A stretch of 64,000 bases of DNA from positions 1-64,000 of the forward strand of contig JASAOO010003467.1 of the NCBI GenBank assembly GCA_030849075.1, given 5' to 3'. Under the pieces are notes generated by a model. That model was not told where the DNA came from. It saw nothing but the letters and a program-made list of their open reading frames with translations, and made no database searches. The stretch is from Zelonia costaricensis (Eukaryota; Euglenozoa; Kinetoplastea; Trypanosomatida; Trypanosomatidae). A program made the position numbers and the translations under genes. The number at the start of each line of letters is the position of its first letter. Within the stretch, counting starts at the first letter, position 1. This document shows, piece after piece, positions 1 to 64,000 of the stretch.

Positions 1-434
1 TCGTTGCGGCACAGGCAGAAGGCGAGGTTCTGCGTGCTGCCCTCCAGCTTGCTGTCCATGAGCAGCGTGACGGGCCGCTTCTCCGTGTTGTTGAGGAGGG
101 GGAACGGCGTTACGCAGCCCTGGACGACGCCCAGGCACTCTGCGACGATGTCGTTGGCGGCGAAGCGAAGGTCCTTGGTGCCCGACACCTTCTGGATCAC
201 CTTGAGGTCGGTCGGGGTGGACTTGAAGGCCGTCGCCATGACGAGCTCGTTCTTCTTGCTCTTGAGAAAGAGAGTCTTGGTGCCGGCAGCGGTGATGTTC
301 ATCTTCTCCTGCAGAAGATCGAGCACCTCCTCCACGGAGGCCTTCTCGTCGTGGTGCAGGACCGGGATGTCGAGGCCGATCTCCGTAAAGATCGCCCGCA
401 CCTCATCGAATCCGCGGCAGTCGGCGATGGACAT
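1..434 (-). CDS. Prolyl-tRNA synthetase-type protein, N-terminal tRNA-editing domain (partial)
   Basis: The reading frame starts at an ATG at 432-434 (MSIADCRGFDEVRAIF) and runs off the left edge, so only about 144 N-terminal residues are present. It reads as a YbaK/ProX-type aminoacyl-tRNA deacylase domain: the segments TKTLFLKSKKNELV, DLRFAANDIVAECLGV and GCVTPFPLLNN match that family's pattern of a conserved lysine-rich strand followed by LGV-x-GxVTPF. The domain hydrolyses mischarged tRNAPro (Ala or Cys). In trypanosomatids it is known as the N-terminal part of a bifunctional cytosolic prolyl-tRNA synthetase, but the synthetase half lies outside the window, so a stand-alone deacylase cannot be excluded. 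A pyrimidine-rich tract on the coding strand (about 468-495) is followed by AG dinucleotides within 15 nt of the ATG, compatible with a very short spliced 5' UTR. It is the most distal gene of the unit. Confidence 0.75.
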   Translation of the reverse strand, partial: MSIADCRGFDEVRAIFTEIGLDIPVLHHDEKASVEEVLDLLQEKMNITAAGTKTLFLKSKKNELVMATAFKSTPTDLKVIQKVSGTKDLRFAANDIVAECLGVVQGCVTPFPLLNNTEKRPVTLLMDSKLEGSTQNLAFCLCRN

Positions 435-1381
435 CTTCGCTGCGGTGGGCTTGGCGGTGGCAGTAGTGGTAGGGGGGTGGAAAGAGGAGGAGCTTCCGCC
501 GGAGCGGGTGCTGCTGACGCTGCGCACTGGTGCCGCAGTGGCGTACACGAACGGGCGAGGTGGCGAGCACGCGAGGGACAAGGTGGCAACGACACGCACG
601 GGGCGCAGGCTGGTGCAGGGCCCGGGGAAGCACGAAAACGGATTGGGAACAGAACGCTGGCAGTGGTTAGTTACGACAGAGCGAGGCGAGGACACGAAAC
701 TCGAACACCGACACGATGGCATGCACAAGAGAGTGCGGAGGCGGAAGGCAGAAAAAGGAGGAGAGAGGTTATCCAATTAAGCTGCACGTGCAGGAAGTTC
801 GCGACGGTCGAGTGGCGTTCGTATGCGTGCAAGGAAGGGACAGGAAGGGGAGGGGAGGGGAGGGGGTCAAGGTCAACGATGGGGCCGCATCGGTGGGAAG
901 CGCCTGTGGCAACACGTAGAGATGGGCAATACGCGAAGGACGTGATTCACCCGACGTCCTACCCTTCGTGAAGTCCAGGTAATCACGCGGCCGTTGATGG
1001 TGCTGGCACTGCTGCACGAGATGGAGGGAGGGAGCGCTACACAGGCGCGCACCTCGCATCGAACCCGCGGATGGGGGGCGGAAGGCGAACACGATGTCAT
1101 GCGCAGGAGGCGGACACATGGGGACGTGGTCTCGCGGCTGTGTTTGGTCACCTTCAGCAATACGCACACCTGTGAAGAAGAAAAACGTCTCGGCGCGATG
1201 AAGGCGCTGCCGTCCCTGCCGTGCTGCGCATCACTGCACCGACGCGGCAGCAACACGCCACACCGCGGTCAAGCCGTGCACCGGTGTGAGCGGGGAGAGG
1301 GGCTGGAGGAGAAGGGGTTGGGCTAGCCCTGGGGTCGCCGTCCCCCCCTCCCCTCGCTTCGGCCTCTTGCCCACCCCCTCT
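435..1381. other. Intergenic spacer, about 0.95 kb
   Basis: This lies between the prolyl-tRNA synthetase-type gene and the 3' end of the LYR-family gene. Open frames here are short, arginine/serine-rich and without recognisable motifs, so I treat them as UTR and shadow frames. The part nearest 435 carries the putative pyrimidine tract and splice acceptor of the downstream gene. I see no RNA gene. Confidence 0.6.
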
Positions 1382-2260
1382 TCAACGCATCATGGTGAAC
1401 TTGGTGTGGCTCCCCATCGCCTGCAAGTCCTCCAGCTTCCGCTTGCTGTAGTTCAGCTGCCACTCGATCTTCATGATGTTCTTGCGGGGGATGTCGCGGT
1501 GCTTCTCGTACTCCTGGCGTATGTACGCCGTCAGGTTGCGGCGGGTGTCGGCGTCCTGCATGCGCGCCACCTCGCGCAGCATGCTGCGGTACGTGTTCAG
1601 TATCTCCACCTGCACCCCGCTGTGCCGCGGCGCAGCAGCAGCAGCGGAGTCCGCGACCGTGACGCCGTCCGGCGAGGATGGTGCTCGTTTCTTTTTGGCG
1701 AACAGGTGCGTGCGCAGCCGCTGCCGCAGTGCCTCGTCGTCCACGGCGGCTTCCGGGGAGGGCGGCAGCGGCTGCTGTGGCTGCCGCGGCGACGTCGCTG
1801 CCCGTGCCGAGGCAGCACCGCGCAAAATCGGTGTGGCGCGGGCGCGGCCCTCCGCGCGGTGTTGAGGGTCGTGGTGGTGGTGATGAGGATGACCCTCGTC
1901 GTGCGTGTGCGCCGTGTTGGTGCTCTTCTGCCCTGCTGCGGGAGCGCTCGTGTGGCCATGCTGCTGCTGCTGCTGTTGCTCTTCCATCCATTCTGAGAGC
2001 TTCGTCGCGACAGGGCTCATGACGCCAATGTTGCCCACGTGGTTCGTCACGTTGGAGCTGGGCGACGGCGCAGCTGCGGCCGGCGGTGCCTCTGCGCCCC
2101 GCTCCGGGTACATCGGGTTGCCGCGGTATCGCTCCTGCGGCACGTACACGGCATCACGGTAGACCTTTGTGAGTGTGTCAAATGGAAAGTTGTGCGCGTT
2201 GCCGCCCTTGTCGCGCCGCTGGTGCAGCGTCGGGCGCGTCAGGCGGAGGCACCCACGCAT
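1382..2260 (-). CDS. LYR-motif (complex 1 LYR family) protein with long low-complexity N-terminal extension
   Basis: The first in-frame ATG is at 2258-2260 (MRGCLRLTRPTLHQRRDKGG), giving 292 residues; the frame is open further upstream but only through a non-ATG codon. The last 75 residues form a charged helical domain beginning LNTYRSMLREVARM (tyrosine-arginine about residues 224-225) and continuing RRNLTAYIRQEYEKHRDI and IMKIEWQLNYSKRKLEDL, the arrangement of LYR-motif proteins. Family members are small mitochondrial matrix proteins that bind acyl-carrier protein and help assemble respiratory complexes or Fe-S clusters; SDHAF1-like or LYRM-like is the closest guess. The domain is normally about 80-120 residues alone. 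Here about 220 residues precede it, including a glutamine run, a histidine run (GHPHHHHHD), and alanine/proline-rich stretches. The basic N-terminus would suit mitochondrial import. The subfamily is uncertain. Confidence 0.6.
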   Translation of the reverse strand: MRGCLRLTRPTLHQRRDKGGNAHNFPFDTLTKVYRDAVYVPQERYRGNPMYPERGAEAPPAAAAPSPSSNVTNHVGNIGVMSPVATKLSEWMEEQQQQQQHGHTSAPAAGQKSTNTAHTHDEGHPHHHHHDPQHRAEGRARATPILRGAASARAATSPRQPQQPLPPSPEAAVDDEALRQRLRTHLFAKKKRAPSSPDGVTVADSAAAAAPRHSGVQVEILNTYRSMLREVARMQDADTRRNLTAYIRQEYEKHRDIPRKNIMKIEWQLNYSKRKLEDLQAMGSHTKFTMMR

Positions 2261-2987
2261 CGGAGACGAGCAGCGGAAAGGTGGGAGACACGCACACACA
2301 GGCAGGGTGATAGGGAATAGGCCAAGCCAGAGAGGAGGGCGCGGCGTGTTGGAGTCCCTGCGCCGCCGGTGCACGCAGGTGTGGGGTCCCCGGCAGGGAA
2401 GGATCAGGCTGAAGCGAAGCAGGGGAGCCAGTGGGCACGCACACGCACACACACACAACAGCGGTGCAGAACGAAGGGAACGGGTGACTCGGTGTGAATG
2501 GTCCCTTCCCGTGCCTGCGATGTGGGCTGGTGTTGCAGCGCGATTGGAGAAGCACACGAGGAGGGGGAGCGAGGTGCCGGGCGAGGATGCTTGTGTGCCA
2601 CGTACAGAGAGAAGGAGCGTGCCAGCGCGCAGGCAAGGTGACTCGTGCGAGACCGTGGGGGGGGGAAGCAGGAGAGCCCGCGCCGTGACACGCGCTCAGC
2701 TGGGACGGGACGCCCCTGCGAGGGCGCCCCAGTTGTTCTCGTGCACTGTTGTGCCTGCCAACGCCTCCACCACTCCCTGGCGAGTTTTTGCTGCATTTGT
2801 TTTCAAAGACAACGTGTCCAGGAAGTCGTTGACTCGCTCCCTAGGCAAGTCGCGAGTCAGGAGCTCGGGTGGTTCTCTTATGGGGGTGCGTGTTCGCATG
2901 TGAAGAAAGAAAGTGGACGGCGGTGCGGTGTGGCACCCACGCGCTTCCAGAGACACACGCACACATACGAGTTGTGCCCCGGTGCTT
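2261..2987. other. Intergenic spacer, about 0.73 kb, with short CA repeat
   Basis: The spacer separates the LYR gene from the 1210-residue protein gene. It holds an imperfect CA tract near 2435-2458. Read on the coding strand it is pyrimidine-rich between about 2410 and 2265, suitable for trans-splicing of the LYR gene. No gene is recognised. Confidence 0.55.
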
Positions 2988-5900
2988 TCAGTCCAGCCCG
3001 TCGTAGTCCTCCTCGTCCACGTACCAGTCATCGCCTCCCGCACCTGCCGGACCGCGCTTCACCTCCGACAGCGCCGCGCACACCACCGGCGCGACTTCAA
3101 TGGCCTCGCGCGCCACATCTGCGCGACAAACGTGTACACTTGGGTGCAGCTGAACGCGCTCGTGTCGCTGCAACGCCGCGAAGAAGCGCAGCTCCTCGGC
3201 AACCGTGACGAGTCGCACGAGCGGCCGCGGCCGGGACGCGGCACGTGCGGCGCCATCGGATTCCTCCCCCACCGACTCCCCACCGAGCCAAGCACGCAGC
3301 GCGGCTGCCCACTCGAGGGCGGCGCGGCGCGATTGGCCGCTCTCGTCGTACAAGCGCAACGGCTCGTGGCTCGCCGCGAGGGTCGTCCACGGGAGGAGGA
3401 AGAGCGGCCGGCGGCGGCTGTCACGGGAGCACGGCGGGGACCGCTCTGTGACCGCGGGAGCGAGGGCGACAGGGACACTGCGCTGCTCCATGGCGTCCCA
3501 CAGGGCCTCAGGAGTGCCAAGCCACTCCCACTCCAGTGGTTGGCTGACCTCACGCCTCCCCATTCCAGCCTCTTTCGGTCCACCGAGTGACGCGATGGCT
3601 GCTTGAGATACCGACGCAGACGACGCAGCAGCAGCAGCAGCAGCAGTGGTGGTGGTGGTAGTAGCGAGGTTGTGCAGCTCCTCCACGAGCTCCCACAGTG
3701 CGGTGCAGCCGCCCGGCGGTGCGGCTGGCATGGCCAGGCAAGCCGCCACCTCCGCATTCTCCAGCACAGCGGGCGCTAGTACGAGCGACCACACGGGTTG
3801 GTGGCTGCCCAGCACCTCCGGTACGGGAGTGCTGCCCGGCGCTGCATTCACGGCCCGCACCTCCTGCACGACGCAGTCGAGCAAGGAGTCGAGGGAGGAG
3901 GGGACGTCACCAAAACGCACAGGCACCGCCTCGTCTACGCCCACAGAAGGGACGCGAGTTCCGCCGGCTGCAGGCACGGAAGCGGGGGTCATGCTGACGC
4001 CGTGTGGCTTCGCTGTTGGCCCGTCGCAGTGCAACAGCGTCCGCGCATTCAGCACGTGGACATGCAGGAGAACTGAGAGAAGCCCAAGTCGCGCACGCAA
4101 CAACCGCCTTGCGGCCGCCGTCTCCTCTGCTACAGCCGCGCTCACGTCGCCGGCCGGCACCCCCCTGCAAGCGGTTGCAGTGCGCTGCCACACACTGTAG
4201 AAAGCGTTGGGTGCGTGCTGCAGGACCCAGTCCGCATACCTCGCCGCCTCCGCGCGCGACGGCACTGGCGCAGAAAGGGATGCGACGCCACCGCCGTGCA
4301 CGCCGCCGAACCACAAGGAGCGCAGGGCCGCTAGCCGGATGCCCTCCACGAGCGTGGAGATGGACTGCTGGCCCGGGTGGGGCAGCACCTGCTGTGCCGT
4401 GCGCAGCCCCGCCTCGCCACCAACGCAGGTCCACAGCGCCTCGACGGCCTGCATGACAGGCGCGTAAACCTCCTCCACACGCGCCGTGGCAGCAGCCACC
4501 CTGCGCGGCGGCGGGTGGGCCTTCTGGATGTGCTGGCCCGAAGGTTGAGCAGCAGGCACGCGCAGGTACGCGGACCACACACGGAACGGCACCACGTGCA
4601 CGGGGACCCCCACGCGCGCGGCGCGGCAGGCCTCGCCAAGCCGCCAGAGCGCCGGCTCCACGACGCGGAAGGCGAGGCTGCGCAGGGTGTGGTCGAAGGA
4701 CGACGTCATGGTCGCCGAGGCGGGCGCAGCAGCGCCACCATCGGCATCTCGCCGCTGCTGGAGAGCGGCGGTCACGGAGGAAGCCGTCAGCACCGACCCC
4801 TCCGGCCCCTCCTCCATAAGACTGCGCCGCCGCTCCTCCATGACGACACGCACCAGCGCCCGCGCAGCCCCGCACAGCCGCCGCAGAATCACCTCCTGCT
4901 GGCGTACATCGACATCGATGAACCACGCACCGACTGCGACATCGCGCGCGGTGGTGATGGTGGCGGTGGTGGACGTGTCCATGGACGCAGCGCTTTGCGC
5001 TTGCACAGCGCGGGTGTGCCGCAAGAGCGTCTCGCACAGACTCTTGAGAGCGTGCAGGCGAGCCTTCTGTGCTAGGAGGGTGTAGGTCGATGCAGCAGCA
5101 GACGGAGCTGGTGGCGCGGATGCGGTCGACGACCCACGCAGGGGCCCCGCCGCTGCCGCTCGGCAGCAGCTCCGCTGCTTGAGTGCCTCGAGGCGATCGA
5201 ACACGGCCTGGAGGACGCGCAGGACGCCGTTGAAGGAGAGTTGCACGGGGGACGCCAGCACGGCACCTGCCTGCGCACTCGACGCCTCCTGCAGGAGCTG
5301 CACGTACTCGTGCAGTGGCTGAATGAAGCGAAGAACCATGTCAGGGTCGGTGTCGCCGTCGCCACCGGACGACACGTCGCTCACGCAACGGTCCTCGAGA
5401 GCCTCGTGGACCTCCATCGTGACCAACGCAGGAGTCCACGACGAGAAGGGTGTGAGTCCTGCTGCGCCAGCGTAGGTGAAATGCTGCAGCGCCGTGAGTC
5501 GGAGCAAGAAGCGCCGGTAGACGTCGTCGTCTCGCAGGACCACCGTTAAGCACGGCCGCGGAGCTGCAGAGGCAGACCGTGCGTGACGGTCCTCCAGGCA
5601 CGCCTCCGTGCCCGCGGCACCGGCGTCGCTGCTGGATGACAGCAGCGTCTCTGCCTGCTGCAAAGCCCGGCGGACTCCGGCGAGGCACAGCAGCGGCGCC
5701 TCGCCAGACCACCAGAGCGCCTCCGCCACGACGCGCGCATCGCCGCACTGCGTCAGCAGCGCCGCAAGGCAGCTCTCACACAGGGCCGAAGCGGCCTCAC
5801 GCGATGGCGCAGACGGCGCTGCCTCCCCACACAGATGCCCGCGCAGCTTGTCGATCAGCGAGGGCAGCACGACGCCCAGCGGCGGGAGTGCGACGGTAGG

Positions 5901-6620
5901 ACGAGGCGCACCATCCCGACCAGCATCGCGGCAACGCCCAGCCTCTCCGTGCCCCGCGTACACCGCCACCACCCACGGAAGCCACCGCTGCAGCGGCACC
6001 CCGTCGGAGGTGGGCAGCGTCGTGAGCCACTCCACCACCAGCGGCACCACGGGCTGCACCTGCGAGTGGGCTGTAGCAACGTGTTTCCCATCGCCCAACA
6101 ACGGCAGCAGCGGCCCGAGCACGACATCAGTGATGTGCTCCAGGTTGCCCGACAGCGCGGCGTGGCCGCCGCTGCTCAGCGCGGGGTACGTGTGCCGCAC
6201 CGACCAGCCCTTGCGAGCCGGTGCAGCGCCGGCGCTGTCAGACCACACGGCGTAGCCGAGTCGCTGCAGGACCCGCACGCACAGAAGCGGGTGGAGTATC
6301 GAGTTCAACCCCGCCGCGTCGCCGTGTGTGTCGTGGTGGAGGAGGAGGTGCAGGAGTCGATCCGTTGCCCACGTGTCGTCCGCGGCTGTGCCGGTGTCGC
6401 TCGTCGTGGACGTCGATGGGGACACGGCGGGGCACTTGGCCAGGTGGGCACGCACCTTCTGAGAGAAGCCGTTCAACCCCGGAGGCGCCTGGCCGGCAGA
6501 CTGGGCCCGCCGCGCTGTGCTCAGGAGCACACTGGTGAGCTGAAGGTGTGCATGAGCCGCAGTAGTGAAGCCTCCAATGTGTGCGAGGCGGCGTCCCGCT
6601 ATCGCGGCTGCCCGTCGCAT
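2988..6620 (-). CDS. Conserved hypothetical protein, 1210 aa, probable mitochondrial
   Basis: This is a single open frame of 1210 codons from an ATG at 6618-6620 to a stop at 2988. I do not recognise the family. The N-terminus (MRRAAAIAGRRLAHIGGFTT) is rich in Arg/Ala with no acidic residues over its first 50 or so residues, typical of a trypanosomatid mitochondrial targeting sequence. The body is mostly predicted helical, leucine/alanine-rich, without transmembrane segments or an obvious catalytic motif. A Thr/Ala low-complexity run near residue 990 splits it from a C-terminal region ending in an acidic tail (DDWYVDEEDYDGLD). Large helical mitochondrial proteins of this kind in kinetoplastids are often mitoribosome or RNA-processing factors, but nothing here proves it. 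The open frame and codon use leave little doubt that it is a real gene. Confidence 0.7.
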   Translation of the reverse strand: MRRAAAIAGRRLAHIGGFTTAAHAHLQLTSVLLSTARRAQSAGQAPPGLNGFSQKVRAHLAKCPAVSPSTSTTSDTGTAADDTWATDRLLHLLLHHDTHGDAAGLNSILHPLLCVRVLQRLGYAVWSDSAGAAPARKGWSVRHTYPALSSGGHAALSGNLEHITDVVLGPLLPLLGDGKHVATAHSQVQPVVPLVVEWLTTLPTSDGVPLQRWLPWVVAVYAGHGEAGRCRDAGRDGAPRPTVALPPLGVVLPSLIDKLRGHLCGEAAPSAPSREAASALCESCLAALLTQCGDARVVAEALWWSGEAPLLCLAGVRRALQQAETLLSSSSDAGAAGTEACLEDRHARSASAAPRPCLTVVLRDDDVYRRFLLRLTALQHFTYAGAAGLTPFSSWTPALVTMEVHEALEDRCVSDVSSGGDGDTDPDMVLRFIQPLHEYVQLLQEASSAQAGAVLASPVQLSFNGVLRVLQAVFDRLEALKQRSCCRAAAAGPLRGSSTASAPPAPSAAASTYTLLAQKARLHALKSLCETLLRHTRAVQAQSAASMDTSTTATITTARDVAVGAWFIDVDVRQQEVILRRLCGAARALVRVVMEERRRSLMEEGPEGSVLTASSVTAALQQRRDADGGAAAPASATMTSSFDHTLRSLAFRVVEPALWRLGEACRAARVGVPVHVVPFRVWSAYLRVPAAQPSGQHIQKAHPPPRRVAAATARVEEVYAPVMQAVEALWTCVGGEAGLRTAQQVLPHPGQQSISTLVEGIRLAALRSLWFGGVHGGGVASLSAPVPSRAEAARYADWVLQHAPNAFYSVWQRTATACRGVPAGDVSAAVAEETAAARRLLRARLGLLSVLLHVHVLNARTLLHCDGPTAKPHGVSMTPASVPAAGGTRVPSVGVDEAVPVRFGDVPSSLDSLLDCVVQEVRAVNAAPGSTPVPEVLGSHQPVWSLVLAPAVLENAEVAACLAMPAAPPGGCTALWELVEELHNLATTTTTTAAAAAAASSASVSQAAIASLGGPKEAGMGRREVSQPLEWEWLGTPEALWDAMEQRSVPVALAPAVTERSPPCSRDSRRRPLFLLPWTTLAASHEPLRLYDESGQSRRAALEWAAALRAWLGGESVGEESDGAARAASRPRPLVRLVTVAEELRFFAALQRHERVQLHPSVHVCRADVAREAIEVAPVVCAALSEVKRGPAGAGGDDWYVDEEDYDGLD

Positions 6621-7190
6621 GCTCTTGCTGGCGTACTGGCAGCGTACATGCCCACCTCGAAGCGTGGCGAATGTTTGCTCAAGTGTGTGGGGGGAGGGGA
6701 GGGGACGGGAGGGGGAGCTGCGTCAGTACAGCTGTATGTGTGGGCGACATGTCGCACGTTCGAGAAAAGAGAAAGGCGTGCGATGTGGAGACGTTAGATG
6801 AACGATCCAGAGGTGACAGGACATGCAGCGGGAAGTCGTTGCGGTTGCGATACCGACAGTGCTGCAGCCGTAGGATCTTCTCGCAAGGCGCACACGGCTC
6901 TCAGCGAATCCCACAACTAGGGAGGCAAGGGGCGCATGCACTCACACACGCACTTTGCTTCGAAGTGTTCCGTTGTTCTCGCGGCCACAGACAAGCGGTG
7001 CCGTCCTCGAAAAAAAAAAAACAGAAAAAACAGAAAGGGCAGATAGAGCAGTCGCATGAGCGGGACGCCGACAAGCAGAATCGTCGAGAGAAGAAGCACA
7101 GCTGCACGGCATGACCGGAGCTGCGGCGTACCGGCTCCTGCTCCGCCTCCTCTCTCTCCCTCCCCCTCTCCCCCACGCGTCACGCCACTG
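6621..7190. other. Intergenic spacer, about 0.57 kb, with oligo-A tract
   Basis: The spacer holds an A-run near 7010-7021 followed by two further short A-rich blocks; on the transcribed strand these are T-tracts of the kind that serve as polypyrimidine signals. No coding potential is recognised apart from shadow frames. Confidence 0.55.
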
Positions 7191-10100
7191 TCATGATGGA
7201 GAGCTGAGCAGCGACTGCAGGAGGGACTCGTGCTGCTGCCACAGCTCACGGTGACGGCGCATCGAGGCTTGCGTGTAGCGCGCCGCGGCCTCCGCAGAGC
7301 GTGGAGAGCCGCCCGACCCCGGTGAGGCTGCGGCCGGAGTCGCCTGCGTAGAGGCCAGGGTGGAGCTGGCAGAGAATATGGAGAGCGGCGTGCGGCCAGG
7401 CGTGGTCGATCCGTCAGCCAACGCCGCCGTCGCCGTGGGCGCAACGGCTGGACGAGAGCTGCGGCTGCCGGCTCCAGCCTTAGACGCAGCTGCCGCCGCG
7501 TCCAGCTGACGTACGTCTGTCTCGGCTGCGAGCCACGACCGCGCACCCCAGCCGCCGCCATCGCTGCCGACGTCACTGTCGTCGTACCCCGCGGAGAGTG
7601 AGTCGAGGAAGTCCCGCAGCTTCTCCTCCGGCGTCTGTGGGGGCGGCAATTCCGACACCCCGCCGCGTGCAACACTCCGCATGGCGGGGCCCGGCGAGGA
7701 CGGTGAGGCAGAAAGACGTGAGGGGTACGCGTGCGCCGACTCACGGAGGCGTTCCTCCGGTGCGATGCCGAGACGTGCACCGTGCTCGCTGCCGCGCCTG
7801 GCTGGCGGCGGGGGCGGCGTGTGCTGTGGCTGCTGCGCCGGAAGGTCTGGCGATGGCGACCTGCCCGCAGTGGACGCCCGCCCGAACAGCGGGCTGCGCT
7901 GCGGCAGTGGCAGTGGCAGCTCCTCGTCAGCGGAGGCGTCCGCGAGGCGGGCAGAGGCACTCCGGCGCGGCGGCCGCTCGCGCGCCGCTCCCAGCCCTTC
8001 CACGCGCGCCTGCCGAAGGAGATCAGCGGAGGCGGAAGTCGGAGCCGCCGGGACGGAGAGGGCTGCGAGGACGGCGGCGTCATGCTGTGCCGTGCGTAGA
8101 GAGGCTGTCACCTGCTCCGTCTGCGCCTCGAGCACCGCGCTTGTCTCTGGGCTTAAAGAGGGACGCGTGCGTGCTGGCGAAGCCGAGGCCGGGCCCTCCA
8201 CCGCCACGACCGCGCTGCCATCGCTGCGCCCACGCGGTTGCGAGGACGCCACGTGACTCATGTCGCCCACCGACACGGTCAGGCCCCGCGACGACTTCTC
8301 CCGTGACGACAGCGACGTGGACGCCGTAGGGTTTGCGTGGCCACCGAAGGCGAGCCCCGTCTTCCACCGGTGCTGCTCCAACCCGTCACCCTGCCCTGCA
8401 TCGTACGGCCGGTGAGGCGACCCACGAGCGCAGCTCCCCGCCTCTGCGCGTCCCTCACTCTCCTTTCCCTCCACCGCCGTGTTGGGGTGCTCCGACTCCT
8501 CTCCGTGAACGGACGATGGCAGTGTACGCAGCGTCCCGTCGTCGTAGAAGGGCAAACTGGTCAACGGTGCCTTCTTGTGCTTGCTGGCCGACCCAAAGGC
8601 ATCAGGGCGTGCCCGCATGCGCTCTGTCTCCCCCTCCCCCTCCTCTGCGCGCCCGCTGTCCGCTCGAGCAGCTCTTCCCCCATCGTCGTCAGCGGTGACA
8701 TCATCGCCGTGACGGTCTACAGGTGCCTCCCAGCGATGCCGCGGCGGCGGCGGCGGCGGCGGCACGGGTGGCGATGGAGAGGCGCTCTGCCGCTCGTGAA
8801 TCAGCAGCTTTGGCGAGCATCCCGATGGGGACGGCGGGGGCGACGCCACCACGTCCAGCTGCGCTGTCGGCGCCGCCACGACGGGCGGTGCACCAGCGTC
8901 GAAGGCGGGCAGCAGCAGCGGCGGGGAGAAAGACGCCCGCAGCGCAATGCGGAGCGACGCCTCCTTCACCCGCAGCGCCGCGCGGGCCTCGCTGAGCTCC
9001 CGCGTGAGGCTCTCGATGCTGCCGGAGAGGCGGTCGTACTCGTCCTCGGCGCGGAGCTGCGCCTCTTGCAGCTGCGTCTCTGCGCTGGTCAGCCGATCCG
9101 TGAGCACGCAGCGCTGTGCCTCCAACTGTGCCGCAGCCGCCGCCCGCGCCTCCCGCAGCTCCGCCTGCAGTGCGGTGAAGGCCGTCGCAGGCACCATTTC
9201 GATGACTGCCTTCGCATCCGCGTCAGCGGATGTTGCTGGTGTGGCGCGATGCGTCGGACTGGGTGCGGTGTCCACTGGCGCCGAAGAAGGCCCCGCCGTG
9301 TTCGCACGGCTGCCGCTCGTCACGTCCAGCTGTGCTCGCGCGTGCTGCAGCTCCTCCAGCAGCCGCCACTGCGCCGTATCCTTTTCCAGCAACTGCTGCT
9401 GCAACTGCCGCACCTGCTCGCTCTGCTCGCCGATCAGCTCGTTGCGGTCTGCGCGCACCACGTCCAGCTCGGCCTGCACCGCCGCGTGTCGCTCACACAA
9501 GCTCGCCGCAGCGTCACGCAGCTGCGTGACAAGCACGGTGAGCTGCAAAGCAGGGCTGAGCTCCACGTCCGCGTCGACCTTCGCCATGTCGCCTCTAACC
9601 TCGATTGAAGTCTCCTCCTTCTCTGCACTCGTCCGTCCCTCTCTGCTTGAGAAGAAGGCAAGCGCGTCGCGCACCTGCGCCACCGCGGCGTCAAGGTCGA
9701 CTGTGGTTGCAGCTGGGCTGGCAGCGGCGCCCTCGTGCTGCGGCTGCGGTTGTTGTTGTTGTTGGCGCTCCTCCTGGCGCAGGAGTTGCTCCGACTTGCC
9801 CAGCAGCTGCGTCTCGAGCTCGTCGCAACGGAGCTCCTGCGCGGCGCACTCGCGGCGCAGGTCGGCAGACTCCCGCTCCGCCACGTCAACGCGCACGCGC
9901 AGCTCCTCCACCTCCGCAATAGCCGCCACGTACTGCTTCGACATAATCGCGGAGGGGGCTGGCGTGAGCGACTCCGCGCGCAGGGTGTCTTGCTCCGTGT
10001 CTCGATCGTACAGCGGTGCGCCCAGCGACGAGGTGGCGTCTGTCTGCTGCTCCACCGACACGCGCGCCACCGAGGGGGAATGGGACGGTGCCGCGGTGGT

Positions 10101-11564
10101 TGCCGTGGTCTCGACCAGGCTGCGGCGGACATGCGGCGTTTCCAGGCTCGCGAAAGACTTCGATGCGGCATGGTCGTCGGCGACACACAACCTGGGCACG
10201 CGGCACGGCATCTCCCCCACCGACAGCGCCGCCAGCACGGGACCGCCGCCGCACGCGTGTGCCGCCGCCGGCGACCGATGTTCTTGCTCACGTCTCATGC
10301 CGCCGTGCCGTGAGGGCGCATCTCCATCCTCCCTCCTGAGCTCATCAGCTCCGCTGGCGCAGCACGTCTCCTCGCCGAGTGCGACAGCGTACGCGCGCGA
10401 AACGGAGTCAGGGGAGCGGCTCGTAAGGGCGGCCACGCGTGCCGTAGCCGCGGTTGCGTGCCGACCGCGTGGTCGATCCGGAGACGGCGAGGGCGAGTAG
10501 GACAGACCCTCCGTGTCCTCCTCTGCCTCGCCTACATTTCCGTTGGCAGTCGGCTGCTGCACAGACGTGCCACCGCTTGGCCAGTGCGCGGCCGCCAGCA
10601 GCTTCGCTTGCCGCTCCAGTGCCGCCTGCAGCTGCGCCACCTGCTGCTCCGCCGCGCTGCACCGGTAGTACCACCGCACCGCCTCCTCCTGCAGCTGGGC
10701 CTGACCATAGTCCTGCATCGACTGGCGCAGAGACGCAGCCGCGGGGGTGCGGGACGGCGCCGGAGAGAAAGGCGGCGCAGCGTCGGCACGACGGGTGTGT
10801 GTGGTCGCAGAGGTGAAGACGGGGATTCCACGAATCGGCGCAGGGGTGGGGTCGATGGGGTTCCGTTTCGCTGCCACGGCGCTACTGCCGCGCTCCGCAA
10901 TGTTGTCGAGACGCGGAGAGGCTTGCGCGGCGGGACGGTGCGGCGCAGCTGAAGACGGTGCGGTGAAGGTTGACGTCGGCCGCGTTAGTGTCGGCGGCAC
11001 GTGCACCGGTGCACACGTCGCTGCGAAAGGCGGGGGCGCGGAGGCCTGTGGCGCTGCTGTCCACGTGTCCGTCAACTCCATCGCAGCGGCTCTGAGGTAC
11101 GGGTTCTCGCTCGCGGCGTAGCGCTGCGCGAAGGAGAGCGCCGGCGCCGTGTCCATCGGGAGCAGGACCGGAGTGTTGGCGAAGGCGGCGAGGTCATCGG
11201 GAAGAGGCGTGCCCGAAAGAGGCGGTGCGCTACTGGCCTCCACAACATGCGCGGGACGCCGCTGTAGAGAGGAGGGGAGCGCCGACGGTGCCTCGGGCGC
11301 GCGAGGCTTCGAAGATGCTGGCCGTACCGCGACGTCCGCATCGTCGTCTTCGAAGAAGTCCCTGCCCCAGCGTCGGGAGCGTTGACGCTGGAGTGGCTGA
11401 GTGGGTAGTGGCCCTGTAGCGTCAGCGACATCGACGTGCTGTGCTGCTCGTGATGGGCACAGGGGTGGCGCGGCGTCGAAGAAGCTCTGCTCAAGGGATG
11501 CGAGAGAAGTGCGGGAGGCCTGCCGCCGAAGGGGGGTTGGAGAAGCGGCTTCGGTGTGCGGCAT
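7191..11564 (-). CDS. Large coiled-coil protein, 1457 aa, probable cytoskeletal or basal-body-type
   Basis: The ATG at 11562-11564 opens a 1457-codon frame (MPHTEAASPTPLRRQAS). No enzyme motif is visible. About 265 residues of Ser/Pro/Ala-rich, probably disordered sequence come first. Heptad-rich segments follow near residues 275-325 (LQAALERQAKLLAAA), about 540-610 (EELRVRVDVAERESADLRRE, then a glutamine run) and about 650-880 (QLREARAAAAAQLEAQRCVL). A proline run near residue 936 (PVPPPPPPPRHRW) introduces a second disordered part. Short conserved-looking helical motifs sit near the C-terminus (EEKLRDFLDSLSAGYDDSD about 1315; RRHRELWQQHESLLQSLL at the very end). The architecture suggests a structural scaffold of the cytoskeleton or flagellar apparatus, but the family is not recognised. 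It is flanked by UTRs and shares strand with all neighbours. Confidence 0.7.
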   Translation of the reverse strand: MPHTEAASPTPLRRQASRTSLASLEQSFFDAAPPLCPSRAAQHVDVADATGPLPTQPLQRQRSRRWGRDFFEDDDADVAVRPASSKPRAPEAPSALPSSLQRRPAHVVEASSAPPLSGTPLPDDLAAFANTPVLLPMDTAPALSFAQRYAASENPYLRAAAMELTDTWTAAPQASAPPPFAATCAPVHVPPTLTRPTSTFTAPSSAAPHRPAAQASPRLDNIAERGSSAVAAKRNPIDPTPAPIRGIPVFTSATTHTRRADAAPPFSPAPSRTPAAASLRQSMQDYGQAQLQEEAVRWYYRCSAAEQQVAQLQAALERQAKLLAAAHWPSGGTSVQQPTANGNVGEAEEDTEGLSYSPSPSPDRPRGRHATAATARVAALTSRSPDSVSRAYAVALGEETCCASGADELRREDGDAPSRHGGMRREQEHRSPAAAHACGGGPVLAALSVGEMPCRVPRLCVADDHAASKSFASLETPHVRRSLVETTATTAAPSHSPSVARVSVEQQTDATSSLGAPLYDRDTEQDTLRAESLTPAPSAIMSKQYVAAIAEVEELRVRVDVAERESADLRRECAAQELRCDELETQLLGKSEQLLRQEERQQQQQPQPQHEGAAASPAATTVDLDAAVAQVRDALAFFSSREGRTSAEKEETSIEVRGDMAKVDADVELSPALQLTVLVTQLRDAAASLCERHAAVQAELDVVRADRNELIGEQSEQVRQLQQQLLEKDTAQWRLLEELQHARAQLDVTSGSRANTAGPSSAPVDTAPSPTHRATPATSADADAKAVIEMVPATAFTALQAELREARAAAAAQLEAQRCVLTDRLTSAETQLQEAQLRAEDEYDRLSGSIESLTRELSEARAALRVKEASLRIALRASFSPPLLLPAFDAGAPPVVAAPTAQLDVVASPPPSPSGCSPKLLIHERQSASPSPPVPPPPPPPRHRWEAPVDRHGDDVTADDDGGRAARADSGRAEEGEGETERMRARPDAFGSASKHKKAPLTSLPFYDDGTLRTLPSSVHGEESEHPNTAVEGKESEGRAEAGSCARGSPHRPYDAGQGDGLEQHRWKTGLAFGGHANPTASTSLSSREKSSRGLTVSVGDMSHVASSQPRGRSDGSAVVAVEGPASASPARTRPSLSPETSAVLEAQTEQVTASLRTAQHDAAVLAALSVPAAPTSASADLLRQARVEGLGAARERPPRRSASARLADASADEELPLPLPQRSPLFGRASTAGRSPSPDLPAQQPQHTPPPPPARRGSEHGARLGIAPEERLRESAHAYPSRLSASPSSPGPAMRSVARGGVSELPPPQTPEEKLRDFLDSLSAGYDDSDVGSDGGGWGARSWLAAETDVRQLDAAAAASKAGAGSRSSRPAVAPTATAALADGSTTPGRTPLSIFSASSTLASTQATPAAASPGSGGSPRSAEAAARYTQASMRRHRELWQQHESLLQSLLSSPS

Positions 11565-12917
11565 GGCGACAACGAGCGAAGCACTTGACGCGCTTGTGTT
11601 TTCGTGTTTTGTTGAGAGCCTTGAGGTGCGCCGGAATGGCGCCGTGTATGCCGGGGCCCTTCCGTGTGCGTGTATGCTTGATGGTAGGGGGGGAAGCGAG
11701 AAAAAACAAAGGTGTATGTGCGTCTATCTCGTGTCCTCTTGTGTGTGTGTATGTGCTGATGTATGGCTTCGGTTGCTAGTCTGAACACGCGCTTCCGGTG
11801 TGCCTTTCCAGATGTGACGCCACGGCAGCGTGTGCTGTCACGTGGTACGTCGCGTGGAACGTCCTGCACGCCCCGCTCTGGAGCACACGAAGCGTAAGCG
11901 GAGCGAGGGTCTATGGAGCGCTAGGCATGCAAAAGGGGTGCTTGAGGCCGCAGCAGTTTTCAGCTGGGGGCAGCACGCGCGGCACAAACGTGCAACGCCA
12001 CCGCTGCGGACGCAACGCCCTCTCACAGTGCTCCTTCTCTGTGTATGTGTGTGTGGGGGTGTGTGCGTTGAAGAGGGGGGGAGCACAAGGCGGACGATGC
12101 GGAGGAGACGCTGGGTCTAATGCGCGGTGCCTCGACTCAGCCTTGGTGACCCACCAGTGCATTACATGCCAGATAAGAGTTCAGCAGAAGTCAAAAGGTG
12201 CCAGGAATGGAGAGGGGAGGTGGAGGACTTCGCGCGTGCACGACGGAGGGGGGGCGGGGGAGCGGCGCGCCATCGCTCGCTGGAGCTGAGCAAACGATGC
12301 GCCGAGCACTCCACCCCCGCCCCGACAGAGACGCCGCGTAGGGGATGGAGAAGCGGGAGAGGGGTGCGCGGCGCTGCCTACTGCGACCGCACTGCACCGC
12401 GACGATGGGGGTCCGGCGCCACACTGCAGTGGGCCAGTCGCAGTCTCCTCCCCGCGGCAAGTCGTGATTGCATGCGAGATCGCAAGACCATGGCGCCGGC
12501 GAGGGAGATTAGGGGGGAGCACGAACACGGATGGCGTTGCCCTCTCTAAAGCTCGCTGATGAGAGGAGAGGGGGGCTTACGCGTCCGCAACAACCGGCAG
12601 AGCCTCCCCCCACCAACACACACACACACACCTCATCTGGAGACATGCGTTGTCGTCTTGTTTATTGTTTTGCGTCGTCGCTGCACGTGCGAGCACACAC
12701 GCAGACAACAGAGAGGGTGAAAACGGGGAGCACGTACCCAGGGGCCGCCACGGGGAGCTGCAAAGAGCACCGCCGAGCACAGCGGGATGCAGGGCACGCG
12801 CGGGACGAGGAGGAGGGAAGCACAGAGACAGAGGCAGGCGCAACCGAGGTACGCACTCACAAGCATCGCACCGCACCAAACACACACAACGCACACAAAC
12901 TGCTGACACGGCGCTGG
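11565..12917. other. Intergenic spacer, about 1.35 kb, GT/CA-rich
   Basis: The spacer contains a GT tract around 11740-11757, a second near 12044-12065, and a CA tract near 12612-12631. Open frames on both strands translate these repeats and are not credible genes. No RNA gene is seen. Confidence 0.55.
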
Positions 12918-13526
12918 CTAGTTGATCTTGGTGTTGATGCCGATGGGTGCTAGGGTCGGCTTCGGGGCCGAGAGCGATGTGTCGTCGGCCTGCTCATCTA
13001 TCCAGTGCTTGCGATGCGCGGCCACCTCCAGCTCGCGCTCCCGCACCGCCAGCATCGACGCCCGCCGGCGCCAGAAGGAGAAGTTCTCGTAGAAGAAGCG
13101 GTCCTCAAGGTGGAAGTCCTCCGTCTGCCCACCGTTCGACCACGGGGCCCCGATCGGGGCGTTCGCGTACGGCCAGAAGCGCACCCCGGTTTGGTCCATC
13201 AGACAGCTGCGCCACTCCCACTCCTCGTCGCGGCAGAAGTAGACGGCGCGGGCGGGCTCTGTCATGTGGCACTTCAGCAGCGTGGCGGACTGCTGGGGGC
13301 AGAGGCGGAACGACGCCTCGGACGCTTGCATGAAGCCGGTAACGGTGTCGATATCCTCGTCAAGGCACTTCGCGGGGTTGGCGCGCCAGTAGTAGCAGTC
13401 CCGCGAGGCGGCCACGCGGTCTTGCACGCCGGGCAGCGCCTGGAACAGCGGCGCGAAGGCGCGGAGCACCGGGGCCGGGATGCCATCGCGGAAGATGCCC
13501 TCCAGCGGCTGCTCGAACTGCTCCAT
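12918..13526 (-). CDS. CHCH-type protein with three CX9C motifs (NDUFA8-like)
   Basis: The product is 202 residues from the ATG at 13524-13526 (MEQFEQPLEGIFRDGIPAPV). Cysteines occur as C44-x9-C54, C76-x9-C86 and C98-x9-C108; the last two pairs are 11 residues apart, as in a coiled-coil-helix-coiled-coil-helix fold. Such proteins are imported into the mitochondrial intermembrane space without a presequence and oxidised by the Erv1 relay. Multiple CX9C pairs followed by a Cys-x-x-Asp-x-x-Gly turn (CLMDQTGVRFWP) recall the complex I subunit NDUFA8, which has four pairs. The length and the helix FYENFSFWRRRASMLAVRER beyond the cysteines are compatible. NDUFA8 identity is inferred from pattern only; another intermembrane-space twin-CX9C protein is the alternative. 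Confidence 0.6.
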   Translation of the reverse strand: MEQFEQPLEGIFRDGIPAPVLRAFAPLFQALPGVQDRVAASRDCYYWRANPAKCLDEDIDTVTGFMQASEASFRLCPQQSATLLKCHMTEPARAVYFCRDEEWEWRSCLMDQTGVRFWPYANAPIGAPWSNGGQTEDFHLEDRFFYENFSFWRRRASMLAVRERELEVAAHRKHWIDEQADDTSLSAPKPTLAPIGINTKIN

Positions 13527-15699
13527 GCCGTCGACGGGCGCGGATTCGAGGGCGACTACTCCACTCGGCGAGGCTCAACGCAGCCTCTTCGTGCAGCGGG
13601 GGGCGGACGCGATGGGGCACTGGGGCTGGGAGAGGGAGAAACGGAAAAAGAGCGGGGTGACAGGTGACGCGGTGCGAACTGCCCTCTGCTCAGGACGAAA
13701 GAGGGGGAAAAGCAGAGAAGAGGAATGGCAGCGTGCGAGTGGGGTTGAGGGGGGGGGGGCTGTGGTGTGCGTGGCACTCAGCGGCTCCGCTTCTATTGCT
13801 ACTAGGAGGAAGGTGGGGGCGGTAAGGTGCACACGCTAAGGTGGAGAGGGCGAGAGAGACGTGCTAGGCGAACGTGCGGCTGCGCCACCGATCGTGGGTG
13901 TCGGTGCTCTTGCAAATGTGAAGGGCTACAACCCGTTGCGGCGCCCAGCGCTTTTCGGCGAGGGGTGCACGACGGCTTCACAAGGGTCGTTATGACTACT
14001 AGCTACGCTACTGGCGAGAGAACGAGAAAGGGGGGAGGGGGCGGAATGGGAAGCAGAGGCTGGCGCGCAGAGCGACGCTTGAGCAGCCCTCCGGAGAGTA
14101 GGACACGAACGAAAAGGAGCCGGGACAATCGCTGGGGAGGGGGGGAAGCAGGTGGTCGTGGACGAGGGAGTGGGATGTGTTGCTGTCTTGTGTTCCCTTC
14201 TGGTGCTACACCTTTTTACCGAATGCGGAGGAGTGACGGTGATACGTCAGCACCGCGTCGTCGCGTTTGGAATGCGCGAATGCGGTGTTGTGCGTGTTCA
14301 GAGAAGAGAAGAGATGGCGAATGGAGAGGGAGAAAGACACATAGACTCATGTGACGGCATCGCACGCACACACACACACACGTCAAGGCCTCTGCAGTGT
14401 CTCCACACGGCAGAGTCCCACACTAGAGAGGAGGGAAAGAAGACGGACTGCGGCGGAGGCAAGAAGTAGATCCGTGCTGGCTGCTCTCGTCGTCACCCTT
14501 TCTCGCAGTGCGTTCAGATCACACGATGCACAGCTGCGCTTTCAAACGCGCACCTCTCCCACGGTGAACGCTGGGATAGCGAAGAGAGTGGGAGGCGCTC
14601 GCTGCAGCTTGCGCCACGTTGGTGCAGCTTCGTCACACCGCAGACCTCTCTCCGGCCGCTTAACTGGACCTCATAGCAGCAGAGATGGCGAGGTCCGCGG
14701 ACCTTGTTGTTTCGCGTGTTCTTCGTCGTCTCTTCACCGAGTGGTGTAGTTCAGCCAAAGCATGATGACACAGTCGTGCTCCTCCCCGCCCTCCCCATTC
14801 TTTGTTTGCATGGTCGCCTTCCGCTGCCGCCGCGCCAGGAAGGCGAAGTTTTGGGCAGGGGATGGCAGAAGTGGCTCCGGGAGGCGATGCAGCTGCGCGG
14901 ACATCGCCTCGACGAAAAGGGAGAGGAACGGAGGAACGCGGCAGGAGAACAACAGGCAGCATGGACACACCCATACACACGCACACACACTCACGCATCC
15001 AAACGGACCCGCGGGGAACAGGAGGGGAAAAGAGAAGGAGCGGCGCTCACGCGTGCAGGCCACGCACCTTCCTTTCGCCTCTTCAGTCACAGCACGGAGG
15101 ACACACACAAACACACACACGCGACGCGCCATCGTGCGTCACGCCGGAGAAGCACACAGGGGAGGAGGGGCAAGGCACATTCAAGAGAGACCCACTGCGA
15201 CAACGTCAGCATACCAAAAACGCCAACGCGATGCGCGCGGAAAACGACAACGCGCAAGAAACGGGGCCAAAAAAAAAAGAAGAAAAGAAGGCGAGAAGCA
15301 CAGATGCACGCTGGCGCCCGTCACGCTGCGACCTCCCCATGACCAACATCTCCATCCACTGTGTCCTCACCTCCCCTTCCCCGCCCGTCCGTCCTCCCCC
15401 TCCCCTCAAGACACCCACCGACGTGGCCGCCACGTGGCGCCAAGGAACCCGAGAGAGGGGAGGTTGCCGCGCACTTCTGCAGAAAGCGAAATATGCAATC
15501 CATTGCGTACCCCCACCGAAGAATGCAAACAAGTGGAAGTGGCGATTGCTGCCGGCGACACGCGAGATCGAGCGCACACCCAACGGTCGCCACACGATCC
15601 GCCGTCACCCTCTTCAACGGTCTCCGCGCCACAGTCACAGCTACACGCGTCAACGTGTGCCTGTTTGCCCTCCCAAGCCATGCCGCGTCCACTCTCGCC
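13527..15699. other. Intergenic spacer, about 2.2 kb, microsatellite-rich
   Basis: The spacer holds CA tracts near 14367-14382, 14970-14995 and 15108-15120, a G-run near 13750-13759, and A-rich purine tracts (pyrimidine-rich on the transcribed strand). Long frames such as the plus-strand one from 14762 to 15845 are repeat translations rich in His/Thr/Arg and overlap the next gene antisense. No gene or structured RNA is recognised. Confidence 0.5.
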
Positions 15700-16029
15700 C
15701 TAGTTCACGGTGGAGGCGGAGGACATGGTGGGCGGCACCAGCAGGCCCTGAATCTCCGCGACGTGCTGGGCGTGCTGCAGAGCCGCCTTGGCCGCGTCGT
15801 TGCGCCGGAAGTACACGCGCGCGAGGACGGAGAGGAAGAGCGTGACGGTGTAGATGATGGCCCCGTTGTAGCATGCCTTGGCCTTCGCGTCCGTCTCCCA
15901 GCCGTTCTCGACGGACATGATGGCGAAGGAGATCGCCTTGGCGCTGAACATGCGGCCAAACAGTACGAGGTGCACAATGCCGAGCAGCGAGAAGACCGCG
16001 CAGCACGTGGCACACGAGTCGTAGCCCAT
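15700..16029 (-). CDS. Small two-TM membrane protein, RNase kappa (RNASEK)-like
   Basis: The product is 109 residues from the ATG at 16027-16029. The N-terminus (MGYDSCATCCAVFSLLGIVH) is cysteine-rich and leads straight into a first membrane segment (about residues 9-28); a short charged loop (ENGWETDAKAKACYNG) precedes a second segment (about 57-76, IIYTVTLFLSVLARVYF), followed by a basic residue pair and a soluble tail. Size, the cysteine-rich start, the central Cys-x-x-(A/G) before TM2 and the RR after TM2 match the eukaryotic RNASEK family. RNASEK is known as a small membrane protein tied to the V-ATPase and endocytosis; its named ribonuclease activity is less certain. The assignment is from pattern alone. 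The gene lies at the left end of an unusually long gene-free stretch. Confidence 0.5.
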   Translation of the reverse strand: MGYDSCATCCAVFSLLGIVHLVLFGRMFSAKAISFAIMSVENGWETDAKAKACYNGAIIYTVTLFLSVLARVYFRRNDAAKAALQHAQHVAEIQGLLVPPTMSSASTVN

Positions 16030-19000
16030 TTTTCTTGTTCGATCGGCGTGGTGTCCTCGACGAGTGTGTTCGCGTCTGCTTGTCGGAATCGAAAGACGAT
16101 CAGAGGAGAAGGCGAGGCCGCAGCAGTAGCCGCAACAGCAGTCAAGTCGGATGTGGACGCGTGGGGGTGTTGGTGATTGAGTGGGTAGCTTCTCTTCTCG
16201 CTTCTATTACAGCCGCGTTGCTTGTATGCCAGAATGGAAAGAAGAAAAAACACGGAGGTGGGGGCTTGCGGTATCGGGGCCGTCAACACGCCACGCCTTT
16301 GATCCGAAGCCTTGAACCCTCGCACGGTTGTGAAGCGGCAGCAGCAGAAGCAAGAGAAAAGAGGGCGGTAAGACAGCGCTGCGTGGTCGGGGTCTGCGAT
16401 GGTCGACCCGCTGCCGAGGAGGCAGCACAGGCACGCTCAGAGATAAGAACTCGCAAAGCAGGTCTGAGGCGTGGGATGTCGCTACACACAACGGCAGGGT
16501 GACTACAAGTGTGCCTTCACGCTGAGAGGGAGAGAGCGGGGGGGGGGGGGGGGCAGGTGCCAAAGGAAAGCACACACACGCGCACCGCAAGAACGCCGAG
16601 GGACGATAGAGAAAGAGATAGGGAGAAGAAGAGGGCGAGAAGATGAACAGAGACGTGGCGCTTTGAGCAGCTCCACAGGGAGCAAGACCGACAGCCGTAC
16701 AAACCCGGGATGTCAACACACAAACACACACGCTCTTAAAACACACAACAGCGCAAACGGAGCACACTCGACACGAGCCTGGTGCGCAGCCGGTTAAGGT
16801 CTGTGTGTGTGCGTGTATCTAGCTCGCTGATGCGCAAGGAGTACCTAAACAGGAAGGGTTCTTTCTTCGGAATCTCCGTCCCGTGGCTGATGCTGTAACA
16901 CTGGCGCGCTTACGCAGACACACGCGCACGCACGCAGCTTTGTCGAGGCCGTTTTGAACGAGGAGGAGCGAGTGCACGCGCAAATAGGACGAGGGGGGAG
17001 TGGGAGAAGTGGAGGAAGGTGTGAACTCCTCTCGCAACTTCGACTGCGGGCTCGCTGTGAGGAGAGGCACTGCTGCAAAACCATGAAAAAAGGGGGAGAG
17101 GTGGGGACGGGGGCAGCAGAGTATTCAAGATGGGGAGGGAGGTGGCGTTGCAAGGGAAACGCAAGGCAACGGAGGCAGGCAGGAAAGGGGGGAGCGCGGT
17201 GCGTCCAGCGAGTCGCGATTGCCGTCGGGAGTACTGCGCCACCTTCAACGAAGCGTGCACGTGACTGCCCAACGCGGCTGCCAGCCTTCGCCTCCTGCGT
17301 GTCCTCCTGCACCCGCTCTTCTTGTATCTTTCCCCCGCGAAGGGGCAGAGAGGGCGAAGCGGACGGAGGCTCAGACTCAACCAAGGCGTCACGAGGTGGC
17401 AAGAGAGCGTGGTGATTGCGGGGAGGAAGGGGAGAGAGGAGCAGCCGTCACCGTCTCCGACCCATTGAGCTGCCGCAGCTCCATCTCTCCCACCACCCCC
17501 CTCATCGTGTGCACCACTTGCCCCGGTGTGCCCTTCTCACCTCGCGCGCATTCATCGGAGCCGTTGGGGCCAGAGAGGGAGGAGACCGACGGAGGTGCCG
17601 CAGACAGCGCGACCGCATTCCCGTCCTTCGCGTGCCTTTTTTTGTTTGTTTGTTTCGCTTTTTGTTAGTCTACGTGGAGAGTGAGGGAGACGAGGAAGGT
17701 TGGAGGGGAACGCAGGTAGGCGCCTACACAGACACAGCTACACACACACACAGACAGACAGACAGACACGCATAGACACACACGGAGAGAGGAGAGACAC
17801 GCGCAGGCACAACAAGAGTGGTGGGCCTTCCCACTCGCATCCACTCGTAAAGCGCTGGTGGGAGTGTGCGAGTGGGAAAGAAAAGAAGGAAATGCCCAGC
17901 TACGGGAGAGGGGAACGGAGCACGGGCTACTACGGAGGGGAGGGACTGGGGAGCTGGCCGACGCACGCACTCGCGGCTACACGTAAAGGGATGACGGGGG
18001 GAGAGGCGGAGGCGGGGAAACACTGTGGTAGGTAAGACGGCAGAGAAGACTCGGGCGTCTCGTCACTGCACCATCAACGCCGAGCCGCAGCGAGGGCGGT
18101 GTACGACACGTCCTCACCGGCAGAGGACGAAAGGCGAGCAGGGAGCGGGGAATAATGTGAGCCACAAGCCAAGAAGGGAGGCAGGGCGGGCCATCAGCAC
18201 TGGCGCACGCAAAGACACACACACACACATTACCCGACACGAAAAAAAAGAAGAGTCAGCGTGTTCGGACGGAGATGGAGGTTGAGAAAAAGGCGCCACG
18301 CAGCGAACGAAAACGGGCGCAGTCCATCGGCAAGATGCACACACCTCTCGTTGTGGTTGTGTGACCTTGCCGCCCTCCTGCGCGGCCCACCAGACGCACT
18401 GCCGTGTTCACCAGCAGCCCCCTTTTTCTCGCCTACCCCGCTCTCCCCCACAAACAACAGACTCACCACCACCATCCCCCTCTGCCTTCCTCATCAAGGA
18501 TACAACCGCCCACCCCCTCGCCGACCGTGCGCTAATGCGGCGTTCTCCATCGCCCCTAGACTGCTTCCTGCCAGGCCCTCACGGCATGCCCCCGTGACAC
18601 ACCAGGTGGAGGAGGGGGGGTCCACACCTCTGGCCCCGCCTCTCGACACTTCGTTGACGTATTCACCAACGAAAGCGCACACGCGCACACAGAGACGCAC
18701 AAGTGTGCCTGTGGAAATACCACCAGGACGTGGCTGCCGTCTCGCGTGCCCCTCTCGTACCTCATCGAGACACACACACAGACACAGACACATTCGCAGA
18801 GAGAGAGAGAGATGGACACGAAGTCAACGACAGGAACAAACATCCAAACGCACCAAGCAGCACAGAAACAAAAGGAGAAAGTGGAAGGAAGCAAGGGAAG
18901 CGTCCAAGGCCCTACGCAAATACACGATTCGTGCTCGCTCCGTCGTGCCTCCAATCAACGCGGCGCGGGAGGGGGGAAGGGGGAGGGGCGAGGGGCGAGG

Positions 19001-21598
19001 ACGAGGACCGCAGAAAGGCAACGCAACAACAATAGAAGAGAGATGAAAAAAGCGAGGAAAAGCTGTCACACTCTCAGAGAGGCACACGCGGAGTGACAAC
19101 GAGACAAATACAAACACAAACATGCACACACACACACACAATGACGCGCAGAGTCGAGGCACCGGAGCAGCAGCAAACGCACGCATGCATGCACCCACAC
19201 CAGAAGAGGCGAGAAAGAAAGCGAGGGGAGGAAAGACAAGAAGGAGGTCGTCGAACGTGACGCGAGACGGCGAAAAGCCAGTGGAACGGAGCGAGAGAGA
19301 GAGAAGCAAAAAAAAAGTCGCAACTCTCACGAGGTGAGCACGGCGTCTCCAACGGGCACGGTATACAACTTGAATGGAGAGAGAGCGAGAAGGGAGGTGG
19401 GCTAAGGAGACAGCGGAGATTCGCCATCCGCCACCACCGCGAGAGACTGGGTGTCGCCTGCCGCGTGCCGGGGTGCGTAAACTAGCCGATTTCTCTCCTC
19501 CTTTCCTTTCCCCTGTCAACCCTCCGCCCTCCCACCCTACGTTCGTGCGCGCCTTTCCACAGGCGCATCTCCGCAAACGTGCGCTCCGCCAAGCAGACGC
19601 ATTCATCACGTACCCCTCGCGAGTGGACTGCGCAGTGCAAAATCGTGCCGCGACAGCGACCCTGCGTAGTGTGCGGTGACGCCTGCATACCCCCAGCCTG
19701 GCGTGCAAGTCCTTGCGCGTCACCCGGCACCCGCGCCAAGGCGGGCAACAGATCCGCGCGCGCGCCAAGAGCCACTCACTACGAAGTGGGTGAGGCGGGA
19801 GGAGAAGCGGTGCAGCAACCGAAAATGCATGCGATATGCGACGAAACGCAACACACGCGCACACACACGCAGGCAAAAATCACCAGCCAGCTTGGGACGC
19901 GAGTACAACCGCCAAACAAAGAAAAACTCAGTAGAAGGAATGCGGGGCAGCTGCCCAATGCAGCTGTGACGGACGGACAGAGGAAAGATCCGAGACGAAA
20001 AGAAAACGTTGGGCGGACGCCACCGCCCGCAGGCACCATGGCCCTGGTGGCGACGGCGCTGCAGGCTTGGGAGGGGAGGCGGAGAGCGGAGGCTGGCGGG
20101 CTCCCGCGCGGGTAGCCGGCAGAGACGGGCGGGGGGAGGGGGGAGGAAAGGAAAGGAAAAGGGCAGTCGAACCACACTGAAGGCGCACGCTTGGATCAAC
20201 GCACACGAAGAGAAAGAGGCGGAATAGGGAGAGACAAAGAGGAGGACATGGCAGGAGGGAGGGGAAAAAACAGAAGGGCAAAGACGGGTGGAGAAGGAGG
20301 CCGTCCTTCGACGCACCGCGAGACGCCAACAGGTCACGAGTCCATTGTTGTGGGGGAGTGGCGGATCTGGAGGCAGGGGGGAAAGCAGACCCTCGATGTG
20401 GATTGACCTGGCAGACCAACAAGCCCACACGCACAACACAAAAAAAGGAAACGGAAGCGCACCTCCTTCCTCTCCGGACACGCCGGCTTGAATGCGCTCT
20501 ACGAGAGATCAAGACTCGCCTTGGCAGTGTTTGCCTTTCGCCTCTCCTCACTCCTCACCTCTCCGCCTCGCTAGCTTCCCTACACGTCCCACCCACACTC
20601 AACAACCTCGCCACACGCCCTCACACGTCACCACCACCACCCCGCCTGTATGCGCGTCGTTTCATGGCTGGGGTCCGATGGGCCCTGCAGCACCGTACAC
20701 ACGAGGTGGGGGCGGGGAGGATATGACGCGGATGACGGGGCCGACCACAGTGATGGCTGAGAGGAAACACAACTCAATCTAGACGCAACGAACACACACG
20801 CGACGTGGCAGGGGATAGAGTGACGGGCACAGCGCACGTGAGGGGTGAAAAGAGAAACAGCCAAAAGGCACAAGAGCCGGTGCGAGAGGGGAGGGGGATC
20901 GGGGGAGGGAGGGGGAGGGAGGGGGGAAAGCTGAAGACCAGCAATGGGACCACGTAACGTACGCGCCTACACCGCTACGGTGAATCGATGGGAGACTCCG
21001 CAGGGACAGCCTGAGGATGTTCTCGCTCTTGCGGGGACGAGCGTCAGGGAAGTCGGGGGGGCAGAATGAAAGCGCCACAACGGAGCTTGTGCAAGACGGC
21101 CCTCCCATTTCTCCTCACCTGGGACGGGAGAGGCTGAAAAGTAGAAGAGAAGAAACGGCACGCGATGACGGAGAGTGACACACCCACGCGTAGGTTAGCA
21201 CACGCACAACACACCCGCGTGAGCCAGACAGCATAGAGAAAGGAAGGAGCGCGCAGATGCGCACACGCAGACAGTGTTCGTCTCTCAGTCGACCCCTCGC
21301 CACGTGAGTTGCGCGTGGTGAGTAGGCGCTGCTTGCCGTCCTCTCTGCTCCTGTCTCCTCCATGTGTCACGTTGCGGCTGGACGCGTGTCATTGCATCTC
21401 TGTCATGCACCACGCATTTGCGCCCTTCGTCTGCCTCGCGCGACGGAGAGTGGGGAAGGGTAAAGCTAGCTTTCTTCCCCTACTGTGCGCGAACAAATGC
21501 TTCTGTTCCTGCTTCACCCACGCATTCGCGGGTACATCACAGGCATGACGCACAACCCGCATTTTTTTTTCCTCGCTCTGGTTCGATCATGACCTCTC
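16030..21598. other. Long gene-free stretch, about 5.6 kb
   Basis: No credible gene is found on either strand. The plus strand is strongly purine-rich with many (GA), GGGAGG and CA tracts, so the transcribed strand is pyrimidine-rich, as in trypanosomatid UTRs. Distinct elements are a 16-nt G-run (16538-16553), CA followed by (ACAG)n near 17740-17770, CA blocks near 18220, 18775 and 19125-19140, and G-rich purine blocks near 18960-19000 and 20885-20930. Long frames (for example 18824-19876 minus) are rich in Cys/Val or Arg from repeat translation. It presumably comprises the 5' UTR of the RNASEK-like gene and a very long 3' UTR of the RING gene. Confidence 0.55.
16538..16553 (+). repeat. G homopolymer, 16 nt
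   Basis: An uninterrupted run of 16 G occurs on the plus strand (C on the transcribed strand) within the gene-free stretch. Such runs can form G-quadruplexes and are prone to length errors in sequencing. Confidence 0.85.
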
Positions 21599-22720
21599 TC
21601 ATGAGGAGGGGCTCGCCGCGGCGTTGTTGCTCAGCGAGGGCATGTGCAGCAGGGTCGAGATGGGCGCGCGGCAGACGGGGCAAACCGGCTTGTGCTTCAG
21701 CAGCTGCTCGCCGCAGTCCTTGCACATGCACATGTGGCGGCACGGCATCACCGCCGTGTCCTTCGGGTTTGTCAGGCAAATCACGCACAGCCCGTCCTCG
21801 TCCTCCTCGATCGTCGAGCCAATCATCACGGCGCCCTGCCCGTTGCCCGTCGCCGGCGAGTTGCCGTCGTTGTCGGCGCCGTACAGGTTCTCGACAGCGT
21901 ACGCGTTGCCGCCCGCCGTGACGATCTGCGTGATGACGCACCGCTTCGGCTTCTCGGCCAGGTCGACGGAGGTGTGCTCCGTGTGCTCCACCTGCATCTC
22001 CTCCTCTGCGTGGTTGTTGGAGTTGTTGTTGTCGCGGCCGTCGTCCTTCTTGCGCAGCTCCGTCGTCTTGTATCGGATCACAATCACACACGGCATCTGC
22101 TTCGGGTAGTGCTTGTTGAAGACTTTCTCCTTCTCCTCGAGCGAGTTCACGTCGAGCTTCATGGTGATCTTGCGGTTCTCCTGCGGGCCGCGAATCTCCG
22201 TCTTGGTCGGCTCCAGCTTCGGCTTGTTGGGCATGTAGTACACGCTGCCGCCCTGCACGAACTCCTTGACACCCGTGTGGATCTCGTACGTCAACGAGTC
22301 GCACGTGCTTGTAATGAAGAACGTCAGCACCTGGGTCTCGGGCACGTAGCTCACCGTCGATGCCTCCACCGTCGCCAGCATCTTCACCATCTGGCCCTCC
22401 TGCACACCACCGCGGTCGCCCCCGCCGTTGTTCGCGGCGTTGCCGGCGGGGCCGCTGTTGCGGTTCCCCTGCTGCTGCGCCGGCGGCGACTGCGGCTGCG
22501 GGGAGGCCGGCTGCTGCTGTGGCGGGGGCTGCGACGGGGCGGTGTTGCCAGCGGGTGCGGTGCGCTGACGAGAGTTATTAGTGTCGTACTGGCCTGCTAG
22601 GTGTGACGGCATGTTGCTAGGCGCCTGCCGCCCCGGCGTGGTGCTGCGTCCGTTGCTCGCTCCAGCGCCACCAGGCCGCGACTGCGCCCCCTGGCGCTGC
22701 GTGGAGTTCTTCCCTCCCAT
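21599..22720 (-). CDS. MGRN1/RNF157-like RING-type E3 ubiquitin ligase
   Basis: The product is 373 residues from the ATG at 22718-22720. The start MGGKNSTQ fits an N-myristoylation signal (Gly2, Ser6). Residues about 10-110 are Pro/Gln/Asn-rich and disordered. A conserved beta-rich domain follows (LTFFITSTCDSLTYEIHTGV, VYYMPNKPKLEPT, CVIVIRYKTTE), characteristic of the mahogunin/MGRN1-LOG2 family. A C3HC4 RING lies at about residues 312-351 (CVICLTNPKDTAVMPCRHMC, then CPVCR). Family members ubiquitinate membrane-associated substrates, in animals acting on endosomal sorting via TSG101; substrates in trypanosomatids are unknown. Domain order and length agree with the family. All RING ligands appear present, so ligase activity is expected. 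The spacer to the next downstream gene is unusually long. Confidence 0.8.
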   Translation of the reverse strand: MGGKNSTQRQGAQSRPGGAGASNGRSTTPGRQAPSNMPSHLAGQYDTNNSRQRTAPAGNTAPSQPPPQQQPASPQPQSPPAQQQGNRNSGPAGNAANNGGGDRGGVQEGQMVKMLATVEASTVSYVPETQVLTFFITSTCDSLTYEIHTGVKEFVQGGSVYYMPNKPKLEPTKTEIRGPQENRKITMKLDVNSLEEKEKVFNKHYPKQMPCVIVIRYKTTELRKKDDGRDNNNSNNHAEEEMQVEHTEHTSVDLAEKPKRCVITQIVTAGGNAYAVENLYGADNDGNSPATGNGQGAVMIGSTIEEDEDGLCVICLTNPKDTAVMPCRHMCMCKDCGEQLLKHKPVCPVCRAPISTLLHMPSLSNNAAASPSS

Positions 22721-24082
22721 GGTGACGAGCTCGTGTCGGTCTGTATAAAGTAGGAGCGGTTGTGTGATCGTGTGTGTGTGTGTGAGTGTGGGTGGGTGGG
22801 TGGGTTGCGGAAATGGTGAACGCTCTGCGCAGAGAATTGAAAGCAGAGAGAGCGAGTGGGGTAAAGAAAAGGCCGCACCTGCTCAAGGAAGGCAAACACC
22901 AGACGTGAAGGAGGGGTGCTCGATGGGGGCCCGGAAGAAGTATACGACGCTCTGGGAACGCGGAGAGCACCACAGAGCGGGGGCTCACGCGAAGAAAAAT
23001 GAAAATAAAACTCGAGTATCCTGGAGTGAAGGAAAAGAGGGTGGCGGAAAGGAGAAGAGAGGGCAAAGATGCGATGCGTGCCCGGTGACCCCGTGTTCTT
23101 CTACTGTGCCGTCAACAAACACAGACACAAACACACAGGTACTCAAGCCTTGCGCCTCCCGACCGACCTCTGCACTCGCTTGGTTCCTTTTTTTTTTGGC
23201 TCGAGTTCGATGCGGACGTGCTCAGACGAATTCAAACACCCGCGTGAGCCTGACGCACGCGCGTGAGAGAACAGCAGAGAGAGGACGGAGAGGAAGAGGG
23301 AGAAGGCGGCGGCAGCAGAGGGGGGTGGGGGTGTTGAAGAAGCAGTCAAGAGAAGCCTGTTCACGTCAAGGGAAGAGGTGGGGGGAGGGGCACCAGCGGT
23401 CGAGGCAGGCACGCAGTTCGGGGTGTGTTTGTGTGTGTGTGTGTGTGTCTGTAACTTAGTTTGTGTTGGTTTGTCTTCTTTTCGTACCGTTTCCTACAAT
23501 GAAGTTGAGGTGGGGTGAAACACAAGAAGAAAAAGGAGACGAGAACGAAAAGAGCGATGGTAGGGCAATAGAAGCCTTCAGACGCCTTGTGAGGAGCGGA
23601 AGGATGGATACAGCACTAGACGAGATGAACGAGGGTCGGTGGAGTTCTGTAGCCGAGAACATCGGGAGTGGGAAAGGGACGGAAGAAACCATCAACAAGG
23701 AGGAAGATGTGCAGGTGGATGGAGAGGAGTGAAAGAGGCGGCGCTCACATACAGCTTTGAGCACCGCGTGCAACGACATCGGCCGTCGTCATGGCTGTGT
23801 CGAGGTACGCAGTTACCTTGTGACCTCGCACGCAAGAAAACAGGTGAGGACTGCACGTCGTCATAGCAAGACGACGCGCAGACCACTGCGAGGTCGAGGC
23901 GGAGTCAAGGGCAACGCATGGAATAAGCCAGCCAACGGACTCTTTATGTTGTTGTTTTTGGTGTGTGCGTACGAACGGCTGGCTCCGTCGCTAGCATAAA
24001 GCACCGTGCAGTGAGCAGCAAATGGGATGCACAAGACCCTCCTGCGCCCCGACCCCCATCTTCTCCTCCTCCGCTCCTCCCC
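22721..24082. other. Intergenic spacer, about 1.4 kb
   Basis: The spacer contains a GT tract with GGGT repeats (about 22768-22806), a T-run near 23188-23199 and a second GT tract (about 23424-23449). Pyrimidine-rich coding-strand sequence just right of 22720 suits trans-splicing of the RING gene. A plus-strand frame of 89 codons at 23463-23732 looks protein-like but is antisense to a pyrimidine-rich UTR, and I reject it. Confidence 0.5.
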
Positions 24083-27000
24083 TCACCCGTCATAGCCGTA
24101 GTGTCGCACCGCCGCTGCTCCGCGACGCACTACAGCCGGATCGACGGCGCGCGAAGGCGGCAGCGCGGCGGTGGATGACGCGGCGAGCTGCCCGCGCACT
24201 GCTGCAATCTCCTGCTCCAGCGCGCGCAGTCGTTGCTGGGCCTGCTCCTGCGGCGACGGCGCGGCTGACCCGGTAGTAGTCGCTCCGTAGCCGCGAGTCG
24301 AGTGCACGACAGGGGATGCCTCCTTCAAAGAAGAAGCAGGTGCCTCATCAGCGCGTACGCGCGAGTGTGCAGCCACCGGCACGGTGTGTGCTCCCCCTTT
24401 TCCAGCCACTTGTGAACGCTGTGGCTGCCGCGACAGCGCCACACCGTAGTCGATGTCGTCCACCGCAGTGGAGTAAGAAGACTCAGCTCCGCCTGTGCGT
24501 GGGGCTGAAGCAGGGCGTGCGCTCGACCCGGCTGGTGCTCCGGTAGCCACGGCGGCGGCGGTGTCGCTCAGGCGAAGCCGGTAGGCTTCTCGCAGCTGCG
24601 CCTTGAGGAGGGAGTTGAGATCCACAAGCGAGCTCTTCTCGACGCCGAGCGCGACCACGTCCTGCTTGGCCAGCTGCAGCTCGCGGCGAAAGCGGTCCCG
24701 TTCTCGCAGTGCCGCCTCCAACTGCGGCTCCAACTGCACACAGCGCTGCCGCCACACCTCCGCTTCTTGCAGCAGGTGCGCCGCTCGCGAGTCTGGTAGC
24801 GCCGGCGGCAAGGCCTCTGCCGACGGCTGCGGCGTCTGGCGGCCACCGCGAGAGCGGGAGCGGTGCGTGCGCCGGGGCCGCGCTTCAGCAGCTTGTACAG
24901 CGGTGGGAGATGAGGTGGAGGAGGCAGCCGACGCAGAAGAGGAGGACGACGAGGCAGACGCCGTGCGCGAGCGGCGTGTGACGCGGTGGCGGCGGTGACG
25001 GCGCTGGCGCTCCAGCTCCCGCACCATGGCCTCGTACGACTCCCGCATGCGGCTGTACTCGGAGCGCATCTGGTGCTGCTGGCGCTGCAGGGCCCGGGAG
25101 ACGTGGTCGCTGAGTGAGGCTGGGCCGCCGCCGGCGCTGGCGTTTGCGGCGAGGGCAGCCGGCGCCTCTGCCGCACCCGCGGCGTCCCTGGCGCTGACCA
25201 GCACCTGCACCCGCAGCATCTCCGTCTGGAGCCGTGCCAGCTCGTCCTCCTTCAGCCTGAGCGTGTCTTGCAGCCGCTGCTGCTCGCCTTCCGCTTGCGC
25301 CAGCGCGCCCTGCAGCTGCACCACGCGCTCCTGCGTCTCCTTGGCGGCCCTGAGAACGGGGTCGTTCTGCAGCTCCGCCGTGAAGTTGGCCACCTGCTGG
25401 CGCACCGCCGCGTTGGTGTGCTCCAGCTCCGTCACCCGCTGCTGCAGCTGCTCCTTCTCCGCCCGCAGCTGCGCCACGACGCCGCGCTCCTCACGGAAGT
25501 CCTCCTGCTGGTGAAACTGGTTCTCGAGGGCGCGGCGGGCCGCCTCACTAGCGTGCAGCTCCCGCGTCAGCCGCACCGCCTCCCCCTGCGCCCGCTCCGT
25601 TGCGACCTGGTGGGCTCGCTTGCCCTGCAGTGCCTCTTCTTGCGCCGCCTGCAGCTGCAGCTCCGCCTGCCGGTACTTCTCCTCCCACCCTGCAGACACC
25701 TGCCGCCCTGCCGCCGCCGTCTTCACCTCCTCCGCCTTCCAGCGGCGCACCTCCGCCTCGAGCTGCTGCACCCGCGCCTCGAGCTGATCGCAGCTTTCCT
25801 TCGCTGTGGCGAGCTCCTGGCGGGCCTCATCGCCTTGCGTCTGCGCCCGTTCCAGTTCGCGCCGCAGTCGTGCCGAGTCCTCCGATGCCAGACGGCGCTG
25901 CTGCTCCAGCTCTCGACGCACATCGTGCAGTTCACGCGCCGCGCTTGCAGCAGCGGCGGTGGCCTCGTCGCTGGCCTGCAGCAGCTGCTGCCGCTCCTTG
26001 GTGGAGCGCGCGGCATCTTCGTCGGAGCGCGCCGTGAGGTGCTGGAGACGCTCCTGCGCTTCCGCCAGCGTCGCCTGCAGACGGGTGCGCTCCAGTTCTG
26101 CGCGGGCGGCGCGGCTTGACTCTGCGTGCGCCGTCCCCTCGGACGCCACGACGCGCTTCTCGCAGTCGCTCACGACGCGCACGAGACGCTCCTCCAGCTC
26201 CCGGCGCGCAGCGGCAGCCTCCTGCAGTGCGGCGTCGTGACGCTTCTGCGCTGCGGCGGCCTCATGCACCAACGCCGTCTGCGCATCTGCGGCCGCAGCA
26301 GCTTTGCGCTCCGCCTCCGCGGCCTGCTGGCGGGTCTCCTGGAGCGACTGGTGCACCCCCGCCAGCTCCGCCTCCAGCCGAGCGATGTGCTGCTTGCAGC
26401 GGGCTTCCATCTCCGCGGTGACCTTGGCACTGCGGTCCGCCGTGGACGCCCGCTCCGTTTCGAGCGCGGCTGCCCGCTCCGCGTAACGGGCGTGCTGCTC
26501 CGCCTCCTCCTTGGCCACTGCCGCCTCCTTTGCGCGAACGGCGTCGAGGAGGTGCCGCTCCTTCACCGCGTAGTCCCGCTGCACCTGCTGCACCGCGGCG
26601 TCGCGCCCCTCCTCGACCTCGCGCACCCGCTGCCGCGCTGCGCGGAGCTCCGTCTCTGCCGTCGCGATCGTCTTCTCCATGCGCGACGACTCCTCTGCGA
26701 GGCGCTTCAGCTCGCGGTAGAGCCGCTGCAGCTGCCCCGCAGCCTCCTCCAGCGCCGCATCGCGTTCGGCGATGAGGTTGTAGTTAAACTGATAGTCTTC
26801 CTCGAGCTTTCGCAGTCGTGAGGAAAGCGTGGCCACCTCCTCGTCACGCAGCGCAAGCGACCGCTCCAGCGACTGGACGTGGTGCTCGACGGCGTGTCGC
26901 AGCTCGTTCTGCTTGTGTTCGATCTCGACGTAGTCCATGGTGGAGGTGGGGGAGATGCTGCGCAGTCGCCCCTGCGCCATCGGCGGGGCGACCGGCGACG

Positions 27001-27775
27001 ACGAGGACGAGGAGTCGCGCCGTGGAGTGCGATAGGAGCCGGGGTAGGCCTCCCCAGCCAACAGGCTGGGGTTGGCCGACGTCGCGTTGGCGGTCGTTCC
27101 CGGTGCGGCCGCGTGAGCAGAGAGCGTCTGCTGCTGTTGGGGGACCGGCGGGGGGCGGCCGAGGATCGAGGAGATGGGACCGGAGGGGTGGCGCGACTGA
27201 ACCTCGCCCTCCACTGAGCGCTGCTGCGTAGAAGCCACTGGCACCGTAGCGGCAACTGACGGTGGCGGAGCAGCAGGCGGCCCTTGCGGCTGCTGGCGCT
27301 GTTGCTGGACGCGCGCAAAGAGGGCATCGGTGGCGACGGCCGTGTCGAAGAGAAGCGACGGGCGGCGCAGCCCTGGTGGCGACTCCTCAGCCATTGCCAC
27401 CGCAAGCGACATCGACGCCTCTCCGGTGCTGGCACGAGTGCGGTTGTCGCTCTGTGAATTGGAGGCATCCCGAGCAATGGGGAGCGCCGCCTCGCGCGTC
27501 ACACGCCAGGGCTCGCCTTGTCGACCATGCAACGGCGCCCTGGCGTCGTCCTCGCCACCGTCGCTGCTTGCGGGCTGCGCTGCGGAGCGAAAGCGAAGGG
27601 CCGGCACGGCAGCTGTGGGGGGCGGTGCCGTGGCGGCCAACTCCTGCGCCGAAGCCGGCGCTGGTCGCGGTGGTGGCTGCCTGTCACGCGACTCAGCCCT
27701 CGACGCGTCCGTCTGCGGCCCCGGCGCGCTCATGGTGGAGTGGTCGGGCGACTCCGCCCCGTCCTCGTAGTACAT
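24083..27775 (-). CDS. Large coiled-coil protein, 1230 aa, probable cytoskeletal
   Basis: I take the ATG at 27773-27775 (MYYEDGAESPDHSTMSAPGP) as the start; the longer frame begins only with a GTG, and the ATG for MSAPGPQ, 14 codons later, is an alternative. Residues 1 to about 275 are Pro/Ser/Ala-rich and probably disordered. From MDYVEIEHKQNELRHAVEHH (residue about 280) to about residue 930 almost unbroken heptads follow (for example TLSSRLRKLEEDYQFNYNL). A basic arginine/serine-rich linker (RRHRRHRVTRRSRT, then a serine run) breaks the coil, and a second coil follows (EVWRQRCVQLEPQLEAALRE) near 1010-1080. A last short heptad stretch (LRALEQEIAAVRGQL) precedes the C-terminus GYDG. No motor head or enzyme domain is visible. 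The form suits a structural protein of the cytoskeleton, flagellum or basal body; the family is not recognised. Confidence 0.7.
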   Translation of the reverse strand: MYYEDGAESPDHSTMSAPGPQTDASRAESRDRQPPPRPAPASAQELAATAPPPTAAVPALRFRSAAQPASSDGGEDDARAPLHGRQGEPWRVTREAALPIARDASNSQSDNRTRASTGEASMSLAVAMAEESPPGLRRPSLLFDTAVATDALFARVQQQRQQPQGPPAAPPPSVAATVPVASTQQRSVEGEVQSRHPSGPISSILGRPPPVPQQQQTLSAHAAAPGTTANATSANPSLLAGEAYPGSYRTPRRDSSSSSSPVAPPMAQGRLRSISPTSTMDYVEIEHKQNELRHAVEHHVQSLERSLALRDEEVATLSSRLRKLEEDYQFNYNLIAERDAALEEAAGQLQRLYRELKRLAEESSRMEKTIATAETELRAARQRVREVEEGRDAAVQQVQRDYAVKERHLLDAVRAKEAAVAKEEAEQHARYAERAAALETERASTADRSAKVTAEMEARCKQHIARLEAELAGVHQSLQETRQQAAEAERKAAAAADAQTALVHEAAAAQKRHDAALQEAAAARRELEERLVRVVSDCEKRVVASEGTAHAESSRAARAELERTRLQATLAEAQERLQHLTARSDEDAARSTKERQQLLQASDEATAAAASAARELHDVRRELEQQRRLASEDSARLRRELERAQTQGDEARQELATAKESCDQLEARVQQLEAEVRRWKAEEVKTAAAGRQVSAGWEEKYRQAELQLQAAQEEALQGKRAHQVATERAQGEAVRLTRELHASEAARRALENQFHQQEDFREERGVVAQLRAEKEQLQQRVTELEHTNAAVRQQVANFTAELQNDPVLRAAKETQERVVQLQGALAQAEGEQQRLQDTLRLKEDELARLQTEMLRVQVLVSARDAAGAAEAPAALAANASAGGGPASLSDHVSRALQRQQHQMRSEYSRMRESYEAMVRELERQRRHRRHRVTRRSRTASASSSSSSASAASSTSSPTAVQAAEARPRRTHRSRSRGGRQTPQPSAEALPPALPDSRAAHLLQEAEVWRQRCVQLEPQLEAALRERDRFRRELQLAKQDVVALGVEKSSLVDLNSLLKAQLREAYRLRLSDTAAAVATGAPAGSSARPASAPRTGGAESSYSTAVDDIDYGVALSRQPQRSQVAGKGGAHTVPVAAHSRVRADEAPASSLKEASPVVHSTRGYGATTTGSAAPSPQEQAQQRLRALEQEIAAVRGQLAASSTAALPPSRAVDPAVVRRGAAAVRHYGYDG

Positions 27776-30757
27776 CCGCGAAGACCCGAAAGACTTGTTG
27801 AGGGGCAATAAACAGGACGAAAATGCCTGAGCTTTTTTGGGGGGCCGTTTGTCCGGCTCCTTCCGAGTGCACAACAACGCGCGTGGGAGCAGGGGAGGCA
27901 AACGCACAATGTCAGAAAGAAATGTGCACGCGAACGGCTTTCACGCACGCGCGTGTGCTGCAAGAAGGGAGGCGAAGGTTGCTTGTGTAGAGGTGTACAG
28001 AGTCTATCTAAGTCTATGACAGGGCGCTGAAGGAGGGTCTTGGGGAAGCCTGCGGTGAGGCGTGATAGGTACTGACTCGCCCCCCAGAAAAAATGCAGCA
28101 GGAAATCGGATTCAAGACGGAAAAATGTACCCCAGTGGTTTGCCAGCACGCACCCTCAGCTGGAAGTGGAAATTCGCGTGAAGAGTTCTTCACAGTGCAG
28201 GGGGGATGCACCTGCGCGCACCAACATGGGCCAGACGAGGCGCCTGATGGATCAGCGGCGGCGTCTGTCTGCGTGCGTGCTTGCGTGTGCGTGTGTGTCA
28301 GTGAGGGTCGCAGCACAGAGAAAGAGAATGAGCGGCACGTACGTGAGATGTTCATGAGTGGGCGTGGCAGAAATGTGGGGGAGAGTTGAGTGAAGTGCAG
28401 CCGGGGAAGAGTGACGTGCACTCGTCCGAGGGAGAACACTGCAAGTTCGTGGAGCCAGCGCCCCTCCAGCCGTCGAGGAAGGAGGCACTATCGTTGCTGT
28501 CTGGTCACGCCTCAGCGCAAGCGAGGTGAAACGCGAAAGGGTGCTCGCGGTGAGCCCAGCAGTCGTGGCATGGAGACGGGAGTAGGGGGAAGAGAAGCTG
28601 TTCTTGGTTCAACCTGCCACAACCCTGTGGCGTCCCTGCGTGGCCGGGTGCCTTCAGGTACTTCAGAACGAATTGCCTCTCTTTTTGGGGGGAGGAAATA
28701 TCGCGTGTGGATTGTTTTAAGCTCAGCGTTCCCCTCTTCATGCTCATCACACCCTCCGGGGCGCTGCAGGCGAAGCCCCCTGGTATGACGGAGCCGGCCG
28801 CAGAGGAGACAAGACACACGCTCGCACTACCGTTACGAGAATGCAAACGGCACGACACGCGCACTGCAGGAGAGAAGCCTCCCGAGGCCCTGCGCGATGA
28901 CCGTGTACTTCAAGAACTGGGAAGTGCAAAAAAAAGGTGGGAGTGTGGATCTAGCGCGGCCACCAGGACGCTCGTGCGCACACGCACACACGTCGACAAC
29001 ATCCGGTGTCTGTTTTCCAACACTTGATAGGTGGGGGGCGGCAGAAAAGAGAGAGAGCGGGGAGGCGCGAGAACGTGAACCCAAACAGCAAGACGCACAA
29101 AGCAAAGGAGCCAGAGGGTTGAAGGGGAAAAAAAAACGGATGAAAGCAAGTGAAAAAGAGAGGTGGTGGAAGGGACAAAGAAGCAACAAAAAAAAAACGC
29201 CAAAGAAAACTGGCACGTGGCACTGCGACTCATACACTCGCAAACCAACACAAATACACACGCCGGGGGGAGGGCGCCGTTAGACGCAAACCCCCCAGCA
29301 ACACCATCAACGACAAAGGAAAGTGATGCGCACTTCAGAGGAAGATGCAACACTTATGCCTATACAGCACAGCGAAAATGTCACCCGCCAAGATCCCGTG
29401 TAGAAGGAAAGAGAGTGAGTGGCAGAGCAGGGTTTGAAGGTACAAGTCCAAAGAGAGGACAATTCATGTCTCGTTAGTGGCAAGAGGGTGCATGCGCCGA
29501 CGCACCCAGGATTGGGGGCCGTGGAGGACACTACAAAACAGTGCATTGACTCAGTATCCTTCTGTGTGGCGAAGTCGGCACATGTGTGCACGTGGGGTGC
29601 GCGGCACGAAAGCGCTTCCCCCCCCCCCCTTCACTCTCGCCCTCACCATCCTCTTTTGCCCCACCAGCCCATCCCCAACCCCTCCCCCTTTTTCCTCGGT
29701 GATGAGCGAGTCGGCGCTACGCGCTGAAAATGAAAAGCGGAAAAGCGAGGCGGCTGAGGCGATAAAAAACGAAAACACGCAGGAGCGGACACGGGCGGAA
29801 GGGGGGGCCCGGTGGGAAGGCAAACGGCAAGAAGAAGCCCACGACAAAGACCACAAGAACGCGGGGAGTGCACCAGAGCCACGAGGCGGTAGTTCAAGGT
29901 GGGGAGAGAGCAGGGAAGAAGGGAGTGGGCGCCTTGCGTGCCTGAGCGGTGGGCGGGGTGGAAGCAGCGTCACGTCAGAGAGGCGACAAGAAATGGCTAG
30001 CCTGCGATCTGAGGAGGGTAAGGGGAGACACGGTCGGCACGTCAGCGGCGATGCATCCAAAAGTGAAAAGGGGGAGGGGGGACGAAAACAGCAGCCAATC
30101 ACACCTGCCACCGGCACCGGCACAGACATCATACACGGCGCTCCGTCACACAGCCCCGTCTCCGGTGAGCCCTTCTGTGAGAAAAAAGGACGGGACGCGA
30201 CAAGAGCATGCGGCGCGCGCAAGCGTGTCAGCGTACGTGTGCTCTTGTATGTGTGTGGGTGTGGGTGTGTGTGTTTGCCCTTTCCACAGCAAGGGCAACG
30301 CTGAGCTCACTAAAGGCGAAAGAACAACCACCAACAGCAAACCAAGAGAGACGGCGAGAGAGGAAGAAGCGCACAAAAGAACTAAACTGAAGAGCAGAAC
30401 CACCAAACAACGACGTCAGAGACGCCAGCAACCGCACACTTGTGTCAAACGCGCACAAAAAAAAAAGAGAAGGAGAGAAATCGCCCATCAGAGGCGATCA
30501 ACAATACGCCACAGCCTGCATAGGAATCCCTGGCTGACATCGGCCTACAGCGGCGCACGTGACGAGCAGGAGACTCGGATGAAAAAGGGGGTGCAGAGGG
30601 ACGCTCGCAGCACACACACACACACACAAACACACACACGGGCCGGGGGAGAGCAGCGGAAAGGAGCAATGGCCGCGGCTCGACTCATGGAAGTAGTGCC
30701 GAGGCAATCACCGTCACCACCCAAGCAGGCCCGCCCTCCTCCCCAGATCGCCCCGTC
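27776..30757. other. Gene-free stretch, about 3.0 kb
   Basis: The stretch lies between the coiled-coil gene and the Rab gene. It contains A-rich tracts near 28930, 29135 and 29190 (T-tracts on the transcribed strand), a C-run near 29620-29630, GT blocks near 30248-30275 and CA near 30613-30640. The minus-strand frame at 28505-28864 (119 codons, starting at a non-ATG codon) is the least repeat-like but has no recognisable motif. I see no RNA gene. Confidence 0.5.
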
Positions 30758-31471
30758 TCAGCAGCACGTGGACGACTGCGCCGCCAGGGCGCGCTCCTCC
30801 ACACGCTCGCCGCGCGGCGCGAGGACGCCACCGCGAGCACCGCCGACGGCACCGCCGCGATTGCCGAGGCCCTGGTCCAGCAGCTTGCTCGCTAAGTCGA
30901 GGAAGACTTGCTCGACGTTGTTGTTGTCCTTGGCAGAGGTCTCGTAGAAGGCGGCAAGCTGCTCCTCCGCGGCGAGGCGCTGCCCATCCTCGAAGGAGAC
31001 CTGCCGCAGCGACTCGAGATCCTTCTTGTTGCCCACGAGCACCATGACCAGCGAGGGGTCCGCGTTGGCGCGCAGCTCCTTGATCCACGTCTGCGCCTTC
31101 TTGAGACTCTCACTATTCGTAATGTCGTACACGATGAGGGCCCCGCACGCACCGCGGTAGTAGATCGGGGCGAGAGAGCGGAAGCGCTCCTGGCCGGCCG
31201 TGTCCCAGATCTCGTACTTGAGCGCCCGCATCTGCTGGTTGAGCGCGTGGCCGGCAGCGGCGGCCCCACCCGGGGCGGCAGCGGCGCTGCGAGACGGCGG
31301 CACCATCACCGTCTTGGACAAGAAGGCGGCACCGATGGTGGTCTCTTGGTTTGCAAGGAACTCGTTGCGGGTAAAACGCAGCGCGATGGAGCTCTTACCG
31401 GCACCGGACTCGCCAAGCATGACTACCTTGGCGGAGGTCGCCTCCATCATCTGCGGCGGAACGGTGTTCAT
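30758..31471 (-). CDS. RAB5: Rab5-like small GTPase
   Basis: The first ATG is at 31469-31471 (MNTVPPQMMEATSAKVVMLG), giving 237 residues; an upstream in-frame TTG is not used. All GTPase motifs are present: P-loop GESGAGKS (20-27), switch I Thr in QETTIGAAFL (45), WDTAGQE (89-95), NKKD (148-151) and TSAK (178-181). TIGAAFL, SLAPIYYRGA and VYDITNSES are Rab5-class signatures, pointing to early endosomal fusion and sorting. The C-terminus ends in a double cysteine (STCC) for geranylgeranylation after a Gly/Arg-rich hypervariable tail. Odd: about 27 residues, Ala/Gly/Pro-rich, are inserted at 56-82 between switch I and strand beta 3, where Rab5 has only a tight turn. Rab5A versus Rab5B class cannot be decided here. 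It shares the unit with VPS16, a tether subunit that acts in the same endosomal pathway. Confidence 0.85.
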   Translation of the reverse strand: MNTVPPQMMEATSAKVVMLGESGAGKSSIALRFTRNEFLANQETTIGAAFLSKTVMVPPSRSAAAAPGGAAAAGHALNQQMRALKYEIWDTAGQERFRSLAPIYYRGACGALIVYDITNSESLKKAQTWIKELRANADPSLVMVLVGNKKDLESLRQVSFEDGQRLAAEEQLAAFYETSAKDNNNVEQVFLDLASKLLDQGLGNRGGAVGGARGGVLAPRGERVEERALAAQSSTCC

Positions 31472-33385
31472 GTTGCCTCGCTGCGCGCTCAATGTCAAGG
31501 GGGGGGGGGCCTAAGGGTACCAGGGAGGGGGAGCACGGAGGCAAAAACGAGCCTTCTGAACACTCCCAAAGCACGCAGAGTCGCACCAGGTTGACAACAC
31601 GCAGGCCACGGGTGAGCGTAGATGCCTGCTACGGTGGCTACAGCGCAAGGAGAGTGTGTGAGGGGGGAAAGCGAAACCTCGCAGAGCGGGAGGTCACCCG
31701 TGTGTGAAACGCGTATGGGGCTCTCTCTATATGCTTCTTTATTGCTTCTTTTTCTTTTGTGGACAGAAATGCGATGTGGCGAGGGAATACTCACGAGTGG
31801 AGGAGACAGGCGGGCGGTGGAATGTGGGGAGCGGGGGGAAAGGCGCGTCGGCGCACTTCTTTGGGGAGCTGAAGAGGGGATAGGGCTGCGGCGATGCGAC
31901 GTGCAACAACGCGAAGAGTCGGCGCGAAAAAAAAAAGGGCGTGAAAGCAGAGGGGTTGGCTATAAACAAAAAACGAGCAAAAGAGAGTGGGATTTTTTCG
32001 TTCCGTACAAGCGGAGGGCTGGCGCAGACAGAAGACGAAAATAAAGAGAGCAGGGTCGGGAGCTGAGGGGAGCGGCGACTGCATTGCAGAAGGGGGAAAG
32101 GGGGGATTCACAGGGGTGAAGGTGATGTAGTGATCACATTCGCGTGCGGCGACAAGTGAAGCGTCGTGGTTGTTGTGAGTGCCGCCATTGGATAGGCGTG
32201 CGGAAAACGGGCGCGGAACAGTGGAAGGTGGACGAGACGCGAGGCAGATGAGAAAGCTGATGATGCATGAGACAGAGAGCGTGAACAACGCACCCTTTTT
32301 CTCTTTTTTTGTTGTTTCAAGGGGAAGTTGGCGCACGACGCACTGTGCCTGGCCTCATAAGAGCCTAGAGTGACGGATGATATTTACTACAGCGAAGAAC
32401 ACTGCTGGGCTAAGTCAGCGAGAAAAGGCGTCTGCGGCAACATCGGTGCAAACGCGACACTCTCGCTCACAGAAGGCGGCGCGTGGCAGCTGCTTGGCTT
32501 TTTTGTCTTCTTCCTTTCAAGGCATGTCAGAGTGAGGGGTGTGGAGAGGCAGGTTTGCCCCCGCCTCCCTCAGCCACCACCCGCTCCTCTCCCGGAGCAC
32601 GCGCTTATTGTCAGCGAGAGCGTGCACGGCAGAACGTAGTGGTTCCCCTCTCGCAGGAGCAGACGAAACAAGCGACAGGCGCGCAAACCAACAGAGCGGG
32701 ACCGCGGCCTCGCCAAAATGCCGCCTCTCCTCCAACACGCACGTACACCTGGCATGCCAGGGAGGAGGGATGAAAGGCACGGGAAAGAAGGGGGTGGGGC
32801 AGCACACAATCGCACAAGCGCTTCCCCCCCCCCCCACCCCTCCCTTCCCATTCATTTCGTAAAACGACGTAGCGGCAATGGCGAGGCGTTGAGGCGGTGG
32901 CATACATAATAGGCGCTGCAAATCAGCGAAGCGCGGAGGAGGAGGCAACAAACGGATGCAGTTAAGATAGACAAGCCAGGGAAAAGAGCAGCCTCGCTTT
33001 TTTTGTTGTTGCCTTGTCACAGCGCACAGGCGTAGCAGGAGCGAGGCAGGTGAGGACACAGATAAGAACGAGAAACTGGGAAAAGGGGAAGGGTGAAGGG
33101 TGAAGGGGAAGAGAAGAGGAGGCGGCCAGCTTTCGGGTGAAAGAGAGGAGGTCCTTTTCACAAGGCCACGGCGGCGGCACACACGCCAAGCAATAGGGCA
33201 ATCGAAGGGGAAACAGAGTGAAGGTGATGCTGTGCTGAGCTGTCGCAGTCGCCGTTTCACGGTGCACACTAGACTTCGACTGGTAAATAAGGCGGGCAAA
33301 AGTACGTCGGGTAGTTCGACTCGGTTCACCCACACGAACGCCTCTCTCGACCTCTGTTGCACAACTCACAGCCGGGCGCGGCCGT
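31472..33385. other. Intergenic spacer, about 1.9 kb
   Basis: The spacer contains a G-run at 31500-31508 just upstream of the Rab start, A-runs near 31926-31936 (T-tract on the coding strand), a T-run near 32997-33004 and a C-run near 32825-32836. Open frames here lack motifs. No structured RNA is evident. Confidence 0.5.
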
Positions 33386-34477
33386 CTACATGAGGTGGCA
33401 CCCGTCACCACCAGAGGAAGACTTGCTGGCTTTGAGCGAGCCCTTCCGGTCCACGTCCCGCACCGCCTCGATCACGCACGGCGGCAGAGACGTCAGTGGC
33501 GTGAGAAAAAGCACCGCCCGCTCCGCCCGACCCACCGCGCTCTTGCCCACAACCGTGGACAGCGGCAGAGGCGGGTAGTAGGCCGCTTCTGCCTCCGTGT
33601 GAATGGGCAGAGTGACGGCGTACAGCTTCCACGCCGCGCCCGCGCGCACCGCTGGCGAGCTCATCGCGGCCCTGTCCACCGCCGTGTCGAGCAGCCGACC
33701 CAGCGCGGTGTTCTTGGGCATGTACATGAAGAAGGACGGGACCGGTGCAAACGCGTCGCAGCCCGTGCCACTACTTGTCGACGAGGCGCTTGGAATGAGA
33801 AAGCAGATGAGACACGTCACCATGTCAGACAGCAGCTCCGTCGCCTTGCCGACCGCCTTTTCCGGCGTGTTGCTCGGGTGTGCCAGCAGCCGCGCCACCG
33901 AGGCGGCCGTGTTGCCCAGCGGGGACCCCAGGCCCGCCGCCGACGAGGCTGCCGGCGCTGGCGATGCAGTTACAGAGCTGCGTGCCGCGGCGGCACGGCA
34001 CTCATGCTGCAGCGGGCCGCGGTGCTGCAGGCAGAAGACGCGCCCGCACTGGTCGCACTTCACCCGCGTCTCGGAGGTCTCGTTGCAGCCGGTGTGGCTG
34101 CAGGGCCGCACGCCCCCGCCCAGCCGACGACCGCCCCCCGCGTTCGCGGCCGAGCCCCCAAAGAGGGCCGACAAGACGCCGTTGTCGCCCTTGCTCCTGC
34201 TGCTCTGCGGCACGTCGCGGCAGCCGCGGTCCATGTGCCGCGACACGGCCTCGTTCACGTCTTGACGGGGGTACTCGAGGGGGACGACGTGGTTGCACAG
34301 CGGACAGGTCCCGACCCGCACATCTGTCACAGCCGTGCACTGGTGCGCACCGTAGGCGAGGTGGTGCGAGCAGAAGCGCTTGTGGCAGTTCGAGCAACGT
34401 GCCGGCAGGAGGTCCATCTCCGTGCAGCCCTCGTACTGGCACGTCTGCTCATCCCTGTCGTACACGCCGACCTGCAT
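33386..34477 (-). CDS. ZFAND2-like AN1 zinc-finger protein with C-terminal CaaX box
   Basis: The product is 363 residues from the ATG at 34475-34477. The first AN1 finger has ligands C13, C18, C28, C31, C36, H39, H45 and C47; the second has C126, C131, C141, C144, C149, H152, H158 and C160, both with exact AN1 spacing. Between them CPLCNHVVPLEYP (C58, C61) with H81 and C86 forms the extra finger typical of ZFAND2/AIRAP proteins. After a Ser/Ala linker a C-terminal domain (SFFMYMPKNTALGRLLDTAV, KLYAVTLPI, LPLSTVVGKSAVG) resembles the ubiquitin-like end of ZFAND1/Cuz1. The last four residues, CHLM, fit a farnesylation CaaX box, as AIRAPL also has. The family couples the p97/Cdc48-proteasome system to arsenite stress or to proteins pre-inserting at the ER. 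The membrane role here is inferred from the CaaX box. Confidence 0.8.
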   Translation of the reverse strand: MQVGVYDRDEQTCQYEGCTEMDLLPARCSNCHKRFCSHHLAYGAHQCTAVTDVRVGTCPLCNHVVPLEYPRQDVNEAVSRHMDRGCRDVPQSSRSKGDNGVLSALFGGSAANAGGGRRLGGGVRPCSHTGCNETSETRVKCDQCGRVFCLQHRGPLQHECRAAAARSSVTASPAPAASSAAGLGSPLGNTAASVARLLAHPSNTPEKAVGKATELLSDMVTCLICFLIPSASSTSSGTGCDAFAPVPSFFMYMPKNTALGRLLDTAVDRAAMSSPAVRAGAAWKLYAVTLPIHTEAEAAYYPPLPLSTVVGKSAVGRAERAVLFLTPLTSLPPCVIEAVRDVDRKGSLKASKSSSGGDGCHLM

Positions 34478-35310
34478 GATGCTGATGCGCCCTCCCGAGA
34501 CGCGAATTAGATGAAGGGGAAAAGACCGAAGAGAGAGGAGTCAAGGCACAAGAAATCGCCAGTGTGCGAGAAGCGCCTCGAAAATGCGACTCTTGTGCCC
34601 GGTGTAGAGGGATTTGCAACTATTCTCTTCTCTCCCTTCTCGTGGAGTTGATGCACAGGGGAAACCCGTTCCACTCCGGGTGAGTGAGGGGTGGAGGGGC
34701 GAAAGAAACGGATGAGGGGGAGAGAGGTTGTGACTTCGTGTTCCAGTGCAGCGCTGTGAGCTTCTTTTTTTCTTCGTGTTATCCCACAAAAGCGGAACCC
34801 AAAGGACGAGCAGGGGCGATTGTGAGCACGTGAGTGTGAGTGTGCGCCGCGTTTCCAGCCCCACAGAGGGTCAAGAAAACAAGAAGAAAGGAGAGTTAGG
34901 TGCGGGTAGCGGAGAGTTACGACAGTGGCTCGACAAGACAGATGTCTACATCTCGAAGTGTTGGGCACACGACTTGCGTCGCGAGCATCCAATAACGATG
35001 AGCTTTTAACCATTGCTCGCCAAGTACGTCACCCTCCCCCCTCCCCGCTGCGAGCGTGAGTTGTGTGTTGCTGTGTGAGTCCGTTCGTCATTTCTGCAGA
35101 TGTGAGTGTTTGCGCTTAATCGTCTTAAAGCGAACAAGAAACGGAAATGGAAGTCTCGTGTTTGCTGCGCAATGCCACGGTTACGTTGGAGAGTGGTCAA
35201 GCGGTTGTCGTGCGCGGGCGACCGCGGCCGATCCACCGTATCAAGTACAAAACGAGCGAGGAGACGAGGATGTGAGAGGCACACAAATGCCACCAAGCCT
35301 GCTCCCGCGC
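34478..35310. other. Intergenic spacer, about 0.83 kb
   Basis: The spacer lies between the AN1 gene and the NSUN2-like gene. It includes an oligo-T at 34763-34771 on the plus strand and mixed-composition UTR sequence. No gene or RNA is recognised. Confidence 0.55.
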
Positions 35311-37884
35311 TCAAGACTCGGTCTCCTCCACCTCCTCCACTGCTGCATCGGCGCCGCTCGCAGTCGCAGCAGCATTCTTGCCGTTGGCGCCCACCAGGGA
35401 TGCGCGCTCGACGTCGTGAATGCCGAAGAATGCCATGAGACCAAACGCGCGGAGGGAGCCGTCGATGGCCAGCTCCAGCTTGTGCCCGGTCAGTGTCGCG
35501 CTCAGGTGCCACGGCCCAGCGGCGGCAGCCTCACCATCGGCGACGATGCCAACAAGGACACCACCCACCTCCACGTCCGAGCTCAGCCGCTCCGTCACCT
35601 CCGCCGCCGCGCTCTCGGACAGTCCATGCTCGCGTGCAGCAGCCTGCAACAGCGCGGCCAGTCGACTGCCCGGCCGCGCGACCGCCGCTGGCTCCTTGTT
35701 GCTCGCCAGGACGAGCAGATCGCTGACACCCAGCACGGCACGCCAGTGTTCGCGCATGTACACGTGGCCATTGCGCAGCAGCTCCTCCAGCATCGCCGCG
35801 TGCGCAGAAACGCGGAAGAGCAGCTTGCGCGCGGTGAAGCGCGGGGCGAGGAAGGAGGCCGACTCCACAACGGCGCGCCAGCGGCACGTCGCGTCGGTGA
35901 GAAACTTGCCGTCGTACGCCTCGAAGGCGCGCACGCCGACCGAGACAACCTCGACCCCCGGCCCTTTGAAGGGTCGCGTGCGCAGCACCATCTCCGCCAG
36001 CGCCGGCGTCACGAGCACAATGCGGCGCACTGGACCGCCGTTGGGGTTCAAGTGGTACATGGGCATTAAGCACGACGCTGACGTCGGCTCTGCCGACGTG
36101 CCAATGCAGCCCGCAAAGTAGGCGAACGTGGCGCCGTCATGACGGTCAAAGCCGTAGAAGGCGGCGATGTTCACCCACGCCTCGTCCTCGGACCCGACAG
36201 GCGCCCACAGCTTGCCCTTCATCCACTGGTTCAGCTTCTGGCGCACCACCACCGGCGCCGTCCAGTCCGGCTGCCGCACCTTGCGAAACGCGGCCACAAA
36301 GAAGCCGCCTGTGTCGTCGCGGTGCGGCAGCACTCGCAGCACCTTTGCGCCGTCGTAGCCGGCCGGCAGCACCGGCTGCTGCAGTCCCTCCACGTTAGGC
36401 GAGCGGATGCCGCCGCTCGAGTGGAACTGAAAGCCCCGCTGGCGGAGAATTGCGTTGACGTCGACGAGCTCGACGCTGTCGCCGAAGAGCTCCAGCCCAG
36501 CACACACCACCTCCTCGTCCTCCTTCGGGTTCATGCTGCACGTGCTGTACACGAGGACGCCGTCGGTCGCCAGCAGGTCGAGGCCACGGCGCAGCAGTGC
36601 CCGCTGCGTCGGCACAAGTGACTTGACGTAGCCAGACGACCATGTTGTTGCGATGGATGGCTCCTTACGAATTGTACCGTCGCCGCTGCACGGGACGTCA
36701 CAGATGATGCGGTCAAACTGGCGCTCGGGTGGCGTGCCATCCGCCTGGGCGGTGGTGGAGGCGGAGTCGTCGACAAAAAGACGCGGCCACTGCACGCCGT
36801 CGCACCGCGTCGTCATGACGTTTGGAGCGTGGTAGCGTTTCAGCCGCGCGGGGAGCGTCTGCGTCGCCTTGACGCGGTCCTTCTCGTTCGCGATCATGAC
36901 GCCGCGGCACACCGCAGCCGACCAGCCGCCACACAGCATCGCGTCGAGCGCCTGCAGCGTCTTGCTGCCCGGGGCAGCGCACATGTCCATGACGCTGTGG
37001 TGCGGCTGCACGTCCAGCACGCTCACCGGGATCGCCGACACCACCTCCTGAAAAGAGACGGCGCTGGCGGTGTGGAGGGTGCGGCACACGTACTCGACAT
37101 GCTTGCGGCTGTGGTAGTCGCTGTTGCTGCACGAGTAGAGGCCGGTGCTAGTGGGACAGGCCGGGACGGGCCGCACCACCGCCGCGACGTCCGGTGTTTG
37201 CAGCAGCCGCATCGCGACAGCCTCGAGTACGCGCTCACTGTGGTGCACACGCAGCGTCATGGGAAGCGGCGTGGAGATGCTCTCCACAAACGCGGACCAC
37301 TCCGAGCTCTCACCGTGGCTGTCCACTCCGTCGGCAGCCCCGGTGGCGTGCCGAGAGGCAGGGGAGGAGGGATCCTCGCCACGCACAATTGCCTCGAAGC
37401 GATTGCCGCGGTAGTACTGCAGCAGCGGTGCTGCCTCGTCCAGCGGGCCCGCGGCGGCGGCGGCGGTGCGGCGGCGCTCGTGCACGCTCACAGGCGCGGC
37501 GGCTTGCGAGAGGGCAAAACACAGCTCCGCCACGTTGATGCTGTCGACAGTGGACTGGCTGCGCGGCACGCGGCGAGTGATGCGCAGGACATCGAAGGCG
37601 CCGTCCGGGCACACCTCCTCGCCCAGCGTCGTGAGCAGCTTTTCGAGACCATCGCCGTAAACCCATGCGTCGCCCGCGTTCGGGTCGCTTTCGGACACCG
37701 TCGTAGGCACCGCAGAGGCCGGCGTGATCGCGCTCGACGTGTCGCTAGCCGGCGCTGCGGTCACGAACTCGCGAACGAGGTAGCTGCGGGCATCCTCGCC
37801 CGCGGGAATGAGCTGGACCAGCTTTATCAGGGCCGCCGGCAGCTGCTCTCGCTCCCGCTGCCGACGTTGCTCGCGACGCTTCAT
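35311..37884 (-). CDS. NSUN2: NSUN2/Trm4-like tRNA (cytosine-5) methyltransferase
   Basis: The start is the ATG at 37882-37884 (MKRREQRRQREREQLPAALI), giving 857 residues; the longer upstream frame has no supported ATG. It is an RsmB/Nop2/Sun family S-adenosylmethionine-dependent RNA m5C methyltransferase. Motif I is MDMCAAPGSKT (about 300-309). Motif IV is DVPCSGDGT (Cys399) and motif VI is YSTCSMNPKEDE (Cys449, the catalytic nucleophile in NSUN2). Both cysteines of the mechanism are present. The basic N-terminus followed by VEYVCRTLHTASAVSFQEVV matches NSUN2 rather than NSUN1/Nop2, and the C-terminal 300 residues (FKGPGVEVVSVGVRAFEAYD) correspond to the NSUN2 PUA-like extension. Expected action is m5C in tRNA, mostly nuclear. 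An insertion in the catalytic core (ASTTAQADGTPPERQ) looks lineage-specific. Confidence 0.88.
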   Translation of the reverse strand: MKRREQRRQREREQLPAALIKLVQLIPAGEDARSYLVREFVTAAPASDTSSAITPASAVPTTVSESDPNAGDAWVYGDGLEKLLTTLGEEVCPDGAFDVLRITRRVPRSQSTVDSINVAELCFALSQAAAPVSVHERRRTAAAAAGPLDEAAPLLQYYRGNRFEAIVRGEDPSSPASRHATGAADGVDSHGESSEWSAFVESISTPLPMTLRVHHSERVLEAVAMRLLQTPDVAAVVRPVPACPTSTGLYSCSNSDYHSRKHVEYVCRTLHTASAVSFQEVVSAIPVSVLDVQPHHSVMDMCAAPGSKTLQALDAMLCGGWSAAVCRGVMIANEKDRVKATQTLPARLKRYHAPNVMTTRCDGVQWPRLFVDDSASTTAQADGTPPERQFDRIICDVPCSGDGTIRKEPSIATTWSSGYVKSLVPTQRALLRRGLDLLATDGVLVYSTCSMNPKEDEEVVCAGLELFGDSVELVDVNAILRQRGFQFHSSGGIRSPNVEGLQQPVLPAGYDGAKVLRVLPHRDDTGGFFVAAFRKVRQPDWTAPVVVRQKLNQWMKGKLWAPVGSEDEAWVNIAAFYGFDRHDGATFAYFAGCIGTSAEPTSASCLMPMYHLNPNGGPVRRIVLVTPALAEMVLRTRPFKGPGVEVVSVGVRAFEAYDGKFLTDATCRWRAVVESASFLAPRFTARKLLFRVSAHAAMLEELLRNGHVYMREHWRAVLGVSDLLVLASNKEPAAVARPGSRLAALLQAAAREHGLSESAAAEVTERLSSDVEVGGVLVGIVADGEAAAAGPWHLSATLTGHKLELAIDGSLRAFGLMAFFGIHDVERASLVGANGKNAAATASGADAAVEEVEETES

Positions 37885-38911
37885 AGGGATGAAAGTGCCT
37901 GCCTGTGTGTGTGTGTGTGTGAGCGACTGTACAGATGGTGCAATCCTCCGGTTCTTTGTGTGCTGACTTGTTCTCCTGTGTGTACTATGTCCAGATATCC
38001 ACGCGCCTTGAAGACCATTTCGGATGGTGAGGAACGCCAGAAAGACGCAAAGAGTGAAGAGATGACAAGCCAGGCAGCATCGCACGGGGGTGCGGTAGAA
38101 CTGGGTTGCCTGAGCAGGCAGGAGGCGGGGAAAGCTGCGCGGTCGTGCTGTGCGAGGCGCAGCACTCCCCCCATCCCTCGACGCCACAAACGCAGGGAAG
38201 TAAGCGGTGGTTCGCTTTCCCCTTTCCGCTTGTCTGGTGCATAGGCAGCAGTGCCGCAAGTACTGAAGCACACGCACACCCATCTCTCACCTGACAGAAA
38301 AGACCTGAGTGAGTTGTGCTCGGTGCAGAGCGGAAAGATGAGTTGCCTGTGATGCACTTGTCCTCCCTCTCCCGCACCGGGAGCGCGTGCTGCGTGCTGC
38401 AACGCGGCGAAGCAGATGAACTTGTTGCCTTTATGTGGTACGTCTTAAGAGTACACGAGCCGGCGGCCTTCACCTCGACCAGTACGACCTTTCGCCTCTG
38501 TCCTGAAAAAAGCGCAGCTCCAGCGTTGTTGCTTTTCCCGCCTCTTCTCTGCAGCAATGTAGGGGTGAGCAGCGGAAGACAGGATGCGATGCAGCCGGTG
38601 GCACAGTGAGAGGCGTGGAATAGAGCGGCGTGCGCCATCAATAAAGGCAAAGCAGAGAGCTGCCGGACGCATCCGGCGTAAAAAAGAAAATAGGCTGTTG
38701 GTCGTCTCGTGCACCGTCCCCACGTGCGACCAGACCTGGACAAATCGACCCGCCTCTCCGAAGTTGCTATTCGAGGCTCGCCAGGGGCGGGGGTGGAATG
38801 AGCAGAGCGAGGAGATGCACATGGGAAGAAAGAACCAGCGTCCACGTCACCCTTCCTCCCAGCACGCAGGCGAACACCGCACGTGCTGGCGCTTACGGGC
38901 GCAACCCTGTG
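37885..38911. other. Intergenic spacer, about 1.0 kb
   Basis: A GT tract at about 37905-37921 lies directly upstream of the NSUN2-like start (CA on the coding strand). The rest is UTR-like with no recognisable gene. Frames overlapping the NSUN2 upstream region lack motifs. Confidence 0.55.
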
Positions 38912-39886
38912 CTACACTTCCCAGAACGCCTTGCCGTCGGCGTTGCGCAACTCACGATCCGCACCGTGGCGCAGCAGATACCGACCCATCTCCTCATTGT
39001 TGTCCATAGACGCGTAAAAGAGCGCCGAGTCGCCGTGAAGGTCCTGCAGGTCAAGCCAGCGCCGGTGTGCGGCCTTTTTCCCTGCGTGCTGCTTCTCACT
39101 CGTCAAAACGAGGAGGTCGACGAGGTCCATGTTGCCGGTGTTCACGGCACGATGCAGCGCAGACTGCCCCCGAACGTTTTGGTGCGATAGGTCTGCCCCG
39201 TTCTCCAGGAGGAAGCGGGCGATGGCGATGTGACCGCGAGCCACGGCCAGCAAAAGTGGGCTGTGCCCGGTCGTCTCCGGGGCATTCGCAATGGCAGCCC
39301 GCACCGTCGCCGGCGCGTCGTCGGCTGGTCGCTGCAGTCCAGGCATGTCGTTCAAAACCTTGCCCGCCGCCTTCTCGGCGCTCGTATCAGGAGCCGCACC
39401 TGCCTCCGTGTCGGCGCCGGCGCCGCCGCTGCTCCCCTGCGTCGGCGGTGGCGATATCGCTGGTGCGAGGGTGGCACGCGGGCGAAACTGGCGTTCCTTG
39501 TGCTCTATGTAGGCGGCAAACTCTGCGACGCTGTGGTCCAGTATTTCCTGGATGAGGTCCAGCGGTGCGCCGACCCTGCACGCCGTGGCAAACGGCGTGT
39601 TCATCTCCTCATCCTCGCTCAGGACCGGTGTGTTGTGCGGCGCCTGCATGAGCTCCCGGGCAAGGTCGAAGTTCTTTAGGGCAATGGCCCAGTGAAACGC
39701 CGTGCGGCCGTCGTTGTCTTGGTAGCTCCAGAGCTGGTGCAGGTTCGAGACGCCAGCGGCGGAGGGGGTGGTGTCGCCGTCGGACGACGCCGCCGCAGGC
39801 GCCACGCCATCCAGTGGCGCGAGCTGCCGCAGCCGTGCGACGATGACGTCGATGTCGGAGTCCCGGCACAGCTCTGAAAGATGCAT
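38912..39886 (-). CDS. Ankyrin-repeat protein (gankyrin/Nas6-like architecture)
   Basis: The product is 324 residues from the ATG at 39884-39886 (MHLSELCRDSDIDVIVARLR). At least five ankyrin repeats can be read: DGRTAFHWAIALKNFDLARE (59-78), a divergent one from MNTPFATACRVGAPLDLIQE (95-114), TGHSPLLLAVARGHIAIARF (206-225), RGQSALHRAVNTGNMDLVDL (239-258) and HGDSALFYASMDNNEEMGRY (284-303). A disordered Ala/Pro/Gly-rich insert (about 140-200) separates the second and third. Small all-ankyrin proteins of this size with a short N-terminal helix include the proteasome assembly chaperone Nas6/gankyrin, but repeats alone do not identify the partner. It is flanked by NSUN2-like and PDEA genes with no evident functional tie. 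Confidence 0.75.
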   Translation of the reverse strand: MHLSELCRDSDIDVIVARLRQLAPLDGVAPAAASSDGDTTPSAAGVSNLHQLWSYQDNDGRTAFHWAIALKNFDLARELMQAPHNTPVLSEDEEMNTPFATACRVGAPLDLIQEILDHSVAEFAAYIEHKERQFRPRATLAPAISPPPTQGSSGGAGADTEAGAAPDTSAEKAAGKVLNDMPGLQRPADDAPATVRAAIANAPETTGHSPLLLAVARGHIAIARFLLENGADLSHQNVRGQSALHRAVNTGNMDLVDLLVLTSEKQHAGKKAAHRRWLDLQDLHGDSALFYASMDNNEEMGRYLLRHGADRELRNADGKAFWEV

Positions 39887-41491
39887 GGCGGGAGACTGAC
39901 CTCGGGGACACCCGTGAGAGTGGAGGAGGGAAGCGACAAAAAAAACGCTACGAAGTGGTTCTTTGGCGGAGGGGGGGGCGTGTGGAGCGCTACCCGTCTA
40001 GAAACATGAGGGGGTGGGGGGAGGAGGAGAAGCGGTGAGAGAGAGAGAAAGCAGCATTCCAGCTGCGTTGCACAGTTAGCGACTCCGTTGAGGCCTTTCT
40101 GTCAACGCTTGAGCCGGGTAGAGACCCTGGACGGAGAGGGAGAGGAGGTTGAGGCAGTCTTGACGGAAACTCCCTCTTAGAGATCGCGCTACAGGAAACC
40201 CGCAGCCTGTTCGCGAGAAGGAGGCGAACAGGCTCTGGTCTGGTTCCGAACAGCGGAAAGGGTCGCGCGAGTCTTTGGAACAAGAGCCTGTCCCCCTCCC
40301 TTCCCCACCCCTTCTCTCCCTTGTGGCAGAAGACGGATACACGGTATCGGGGTTCTTTGGTTTTCCGTCAGAGAGGCGCGTCTCCTGCCGACGCTGGTGC
40401 GCCGACTACCATTGCGCCGTCGACGGGGTGAAAAGAAATAGAAGACGTAAAATAGACAGAAAGGCGAAATCAAGCATTAAAACAAGAAACGCAACCTACA
40501 CGTGCGCAAACGCTTGCGTCCAGACGAGAAAAAGAAAGAGCATGACGGAGCACAGATCACAAGAAGCAGCGAAGGAAAAAAAGAAACGAGTCGGGAGACA
40601 AGGAAGTGTAGATCCCGGCAGGAGGTGAAATAAGAAGAGCAAAAACCCAACCACACCCACACCAAGAAAAAGAGTTTCGTCGAGCATTGACGTCAGCAGT
40701 CCACAACCGGACCACAACCGCCACCTTCACTTTCTCTCGTACCAGTCGGCGCGGTGGCACTAGCCCCACCCAGGAATGGCAGCAACAACATCGGAGTGCA
40801 GAACGCGGAGTGGTTCAAAGACACGTGGAAGAGAGTGCCAGCCGCACAAAGGCGCAAGTGTGACTGCTGTCAAGGAAACGCAGAGCGAAGCGGAACGAAT
40901 GCTACAGCAGTCACGGCACGAACCTGGCAAAGAGCAGGAAAGAAGAAGTCAGGGTAAAACCCAATGAGAGTTCCAGCAGTTTCAAACGCTTTCGGCCCCC
41001 CTCTGCGTATTCTGGGCAGCCTCGCAACGCACCCGTGCAGGTTCAGCTCGCCTCTGTTCCGCCGTAAAACTCGTCGTGTCCTGGCCCTGGCGATGAATGC
41101 GACACACACTCACACGCACAGGCAACCACACAAGGTGCCTGTGATGACGGCGGTGCGACAGAGAAGAAAGTGACGCAGAAAACCGCTACCGTGTGGAAAG
41201 CGTCGAGCACGACGGTGCTCGAGGACGCCTCAACCCAGAAAAGGCGAAAAGCGCGGCATCAATACTGTACATGGTCGATGCCACCGCCTCCCTCTCACCG
41301 CGTGCCCCTGCGAGAGGGTGAAGGGGATAGAGAGAGGGGGGGCCAGGCGACAAGTGGGAAACAGTAAAAGGAAAAATAGAGTGAGAACGGGAAGTTGCAG
41401 AAATGTGAAAAGGACGCCGCAGTCGGCAGTGGGGGGTGCGCCGGTGAAGCAGTGCGACGGTGCAGGATGACTGCCCTCATCCGCTTGACCT
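39887..41491. other. Intergenic spacer, about 1.6 kb
   Basis: UTR-like sequence: a purine-rich plus strand, oligo-A tracts around 40570-40590, and a short CA tract near 41103-41120. No gene or RNA is recognised. Confidence 0.55.
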
Positions 41492-43393
41492 CTACGAGTC
41501 GTCGTGACTGGCCCAGTACGCCTTGTTCTCCTCCACCAACCCCACGGCAAACCGCATATCCGGCAGCATCTCTGCCACCTGCTCAAAGAACGGCATGATG
41601 ATGTAGTTCATGAACGCGATCTGGCTCTTGGCGAGGCTCGGTTGAAGACGGTTCATAAACGGGCTGCAGTCGAGGCCAAGGCTGCGCTCGCGGTCGCCCT
41701 GCTGGTAGAACTCGTCCGACACCTTGCCTCCCCAGCGCAGGTAAATATCCAGCGGACGACCACAGTTGGAGATGTCCGCCATCTTGAGCGCAATCGCGAG
41801 GCACAGGTTCTGCTCGTCCGGCTTGGTCAGACTCGACCGCTCCTGCATCTTGCCCTTCAGGCTGGCGGCGTACTTGCCGTGCGAACCCATGTCAGTTGCC
41901 AGCACCATCTCGATCATCGTCTCGCGAATCTCGTGGCGCTGCTCGTCGCTGAAGTTGCCGAGGATGTTGAACGTCGGATTCTTCATCAGCTCAAAAATGC
42001 TGCTGACGTGCAGGTTTTCGAGCACGCTGCGGTCGTTGTACAGCGTGGCGAGATGGCTTCCCGTTTTAATGTGGAAGTTGTTGTTGATGCCAGGGTGGTC
42101 GAAGTCGTGGATCGCGGCAGCCAGCATGGCGGCGAAGATCTGGGTGTCGCTCAGCTCGCACCGCTTCGCCAACCCACCCTGTGTGATGATGAAGTGAGTA
42201 ATCTGCAAGACGTCCGCGGCGTGCATGGAGTTGTGATACGGGTTGCCATGGTACCCCGCCTCAACCGCGCTGATCCAGTTCAGTGCAATCTGCTCGTCGA
42301 TCTTGAACTTCTGCAGGTAGTCGTGCTGGCACAACAGCGCGTACATCGTGATGAAGAGAGAGCCGCCATGCTGCTGCGCAGCCAGCGTGAGGTAGTCGTC
42401 ACCGCTCATGGCCGTCTGCACGTCGAAGACACGGTAGCTCCACGAGTCGATCAGGGTCAACGCCTTCCACACCGCGGCACGGGTACCAGTGAGCTGCCCC
42501 ACCTGCAAAGCCAGCTCCGTCTTCGAAAACGGCTTCACCACCCGATTCGCCGGCGAAGCCGAGTCGCACTGCTCCGGAGTCAGCCACCGACTCTTGATCA
42601 TGCGCAGGAGCACGAGGTCGAAGTCCTTGCACGTGCGGTCACCCAGCGGGTTCGGCAGCCGTGACTGGTTGGCCTCGCCGGCTGCCTTCCGCTGCTTCTC
42701 CTGAATGGCCTGCCACGGGTTGCCCGTATTCTCGGTGCTGTACCCGCCCAGCTTCTGCAGCAGCTCCGCCTTCCGCTCGTTGCACACCTTCTGCTTCAGC
42801 TTGTTGCGCGTCAGGTTGTCGTTCAGGGCGATAAGCTCGCGGTCGAGGGCCTCGCGCTTGGACCTCGCCGTCTCCTCGGCCTCCATCAGACGTGGCAGCT
42901 TCTGCTCGTACTCCTTGGGGTGGCTGTGCATGTGGTGTGCGTGCAGCATCCGCTCGAGGATGTAGTTCTGCTGGTCCTCGGTGGTCCGGGCCAGCACGAA
43001 GGTCGCCCGCTTCTCCCCTGAGTGCGACTGGCACTGCACCTCGAGAGAGCCGGCGGCGGCCTTGGCGTCCGCGGTGGTCGGCGCAGCAGCGGCGGCGCCA
43101 GCGGCGGCCTGCGCCCCCTTGCCGGGGTGCACGGTCACCTTACCAGTGTTGAAAGCGAGCTGAAGCTCCCGAAAGAAGCTGCTCCAGTCGCCCAGGCCGA
43201 CGAGCGTGGACTTCGCCGTCTGGGTGGCCTTCTCGTTCAAGTTGCACATGTACGATGCCCCTGTGGCGCCGTCGTACGCGCGAATAGACAGCTCCTGTGC
43301 GGTGTCGCCCATCCCCGCCATGACGGAGACGGTGCTGTCGCAGAGAGCGTAAACGCTCACGTGCCTCTGAAGCTGATCTACGAAGTCAGACAT
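41492..43393 (-). CDS. PDEA: cAMP phosphodiesterase, class I (PDEA type)
   Basis: The first ATG is at 43391-43393 (MSDFVDQLQRHVSVYALCDS), giving 633 residues; a longer non-ATG extension is discarded. The C-terminal 330 residues are a class I cyclic nucleotide phosphodiesterase catalytic domain: YHNSMHAADVLQITHF (His387, His391) holds the metal/substrate histidines, and AAIHDFDHPGINN (His429, Asp430) the second metal-binding motif. Other family residues follow (KMADISNCGRP, QGDRERSLGLDCSPFMNR). The N-terminal 300 residues carry no GAF domain, unlike PDEB, but a short domain and a charged coiled coil (RLMEAEETARSKREALDREL), as in PDEA. It hydrolyses cAMP to AMP in the cytosol. The neighbouring upstream gene encodes a PKA catalytic subunit, so two parts of one pathway lie adjacent. 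Confidence 0.9.
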   Translation of the reverse strand: MSDFVDQLQRHVSVYALCDSTVSVMAGMGDTAQELSIRAYDGATGASYMCNLNEKATQTAKSTLVGLGDWSSFFRELQLAFNTGKVTVHPGKGAQAAAGAAAAAPTTADAKAAAGSLEVQCQSHSGEKRATFVLARTTEDQQNYILERMLHAHHMHSHPKEYEQKLPRLMEAEETARSKREALDRELIALNDNLTRNKLKQKVCNERKAELLQKLGGYSTENTGNPWQAIQEKQRKAAGEANQSRLPNPLGDRTCKDFDLVLLRMIKSRWLTPEQCDSASPANRVVKPFSKTELALQVGQLTGTRAAVWKALTLIDSWSYRVFDVQTAMSGDDYLTLAAQQHGGSLFITMYALLCQHDYLQKFKIDEQIALNWISAVEAGYHGNPYHNSMHAADVLQITHFIITQGGLAKRCELSDTQIFAAMLAAAIHDFDHPGINNNFHIKTGSHLATLYNDRSVLENLHVSSIFELMKNPTFNILGNFSDEQRHEIRETMIEMVLATDMGSHGKYAASLKGKMQERSSLTKPDEQNLCLAIALKMADISNCGRPLDIYLRWGGKVSDEFYQQGDRERSLGLDCSPFMNRLQPSLAKSQIAFMNYIIMPFFEQVAEMLPDMRFAVGLVEENKAYWASHDDS

Positions 43394-45302
43394 GGTAGAG
43401 GAACACAAAGAAAGAAACGAAGGCGGAGGGCCAAAAAGGAGTGGTGAATTTGTCTTCTCTTCGAGTACGCAAAGAGCGTGTGAGAACGCAATACAAACAG
43501 ACTAGCGAAAGGCCGAAGAAAGGGGGGAAAAGAGAAAACCTGGTGCGGTGGTTTACTTCTGAGATGCCCTCCGGCGCTGCAGACGCGCACGAGAAAAGAG
43601 TACGTCCAGTACCAAACAAATGAGTGGGTGTGGAGGTGTGTGGGTACGGTGCAGGTTCGAGCATCCGGCATGCAGGTAGCATCGACACGGTCAGGGAATT
43701 GTGACGATGAAGTAGAGGGGTGGAGGGGTGGAGGGGGGGGGCGATACGAAGAGCGGGTCGATTTGACACGAAGCAAATTCATGTGTGTAGAAGTAAAGGA
43801 AGCGGCTCGATCAAGGTGGCTCTACCTGCCACGGCCACCCACCGCACCCCGGTCACACTCGAGTCGCTTTCGAGACACATGTGTGAACCCACGTGCGAGA
43901 ATCCATGACCAACGAACGCGGGAGCGACGTCGGAGGAGGAGAGAGCCGAAGCCAGCGCTCCTTTGCCTTTTTTCCCTTTCATCGCACCATCCGCTCAGCA
44001 TGCGACCTGCACCACCGCCGCGGTAGAGGACAACGCGCCAGGGGAGCACGTAAAAGCGGAGGGGCGGCTGGGCCACGTCTTTCGCGGTCCCCAGTGCGAC
44101 AGCTGCGATGCCTGTCATCGCGATACTGCTGGCACACAGCCTGCGACGTGCATTGTGGCTGCGGTTCCTTCTTTTCTTTTTGTTTTGGAAAACGGAGGGA
44201 TAGCTTTCAAACACTCGCACACTTGGAACAAGACGGGAAGGGGTGGGGAACGCCAAAACAGTCGACTAGAAACGAGCACGTTTGAAGTCTTGCTATAAAT
44301 GTGAGGGGAGCCCGCTGGAGGGAAGAGGAGAAGGTGACGGGGGAGTGGAAGAACTGGGTGTGCGACTTCAGCGGCTGCCTGGCAAGGAAAAAAGAGCTGG
44401 TAGGAAAGCAAAGAAGTCGAGTCAAAGGAGACAAAGCAAGACAACCAAATGAGAAGGGAACCATTCCGCTACAACACACTCGAATTAGCACGCACCGCCA
44501 CACACTTTATCAGCCCCCTGTTCTGTCTCATCTCTCCTCTCCCTCGCGTGTGACGTCACAACTTGAAACCGAACGAAGAAGCAAGTACAAATGAGGAAGG
44601 GCTGCGCTGTCGCGTTTGAAAGTGTGGAGGGGCGGCACGTGAGACAAAGGAAAATGCGCAGGGACTCGCCCACCCGTGCATCTGTTCGTTTCTCCTGCTC
44701 CCCCGGCCACGGAGCACAGCCTTGCAAGTTCGGCTTCTCCCACTCAACCCCATTGCCATAGCTCAGCCCTCGCACACAACTCTCACGCAGTACACCCACG
44801 CAGCCCCGCGGCCATCTGTTCCATTCGACTGCCTTGAAGTGCCTCGTCGCAACTTCACACTCGTCGCGCCGCAGTCTCTCCTCGTCGTGCCCCTCCCGCC
44901 GCGCAGCTCGCAAAGCGGGGAGCGGCGCCGTGAGCGCCGTAGATGCACGCGAAAAAAGAGAGCCTAACTTGACGAGGCAGAGAAACACCGCCCTGGCGCG
45001 TGAAAGGAGAGACAGAGGACCCCGCAGGCAGGAGAGGGAGGAGGGGGGGTGAGGCGGATCTGGCGGGGAAATGACCACGGCAAAATGAGGCGGCGACGTG
45101 GCACACACCAGCCACCTGAGCGGTCCGCAAGAGACCCGCGACCACAAAAAAAGTCCCCGAGATGAAACAGATGGGTCATTAGCGAGGTGTCATACACGGT
45201 GGAGTGCCAGAGAAACAACCAGCAACGAAAAAGAGCTGAAGAGCTAGGCGACGACGCCGAAGCACACGCCCAAAAAGGCACTTACAAAGACCGCACACAC
45301 AA

Positions 45303-45349
<47 letters not shown>

Positions 45350-47502
45350 TACAACGCACTGCGCAGCGCATCACTGACATCGAAAGAGTGAAAGACAAGC
45401 AAGATGGTGCCCACGTGGTAGAGGCCGTTTCGACGCAAAGCAAAAGGAAACCAAAAGATATGCGCGCGGGGGTGCGGGGAGGGAACATGACAGGGCAGCG
45501 GACGGGAGGGCAAATGTACATGTCTCGGCAGCAGGTGGGGGACGCGCAGCGCCGACATGCCGGGAAGCCCTGCTGCGGTGCTGCATCGCAGTTCAAATAG
45601 GCACACAGGATACATGTGCACACAAACAAAAATCCATGTCGGTGGGAAAGCGCACCGCCAAGAGCTTGAACGAAGAAGGGGGCGGCTTTGCGCTTCTCGG
45701 TTGTCGCATGCAGACGCGCCTCTCCTGCTGACCGGATGGGCAGCAGCCCACTTCCTTCCACCCACCCCCACTTCACTTTCAGCCGTGTTTAGGTGAGGAG
45801 CCCTTCGTCTCTTCGCTGCACCGTCGTGGGGCCCGTGTACGGAGAAAGGGACACATGGGCGAGCAAAGGGGCGTGACATGCAGTCGAATACGCAGACGCG
45901 CTTTAGCTGCTGTCATGGTACCACCGGATCGCGCACGTTTCTAAGCAAACGACAAGAAAGCGGTCGAGTTGAGAGTAGACGAGGTGCCAAGTTCATGCGA
46001 CGGCAGCAGTCAAGAAAAAGGAGGGCAGCCCATGACGTGAGAAAGCGAAGCTGCGCACGCAGGCGTGACAAAGCAAAGAAAAATGACAAGAGTGGAGGGA
46101 AAGCGGACACGCTCAAAAGCAGCTTCATCAGTTCACAGCAACGTGAGGTGGGGGTCGAAGTTCTGGGACGGTGGCAAGAGAGTAACAAAAAAAAAAACAT
46201 GACAGCCACACCGGCGAGGCGATTGCTGGTCGAGAAGGCGAACGACGGGAGGCCGCGAAGGGGTAGTCGGTAAAGCTCAACGCTTTCACATTAGCTTCCG
46301 CTCCGCAGGCCCGCCCTTTCCACACTCACGGTCCTGTCGTCCCCGCACCCACCGCAGACTGTGGGTGCTAGCGTACAGTCGCCCCGTCTGCAAAGCCGAG
46401 TGACTCCTTCCCCCCTCCTCAACCCCACCCCAACGCCCCACACCCGTCAGTGCACCCTCCCTCCCACCCACCGTACTCCTTCGATCATTCAACGAAGCCA
46501 GAGATCAAAGGAGTGCCTCACCGATTGCATCTCCTTCCCCCCAGCACGGCACGTGTGGGACTCAGTCAAAGAAGGGAGGTAGTGCACACGGTGAGGTGCA
46601 GAAGTGCGAGCTGACATGCGTGCACGCCAAAAAGAAGAAAAGGAAACCACGAAACGACATCAAAGAGGCAAGTCAACGGCGCTCAAAAGCAAAAACAGAC
46701 ACAACATCGACAAAACACCAGAAAGAAGGAATGACGTGAAAACCGGCTAGGATCACACAAAAAGAACAAGATCCGTGAACGGTTGCATGGGTGAACCCCC
46801 TTCTTTTTTCGGCTGCTGCCCAGGTCGCTGCTGGTGGCATTTGTGCACAGATGGAAGTCGCCGAGAACCAGGCACTTCTTGCGTTCTAGACGGCATGGCA
46901 AGTATGGAAAGCCCAGCTAGTACCCGGAATACGAGCGGACAAGAAGGGAGAGAGACAGAAAGAAGCGCAGGATCAGAAAAAACAGCTAGGCAAGCTTGTC
47001 AGCCACAGCATCACTACACTCGGGGCCACGGGATTCTTGGCACAAGCATCCTCCTCCATGTGCGCGTTCGCGTTTCGGCAAGGACGCCTGTGTGCATGTG
47101 TGTATAGTATTGTACATACCCTGCTCCCACTTTCTTCACACCCCCTGCTCCCTACACACGCGTCAACACGGTCACACAGCGGTGCTGCGCGGCACATCTG
47201 TACATACATCGCTGAAAGCGACCAGCTGCTTTCTAGCGATCGCCGAGCCACGCCACACAGCTCCGCGAGGCAGCCGCGCAATCTGGGCGGGCCTATGTGA
47301 GAAGAGAGGAGGAGGCGCAGCATACCGGCACAAAGGCAAGAGAAGAACAGAAAGACGAAGAATAGGCGGTGCTCACGTGAACGTGAACGGGGGCGTCGAG
47401 ACGCTGCGGAGTCAATCTGTGCGTTGTACGCGAAAACAAAAGAACCAAGAGTCCGCCATGCCTCTATTCTTCTCTCGCGCCGCTTATTTAAAGGCGCCAC
47501 CA
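43394..47502. other. Gene-free stretch, about 4.1 kb, with long CA repeat
   Basis: This is the second unusually long spacer, between PDEA and the PKA gene. It contains purine-rich blocks, a G-run near 43732-43740 and the longest CA microsatellite of the window (about 45306-45346). No credible gene or structured RNA is recognised. Presumably most is the 3' UTR of the PKA gene. Confidence 0.55.
45306..45347 (+). repeat. (CA)n microsatellite, about 20 units
   Basis: An uninterrupted CA dinucleotide run of about 41 nt, preceded by a shorter imperfect CA block (45291-45305). It is the longest simple repeat of its kind in the window; the transcribed strand carries GU repeats. Confidence 0.9.
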
Positions 47503-48501
47503 CTACTCATCCGCGTACTGGCCGTTGCAGAAGTTGGCGAAGCAGTCTTGCTGGGCCGGGGTAAGGGTGCGCAGTGGGTTGAGTGGACTGTCTGGGTACT
47601 TGTCGAAGTAGTGGGTGTCGCCGTCCTTGTGCTGACGAACCGGGATCGGTGCCGGGATCTTCTTGGCCAGCACCACGTTCCAGTCCACACCGGCAAAGTA
47701 CTTGTGGTTCTTGATGTCCTCTGCCCCGTTGGGCAGGCTACCAAGGCGCTTCGTGGGGTCCAGGCAGAGGAGACCCTTGATCAGATCGCGTGCCTTTGAG
47801 TCTACCCAGCGAGGAAACAGCACCTTGCCTACGAGAATCTTCTCGTAGATCTTCATCGGACTGTCGTCGAAGAACGGCGGGTACCCGACGAGCATCTCGT
47901 ACAGCAGGATGCCCAGTGCCCACCAGTCGACAGCCTTGTTGTGCCCCTTGCTCTGGATGATCTCCGGGGCTAGGTACTCCGGGGTGCCGCACAGCGTGAA
48001 CGTGCGCTCCGCTACGCGCTTCGCAAAGCCGAAGTCCGTGATTTTGATGTTGCCGTCCTGGTCGAGGAGGATGTTCTCCGGCTTGAGGTCGCGGTAGACG
48101 ATGGTCTTGCTGTGCAGGTAATCGAATGCTAGGATCACCTCGGCGCAGTAGAACTTTGACACGTCATTAGGGAACTTGCCGGCCTTGCGGAGATGCGAGA
48201 AGAGCTCGCCGCCTACGACGTACTCGAGAAGAATGTACAGGCGGTTCTTGTCCATGTAGCCGCGCAGCATGTTCACAATGAAGGGGTGGTTGATCTCCTG
48301 CAAGAGGCTCGCCTCAGCCATCACGTGGTCCACCTGCTTCATTCGCAGGACTTCCTGCTTTTTGAGAATCTTGAGGGCGGCGTACTTGCCGGTCTCCTTG
48401 TGCTTCACCAAGCGCACCCGGCCAAACGTGCCGGTCCCAACCGTGTCGCACATCTCGAGGTCGCTCAGCTTCCATTTGGAAGCTTCCGTTTTGGTGATCA
48501 T
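47503..48501 (-). CDS. PKAC3: Protein kinase A catalytic subunit (PKAC3 type)
   Basis: The product is 332 residues from the ATG at 48499-48501 (MITKTEASKWKLSDLEMCDT). It is a complete AGC kinase: glycine loop GTGTFGRV (22-29), ATP lysine in AALKILKK (Lys44), YRDLKPEN (136-143, Asp138 catalytic), DFGFA (156-160) and the activation loop RTFTLCGTPEYLAPE, with Thr169 at the position of the PKA activation-loop phosphothreonine. The tail ends with CFANFCNGQYADE, containing an FxxF hydrophobic motif. The specific class within the three kinetoplastid PKA catalytic subunits is recalled from gene order (adjacent to PDEA), not proven by sequence here. The family phosphorylates basic-site proteins; whether the kinetoplastid enzyme responds to cAMP is doubtful in the literature. 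Confidence 0.88.
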   Translation of the reverse strand: MITKTEASKWKLSDLEMCDTVGTGTFGRVRLVKHKETGKYAALKILKKQEVLRMKQVDHVMAEASLLQEINHPFIVNMLRGYMDKNRLYILLEYVVGGELFSHLRKAGKFPNDVSKFYCAEVILAFDYLHSKTIVYRDLKPENILLDQDGNIKITDFGFAKRVAERTFTLCGTPEYLAPEIIQSKGHNKAVDWWALGILLYEMLVGYPPFFDDSPMKIYEKILVGKVLFPRWVDSKARDLIKGLLCLDPTKRLGSLPNGAEDIKNHKYFAGVDWNVVLAKKIPAPIPVRQHKDGDTHYFDKYPDSPLNPLRTLTPAQQDCFANFCNGQYADE

Positions 48502-49807
48502 GGCGTGCTATTAGGAGGAGGGCGCTCAAGATCCCGCTGTGCAGAGAGGAGGAAAAGGAGAGGAGAGAGGGCGAGAAGCAGTATGTACAAGCTGAATCCG
48601 ACGCGGCGAGAAGGAAAGAAGGGAGTAGGCGGATGGAGGGGAGCAGCGAAAACGCCTCGGGTGGTTGAAGGTGGAGCCGGCGTACGGCTGCGGGTGTCTG
48701 CGTGTTCGTGGCAGACGACGTGTCCGGCTGTTGCGCACCCGCTCCAGTGGGGTATGAAACGGAAGTGCCTTTCTGCCAGCAAACGGGGGAGGGGGAAGCG
48801 GCAGCGGCTGTGATGGTCAGCAAGCTGAACCAGAAGCAGGAAAAGAAAGGGTGTGAGTGCGGGAGTCCCTCTTTCCGGCGGTGTCTAGAGTGCCTCGGCT
48901 TTCGTTCACTCGACTCCGTGATGCTCTTCTGTGCGTTGCTGGGTGTCGGAAGCGCCCCCAGCGGTGGTGAGGAAAGCCCAGTGTAAGGAAGAAACCCAGA
49001 GAGAAGAGCGGCGCGGGAGAAAGGAAGAGCGTGGAGAAAGAAGGAGCAGAGCAGTGAGAACAAAGAGGTGGAAGAGATGCATTACCCGGGCGTTTGCATG
49101 GAGAAGGCGGAGAAGCACGGCGGCAATATATGAGAGACAAGCCCTACACTTACACCACCGACGTCGCCAGTTCACTCTTTTTGTGTGGGGGTGCGCTGGT
49201 CGACTGAGCCTAAAGGTCGAGCAAGGCAAAACTGACGCTTCCGCTTTCCGCCGTAGCACTGCGCCTGTGAGCCTCGTGCGCGAGCACAGTGTGTGTGTGT
49301 GTTCAGGGAACCCCACACCTTGAACACCGACCCGAAATGGCATGGCAACCTGATTGTCTACGCTGCCATCAATCCGCACCTTTTTCTTTCTTTCTCATTC
49401 GAGCTGACGCGCTTGGTGGCAAACCAGCGTTCCCGTAACCAGCTACACACTGGACGGAGCGCGCGTGAGGAAGACTGCTCGGCTGCCTTTCCACGATTTG
49501 GTGGTCTTTTGGGCGGTTTCGATTTGCTGCGCTGCGCGGGGTGCAACCACAGCTACCGCACAGGAGTCAGCTTGCTGTTCAGCAAGGCAAGGTGCATTCT
49601 GTGGCCGCGCTACGCAAAAATAGAAAAAAGGAAGGGCAGCCCTGTACTCCGCGGCGGAGGGACGAGCAGTGTTGTGCAGAATGAGCAGTAGAGCAAAACG
49701 AGAGCGAAAAGGGAGACGACAGCACGCACGCAGGACCGTCGCGCAGCAAGAGAGTGCGCGGTGGCCAGTACCTTGCTGTCTCTACTCCTCGGCTTGGTAG
49801 AGTGGTG
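48502..49807. other. Intergenic spacer, about 1.3 kb
   Basis: UTR-like spacer between the PKA and VPS16 genes. The plus strand is purine-rich close to the PKA start (48540-48660), giving a pyrimidine tract for trans-splicing. A GT tract occurs near 49290-49300. No gene is recognised. Confidence 0.55.
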
Positions 49808-52588
49808 CTAAAAGAACTTCGGGAAGCTGATGCCTGTTGGCTGCGCGGGTGTACACCAGCCCTCCTCGATCTGGCGCAGCACCTCGGGGTTTCCCTTGGC
49901 GCGATCCTTCACCTGCATGAGAAGATCCGAGTCGTTGCTGCGCTTGCACTCTGCCCCGGCGCCAAACCAGTCACTGCACAGAACGTAGTACTCCATCCGC
50001 GTCTCAATTTTGGGAATCCGCGCGATGTACTGCTTCGCCTGCTGAGGCCGCTTGAAGGAGAGCAGCACCGTGACAAATGACTCCCCGTCAAGCACGGACT
50101 TCTTGTTTGATGTGACACCACCCATGTCGTCGATAAGATCCCACTGACCCGTGCAAGAGTAGGCGCTCAGCATGCAGTGCTGAAACATCTTCTCCGGCAC
50201 CGAAAAGGCGGTTTTCAGTCGCTGCGCCACTGTTGTGCGGCCGTGTTCCAGGGCGTAGCGGATCGTGTCGGCGGCACTGGCCTGCAGAAAGCGGTAGTCT
50301 TTGTATTGATTCATGAGCTGTGCTTGCTCTTCGAGGAGGCTGCTCTGGAGTTGCAGGTAGCGCTCCTCGATCATCGACGGCGGGAAAGGGATGCCACTTC
50401 CGACGATGGGGGAGAACGACGCGGTCGACGGCGCGGTGCGCGGGCTCAGCTCGATTTCCCTCTTTGTGGAGACGATCGCCGCCTGTATGTCGACACTCTT
50501 GCACTCCTGCAGCATTTCCCAGTTGCCGTTTTCCATGGACTGCGAAAGCGCGTGTCCGAGGCGAGTGTCCTCGCGAAAGTAGCTGTACAGGTGGAAGTGG
50601 GTCTGGATGCGTGGATGCTTGCTAAAGTACTCCGCCATGAGCTGCTGGTTACCTTCACACACGCCGATGTACTGAAGGAGAAGGTCGCGCGACGTTTTCG
50701 AGGCTGCCAGAGTGCCGATCGAAGCAGCACCGCGACTGCGAATCATGTGCACCATCACCGTGAACAAGAGGTCTGCGTCAGCAGCCTCCATCGCCCGCCG
50801 CAGGGCCGTGTCAGCCTCGCCGATGCTCAGCAGCATCGGCACCTGTTGCGAAGGGTTTGCCTCAGCGCCCAGCAGCACAACGGCCGCAGCCCCACGGCCC
50901 CCCATCTTTGCCAGCTGCGCCAGCTCCGCAAAGGCCGAGAACCGACACGCTCTCAGTCGCTTCACGATCTGCTTCGCGGCCTCGCGCTCACCATCCTTGT
51001 TGTGAACAGAAACCTCGGTCAGCTTGCTCATCGCCCAGTCGAGCATCACCGGCTTGACATCTGACCCGAGGGCGTCGGCGACGCTGAACGCGGTCTGGTG
51101 CTCGTTGCACAGCGAGAGACGCTGAAGCAGCTGCTGCTCGCCAAGCTGTGTCAGCTGCGCGTCTGTCATCACCATCCCGAGTGGCTCCAGGCGAAGGTGG
51201 TTGCGCACGCGGAGGCGCTTCGACATGGCCACGAAGGCGCTCGAGTCGCAGAGAGAGCAAAACGTGCGCCCAAATGCGGCAATGCGGAGCAGGCGCTTCT
51301 GCTGCGCCGCCTCGAACTCAAAGCCAGCGGTGGCGACGCAGTCGTCGACGGCCTCCACGAGGGCGCCGCCGCCGTGTTCGAGGTTGCGCAGCATCCGCAC
51401 CGCGGACGCCTCGCCGCTCATAAACTCGTCGTACGTCGCGAGGAGCATGGCGCCAGCTGCCCGCGAGCCAACTGAAAAGACACGCTGAACGGCAGGCGGC
51501 GCGACCTGCAAAAAGTAGAGTGATTCCCGCGACAAAACCCACGCTCCGTCCCTCTCCGCAAGCAAACGGGCATCGTACGGCAGATCCGTAATGCAATCGC
51601 AAGTGTCAGGCTCGTCGGCACTCAGCAAAAACAAAGAGCACGAGCAGTCTTCGTCGAGGTCTGAGCCGCCGCCGCCGTAGCGAGTGCGCTGCAGGTAGGC
51701 GACGCAGTCGCCTCCACACCACGCCAGGTCCACTACGTCAGCCGGCGCGCCGTCGCTGCGCGCGAGCAGCGAGACTTCGGAGAAGCCACTGCTAGTCGTG
51801 TAAACAGAACCGTCCTCCATCATGAAGGCGATCGTGCGACCATAGGGCGAACGACACATGTGCAAAACACGTCCGCCCTCCAATGGCACGGCAAGCTCCG
51901 AAAACACCGGCGTGGGCGTCCCCAACACGCAGCGGCATATAAACGAGCTGGATGAGCCTGGCGAGTACGAAACATAAACCTCCTTGGCTTGGCTTTTCTC
52001 TGCCCTTTCGTCGATGGCGATAATCGCAACGCTGGACATGTACCGGCGAATGCTCTGCGGCAAAGCCAACTCGCTCGTCTTGTAACCCCTCTGCTGCGCC
52101 GAATACACAAGGACGAGCTTTGCCTCTGCCACGCCGTCGACCAGAGCCACAAAACCGCCGTCGCAGGGTGCGCACACGACAGGAACCCCCAACTGCAGTG
52201 GTGGCGCAGCGGGCGCGCCGCAGTAGTTGTAGAAGTGCACGACCCCCGTGTTGAGCACAACAATCAAGTTATCGAGCGCCAAGTTCCACGTCATGTACAT
52301 GACGCTCTCAATCGCTTTGAGAGAAATCGCAGTGCATTTCCGCAGCGCCGAGCCACCGAGGTGGAAAAGAAAGATGGAGTTCTCGTTGGTTGAAAAGCTG
52401 CAGGCTCTGAGTGAAAAAAGCGCTACAAGCCCACCACAGCCGCTGTGTGCCACGATGGCATTGTCGAACTTGAAAGGAAGTGCGTTTGCGTAGCCGTCTA
52501 GCTCACAAAAGCGAAGAAGGAGTTCTGACCCCAAAGAAAGCCACGAGCCGATTCGACTGGTTTGGTCAAAGCGCCGCTTGTGTGGCAT
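49808..52588 (-). CDS. VPS16: VPS16 homologue (HOPS/CORVET core subunit)
   Basis: The start is the ATG at 52586-52588 (MPHKRRFDQTSRIGSWLSLG), giving 926 residues; the 16-codon upstream extension begins at TTG. About residues 1-470 form the Vps16 N-terminal beta-propeller region (IESVMYMTWNLALDNLIVVL, GVVHFYNYCGAPAAPPLQ). The C-terminal half is the helical Vps16 C domain (RLKTAFSVPEKMFQHCMLSA, SFVTVLLSFKRPQQAKQYIA, ETRMEYYVLCSDWFGAGAE), whose order and length suit yeast and human VPS16. With VPS11, VPS18 and VPS33 it forms the core of the tethering complexes that act with Rab5 and Rab7 at endosomes and lysosomes. Sequence here is less GC-rich than in genes further left. A pyrimidine tract and acceptor AG are seen just upstream. 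Confidence 0.85.
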   Translation of the reverse strand: MPHKRRFDQTSRIGSWLSLGSELLLRFCELDGYANALPFKFDNAIVAHSGCGGLVALFSLRACSFSTNENSIFLFHLGGSALRKCTAISLKAIESVMYMTWNLALDNLIVVLNTGVVHFYNYCGAPAAPPLQLGVPVVCAPCDGGFVALVDGVAEAKLVLVYSAQQRGYKTSELALPQSIRRYMSSVAIIAIDERAEKSQAKEVYVSYSPGSSSSFICRCVLGTPTPVFSELAVPLEGGRVLHMCRSPYGRTIAFMMEDGSVYTTSSGFSEVSLLARSDGAPADVVDLAWCGGDCVAYLQRTRYGGGGSDLDEDCSCSLFLLSADEPDTCDCITDLPYDARLLAERDGAWVLSRESLYFLQVAPPAVQRVFSVGSRAAGAMLLATYDEFMSGEASAVRMLRNLEHGGGALVEAVDDCVATAGFEFEAAQQKRLLRIAAFGRTFCSLCDSSAFVAMSKRLRVRNHLRLEPLGMVMTDAQLTQLGEQQLLQRLSLCNEHQTAFSVADALGSDVKPVMLDWAMSKLTEVSVHNKDGEREAAKQIVKRLRACRFSAFAELAQLAKMGGRGAAAVVLLGAEANPSQQVPMLLSIGEADTALRRAMEAADADLLFTVMVHMIRSRGAASIGTLAASKTSRDLLLQYIGVCEGNQQLMAEYFSKHPRIQTHFHLYSYFREDTRLGHALSQSMENGNWEMLQECKSVDIQAAIVSTKREIELSPRTAPSTASFSPIVGSGIPFPPSMIEERYLQLQSSLLEEQAQLMNQYKDYRFLQASAADTIRYALEHGRTTVAQRLKTAFSVPEKMFQHCMLSAYSCTGQWDLIDDMGGVTSNKKSVLDGESFVTVLLSFKRPQQAKQYIARIPKIETRMEYYVLCSDWFGAGAECKRSNDSDLLMQVKDRAKGNPEVLRQIEEGWCTPAQPTGISFPKFF

Positions 52589-52616
52589 TGGAGGCTTGCA
52601 CTTCAATGACGCGCGA

Positions 52617-52652
52617 CTGAAGCACGCCACGCGCAAGCAAAAAAAAAGGACG
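52617..52652 (-). promoter_or_regulatory. Predicted spliced-leader acceptor of VPS16
   Basis: On the minus strand a T-rich tract (complement of the A-run at about 52638-52648) is followed by an AG at about 52617-52618, 29 nt before the VPS16 ATG. This is the usual arrangement of a trans-splice acceptor in trypanosomatids. It is inferred from pattern only. Confidence 0.45.
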
Positions 52653-53093
52653 AAAGACCTGCCTTCTCGGCGAGTGCTACCAAAAGCACTCCAACTCTTG
52701 CGCGGGATAACAAGAGAGAGCGAGATTTATGACCAGGAATGACCAGGGGTGTGATAAACCGACGAAAGCGAGCGAGTTGAGAGGATCTTGTTGGGAGGGC
52801 GTCAGGCGGCTAAGGTGTGGCAAAAAAAAAAAACATGATTTGTGGCCCCATGTTTTTCGACACATTGTTCTCGTCGGCAAGCGCGTCAGATCACTTTAAG
52901 AGACGCTCGAGGACTAGAAAGACAATCGCCTCAGCGTCGTCTGTCAAGCGTCACCCCGTTTTTTGCAGGCTGAGAATTTGAAAACTCAACCCCTAATGTG
53001 TCCATAACCTGGTGCAGGCTGATTTCTCTTTTTGTATTGATTTCTTTTTGAAACTTGAACGCAAAGCGTACACTCATTTCACAAGGGGTTTTT
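52653..53093. other. Intergenic spacer, AT-richer
   Basis: The 3' flank of the calpain-like gene. It is visibly richer in A and T than the spacers further left, with T-rich blocks near 53025-53055 and 53085-53096. No gene is recognised. Confidence 0.55.
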
Positions 53094-55382
53094 TTATGTA
53101 CATTGCAGGACCGTCCTTGAGTTCACCCGCCTCTGAGTGAGCTTGGTGTCGGAAAAAACAGTGAGCTTAAACCCGTTTGGGCACTGCCCGCCACAGCAGT
53201 ACGGCAGCAGAAAGAAATTCTCACCTCCTGTCAAAGACAGCACGGTGCTGTGGACGCAAACAACGCTGCGCTCCTGCTGCGTGGCGAAATGGGGCTTCTC
53301 GACCTCCACAACATCCGAAGAAGAACCTTTCCAGCCGAGCACGCCGATCGGAAACGGCGGGCGATCGTCTGTTGTCTGAGAAAGAGCCAATACCACCCGT
53401 GTGAGGCGCTTGCCGGAGGCGCTACGCAAGCAAAAGATGTCGTCGGAAAATCGCTTCGAGTGAAACGCTGTTGTCCAGCTGGACGAAAACGTCAATGACG
53501 GCATCGCGTCGGGAAGCTGGACTGCGCGGACGCTCTCCACGGAAGCGATGCGGACGGTGAAGCCGGTTGCAGCACGTGATGAAAGAGTCATCTGAAGCCG
53601 CTCCTTTGGGCGCAGGCTGAAAAAAACCGACCCCTCGCTCTCCTTGAAAACGGCTGATTCAAAAAGCGCGTTGGCCTCGCAAATGTCGTAGCGCCGGACG
53701 TCGTCGGCGCTCTCATCACCACCAGACTTGTAGAACAGACACTTTGCGCCACCCTCGACGGGAGACGAGTTGGCAGCAATTACGGACACCATCACCCCGC
53801 TTGACCCGTTGCCCTTGTTCTGAATTGCAAATGTCGGGTTTCGCGCGAACTGTGACGACGCCGACGAGGACTCCGCTGTCACAAAAAAAACGCCAGTCCT
53901 CTTGTGGTCCGACAGTGCCTCTTCAAACGGCCAGAGAATAAGAAAAGCTGTCTCGAAGGTGACCGCAAAGTCCTCAAGCGTCATCCACGAGACGCAATTT
54001 CCGTTCACCTCCTCGGTGTGATAGGGCCCGTACTCGAACGCGTACTTGAGCACTTTCCCGCACGATGGCGCTGCCACCTGGATGAGGTACGCGTAGTGCG
54101 CGCCGTTTTTGGAACAGACATCGGTTTTCAGCACCGCGTAAGGAATTCCACAACACACGCCGCTGTCCTCGAGAGCCTGTCTTTCAATCAAGGTCCGCGG
54201 AATGACACACGCCGCAAGCTTGTGGCCGAGATCAAGCAGGCTGCGAAGGCTATCAAACGCGTCATAAGATGGCATTGACTGACCCATAAGATCTATTTCA
54301 AAGCATGTGCTGCCCGTCAACAGCTCGATGCAGTCGCGCAGTGACAGCTGCTCAGCGTTTCGATACCCGTGCATCACCTTCGCAACCGCCTTTTCGAGAA
54401 CCGCAGCGTGAAACGGTGCACTGCACACGTCGAGCCCGACAACATTGCAGTCGCCGTCGACATATTTGCACGGAATCAAATCATCGACGCAAACCTCAAC
54501 CGGCTGCCCGCCAATGAAGAGACGAAATACGTAAAGCCCAGCCTCTGGATGTCCCTTCAAGAGCAGCGACCGGCTTAGAACGTCGTAGAAGCTCAACACA
54601 TTCAGCGTCGCGCACAGGCTGTGGTTATTGTAAAGCGCAGACGGCTGAAAGCCGGCCCACATGCCACCCCGCTCCGTGCTCCTCCCCCTGCGGTGTGTGC
54701 TATATTCGCCCCAGCGTATAGTCTCTATGCCGCTCACAGGATGGTCGAAGGCTTGCGGCGGAAACGTAGGGTCCGAAAAAAGGTCTTCGTAGGACGCAAC
54801 AAAATCGTCGACAAGCCTTCGCGTCTCCGCCGAGGAAATTGACGGTCCCGTCGAGAGGCTTTCATTTTTGCGCTGGCGGCAAAGAGGCCGTCGCGGAGCC
54901 CCACAAGCCTCGTGCCGCGCGCCCTCGGTGCCCATGGATCGCAAGGACGCAGCATTGAGCTGGTTCAGGTGGACAATGAGCAAAATCTCGTCTGCTATCG
55001 CTGGTGGGATGCAGGTATCTTTCAAATTGATCGAGACAAGGCTGGGGTGCTCAATACAAAGCTGGCGGATAATCGCCGTGCTCACCGCGTCCAACTTTAT
55101 GCGTTGCAAGCTCAGCATCGACACACACGACCGCGGAAGGAACTCTTTCAGCAGCCGCGCCTCGTCGGCACCGATGGATGTGCCATCCAGGACTAGCGAG
55201 TCAATTTCGGGGCGCTCTTCAACGAGCCGCAACACGCATCGAAGGTGTCTACGCGGAACGTAAATGTTGCTCACGTCAAGTCCGGTAACCGCGAGCTCAA
55301 GAGCTTCTCGGAGCTGCTGAAGGGGGCGCTCATTGAGCTCCTTGCAAACAGCAAGGTACGCCTGCTCCCGCGTGGTGATCAT
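53094..55382 (-). CDS. Calpain-like protein with N-terminal LRR-type region, degenerate catalytic triad
   Basis: I choose the ATG at 55380-55382 (MITTREQAYLAVCKELNERP), giving 762 residues; an in-frame ATG at 55521-55523 would add 47 residues but lies before the likely splice acceptor. Residues about 40-145 carry ribonuclease-inhibitor-like leucine-rich repeats (IDSLVLDGTSIGADEARLLK; SMLSLQRIKLDAVSTAIIR; PSLVSINLKDTCIPPAIADE). A calpain cysteine-protease core follows (about 215-475): HSLCATLNVLSF places Cys257 at the nucleophile, FIGGQPVEVCVDDLIPC and GSTCFEIDL are family segments, and NGAHYAYLIQV gives His429. The usual Asn-Pro-Trp-Gly is absent. Calpain beta-sandwich-like regions fill about 510-762 (FARNPTFAIQNKGNGSSGVM; FHSKRFSDDIFCLRSASGKR). 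Catalysis is doubtful; kinetoplastids have many such calpain-like proteins, often tied to cytoskeleton or membranes. Confidence 0.75.
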   Translation of the reverse strand: MITTREQAYLAVCKELNERPLQQLREALELAVTGLDVSNIYVPRRHLRCVLRLVEERPEIDSLVLDGTSIGADEARLLKEFLPRSCVSMLSLQRIKLDAVSTAIIRQLCIEHPSLVSINLKDTCIPPAIADEILLIVHLNQLNAASLRSMGTEGARHEACGAPRRPLCRQRKNESLSTGPSISSAETRRLVDDFVASYEDLFSDPTFPPQAFDHPVSGIETIRWGEYSTHRRGRSTERGGMWAGFQPSALYNNHSLCATLNVLSFYDVLSRSLLLKGHPEAGLYVFRLFIGGQPVEVCVDDLIPCKYVDGDCNVVGLDVCSAPFHAAVLEKAVAKVMHGYRNAEQLSLRDCIELLTGSTCFEIDLMGQSMPSYDAFDSLRSLLDLGHKLAACVIPRTLIERQALEDSGVCCGIPYAVLKTDVCSKNGAHYAYLIQVAAPSCGKVLKYAFEYGPYHTEEVNGNCVSWMTLEDFAVTFETAFLILWPFEEALSDHKRTGVFFVTAESSSASSQFARNPTFAIQNKGNGSSGVMVSVIAANSSPVEGGAKCLFYKSGGDESADDVRRYDICEANALFESAVFKESEGSVFFSLRPKERLQMTLSSRAATGFTVRIASVESVRAVQLPDAMPSLTFSSSWTTAFHSKRFSDDIFCLRSASGKRLTRVVLALSQTTDDRPPFPIGVLGWKGSSSDVVEVEKPHFATQQERSVVCVHSTVLSLTGGENFFLLPYCCGGQCPNGFKLTVFSDTKLTQRRVNSRTVLQCT

Positions 55383-55445
55383 GGCGTTCTTTTTTTTAAT
55401 GCGGTGCCCTGTGCAGTTTTTTTTTTGTTTTTTCCGCGCAGCAGT

Positions 55446-55490
55446 CTTGGAAGTGAAATAAATGACACGAGGGCAAGCGGCAGAATTAGC
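55446..55490 (-). promoter_or_regulatory. Predicted spliced-leader acceptor of the calpain-like gene
   Basis: On the minus strand a pyrimidine-rich stretch (complement of about 55450-55490) ends in CCAAG, with the AG at about 55446-55447. The ATG chosen for the calpain-like protein is 64 nt further on, across an A-rich leader. This supports the start at 55382 over the ATG at 55523. Confidence 0.4.
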
Positions 55491-56300
55491 AAAACTGCAG
55501 ATGGGGTCACAGACAGTGGTCATTGAACGCAATTTCACAGTTTTGGTCAGTACTTGGCGAACTTACAGTCGCAACGCTGTGGCTCGTTAAAGCCCTGGCG
55601 CCTCGGACTTGTGCAACCACAAAAAAAAACACGACAAGCAATGCGTGTCGCTTGAGTGTTTAGCTTTCCGGTCTTTTCACTTTTTCGCTCTCGAAGAAGG
55701 TGGAGCGAATTGTCAGCATGTGCGTAATTCGCAGGTACCTGTCTCCTCGGGCATGGCGTACCACGCGGCTTCACAACCTTACCACACTTTTTGCCAGTTG
55801 CCAGCACACGACAATTGCGACGAAACAAGGTTGCCGCCCGTGATGCAAAAGGTGCCTGGCATCACCAAGGTCGAACCCACGCCCTGTCAAGGTAAAACGC
55901 AGGAGCACCCCCCACCCTTGGAAACCCAACAACCATAAAGGTGAGAAGTACACCACACCGTACGGCAGTACAGCATAAGCTGCAATCAGCCCCCCAGCTC
56001 TGGCACCCGAGCTTCCTGACGTGCCTCGCAAAGCACCTGTCGACAGGCAACTCGCACTTTCCAAAGGACACTGACCCCTCGAAAACACCACAAACAAAGC
56101 GCGTCATCACAGAAGCCGAACCTCGAGCTCGCGGTTGTAGCCAACGCAAGAGAGAAAGCAAATCCCGGCAAAGGCAACCTACCAGAGCACGCCAGCCCCA
56201 AGTCTCAGAGGCAAGACCCCCTCCAGCGATTATTCCCTACTCGCGTGCGCAGGGGAAATGGGCCCCGGCAAAACAACGCGTTGGAGCCAAACAGTAGCGC
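55491..56300. other. Spacer upstream of the last gene of the unit
   Basis: Moderate-composition sequence with an A-run at 55620-55629. Short open frames on both strands have no recognised motif. This is the transition between the AT-richer calpain gene and the GC-rich island. No RNA gene is seen. Confidence 0.5.
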
Positions 56301-56628
56301 AACCAACATCGCCATGACGGAGCTGTGGACACGCAGCCAGCTTGGAGAGGCAACAGCTCTGCGCGCAGTTCCACCCCCCCCCCCGCCCCCACCGTGGTGA
56401 AGAGCATGCGCATGAACAGGCAGGAAAGACCGAAACAGCACCGCCGCCTGGCGCAGGATCCAGAGGGGGTTGTGCGCGCGCTTTCAGATGGGAGGGTTGC
56501 AAAGGGTTTTGCTGTCCAACCGGGCTTCGAAAAGCCCAAAGGCAGGCACGCACGGAGGCCACGGCGGCGCAGAAAGCAACTTGGGAAAACGACTGAAAAC
56601 GCCCCTTGCAGCCGCGAAAGGTGACGCC

Positions 56629-56645
56629 GGGGGGGGGGGGGGGGG
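56629..56645 (+). repeat. G homopolymer, 17 nt
   Basis: The longest homopolymer of the window, inside the GC-rich island. It is a candidate quadruplex and a possible site of assembly length error. Confidence 0.85.
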
Positions 56646-57350
56646 CTGCGTGGTGAAAGAAAGGCCGTCGGGGAAAAGGGCGCCCCCCACCACTACGCAG
56701 ACCGTTTCAGGAACCCCTCAAGTCCCAACACCGGCCGCGCCAGACACGTTAAGCACGTCTTTTCGGCTCCGCTGCGCCGCCCAAAACGCGACAACGCGAG
56801 CGATCCGGATTGAGCGCCTCAAAACTCAGCGCCGTCCGACCCCCGCGCGAGTGCGGGCGCCCTGGGAAAACGGGCCGCGCCCCACGGCTCCACAACTCGA
56901 CAACCCCGCAAGGCGGGGGTGTGAAACCGCGCGCCAAACGCAAATCAGCAAGTTGTTTTACAGTGCCGTTTTCGAAGCAAACGTTGTAGCAGAGCAAGTC
57001 GCGTGTCTTTGGACCTTGCGCTACTAAACCCCACACCTTGGCTCTCTTCAGGTTCCCTCGTGCAAGAAGCTGGGTCGAGACTCAGCCCCCTGCCGTGGGC
57101 GCTAGAAAGAGACCGCACATCAACACAGCGTGGGGACCGCAGCGCAACTTCCGAAAGGAGCGAGAAGCTCGCGAAACGTAGGCACGTTCTTACTGCGGCT
57201 GGTTCAAACGCGGTCACTGCCGGAGGCCGGAGGCCGTAAGCGGCGGACGCCAGACCCGACCCCTTCGCCAACACCGTGCGGGGAGCGACCGCCTCGGAGA
57301 AACGGCGATACCCTGACGGCTTCCCTGCTTTGCGGGTACTGAACCCCATC

Positions 57351-57401
57351 ACCACCTGAGGTGGTTTGGCTTCGTTGGGGAGAGGAGCTCTTAGCTTCCC
57401 C
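57351..57401 (+). repeat. Two adjacent perfect inverted repeats (stem-loop block)
   Basis: The first is ACCACCT-G-AGGTGGT (57351-57365), 7-bp arms. The second has GGGGA (57377-57381) pairing with TCCCC (57397-57401), with an inner GAGCTC palindrome between. Together with a hairpin-capable TCCCTGC/GCGGG pair just upstream (57322-57335) they form a compact structured block. It recalls, loosely, the 5' hallmark of trypanosomatid ingi/L1Tc-type retroposons, which contains an HDV-like ribozyme; this likeness is not demonstrated. Confidence 0.5.
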
Positions 57402-60009
57402 ACCAAGGGTGGGCAGTAGACCTGGAAACCGCGTTGAGGTGCTCCCGTTTTTCAGGCAGGGCGCCGGCTGCGGGAAACAAAAGAATCCCCAGTCCTGCAG
57501 GCGAGGGGGCCTGGTGTTCCCCACCCCGTCCCCTCCTGCGGCGGGCAAGTGGCATGTCAGAGGCGTGCGTCGCCCCCCCCCCTTGGCCGGGGTGCGTTCC
57601 GGCACCCCCGGGCTAACCAGTTTTGTCCCCGTCCCGCGGGTTTGCCGTGGCCGTTGGCGCCTGCAAGCGCCAACACCCCACCAGCGCCGCGTGTCCGGCA
57701 GCACTGAGGCCCGTCCCCCCCCCCCGGGGCCGGTGAGGGGGCTCGAAGAAGTTGGGGCGGGGGCCGTAGGGGATTTCCACGGGCTGGTCTCAGCGGGGCG
57801 GTGTTCGCCGCCCGGCCGGCGGTCAAGGGCCCCCGGTTCCACGTTTTCCGAGCGTCTCTGGCGTTTTCGTTGCTGCTTTCCGGATTTCCGGCGTGGCGGG
57901 GGGGCATCAGGGCCCCCCCCCTGGTGCGCGGGTGGGCGTTCCGGGGAATGGCGGATGCGGTCGGGGCGCCCCGGGCCCCCGTCTCCTGGCGCCCGCAGAG
58001 GAGTGTGTGTGTGGTTTTGTGGTGGCCGGAAAGGATTGCCCCAGGACGCGGCGCGCGAAGCGGCCGAACAAGGAGTCAACTCCCCCGCAACAAGCCCCGC
58101 CGGCATGATGGCTGCGCTACCAGCCCCCGCCGGTGGGGCTTGGTGCGGGGACGTTGGCTCTCTGTCTTGTTTTCTTTCCTAGGGGAGGATGGGCAGCGGT
58201 CTCTCCCTAGCGACCCACATCCCCACCCCGGCGCTTGTTTCGTCCTTCGCCATCGCTACTGGCTTTTCCGATTATGACGGTGCTGCCCCGAACCCCCCCG
58301 TCACGCTGCGCCATCAGCCGTGTTGCTCGGCGAGGCCAGGTGTTTTAAACCACCGGTGTTGCGCAATTCTCTCCCCGAGTTGACCAGGCACCATTCGGGT
58401 TCTAAATCCCTCGCCCCCGCCTGCCCTAGGCGCAAGCCATGTTGACAACGCCTTGTCCAAACTGGGCGGGGTGGGGGGGGGTTGGGGGTCGGGCGTGGAA
58501 GACGCGTCGCGGCATTTTCGGAATGCACACCCAGGAAGCCCCAGGCAGCCGCCTTTCCAAAGAACCTGACAACACCCCCGCTTTCCCGCCGTGCCCCGAT
58601 GGTGTCATCAAGCCCTCTCCGGTGTTTTCGCCTGTTTATGGCTTCAGAACGATCCCAAGACCCCGCTGCAGTGCGAAGGACACAAGAAACACCACCCAAG
58701 TCTTGGATCCCCCGCCCCCCTTCGGGGGTGTCACCCGCCCCCCCCCCACGCCGAAGCCGAGTGTGGGGTGTCGCGTGCATGGGGGGCGGGGGAAGGGAAT
58801 GGTTCATCAACAGCAGCGTTCTCGGGACGAATGTGCCCGTAAAGCTTGCGAACGCCTTGCTCCAATTCGCGGCAGCGTATCCACCGCCTGAAGTTCAACA
58901 TGGGGGGTGCACCCGGCCTGGGGTCGCCCCCCTGCCCAGCGCCCCCGACACCGGCGTGGTTTCGATCAGCGCCTGCTGCTGTCTCGACATGTGCCCCTGG
59001 CATGCCCCAGGCCGAAATGTGCAGGGCGCGGCCCGGCCCGTGTGGGCGTGCGTGGGGGGGGGGGCCGTGCGACAGCGAAGGGCGCCGGGGCTGCGTCTCC
59101 GATGAGGGCGGCTTTCGACGCAGCAGCGGCGCGTCGGCCGCCGGTGTTGCCATTTGGCCCCCCCCGGATGCGGGGCGTTCCGCGGCTCGTTCCGTCGGGG
59201 TGTCAACGGCGACCCCACCCCAGAACGTGGGGCATGCGGCGCCATGCAAATCGGCGCGGGGGGGGGTCACCGCGATGGGGCGCACTCATTTTTCGTGGGA
59301 CGATCCTGGGTAACATGCGGCGGGCTGTGGCGGTCGGGGTGTCCAGTGGATCGGCGTGGTTCGCTGGTGTCGCCCTCGGCTGGGGGGGGGGGGCGTTCCG
59401 GAGGGCCGGCTGCGCCACGGCTAGCAGCGCCCCCGCCTCGTTGGGCGCGCGGGGTGGTGGCTCTGGGGTTCCTGCCTGGCCCCGTCGCACCCGGGGGTGC
59501 GGCGGGGGCAAAAATTCCCGCGCCCCGCCCGGTCCAGTCTTGGCCACTCCTTGGGCCGCCGCGAGGCGCGGCGGCGCCGGCCGGCCCCGCGGCGCGGGGG
59601 GTTTCTCCCGGGGGCCCCAGGCCCCGCCCGAGACGCGGCGCCGCCGCCCCGCCAGCTGGGCGCTGGGCCGCGCCGCGCCCTTCCGGGGTGCCCCGGCGCC
59701 ACCGGCCCCGGGGAAGACGGGGTCGTGCCACAGCTGGTTGCTTGTCCTCCGCGGGGTAGGGGTGCCGCGTGGCGGCGGGGTGTGGGGCTGGGGTGGGGCC
59801 GGCCGTCGTGTGGCCGCCGCGGCCCCCCGCCGGGTCTCCTCGGGCGGGGGGATGCGCCTGGGCCACCATCCTCCCCGCCCCCCACGGGCGCGCGCCGCCC
59901 CGGCTGGCCACCCCCCCGCCGGCCGGCCGCCGTGGTCAGGGGGCAGGGGGCAGGGCGCTGGCTTGTGCCAATCCTCGTCGCGGTTGTGGAAAAGTGATGC
60001 CTCCTCGCG

Positions 60010-60067
60010 GCGTCGCGGCCGTCAGCCTCCCGGCGTCGCGGCCGTCAGCCTCCCGGCGTCGCGGCCC
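60010..60067 (+). repeat. 23-bp tandem repeat, about 2.5 copies
   Basis: The unit begins GGCGTCGCGGCCGTCAG and ends CCTCCC. Two perfect copies (60010-60032, 60033-60055) are followed by a 12-nt partial copy (60056-60067). It lies inside the GC-rich island. Confidence 0.85.
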
Positions 60068-60679
60068 CCGGGCCCATGAGGGGGGTTTCTGTGGCGGGTC
60101 GGGGTTGCGGCTGCTCTCCTCGCGTGCGTTGGGGGGGGGGGGGGGCGCCGGCCGGTCATCGGGTGCGCAGGGCCGCGGGTGGGGTGGGGCCAAAACGTCA
60201 CCCCGTGCCCACCGCCCCAGGCCGCCCGTCCCGCCCGCCCCGGGGGGACCTTGAGGGTGTCCGGGGCCGCCGGGGCGCGTGCGGCCTTGTTACACAACGG
60301 ATCCCCTGTGGCGGCTTCTCAATTTCCCACCGGCCCGTGGGGTCCAACCCCCACCGGCGGCTGGCGGCGCACGCCTCCTCGTGGCCGGGGGGCCGCGTGC
60401 GCGACCTCGGGGCCGCGGGCTTGTGCGTGCCTCACCATGCCGGCCGCGCATGCCGCCCCACCCCCCCTTGGCGAGGAGGCACCCCCATTTTGCAGCGTCG
60501 TGGTGGTGGTGGGGGGGGCTGGAAAGGCGCGTGCCTCGTCCGTGTTGCGTCAAGTTGTGCCCGCATCAGATGCCAACTTGAATTCAAGACACCCCTGACG
60601 CTGGGCCGTGCTCGCCCGCTGCGCGCGTAGCTCTTGGACAGGGGCCTGTGTGGCATCCAGCCGGGTCGCCTCCCCCCAT

Positions 60680-61000
60680 CAAGCGGACAGCCCCGCACCC
60701 GCCTCCGCCTTTGTGGACGGGTCGCGGAGAACCTCTTCCGAGTTCTGTGCTGGCGCGTTCGTGGCCGCGATCGCACCGAGGCGTCCGAGAGCCGTCCCCA
60801 GCTTTTCGCGCAAGTGCACGTGACCGGCGCATTCCCGCTTCACCGCCTGGCGGACCTGGGTCCGGACTGTGGGAGCCATGGTTTCCTCTCGCAGCTGGCG
60901 CGAGCGTCCACTGCGTGTGATTACCTTGAAGGACCCACAGCGTGCGCAGCAGGCATCCACCCATCATGCCCGCCACGCGAGGAGTCGGACGGATAGGCTT
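60680..61000 (+). pseudogene. Possible RNase H-like retroelement remnant (weak)
   Basis: On the plus strand the segment SAFVDGSRRTSSEFCAGAFV (about 60701-60760) resembles the first strand and loop of a retroelement RNase H domain (hydrophobic-x-D-G-S, then G-A-F/V). The frame stops at 60823. A neighbouring frame continues with ACDYLEGPTACAAGI (about 60915-60960), loosely like the later (D)xxxxxxGP segment, which would need a frameshift. The minus strand is also open here for 93 codons (60679-60960). The match is short and could be chance; I report it because the island otherwise has no explanation. Confidence 0.2.
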
Positions 61001-61120
61001 GGGTGGGCCTGGTTGCTCTTGGCAGTGCCTTGCTGTAGGGGGATTGCAACGGCAGGGACACCACGTTGTGGCGAGGGGCTTTGGTGGGTCGGTGGCGTGT
61101 AACAAGACGCTCCGAGTCGC

Positions 61121-62059
61121 ACAGCGCCGGTGGCAGTTGGTCTGCGTAAGTGCATGTCCCCTCCTCTCCAACTCGGCGAGACACGTTTCACTCTCCCTGT
61201 TGGAGAAAGCGAGCTCCTTCTATTCCGCTCGCGAGCTCTGAGAAGGGGGGGAGGGAAGGGAAGCCGATCGCGCGGGCCGGGCGGGCGGGTGCGTTGTACC
61301 GAAAGGAGGTCACACATGTGAAACAAGAAAAAGTGGGAGGGGTGGTGGACGCATGCGGGCAGCCGGAGCAGGCTCTGTCGACCGCAGCCCGCCTACACGC
61401 ACTCACCCAAGCACTTGATAAGTCTCCGGACGCGTCGCGACGCCCACTCCGAGAAAATGGCGGAGAAGCGGGATTTCGGCTGCACACGCTCCCGGCGACC
61501 GTGTTCCGCCAATCATGACGGCATCGCGGAACACGGGGGTGGGTGTGGGGCACTGCTGGTGTGCGTGGCACGGCACATCCACGCACGCACGCTCACGGCG
61601 CCAGGAAAGGTCGCCACTGGGGGAGGAAAGGGGTAGGAAGCGGAGTTCAACATACGAAAAGAAAAAGACAGAGAGAGGGACATGAGAAAGGAGGGCAGCA
61701 CTGCCGCGGTCACGGCCGGTGCCGTGTGCAGGGCGCGCGGAAGGAGTGCAGGAGAGCCCTGGGGTCGGGCTCACGACACAAGACGCGGGGGTGTCTGCGA
61801 GTGCAGTGGGCGACCGCTCCGAGACAGGAGAGGGGAGAAAAGAATCGGAGGAAAGGCGGCGGTGTGCGTGCGGAAGCCGCCGGCGTGGGGATCGCGTGCC
61901 GCCGATGTGCGCAGGGGCCACCCTAACCCCGTCTCGCACGTCCGTGCAGCACAGCGGCGTTCTCGGCGCGGTGAGAGGTTGAGGGAAGTGCGCGAGCAGA
62001 CGGGGGTGACGGGCCAAGTGAGAAGGCGCCGGAAACGGCCGCACGGGTCGCTGGCAGCC
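61121..62059. other. 3' flank of the PSA-like pseudogene
   Basis: Composition and purine-rich plus-strand texture return to those of the ordinary spacers at about 61.1 kb. No gene is recognised; frames here are short and motif-free. It would be the 3' UTR of the surface-antigen pseudogene. Confidence 0.5.
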
Positions 62060-63019
62060 TCACGCCGCCACGACGCCGACTGCTGCGAGGACAAACGCCA
62101 CAACCACCGTCACAGCGGCCGGTCGGGCGCCGCTATCACCCTTCGAATCGCGCGTGGAAAGGTCTGTCAGCGTGTAGATTGCAGCGCATACGACGCACAC
62201 CAAGATCGAGCTGTGACTGCACTGAAGGCAGTTTCGTACCCCGCGGTCGGGTTCAGCCGTCGTGGGCGTGCTTGTCGTGGTTGGGCAGGCGTTCACTGTG
62301 GTGCAGTTGGCCGCGGTCAGTGCCTGGTCCGCTTCGATGGAGGGGAAAGTAGCCGTCTACGCGCTGGGCACGCATCCGCAGAAGTTAATGTTCCTGAGGT
62401 CTACGTGGGTCAAGTCCGGAAAGCTGGCCGCGGCGGGAAGGAAGCGCGACAGCTGATTCGCATCCAGGTCCAGTTCCTCAAGGTTAGCCAGCGATCCCCA
62501 CTCGCCGGGTGGCGTGCGCATGAGGGCGTTGGTATCAGGGTCTATGTTGTCAAGGCGCGTCACCTTTATCCAGCTCGCGGGAAGGGTTCCTGTCCCGTAG
62601 CTGTCGGGGGTGGGGATGGTTATCCCACTGAGAGCCACCCGGGTGCCGTCGGCGCCTGCGCCCAGCTGTAGCGGCGTCACGGGGCCCATCAGTGTCACCA
62701 CACTCCCATCCAGCGAAGCCCCGGCGCTGGAACACGTCACGTAGCTCCAGCCGCAGAAGTCTGTGCCGCTCCATACGCTATACAGAGGCCAGCCCGCCGT
62801 CGCGAAGCTCTGCAGGAAAGCGAGTGTGTTGCTCTGCTGCGTGGCGGTGAAGTCACTGCTCTGCGATCCGTCATCTGCAGAAGCTGAGCAACGCCGCACG
62901 GCAGCGCAGACGAGGAGGAGCCCGCACGCACGCGAGAGTAGAGGGGGGCCGAGAGCGGCCGAGGCGTACAGGAGGAGACAAGGGAGTGCTGAGGACGAGG
63001 GCGAGAGTGGAGTACAGCG
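62060..63019 (-). pseudogene. PSA-2/GP46-type leucine-rich-repeat surface antigen, broken
   Basis: One frame runs from just after a TAA (63020-63022) to a TGA at 62060 but is cut by an in-frame TAG at 62354-62356. Before the stop: a hydrophobic leader (ACGLLLVCAAVRRCSAS), the N-terminal cap SNTLAFLQSFATAGWPLYSV with SGTDFCGWSYVTC, few repeats (GTLPASWIKVTRLDNI; LANLEELDLDANQL) and NFCGCVPSA. After the stop the same frame continues with a Thr-rich stretch (CPTTTSTPTTAEPD) and a terminal hydrophobic tail (AAVTVVVAFVLAAVGVVAA) like a GPI-anchor signal. PSA family members normally have Trp after CGCVPSA/S, so TAG most likely replaced TGG. No ATG occurs in frame upstream. Intact relatives are promastigote surface proteins involved in host interaction and complement resistance. 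Confidence 0.75.
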
Positions 63020-63022
63020 TTA

Positions 63023-64000
63023 GGGGCGGTGGGTGGAGAGCGGGAGGGGCGATCACAGTGTCTGTGCAGGGGTGCGAACGGAGGGAGTGGGGCAGCAAAG
63101 TGAGGGTGGGGTAGAGGGGGGGAGAGGGATGGAAGCGGGGGTGAAGGGGGTTCGTGCCGATGTGCGCATGACGGCTCGCGGGGATGCGGTGTGTGTGCCG
63201 TCTGCTGAGAAGCGGCGCCCCCACACGCGCGGGCCCGACTTTAGCTTGCAAACCCGCAGAACGGATATCGGCAGCACCGCGTGGTGGTAGCATGTCGATG
63301 CACAAGGGGGGTGTCAGCGAAGTGGCTTGTTCAGGAACCGAGACGCCGCCTCGGGAGGAGGTGAGGCCGGGGCGGCCGGCGCCCCCACTTTTTTATCTCG
63401 AGGGCGACAACGGCGTGAAAGCACCAGCAGGCGGGCCTAGGCGAGCCGTGCTGCATCACCTGCTGTGCCCGCGGGTCGCCACACGGCATCGATGTGGCCA
63501 TTCTCTGCCCCGCGTACCGTCAGCGGGGGCGGCGAGCGAGACCAGCACAGGGAGTGTGACACTGCGTGTGGTCGCCTCGAGCCCAGCGGAGACTGCAGGA
63601 GGGGGGTGGGGCGAGAGCCGTGGGCACAGTGCTGGGGCGTGAGGAGAGCAGGACGGCGCACACACAGCAGAAGCACACGCGACGGTGGACGCACCCACAG
63701 CCGAGCGCGAGAGTCAAGTAGGGCATGACGGCGCTGCCTCAGGAGCGCGCGCAAGGCCTCGGCCGCCCGGCCGCCGCAGCAGAGAGCGACCACGCACACA
63801 GGACGCGCTGCCGCGGCGCCGTGCACGGCGTCCACCACAGCACCCCGTCCACCGCAAACGAGACGCACATTCCGCCACTCACAGTGGCGCGCTGTGCCGA
63901 GAGGTCAGCTGGCGCGCAGTCGAACCACAACGCCCACGCTCGGGGCTCATACACACACACACACACACCCAGCGAGAGGGTACCCATGCATTCTCTCAAC
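63023..64000. other. Right flank, no gene recognised
   Basis: Sequence upstream of the PSA-like pseudogene. It contains a purine-rich plus-strand block (63020-63150) and a CA tract at 63951-63968. Frames such as 63437-63868 minus are Arg/Ala-rich and motif-free. A start for the surface antigen in another frame (for example within 63023-63305) is possible through a frameshift but not supported. Confidence 0.5.
63951..63968 (+). repeat. (CA)n tract
   Basis: A short CA dinucleotide repeat near the right edge, of the kind found in the other spacers. Confidence 0.8.

What the first reader, a model, noticed from the sequence alone, without database searches (positions are those of the whole stretch)
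56300..61120. Five-kilobase GC-extreme island between the gene array and the surface-antigen remnant
G+C reaches about 90% over tens of bases, homopolymers of 11-17 nt recur, and no intact gene is recognised. Both edges are fairly sharp: the calpain gene on the left is among the AT-richest parts of the window, and ordinary spacer texture resumes at about 61.1 kb. It sits exactly upstream of the first gene of the minus-strand unit. It may be a decayed transposable element, a transcription-start domain or a centromere-like region.
Basis: partly seen in the sequence, partly recalled or inferred. Interest (0 to 1): 0.75.

Follow-up and report, generated by a model that had tools for sequence, protein, structure and literature searches.

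The report
Candidate centromere island between gene arrays
A gene-free, very GC-rich stretch between two gene arrays of a relative of Leishmania holds an old jumping element, a block shared with other such stretches and a switch in base skew, and is most likely a centromere or early replication origin, though nothing here proves that function.

Summary
The island is real but a mosaic: GC reaches 0.92 over 100 bp (0.82 elsewhere in the window) and 13 of the window's 21 G/C runs of >=8 lie in 4.8 kb; 58.0-59.0 kb is ordinary. Minus-strand genes lie on both sides. Inside are a 505-bp retroposon copy (56953-57457) and a 2.3-kb non-coding unit (58754-61073) shared with contig C603 and partly C498. 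The cumulative G+T skew of the 70-kb contig is lowest at 57,356. Of 14 places read at length, nine (window included) show an A+C-rich to G+T-rich switch in a gene-free island, in convergent, divergent and head-to-tail settings; one is partial, four ordinary. L. major kinetochore/early-origin loci show such switches, and T. cruzi centromeres are GC-rich, retroelement-filled boundaries. Best reading: centromere/early-origin domain (0.55). Against: weak G-skew step here, a larger skew step at 21.3 kb, no census, no kinetochore data; the flanks match different Leishmania chromosomes, so a misjoin is possible.

The parts
53094..55523 (-). calpain-like cysteine peptidase gene, first gene of the left minus-strand array; its 5' end faces the island
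   Evidence: Pfam PF00648, E 3.4e-15; relatives on the L. major 739,748-bp contig and others
56300..61120 (.). the island: gene-free, GC 0.697, 13 G/C runs of 8 or more
56953..57457 (-). retroposon copy, 5' end near 57457, degenerate A-rich 3' end near 56953; no target-site duplication recognised for this copy
   Evidence: 17 rows in the own genome including itself, 68-91% identity, a lower bound; duplications of 12-13 bp in 3 of 11 copies tested
57276..57549 (.). skew switch: left A+C-rich, right G+T-rich; cumulative keto-skew minimum of the whole 70-kb contig at 57,356
58495..58710 (.). degenerate piece of a second interspersed repeat
   Evidence: 60-65% matches to C603, C498 and C708; repeat family seen
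58754..61073 (+). non-coding unit shared with C603:8120-10480, sharp ends
   Evidence: identity per 100 bp 73-98%
59553..59652 (.). GC peak, 0.92 over 100 bp
60224..60888 (+). part of the shared unit also found in C498:30283-30958
   Evidence: 78% over 680 columns; 82% for 60349-60888
62357..62689 (-). 110-aa ORF with coding signal, surface-antigen (leucine-rich-repeat) remnant by eye; right border of the gene-free stretch
   Evidence: hexamer scan; repeat reading by eye, not tested with Pfam

Best explanation
The island is a boundary domain between two head-to-tail polycistronic gene arrays that most likely works as the chromosome's centromere and early-S replication origin, like the one KKT1/acetyl-H3/base J locus per chromosome in Leishmania major. 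Mechanism: chromatin at the gene-free boundary recruits kinetochore and origin factors (inferred); forks leave in both directions from about 57.4 kb, and long-term replication asymmetry makes the left arm A+C-rich and the right arm G+T-rich (skew shown, cause inferred); the domain, being free of genes (shown), collects retroposons (shown), G/C homopolymers (shown) and units that other islands also carry (sharing shown, exchange inferred).
For: Cumulative keto-skew minimum of the whole 70-kb contig at 57,356, unchanged with homopolymers >=5 masked. Step at the island above 99.96% of 100,977 control positions with 2-kb arms. Same switch in eight other gene-free islands: C603, C498, C716, C434, C708, C680, C607, C663, under convergent (C603, with Pfam-supported genes), divergent (C708) and head-to-tail (C434, C663) arrangement. 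Written predictions before fetching: C680 fits well, C708 fits over about 1 kb, C663 fits in keto and T skew, C542 does not fully fit. In eight islands together C-runs lie left and G-runs right of the minimum (34 C and 14 G left, 9 C and 32 G right). Published: this local skew switch marks L. major KKT1 loci whatever the transcription direction (PMC7511235, passages); L. major origins sit at longer boundaries (PMC4612428, passages); T. cruzi centromeres are GC-rich boundaries filled with degenerate retroelements (PMC1868937, passages).
Against: In the window the G-skew step is weak (-0.05 to +0.04 with 2.5-kb arms) and the largest combined T+G step of the contig is at 21.3 kb, not in the island. 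The window's own C/G runs show no polarity (1 C, 1 G left; 5 C, 6 G right). With 2.5-kb arms the window island exceeds 99.3% of control positions only, and one control site at 20.8 kb reaches 0.206 against 0.200 for the island at 2 kb. One search compares an island maximum with single positions, which favours islands; arm borders were set after seeing skews. C708 and C680 steps are near the 97% level. Islands were found through shared repeats, not by census, so one per chromosome is untested. No strand switch here, unlike T. cruzi. No kinetochore, chromatin or replication data for this organism.
Confidence: 0.55

Rival explanations
1. An ordinary, non-centromeric head-to-tail boundary: transcription of the right array ends and that of the left array starts here, and retroposons and homopolymers gather because no mRNA is disturbed.
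For: Genes on both sides are on the minus strand. T skew also switches at ordinary L. major internal acetyl-H3 sites, where G skew does not (PMC7511235, passages), and here the G step is weak. In L. major origins occupy 21% of unit boundaries (PMC4612428, passages), so a random boundary is more often not an origin. Other islands hold tRNA genes, common at boundaries.
Against: The same make-up occurs between convergent genes in C603, where no array starts; the gene-free length (6.8 kb from 55,524 to 62,356) is large; both G and T skew switch clearly in C603, C498, C716 and C434.
Confidence: 0.27
2. Assembly chimera: two chromosome ends or arms were joined in or beside a repeat-bearing island, so the sequence is real but the junction is false.
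For: Left genes have relatives on Leishmania contigs of 0.69-0.76 Mb, the right-arm MIT-domain gene on contigs of 0.84-1.13 Mb; within L. tarentolae, L. braziliensis and Porcisia the two sides are on contigs of different length. The island shares repeats with other contigs.
Against: The longest exact match of the island to the contigs compared (C603, C498, C237 and six retroposon loci) is 71 bp. Skew, runs and repeats of the island are seen in other contigs too. In T. brucei 14 origins (33%) lie at fusion or fission points relative to L. major (PMC4612428, passages), so a real rearrangement at such a place is plausible.
Confidence: 0.1
3. Only a decayed transposable element or nest of them in spacer, with no chromosomal role.
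For: A retroposon copy and a degenerate piece of a second repeat are present.
Against: They cover about 0.7 of 4.8 kb. Copies of the same families occur in ordinary spacer or inside gene arrays without island or switch (C79; C729 and C282). Only 2 reverse-transcriptase matches were found in the genome, neither in an island read here.
Confidence: 0.06

Closest known systems
Leishmania major KKT1/acetyl-H3/base J loci (putative centromere and single early-S origin per chromosome; PMC7511235, PMC4612428, passages only)
   Same: Long gene-free boundary of polycistronic arrays; local negative-to-positive skew switch independent of transcription direction; head-to-tail, convergent and divergent settings all occur
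   Different: Window G-skew step weak and run polarity absent; GC peak above 0.9 and a unit shared between islands, whereas searches for common origin sequences in L. major are reported to have failed; no binding data here
Trypanosoma cruzi centromeric domains of chromosomes 1 and 3 (PMC1868937, passages only)
   Same: GC-rich, gene-free boundary with degenerate retroelement sequence
   Different: Those are strand switches of 11 and 16 kb made mainly of retroelements; here 4.8 kb, head-to-tail, with about 0.7 kb recognised as repeats, and parts shared between islands
SIDER and other short trypanosomatid retroposons (PMC2323293, PMC4748587, passages only) for the 505-bp element
   Same: Non-coding, about 500 bp, A-rich 3' end, target-site duplications in some copies
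   Different: 16 further matches found (lower bound) against 1,858 SIDERs in L. major; 8 of those 16 at 89-91% to the window copy; the 79-bp signature was not aligned to published letters

Membership tests
L. major-type KKT1/early-origin locus | binding of KKT1 with acetyl-H3 and base J | not testable with these tools
   no ChIP data for this organism
L. major-type KKT1/early-origin locus | local T-skew change from negative to positive | tested here: met
   -0.33 to +0.15 (1.5-kb arms); keto minimum of the contig at 57,356
L. major-type KKT1/early-origin locus | local G-skew change from negative to positive | tested here: inconclusive
   window -0.05 to +0.04 (2.5-kb arms); clear in C603, C498, C716, C434
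L. major-type KKT1/early-origin locus | G4 on reverse strand left, forward strand right | tested here: inconclusive
   window motifs 56.0-61.0 kb: weak preference on the right only, runs without polarity; polarity present in the eight islands pooled
L. major-type KKT1/early-origin locus | one per chromosome | not tested
   no chromosome-scale assembly; islands found through shared repeats only
T. cruzi-type centromeric domain | GC-rich gene-free domain between directional gene clusters | tested here: met
T. cruzi-type centromeric domain | transcriptional strand switch | tested here: not met
   minus-strand genes on both sides of the window island
T. [quoted passage not shown]
   about 0.7 of 4.8 kb recognised; origin of the rest unknown
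T. cruzi-type centromeric domain | mitotic stability and topoisomerase-II cleavage | not testable with these tools
   needs experiment
SIDER-type short retroposon (56953-57457) | short non-coding element with A-rich 3' end | tested here: met
   505 bp, A-rich end in most aligned copies, degenerate in the window copy
SIDER-type short retroposon (56953-57457) | target-site duplication | tested here: met
   exact 12-13 bp in 3 of 11 copies tested, 0 of 300 shuffles each; not in the window copy
SIDER-type short retroposon (56953-57457) | 79-bp/Pr77 signature with CGTG at +25 to +28; two tandem signatures for SIDER2 | tested here: inconclusive
   CGCG at +25 to +28 counted by eye in copies (published motif from passages); second signature not significant, 34-345 of 500 shuffles as good in 10 copies; no ribozyme family match for one copy

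The most novel reading that the evidence does not exclude
Non-coding units are passed between centromere/origin islands of different chromosomes: a unit of up to 2.3 kb links C657, C603 and partly C498, and another of 0.8-0.9 kb links C607 with C663, C542 and C752. This lineage would then be evolving shared, sequence-based centromeric DNA in a group where searches for common origin sequences are reported to have failed.
Probability: 0.2. Interest if true: 0.8.

Novelty: new member of a known kind. Interest (0 to 1): 0.55.

Why it matters
Trypanosomatids segregate chromosomes with an unconventional kinetochore, and what marks their centromeres is open. If this reading is right, centromere/origin candidates can be proposed from sequence alone in a relative of Leishmania (gene-free boundary, keto-skew minimum, retroposon and G/C-run content), in all three transcription settings, and the unit shared by three islands can be tested as a determinant or as a record of exchange between centromeres.

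Tried and rejected
Hidden gene: no coding signal, no Pfam match for 9 of 9 ORFs, 2-3 stops in each of six frames of 60333-61073 and gaps of 22, 12, 7 and 1 bp there. Structured RNA: no Rfam match in the window; one chance-level match in a retroposon copy. GC-biased gene conversion as cause of the GC: polarised with C498, A/T to G/C and G/C to A/T changes are 6 and 6 (C657) and 9 and 7 (C603), no bias. SIDER2 double signature: not significant. Repeats as sufficient cause of an island: against it C79, C729, C282. Zelonia costaricensis TCC169E or Endotrypanum monterogeii M907 as source: published assembly figures do not fit (PMC10747355, passages). Position relative to the L. major KKT1 map: not possible, the centromere paper is not held and chromosome 18 was not found in the texts searched. 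Island parts of C716 and C434 matched nothing else in the genome, so unit sharing is not general.

Rows not scored: contigs held only as pieces of about 3 kb (C473, C378, C313, C714, C606, C631, C694, C628, C716:39 kb, C607:46 kb) were called neither island nor control. C56, C362, C752, C244, C481 and C581 were never read. Ten non-coding windows of C708 were counted as 'other' before its switch was known.

Full report
WHAT IS THERE. The window is bases 1-64000 of a 70,321-bp contig (C657) in a 28.67-Mb, 755-contig assembly. A window protein is 68-72% identical to Leishmania, Leptomonas and Novymonas proteins, so the organism is a trypanosomatid near but outside Leishmania; its name was not established. 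Composition and run counts confirm the island, with the corrections in the observation check: the extreme parts are 57.5-58.0 and 59.0-60.5 kb, the left edge is gradual, and minus-strand genes lie on both sides.

ANATOMY. Searches of the organism's own genome split the island. (a) 56953-57457 is a copy of a non-coding element with 17 rows, the window included: 8 of the other 16 at 89-91% identity, one at 82%, seven at 68-74%, some of them partial; the list is a lower bound. The element has an A-rich end in most aligned copies. In 3 of 11 copies tested (C716:39 kb, C603, C313) it is flanked by exact duplications of 12-13 bp, each matched by 0 of 300 shuffles, so the family moved as a retroposon. 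The window copy shows none. (b) 58754-61073 matches C603:8120-10480 with sharp ends; identity per 100 bp is 87-94% on the left, 73-83% in the GC-extreme middle and 88-98% on the right. (c) 60224-60888 also matches C498 at 78% (82% for 60349-60888). (d) 58495-58710 matches a second interspersed repeat at 60-65% (family). The shared unit is non-coding by stops and gap lengths.

THE SKEW SWITCH. In gene arrays here, spacers have a purine bias whose sign follows the strand (mean +0.137 over 118 non-coding 500-bp windows, mostly from minus-strand arrays). In the arms of five islands the keto skew (G+T minus A+C) averages -0.133 on the left (26 windows) and +0.120 on the right (33 windows), purine skew being near zero. 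Arm borders were set after seeing the skews, so these averages are partly circular; the cumulative minimum is not. It falls at 57,356 on the full 70-kb contig, and at 7,091 (C603, 30 kb read), 32,246 (C498, 25 kb), 28,765 (C716, 9 kb) and 26,026 (C434, 10 kb). With homopolymers of 5 or more masked it stays inside the island in 9 of 9 cases; in C542, the tenth, the island border had been set at its own minimum. With 2-kb arms and masking, the largest step in the island exceeds at least 99.96% of 100,977 control positions in 7 of 10 (C657, C603, C498, C716, C434, C607, C663); C708 and C680 are near 97%, C542 at 99.3% without a negative left arm. With 2.5-kb arms the window falls to 99.3%. Comparing an island maximum with single positions favours islands.

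RESULTS AGAINST. In the window the G-skew step is weak (-0.05 to +0.04 with 2.5-kb arms) and the largest combined T+G step of the contig is at 21.3 kb, at a spacer-gene border. With masking and 2-kb arms one control site at 20.8 kb reaches 0.206 against 0.200 for the island. Runs of 8 or more in the window island have no strand polarity (1 C and 1 G left of the minimum, 5 C and 6 G right), although eight islands pooled do (34 C, 14 G left; 9 C, 32 G right; Fisher p 5.6e-6). That pooled test is partly circular, since runs contribute to skew.

PREDICTIONS. From left-arm-like pieces of C708 and C680 I wrote down that the next stretch would be G+T-rich. C680 fits well; C708 fits over about 1 kb only, part of which was already in hand. 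C607 was completed without a written prediction and switches at 56,074, close to the contig end. For C663 and C542 a prediction was written: C663 fits in keto and T skew with a weaker G step and modest GC; C542 lacks the left arm. Two loci fetched for the second repeat, C729 and C282, lie in plus-strand arrays without a switch; C79, with a retroposon copy, and C237 are also ordinary. In all, of 14 places read over 6 kb or more, 9 have the switch (window included), 1 is partial and 4 are ordinary. They were reached through shared repeats and composition, so this is no census.

TRANSCRIPTION SETTING. C603 is convergent with Pfam-supported genes on both sides (FAZ1-like on plus, ABC transporter on minus). 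C434 is head-to-tail, with a POLO-box gene on the left. C708 is divergent and C663 head-to-tail by coding score. C716 looks divergent and C498 convergent by weaker scores. C680 and C607 are known on one side only. A start-only or end-only account does not cover the set.

COMPARISON WITH PRINT. In L. major, KKT1, acetyl-H3 and base J coincide at one locus per chromosome, the early-S replication region; G and T skews change there from negative to positive whatever the surrounding transcription, with G-quadruplexes on the reverse strand to the left and the forward strand to the right (PMC7511235, passages). Origins lie at longer boundaries, common sequences were sought without success, and 14 T. 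brucei origins (33%) lie at fusion or fission points relative to L. major (PMC4612428, passages). A later paper again treats these boundaries as centromeres (PMC12890776, passages). T. cruzi centromeres on chromosomes 1 and 3 are GC-rich strand-switch domains of 11 and 16 kb made mainly of degenerate retroelements (PMC1868937, passages). The window shares position, length, retroposon content, GC excess and T-skew switch, and lacks a strand switch and a clear G-skew step. So it probably works like these loci; I do not file it as a T. cruzi-type domain. Searches for centromeres in related genera listed no paper whose title or opening of the abstract reports such islands; most of those papers were seen as listings only.

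SYNTENY. Relatives of the methyltransferase (35311-38283) and of the calpain lie on contigs of equal length within L. major (739,748 bp), L. mexicana, Leishmania sp. Namibia, L. martiniquensis, L. tarentolae and Leptomonas pyrrhocoris. Their locus tags are 5 apart in Leishmania sp. Namibia (05911, 05906) and L. martiniquensis (06758, 06753), as are the six predicted genes of this window. That 739,748 bp is chromosome 18 is recall. The MIT-domain gene to the right (C657:68536-69522; MIT match below Pfam's cut-off) has relatives on contigs of 0.84-1.13 Mb. The break lies between 55.5 and 68.5 kb: a real rearrangement or an assembly join. The longest exact match of the island to the contigs compared is 71 bp.

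SHARED UNITS. The 2.3-kb unit is in C657 and C603, with 0.5-0.7 kb of it in C498. A different 0.8-0.9-kb stretch of the C607 island matches C663, C752 and C542 at 73-79%. Island parts of C716 and C434 match nothing else. Island sequence is thus partly shared and partly private.

VERDICT. A real and unusual island, best read as a centromere/early-origin boundary domain (0.55), with an ordinary array boundary as the main rival (0.27).

Noticed in passing
C657:55524-68536 (window 55524-64000 and beyond): Synteny break: genes left of the island have relatives on 0.69-0.76-Mb contigs of Leishmania and Leptomonas pyrrhocoris, the MIT-domain gene on the right on 0.84-1.13-Mb contigs.
   Followed up: partly
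C603:6212-6696 and matches in C56, C708, C729, C362, C282, C498: A second interspersed repeat of about 490 bp, 69-76% identical between copies, origin unknown.
   Followed up: partly
C607:52834-53740, C663:60651-61515, C752:118031-118885, C542:41481-42466: A 0.8-0.9-kb stretch of the C607 island shared at 73-79% with three other contigs.
   Followed up: partly
L029 4045-4235 (C498) and L031 1932-2160 (C434): Pairs of tRNA genes (Asp and Glu; Ala and Asp) at the edge of two of the islands.
   Followed up: no
window 20800-21300: The contig's largest combined T+G skew step outside the island, where a long A-rich spacer meets a RING-finger gene.
   Followed up: no
window 59454-60453 against C603: The GC-extreme core of the shared unit is more diverged (73-83%) than its edges (87-98%).
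   Followed up: no
C425:20687-21379 and C556:44258-44782: The only two reverse-transcriptase (PF00078) matches found in this genome.
   Followed up: no
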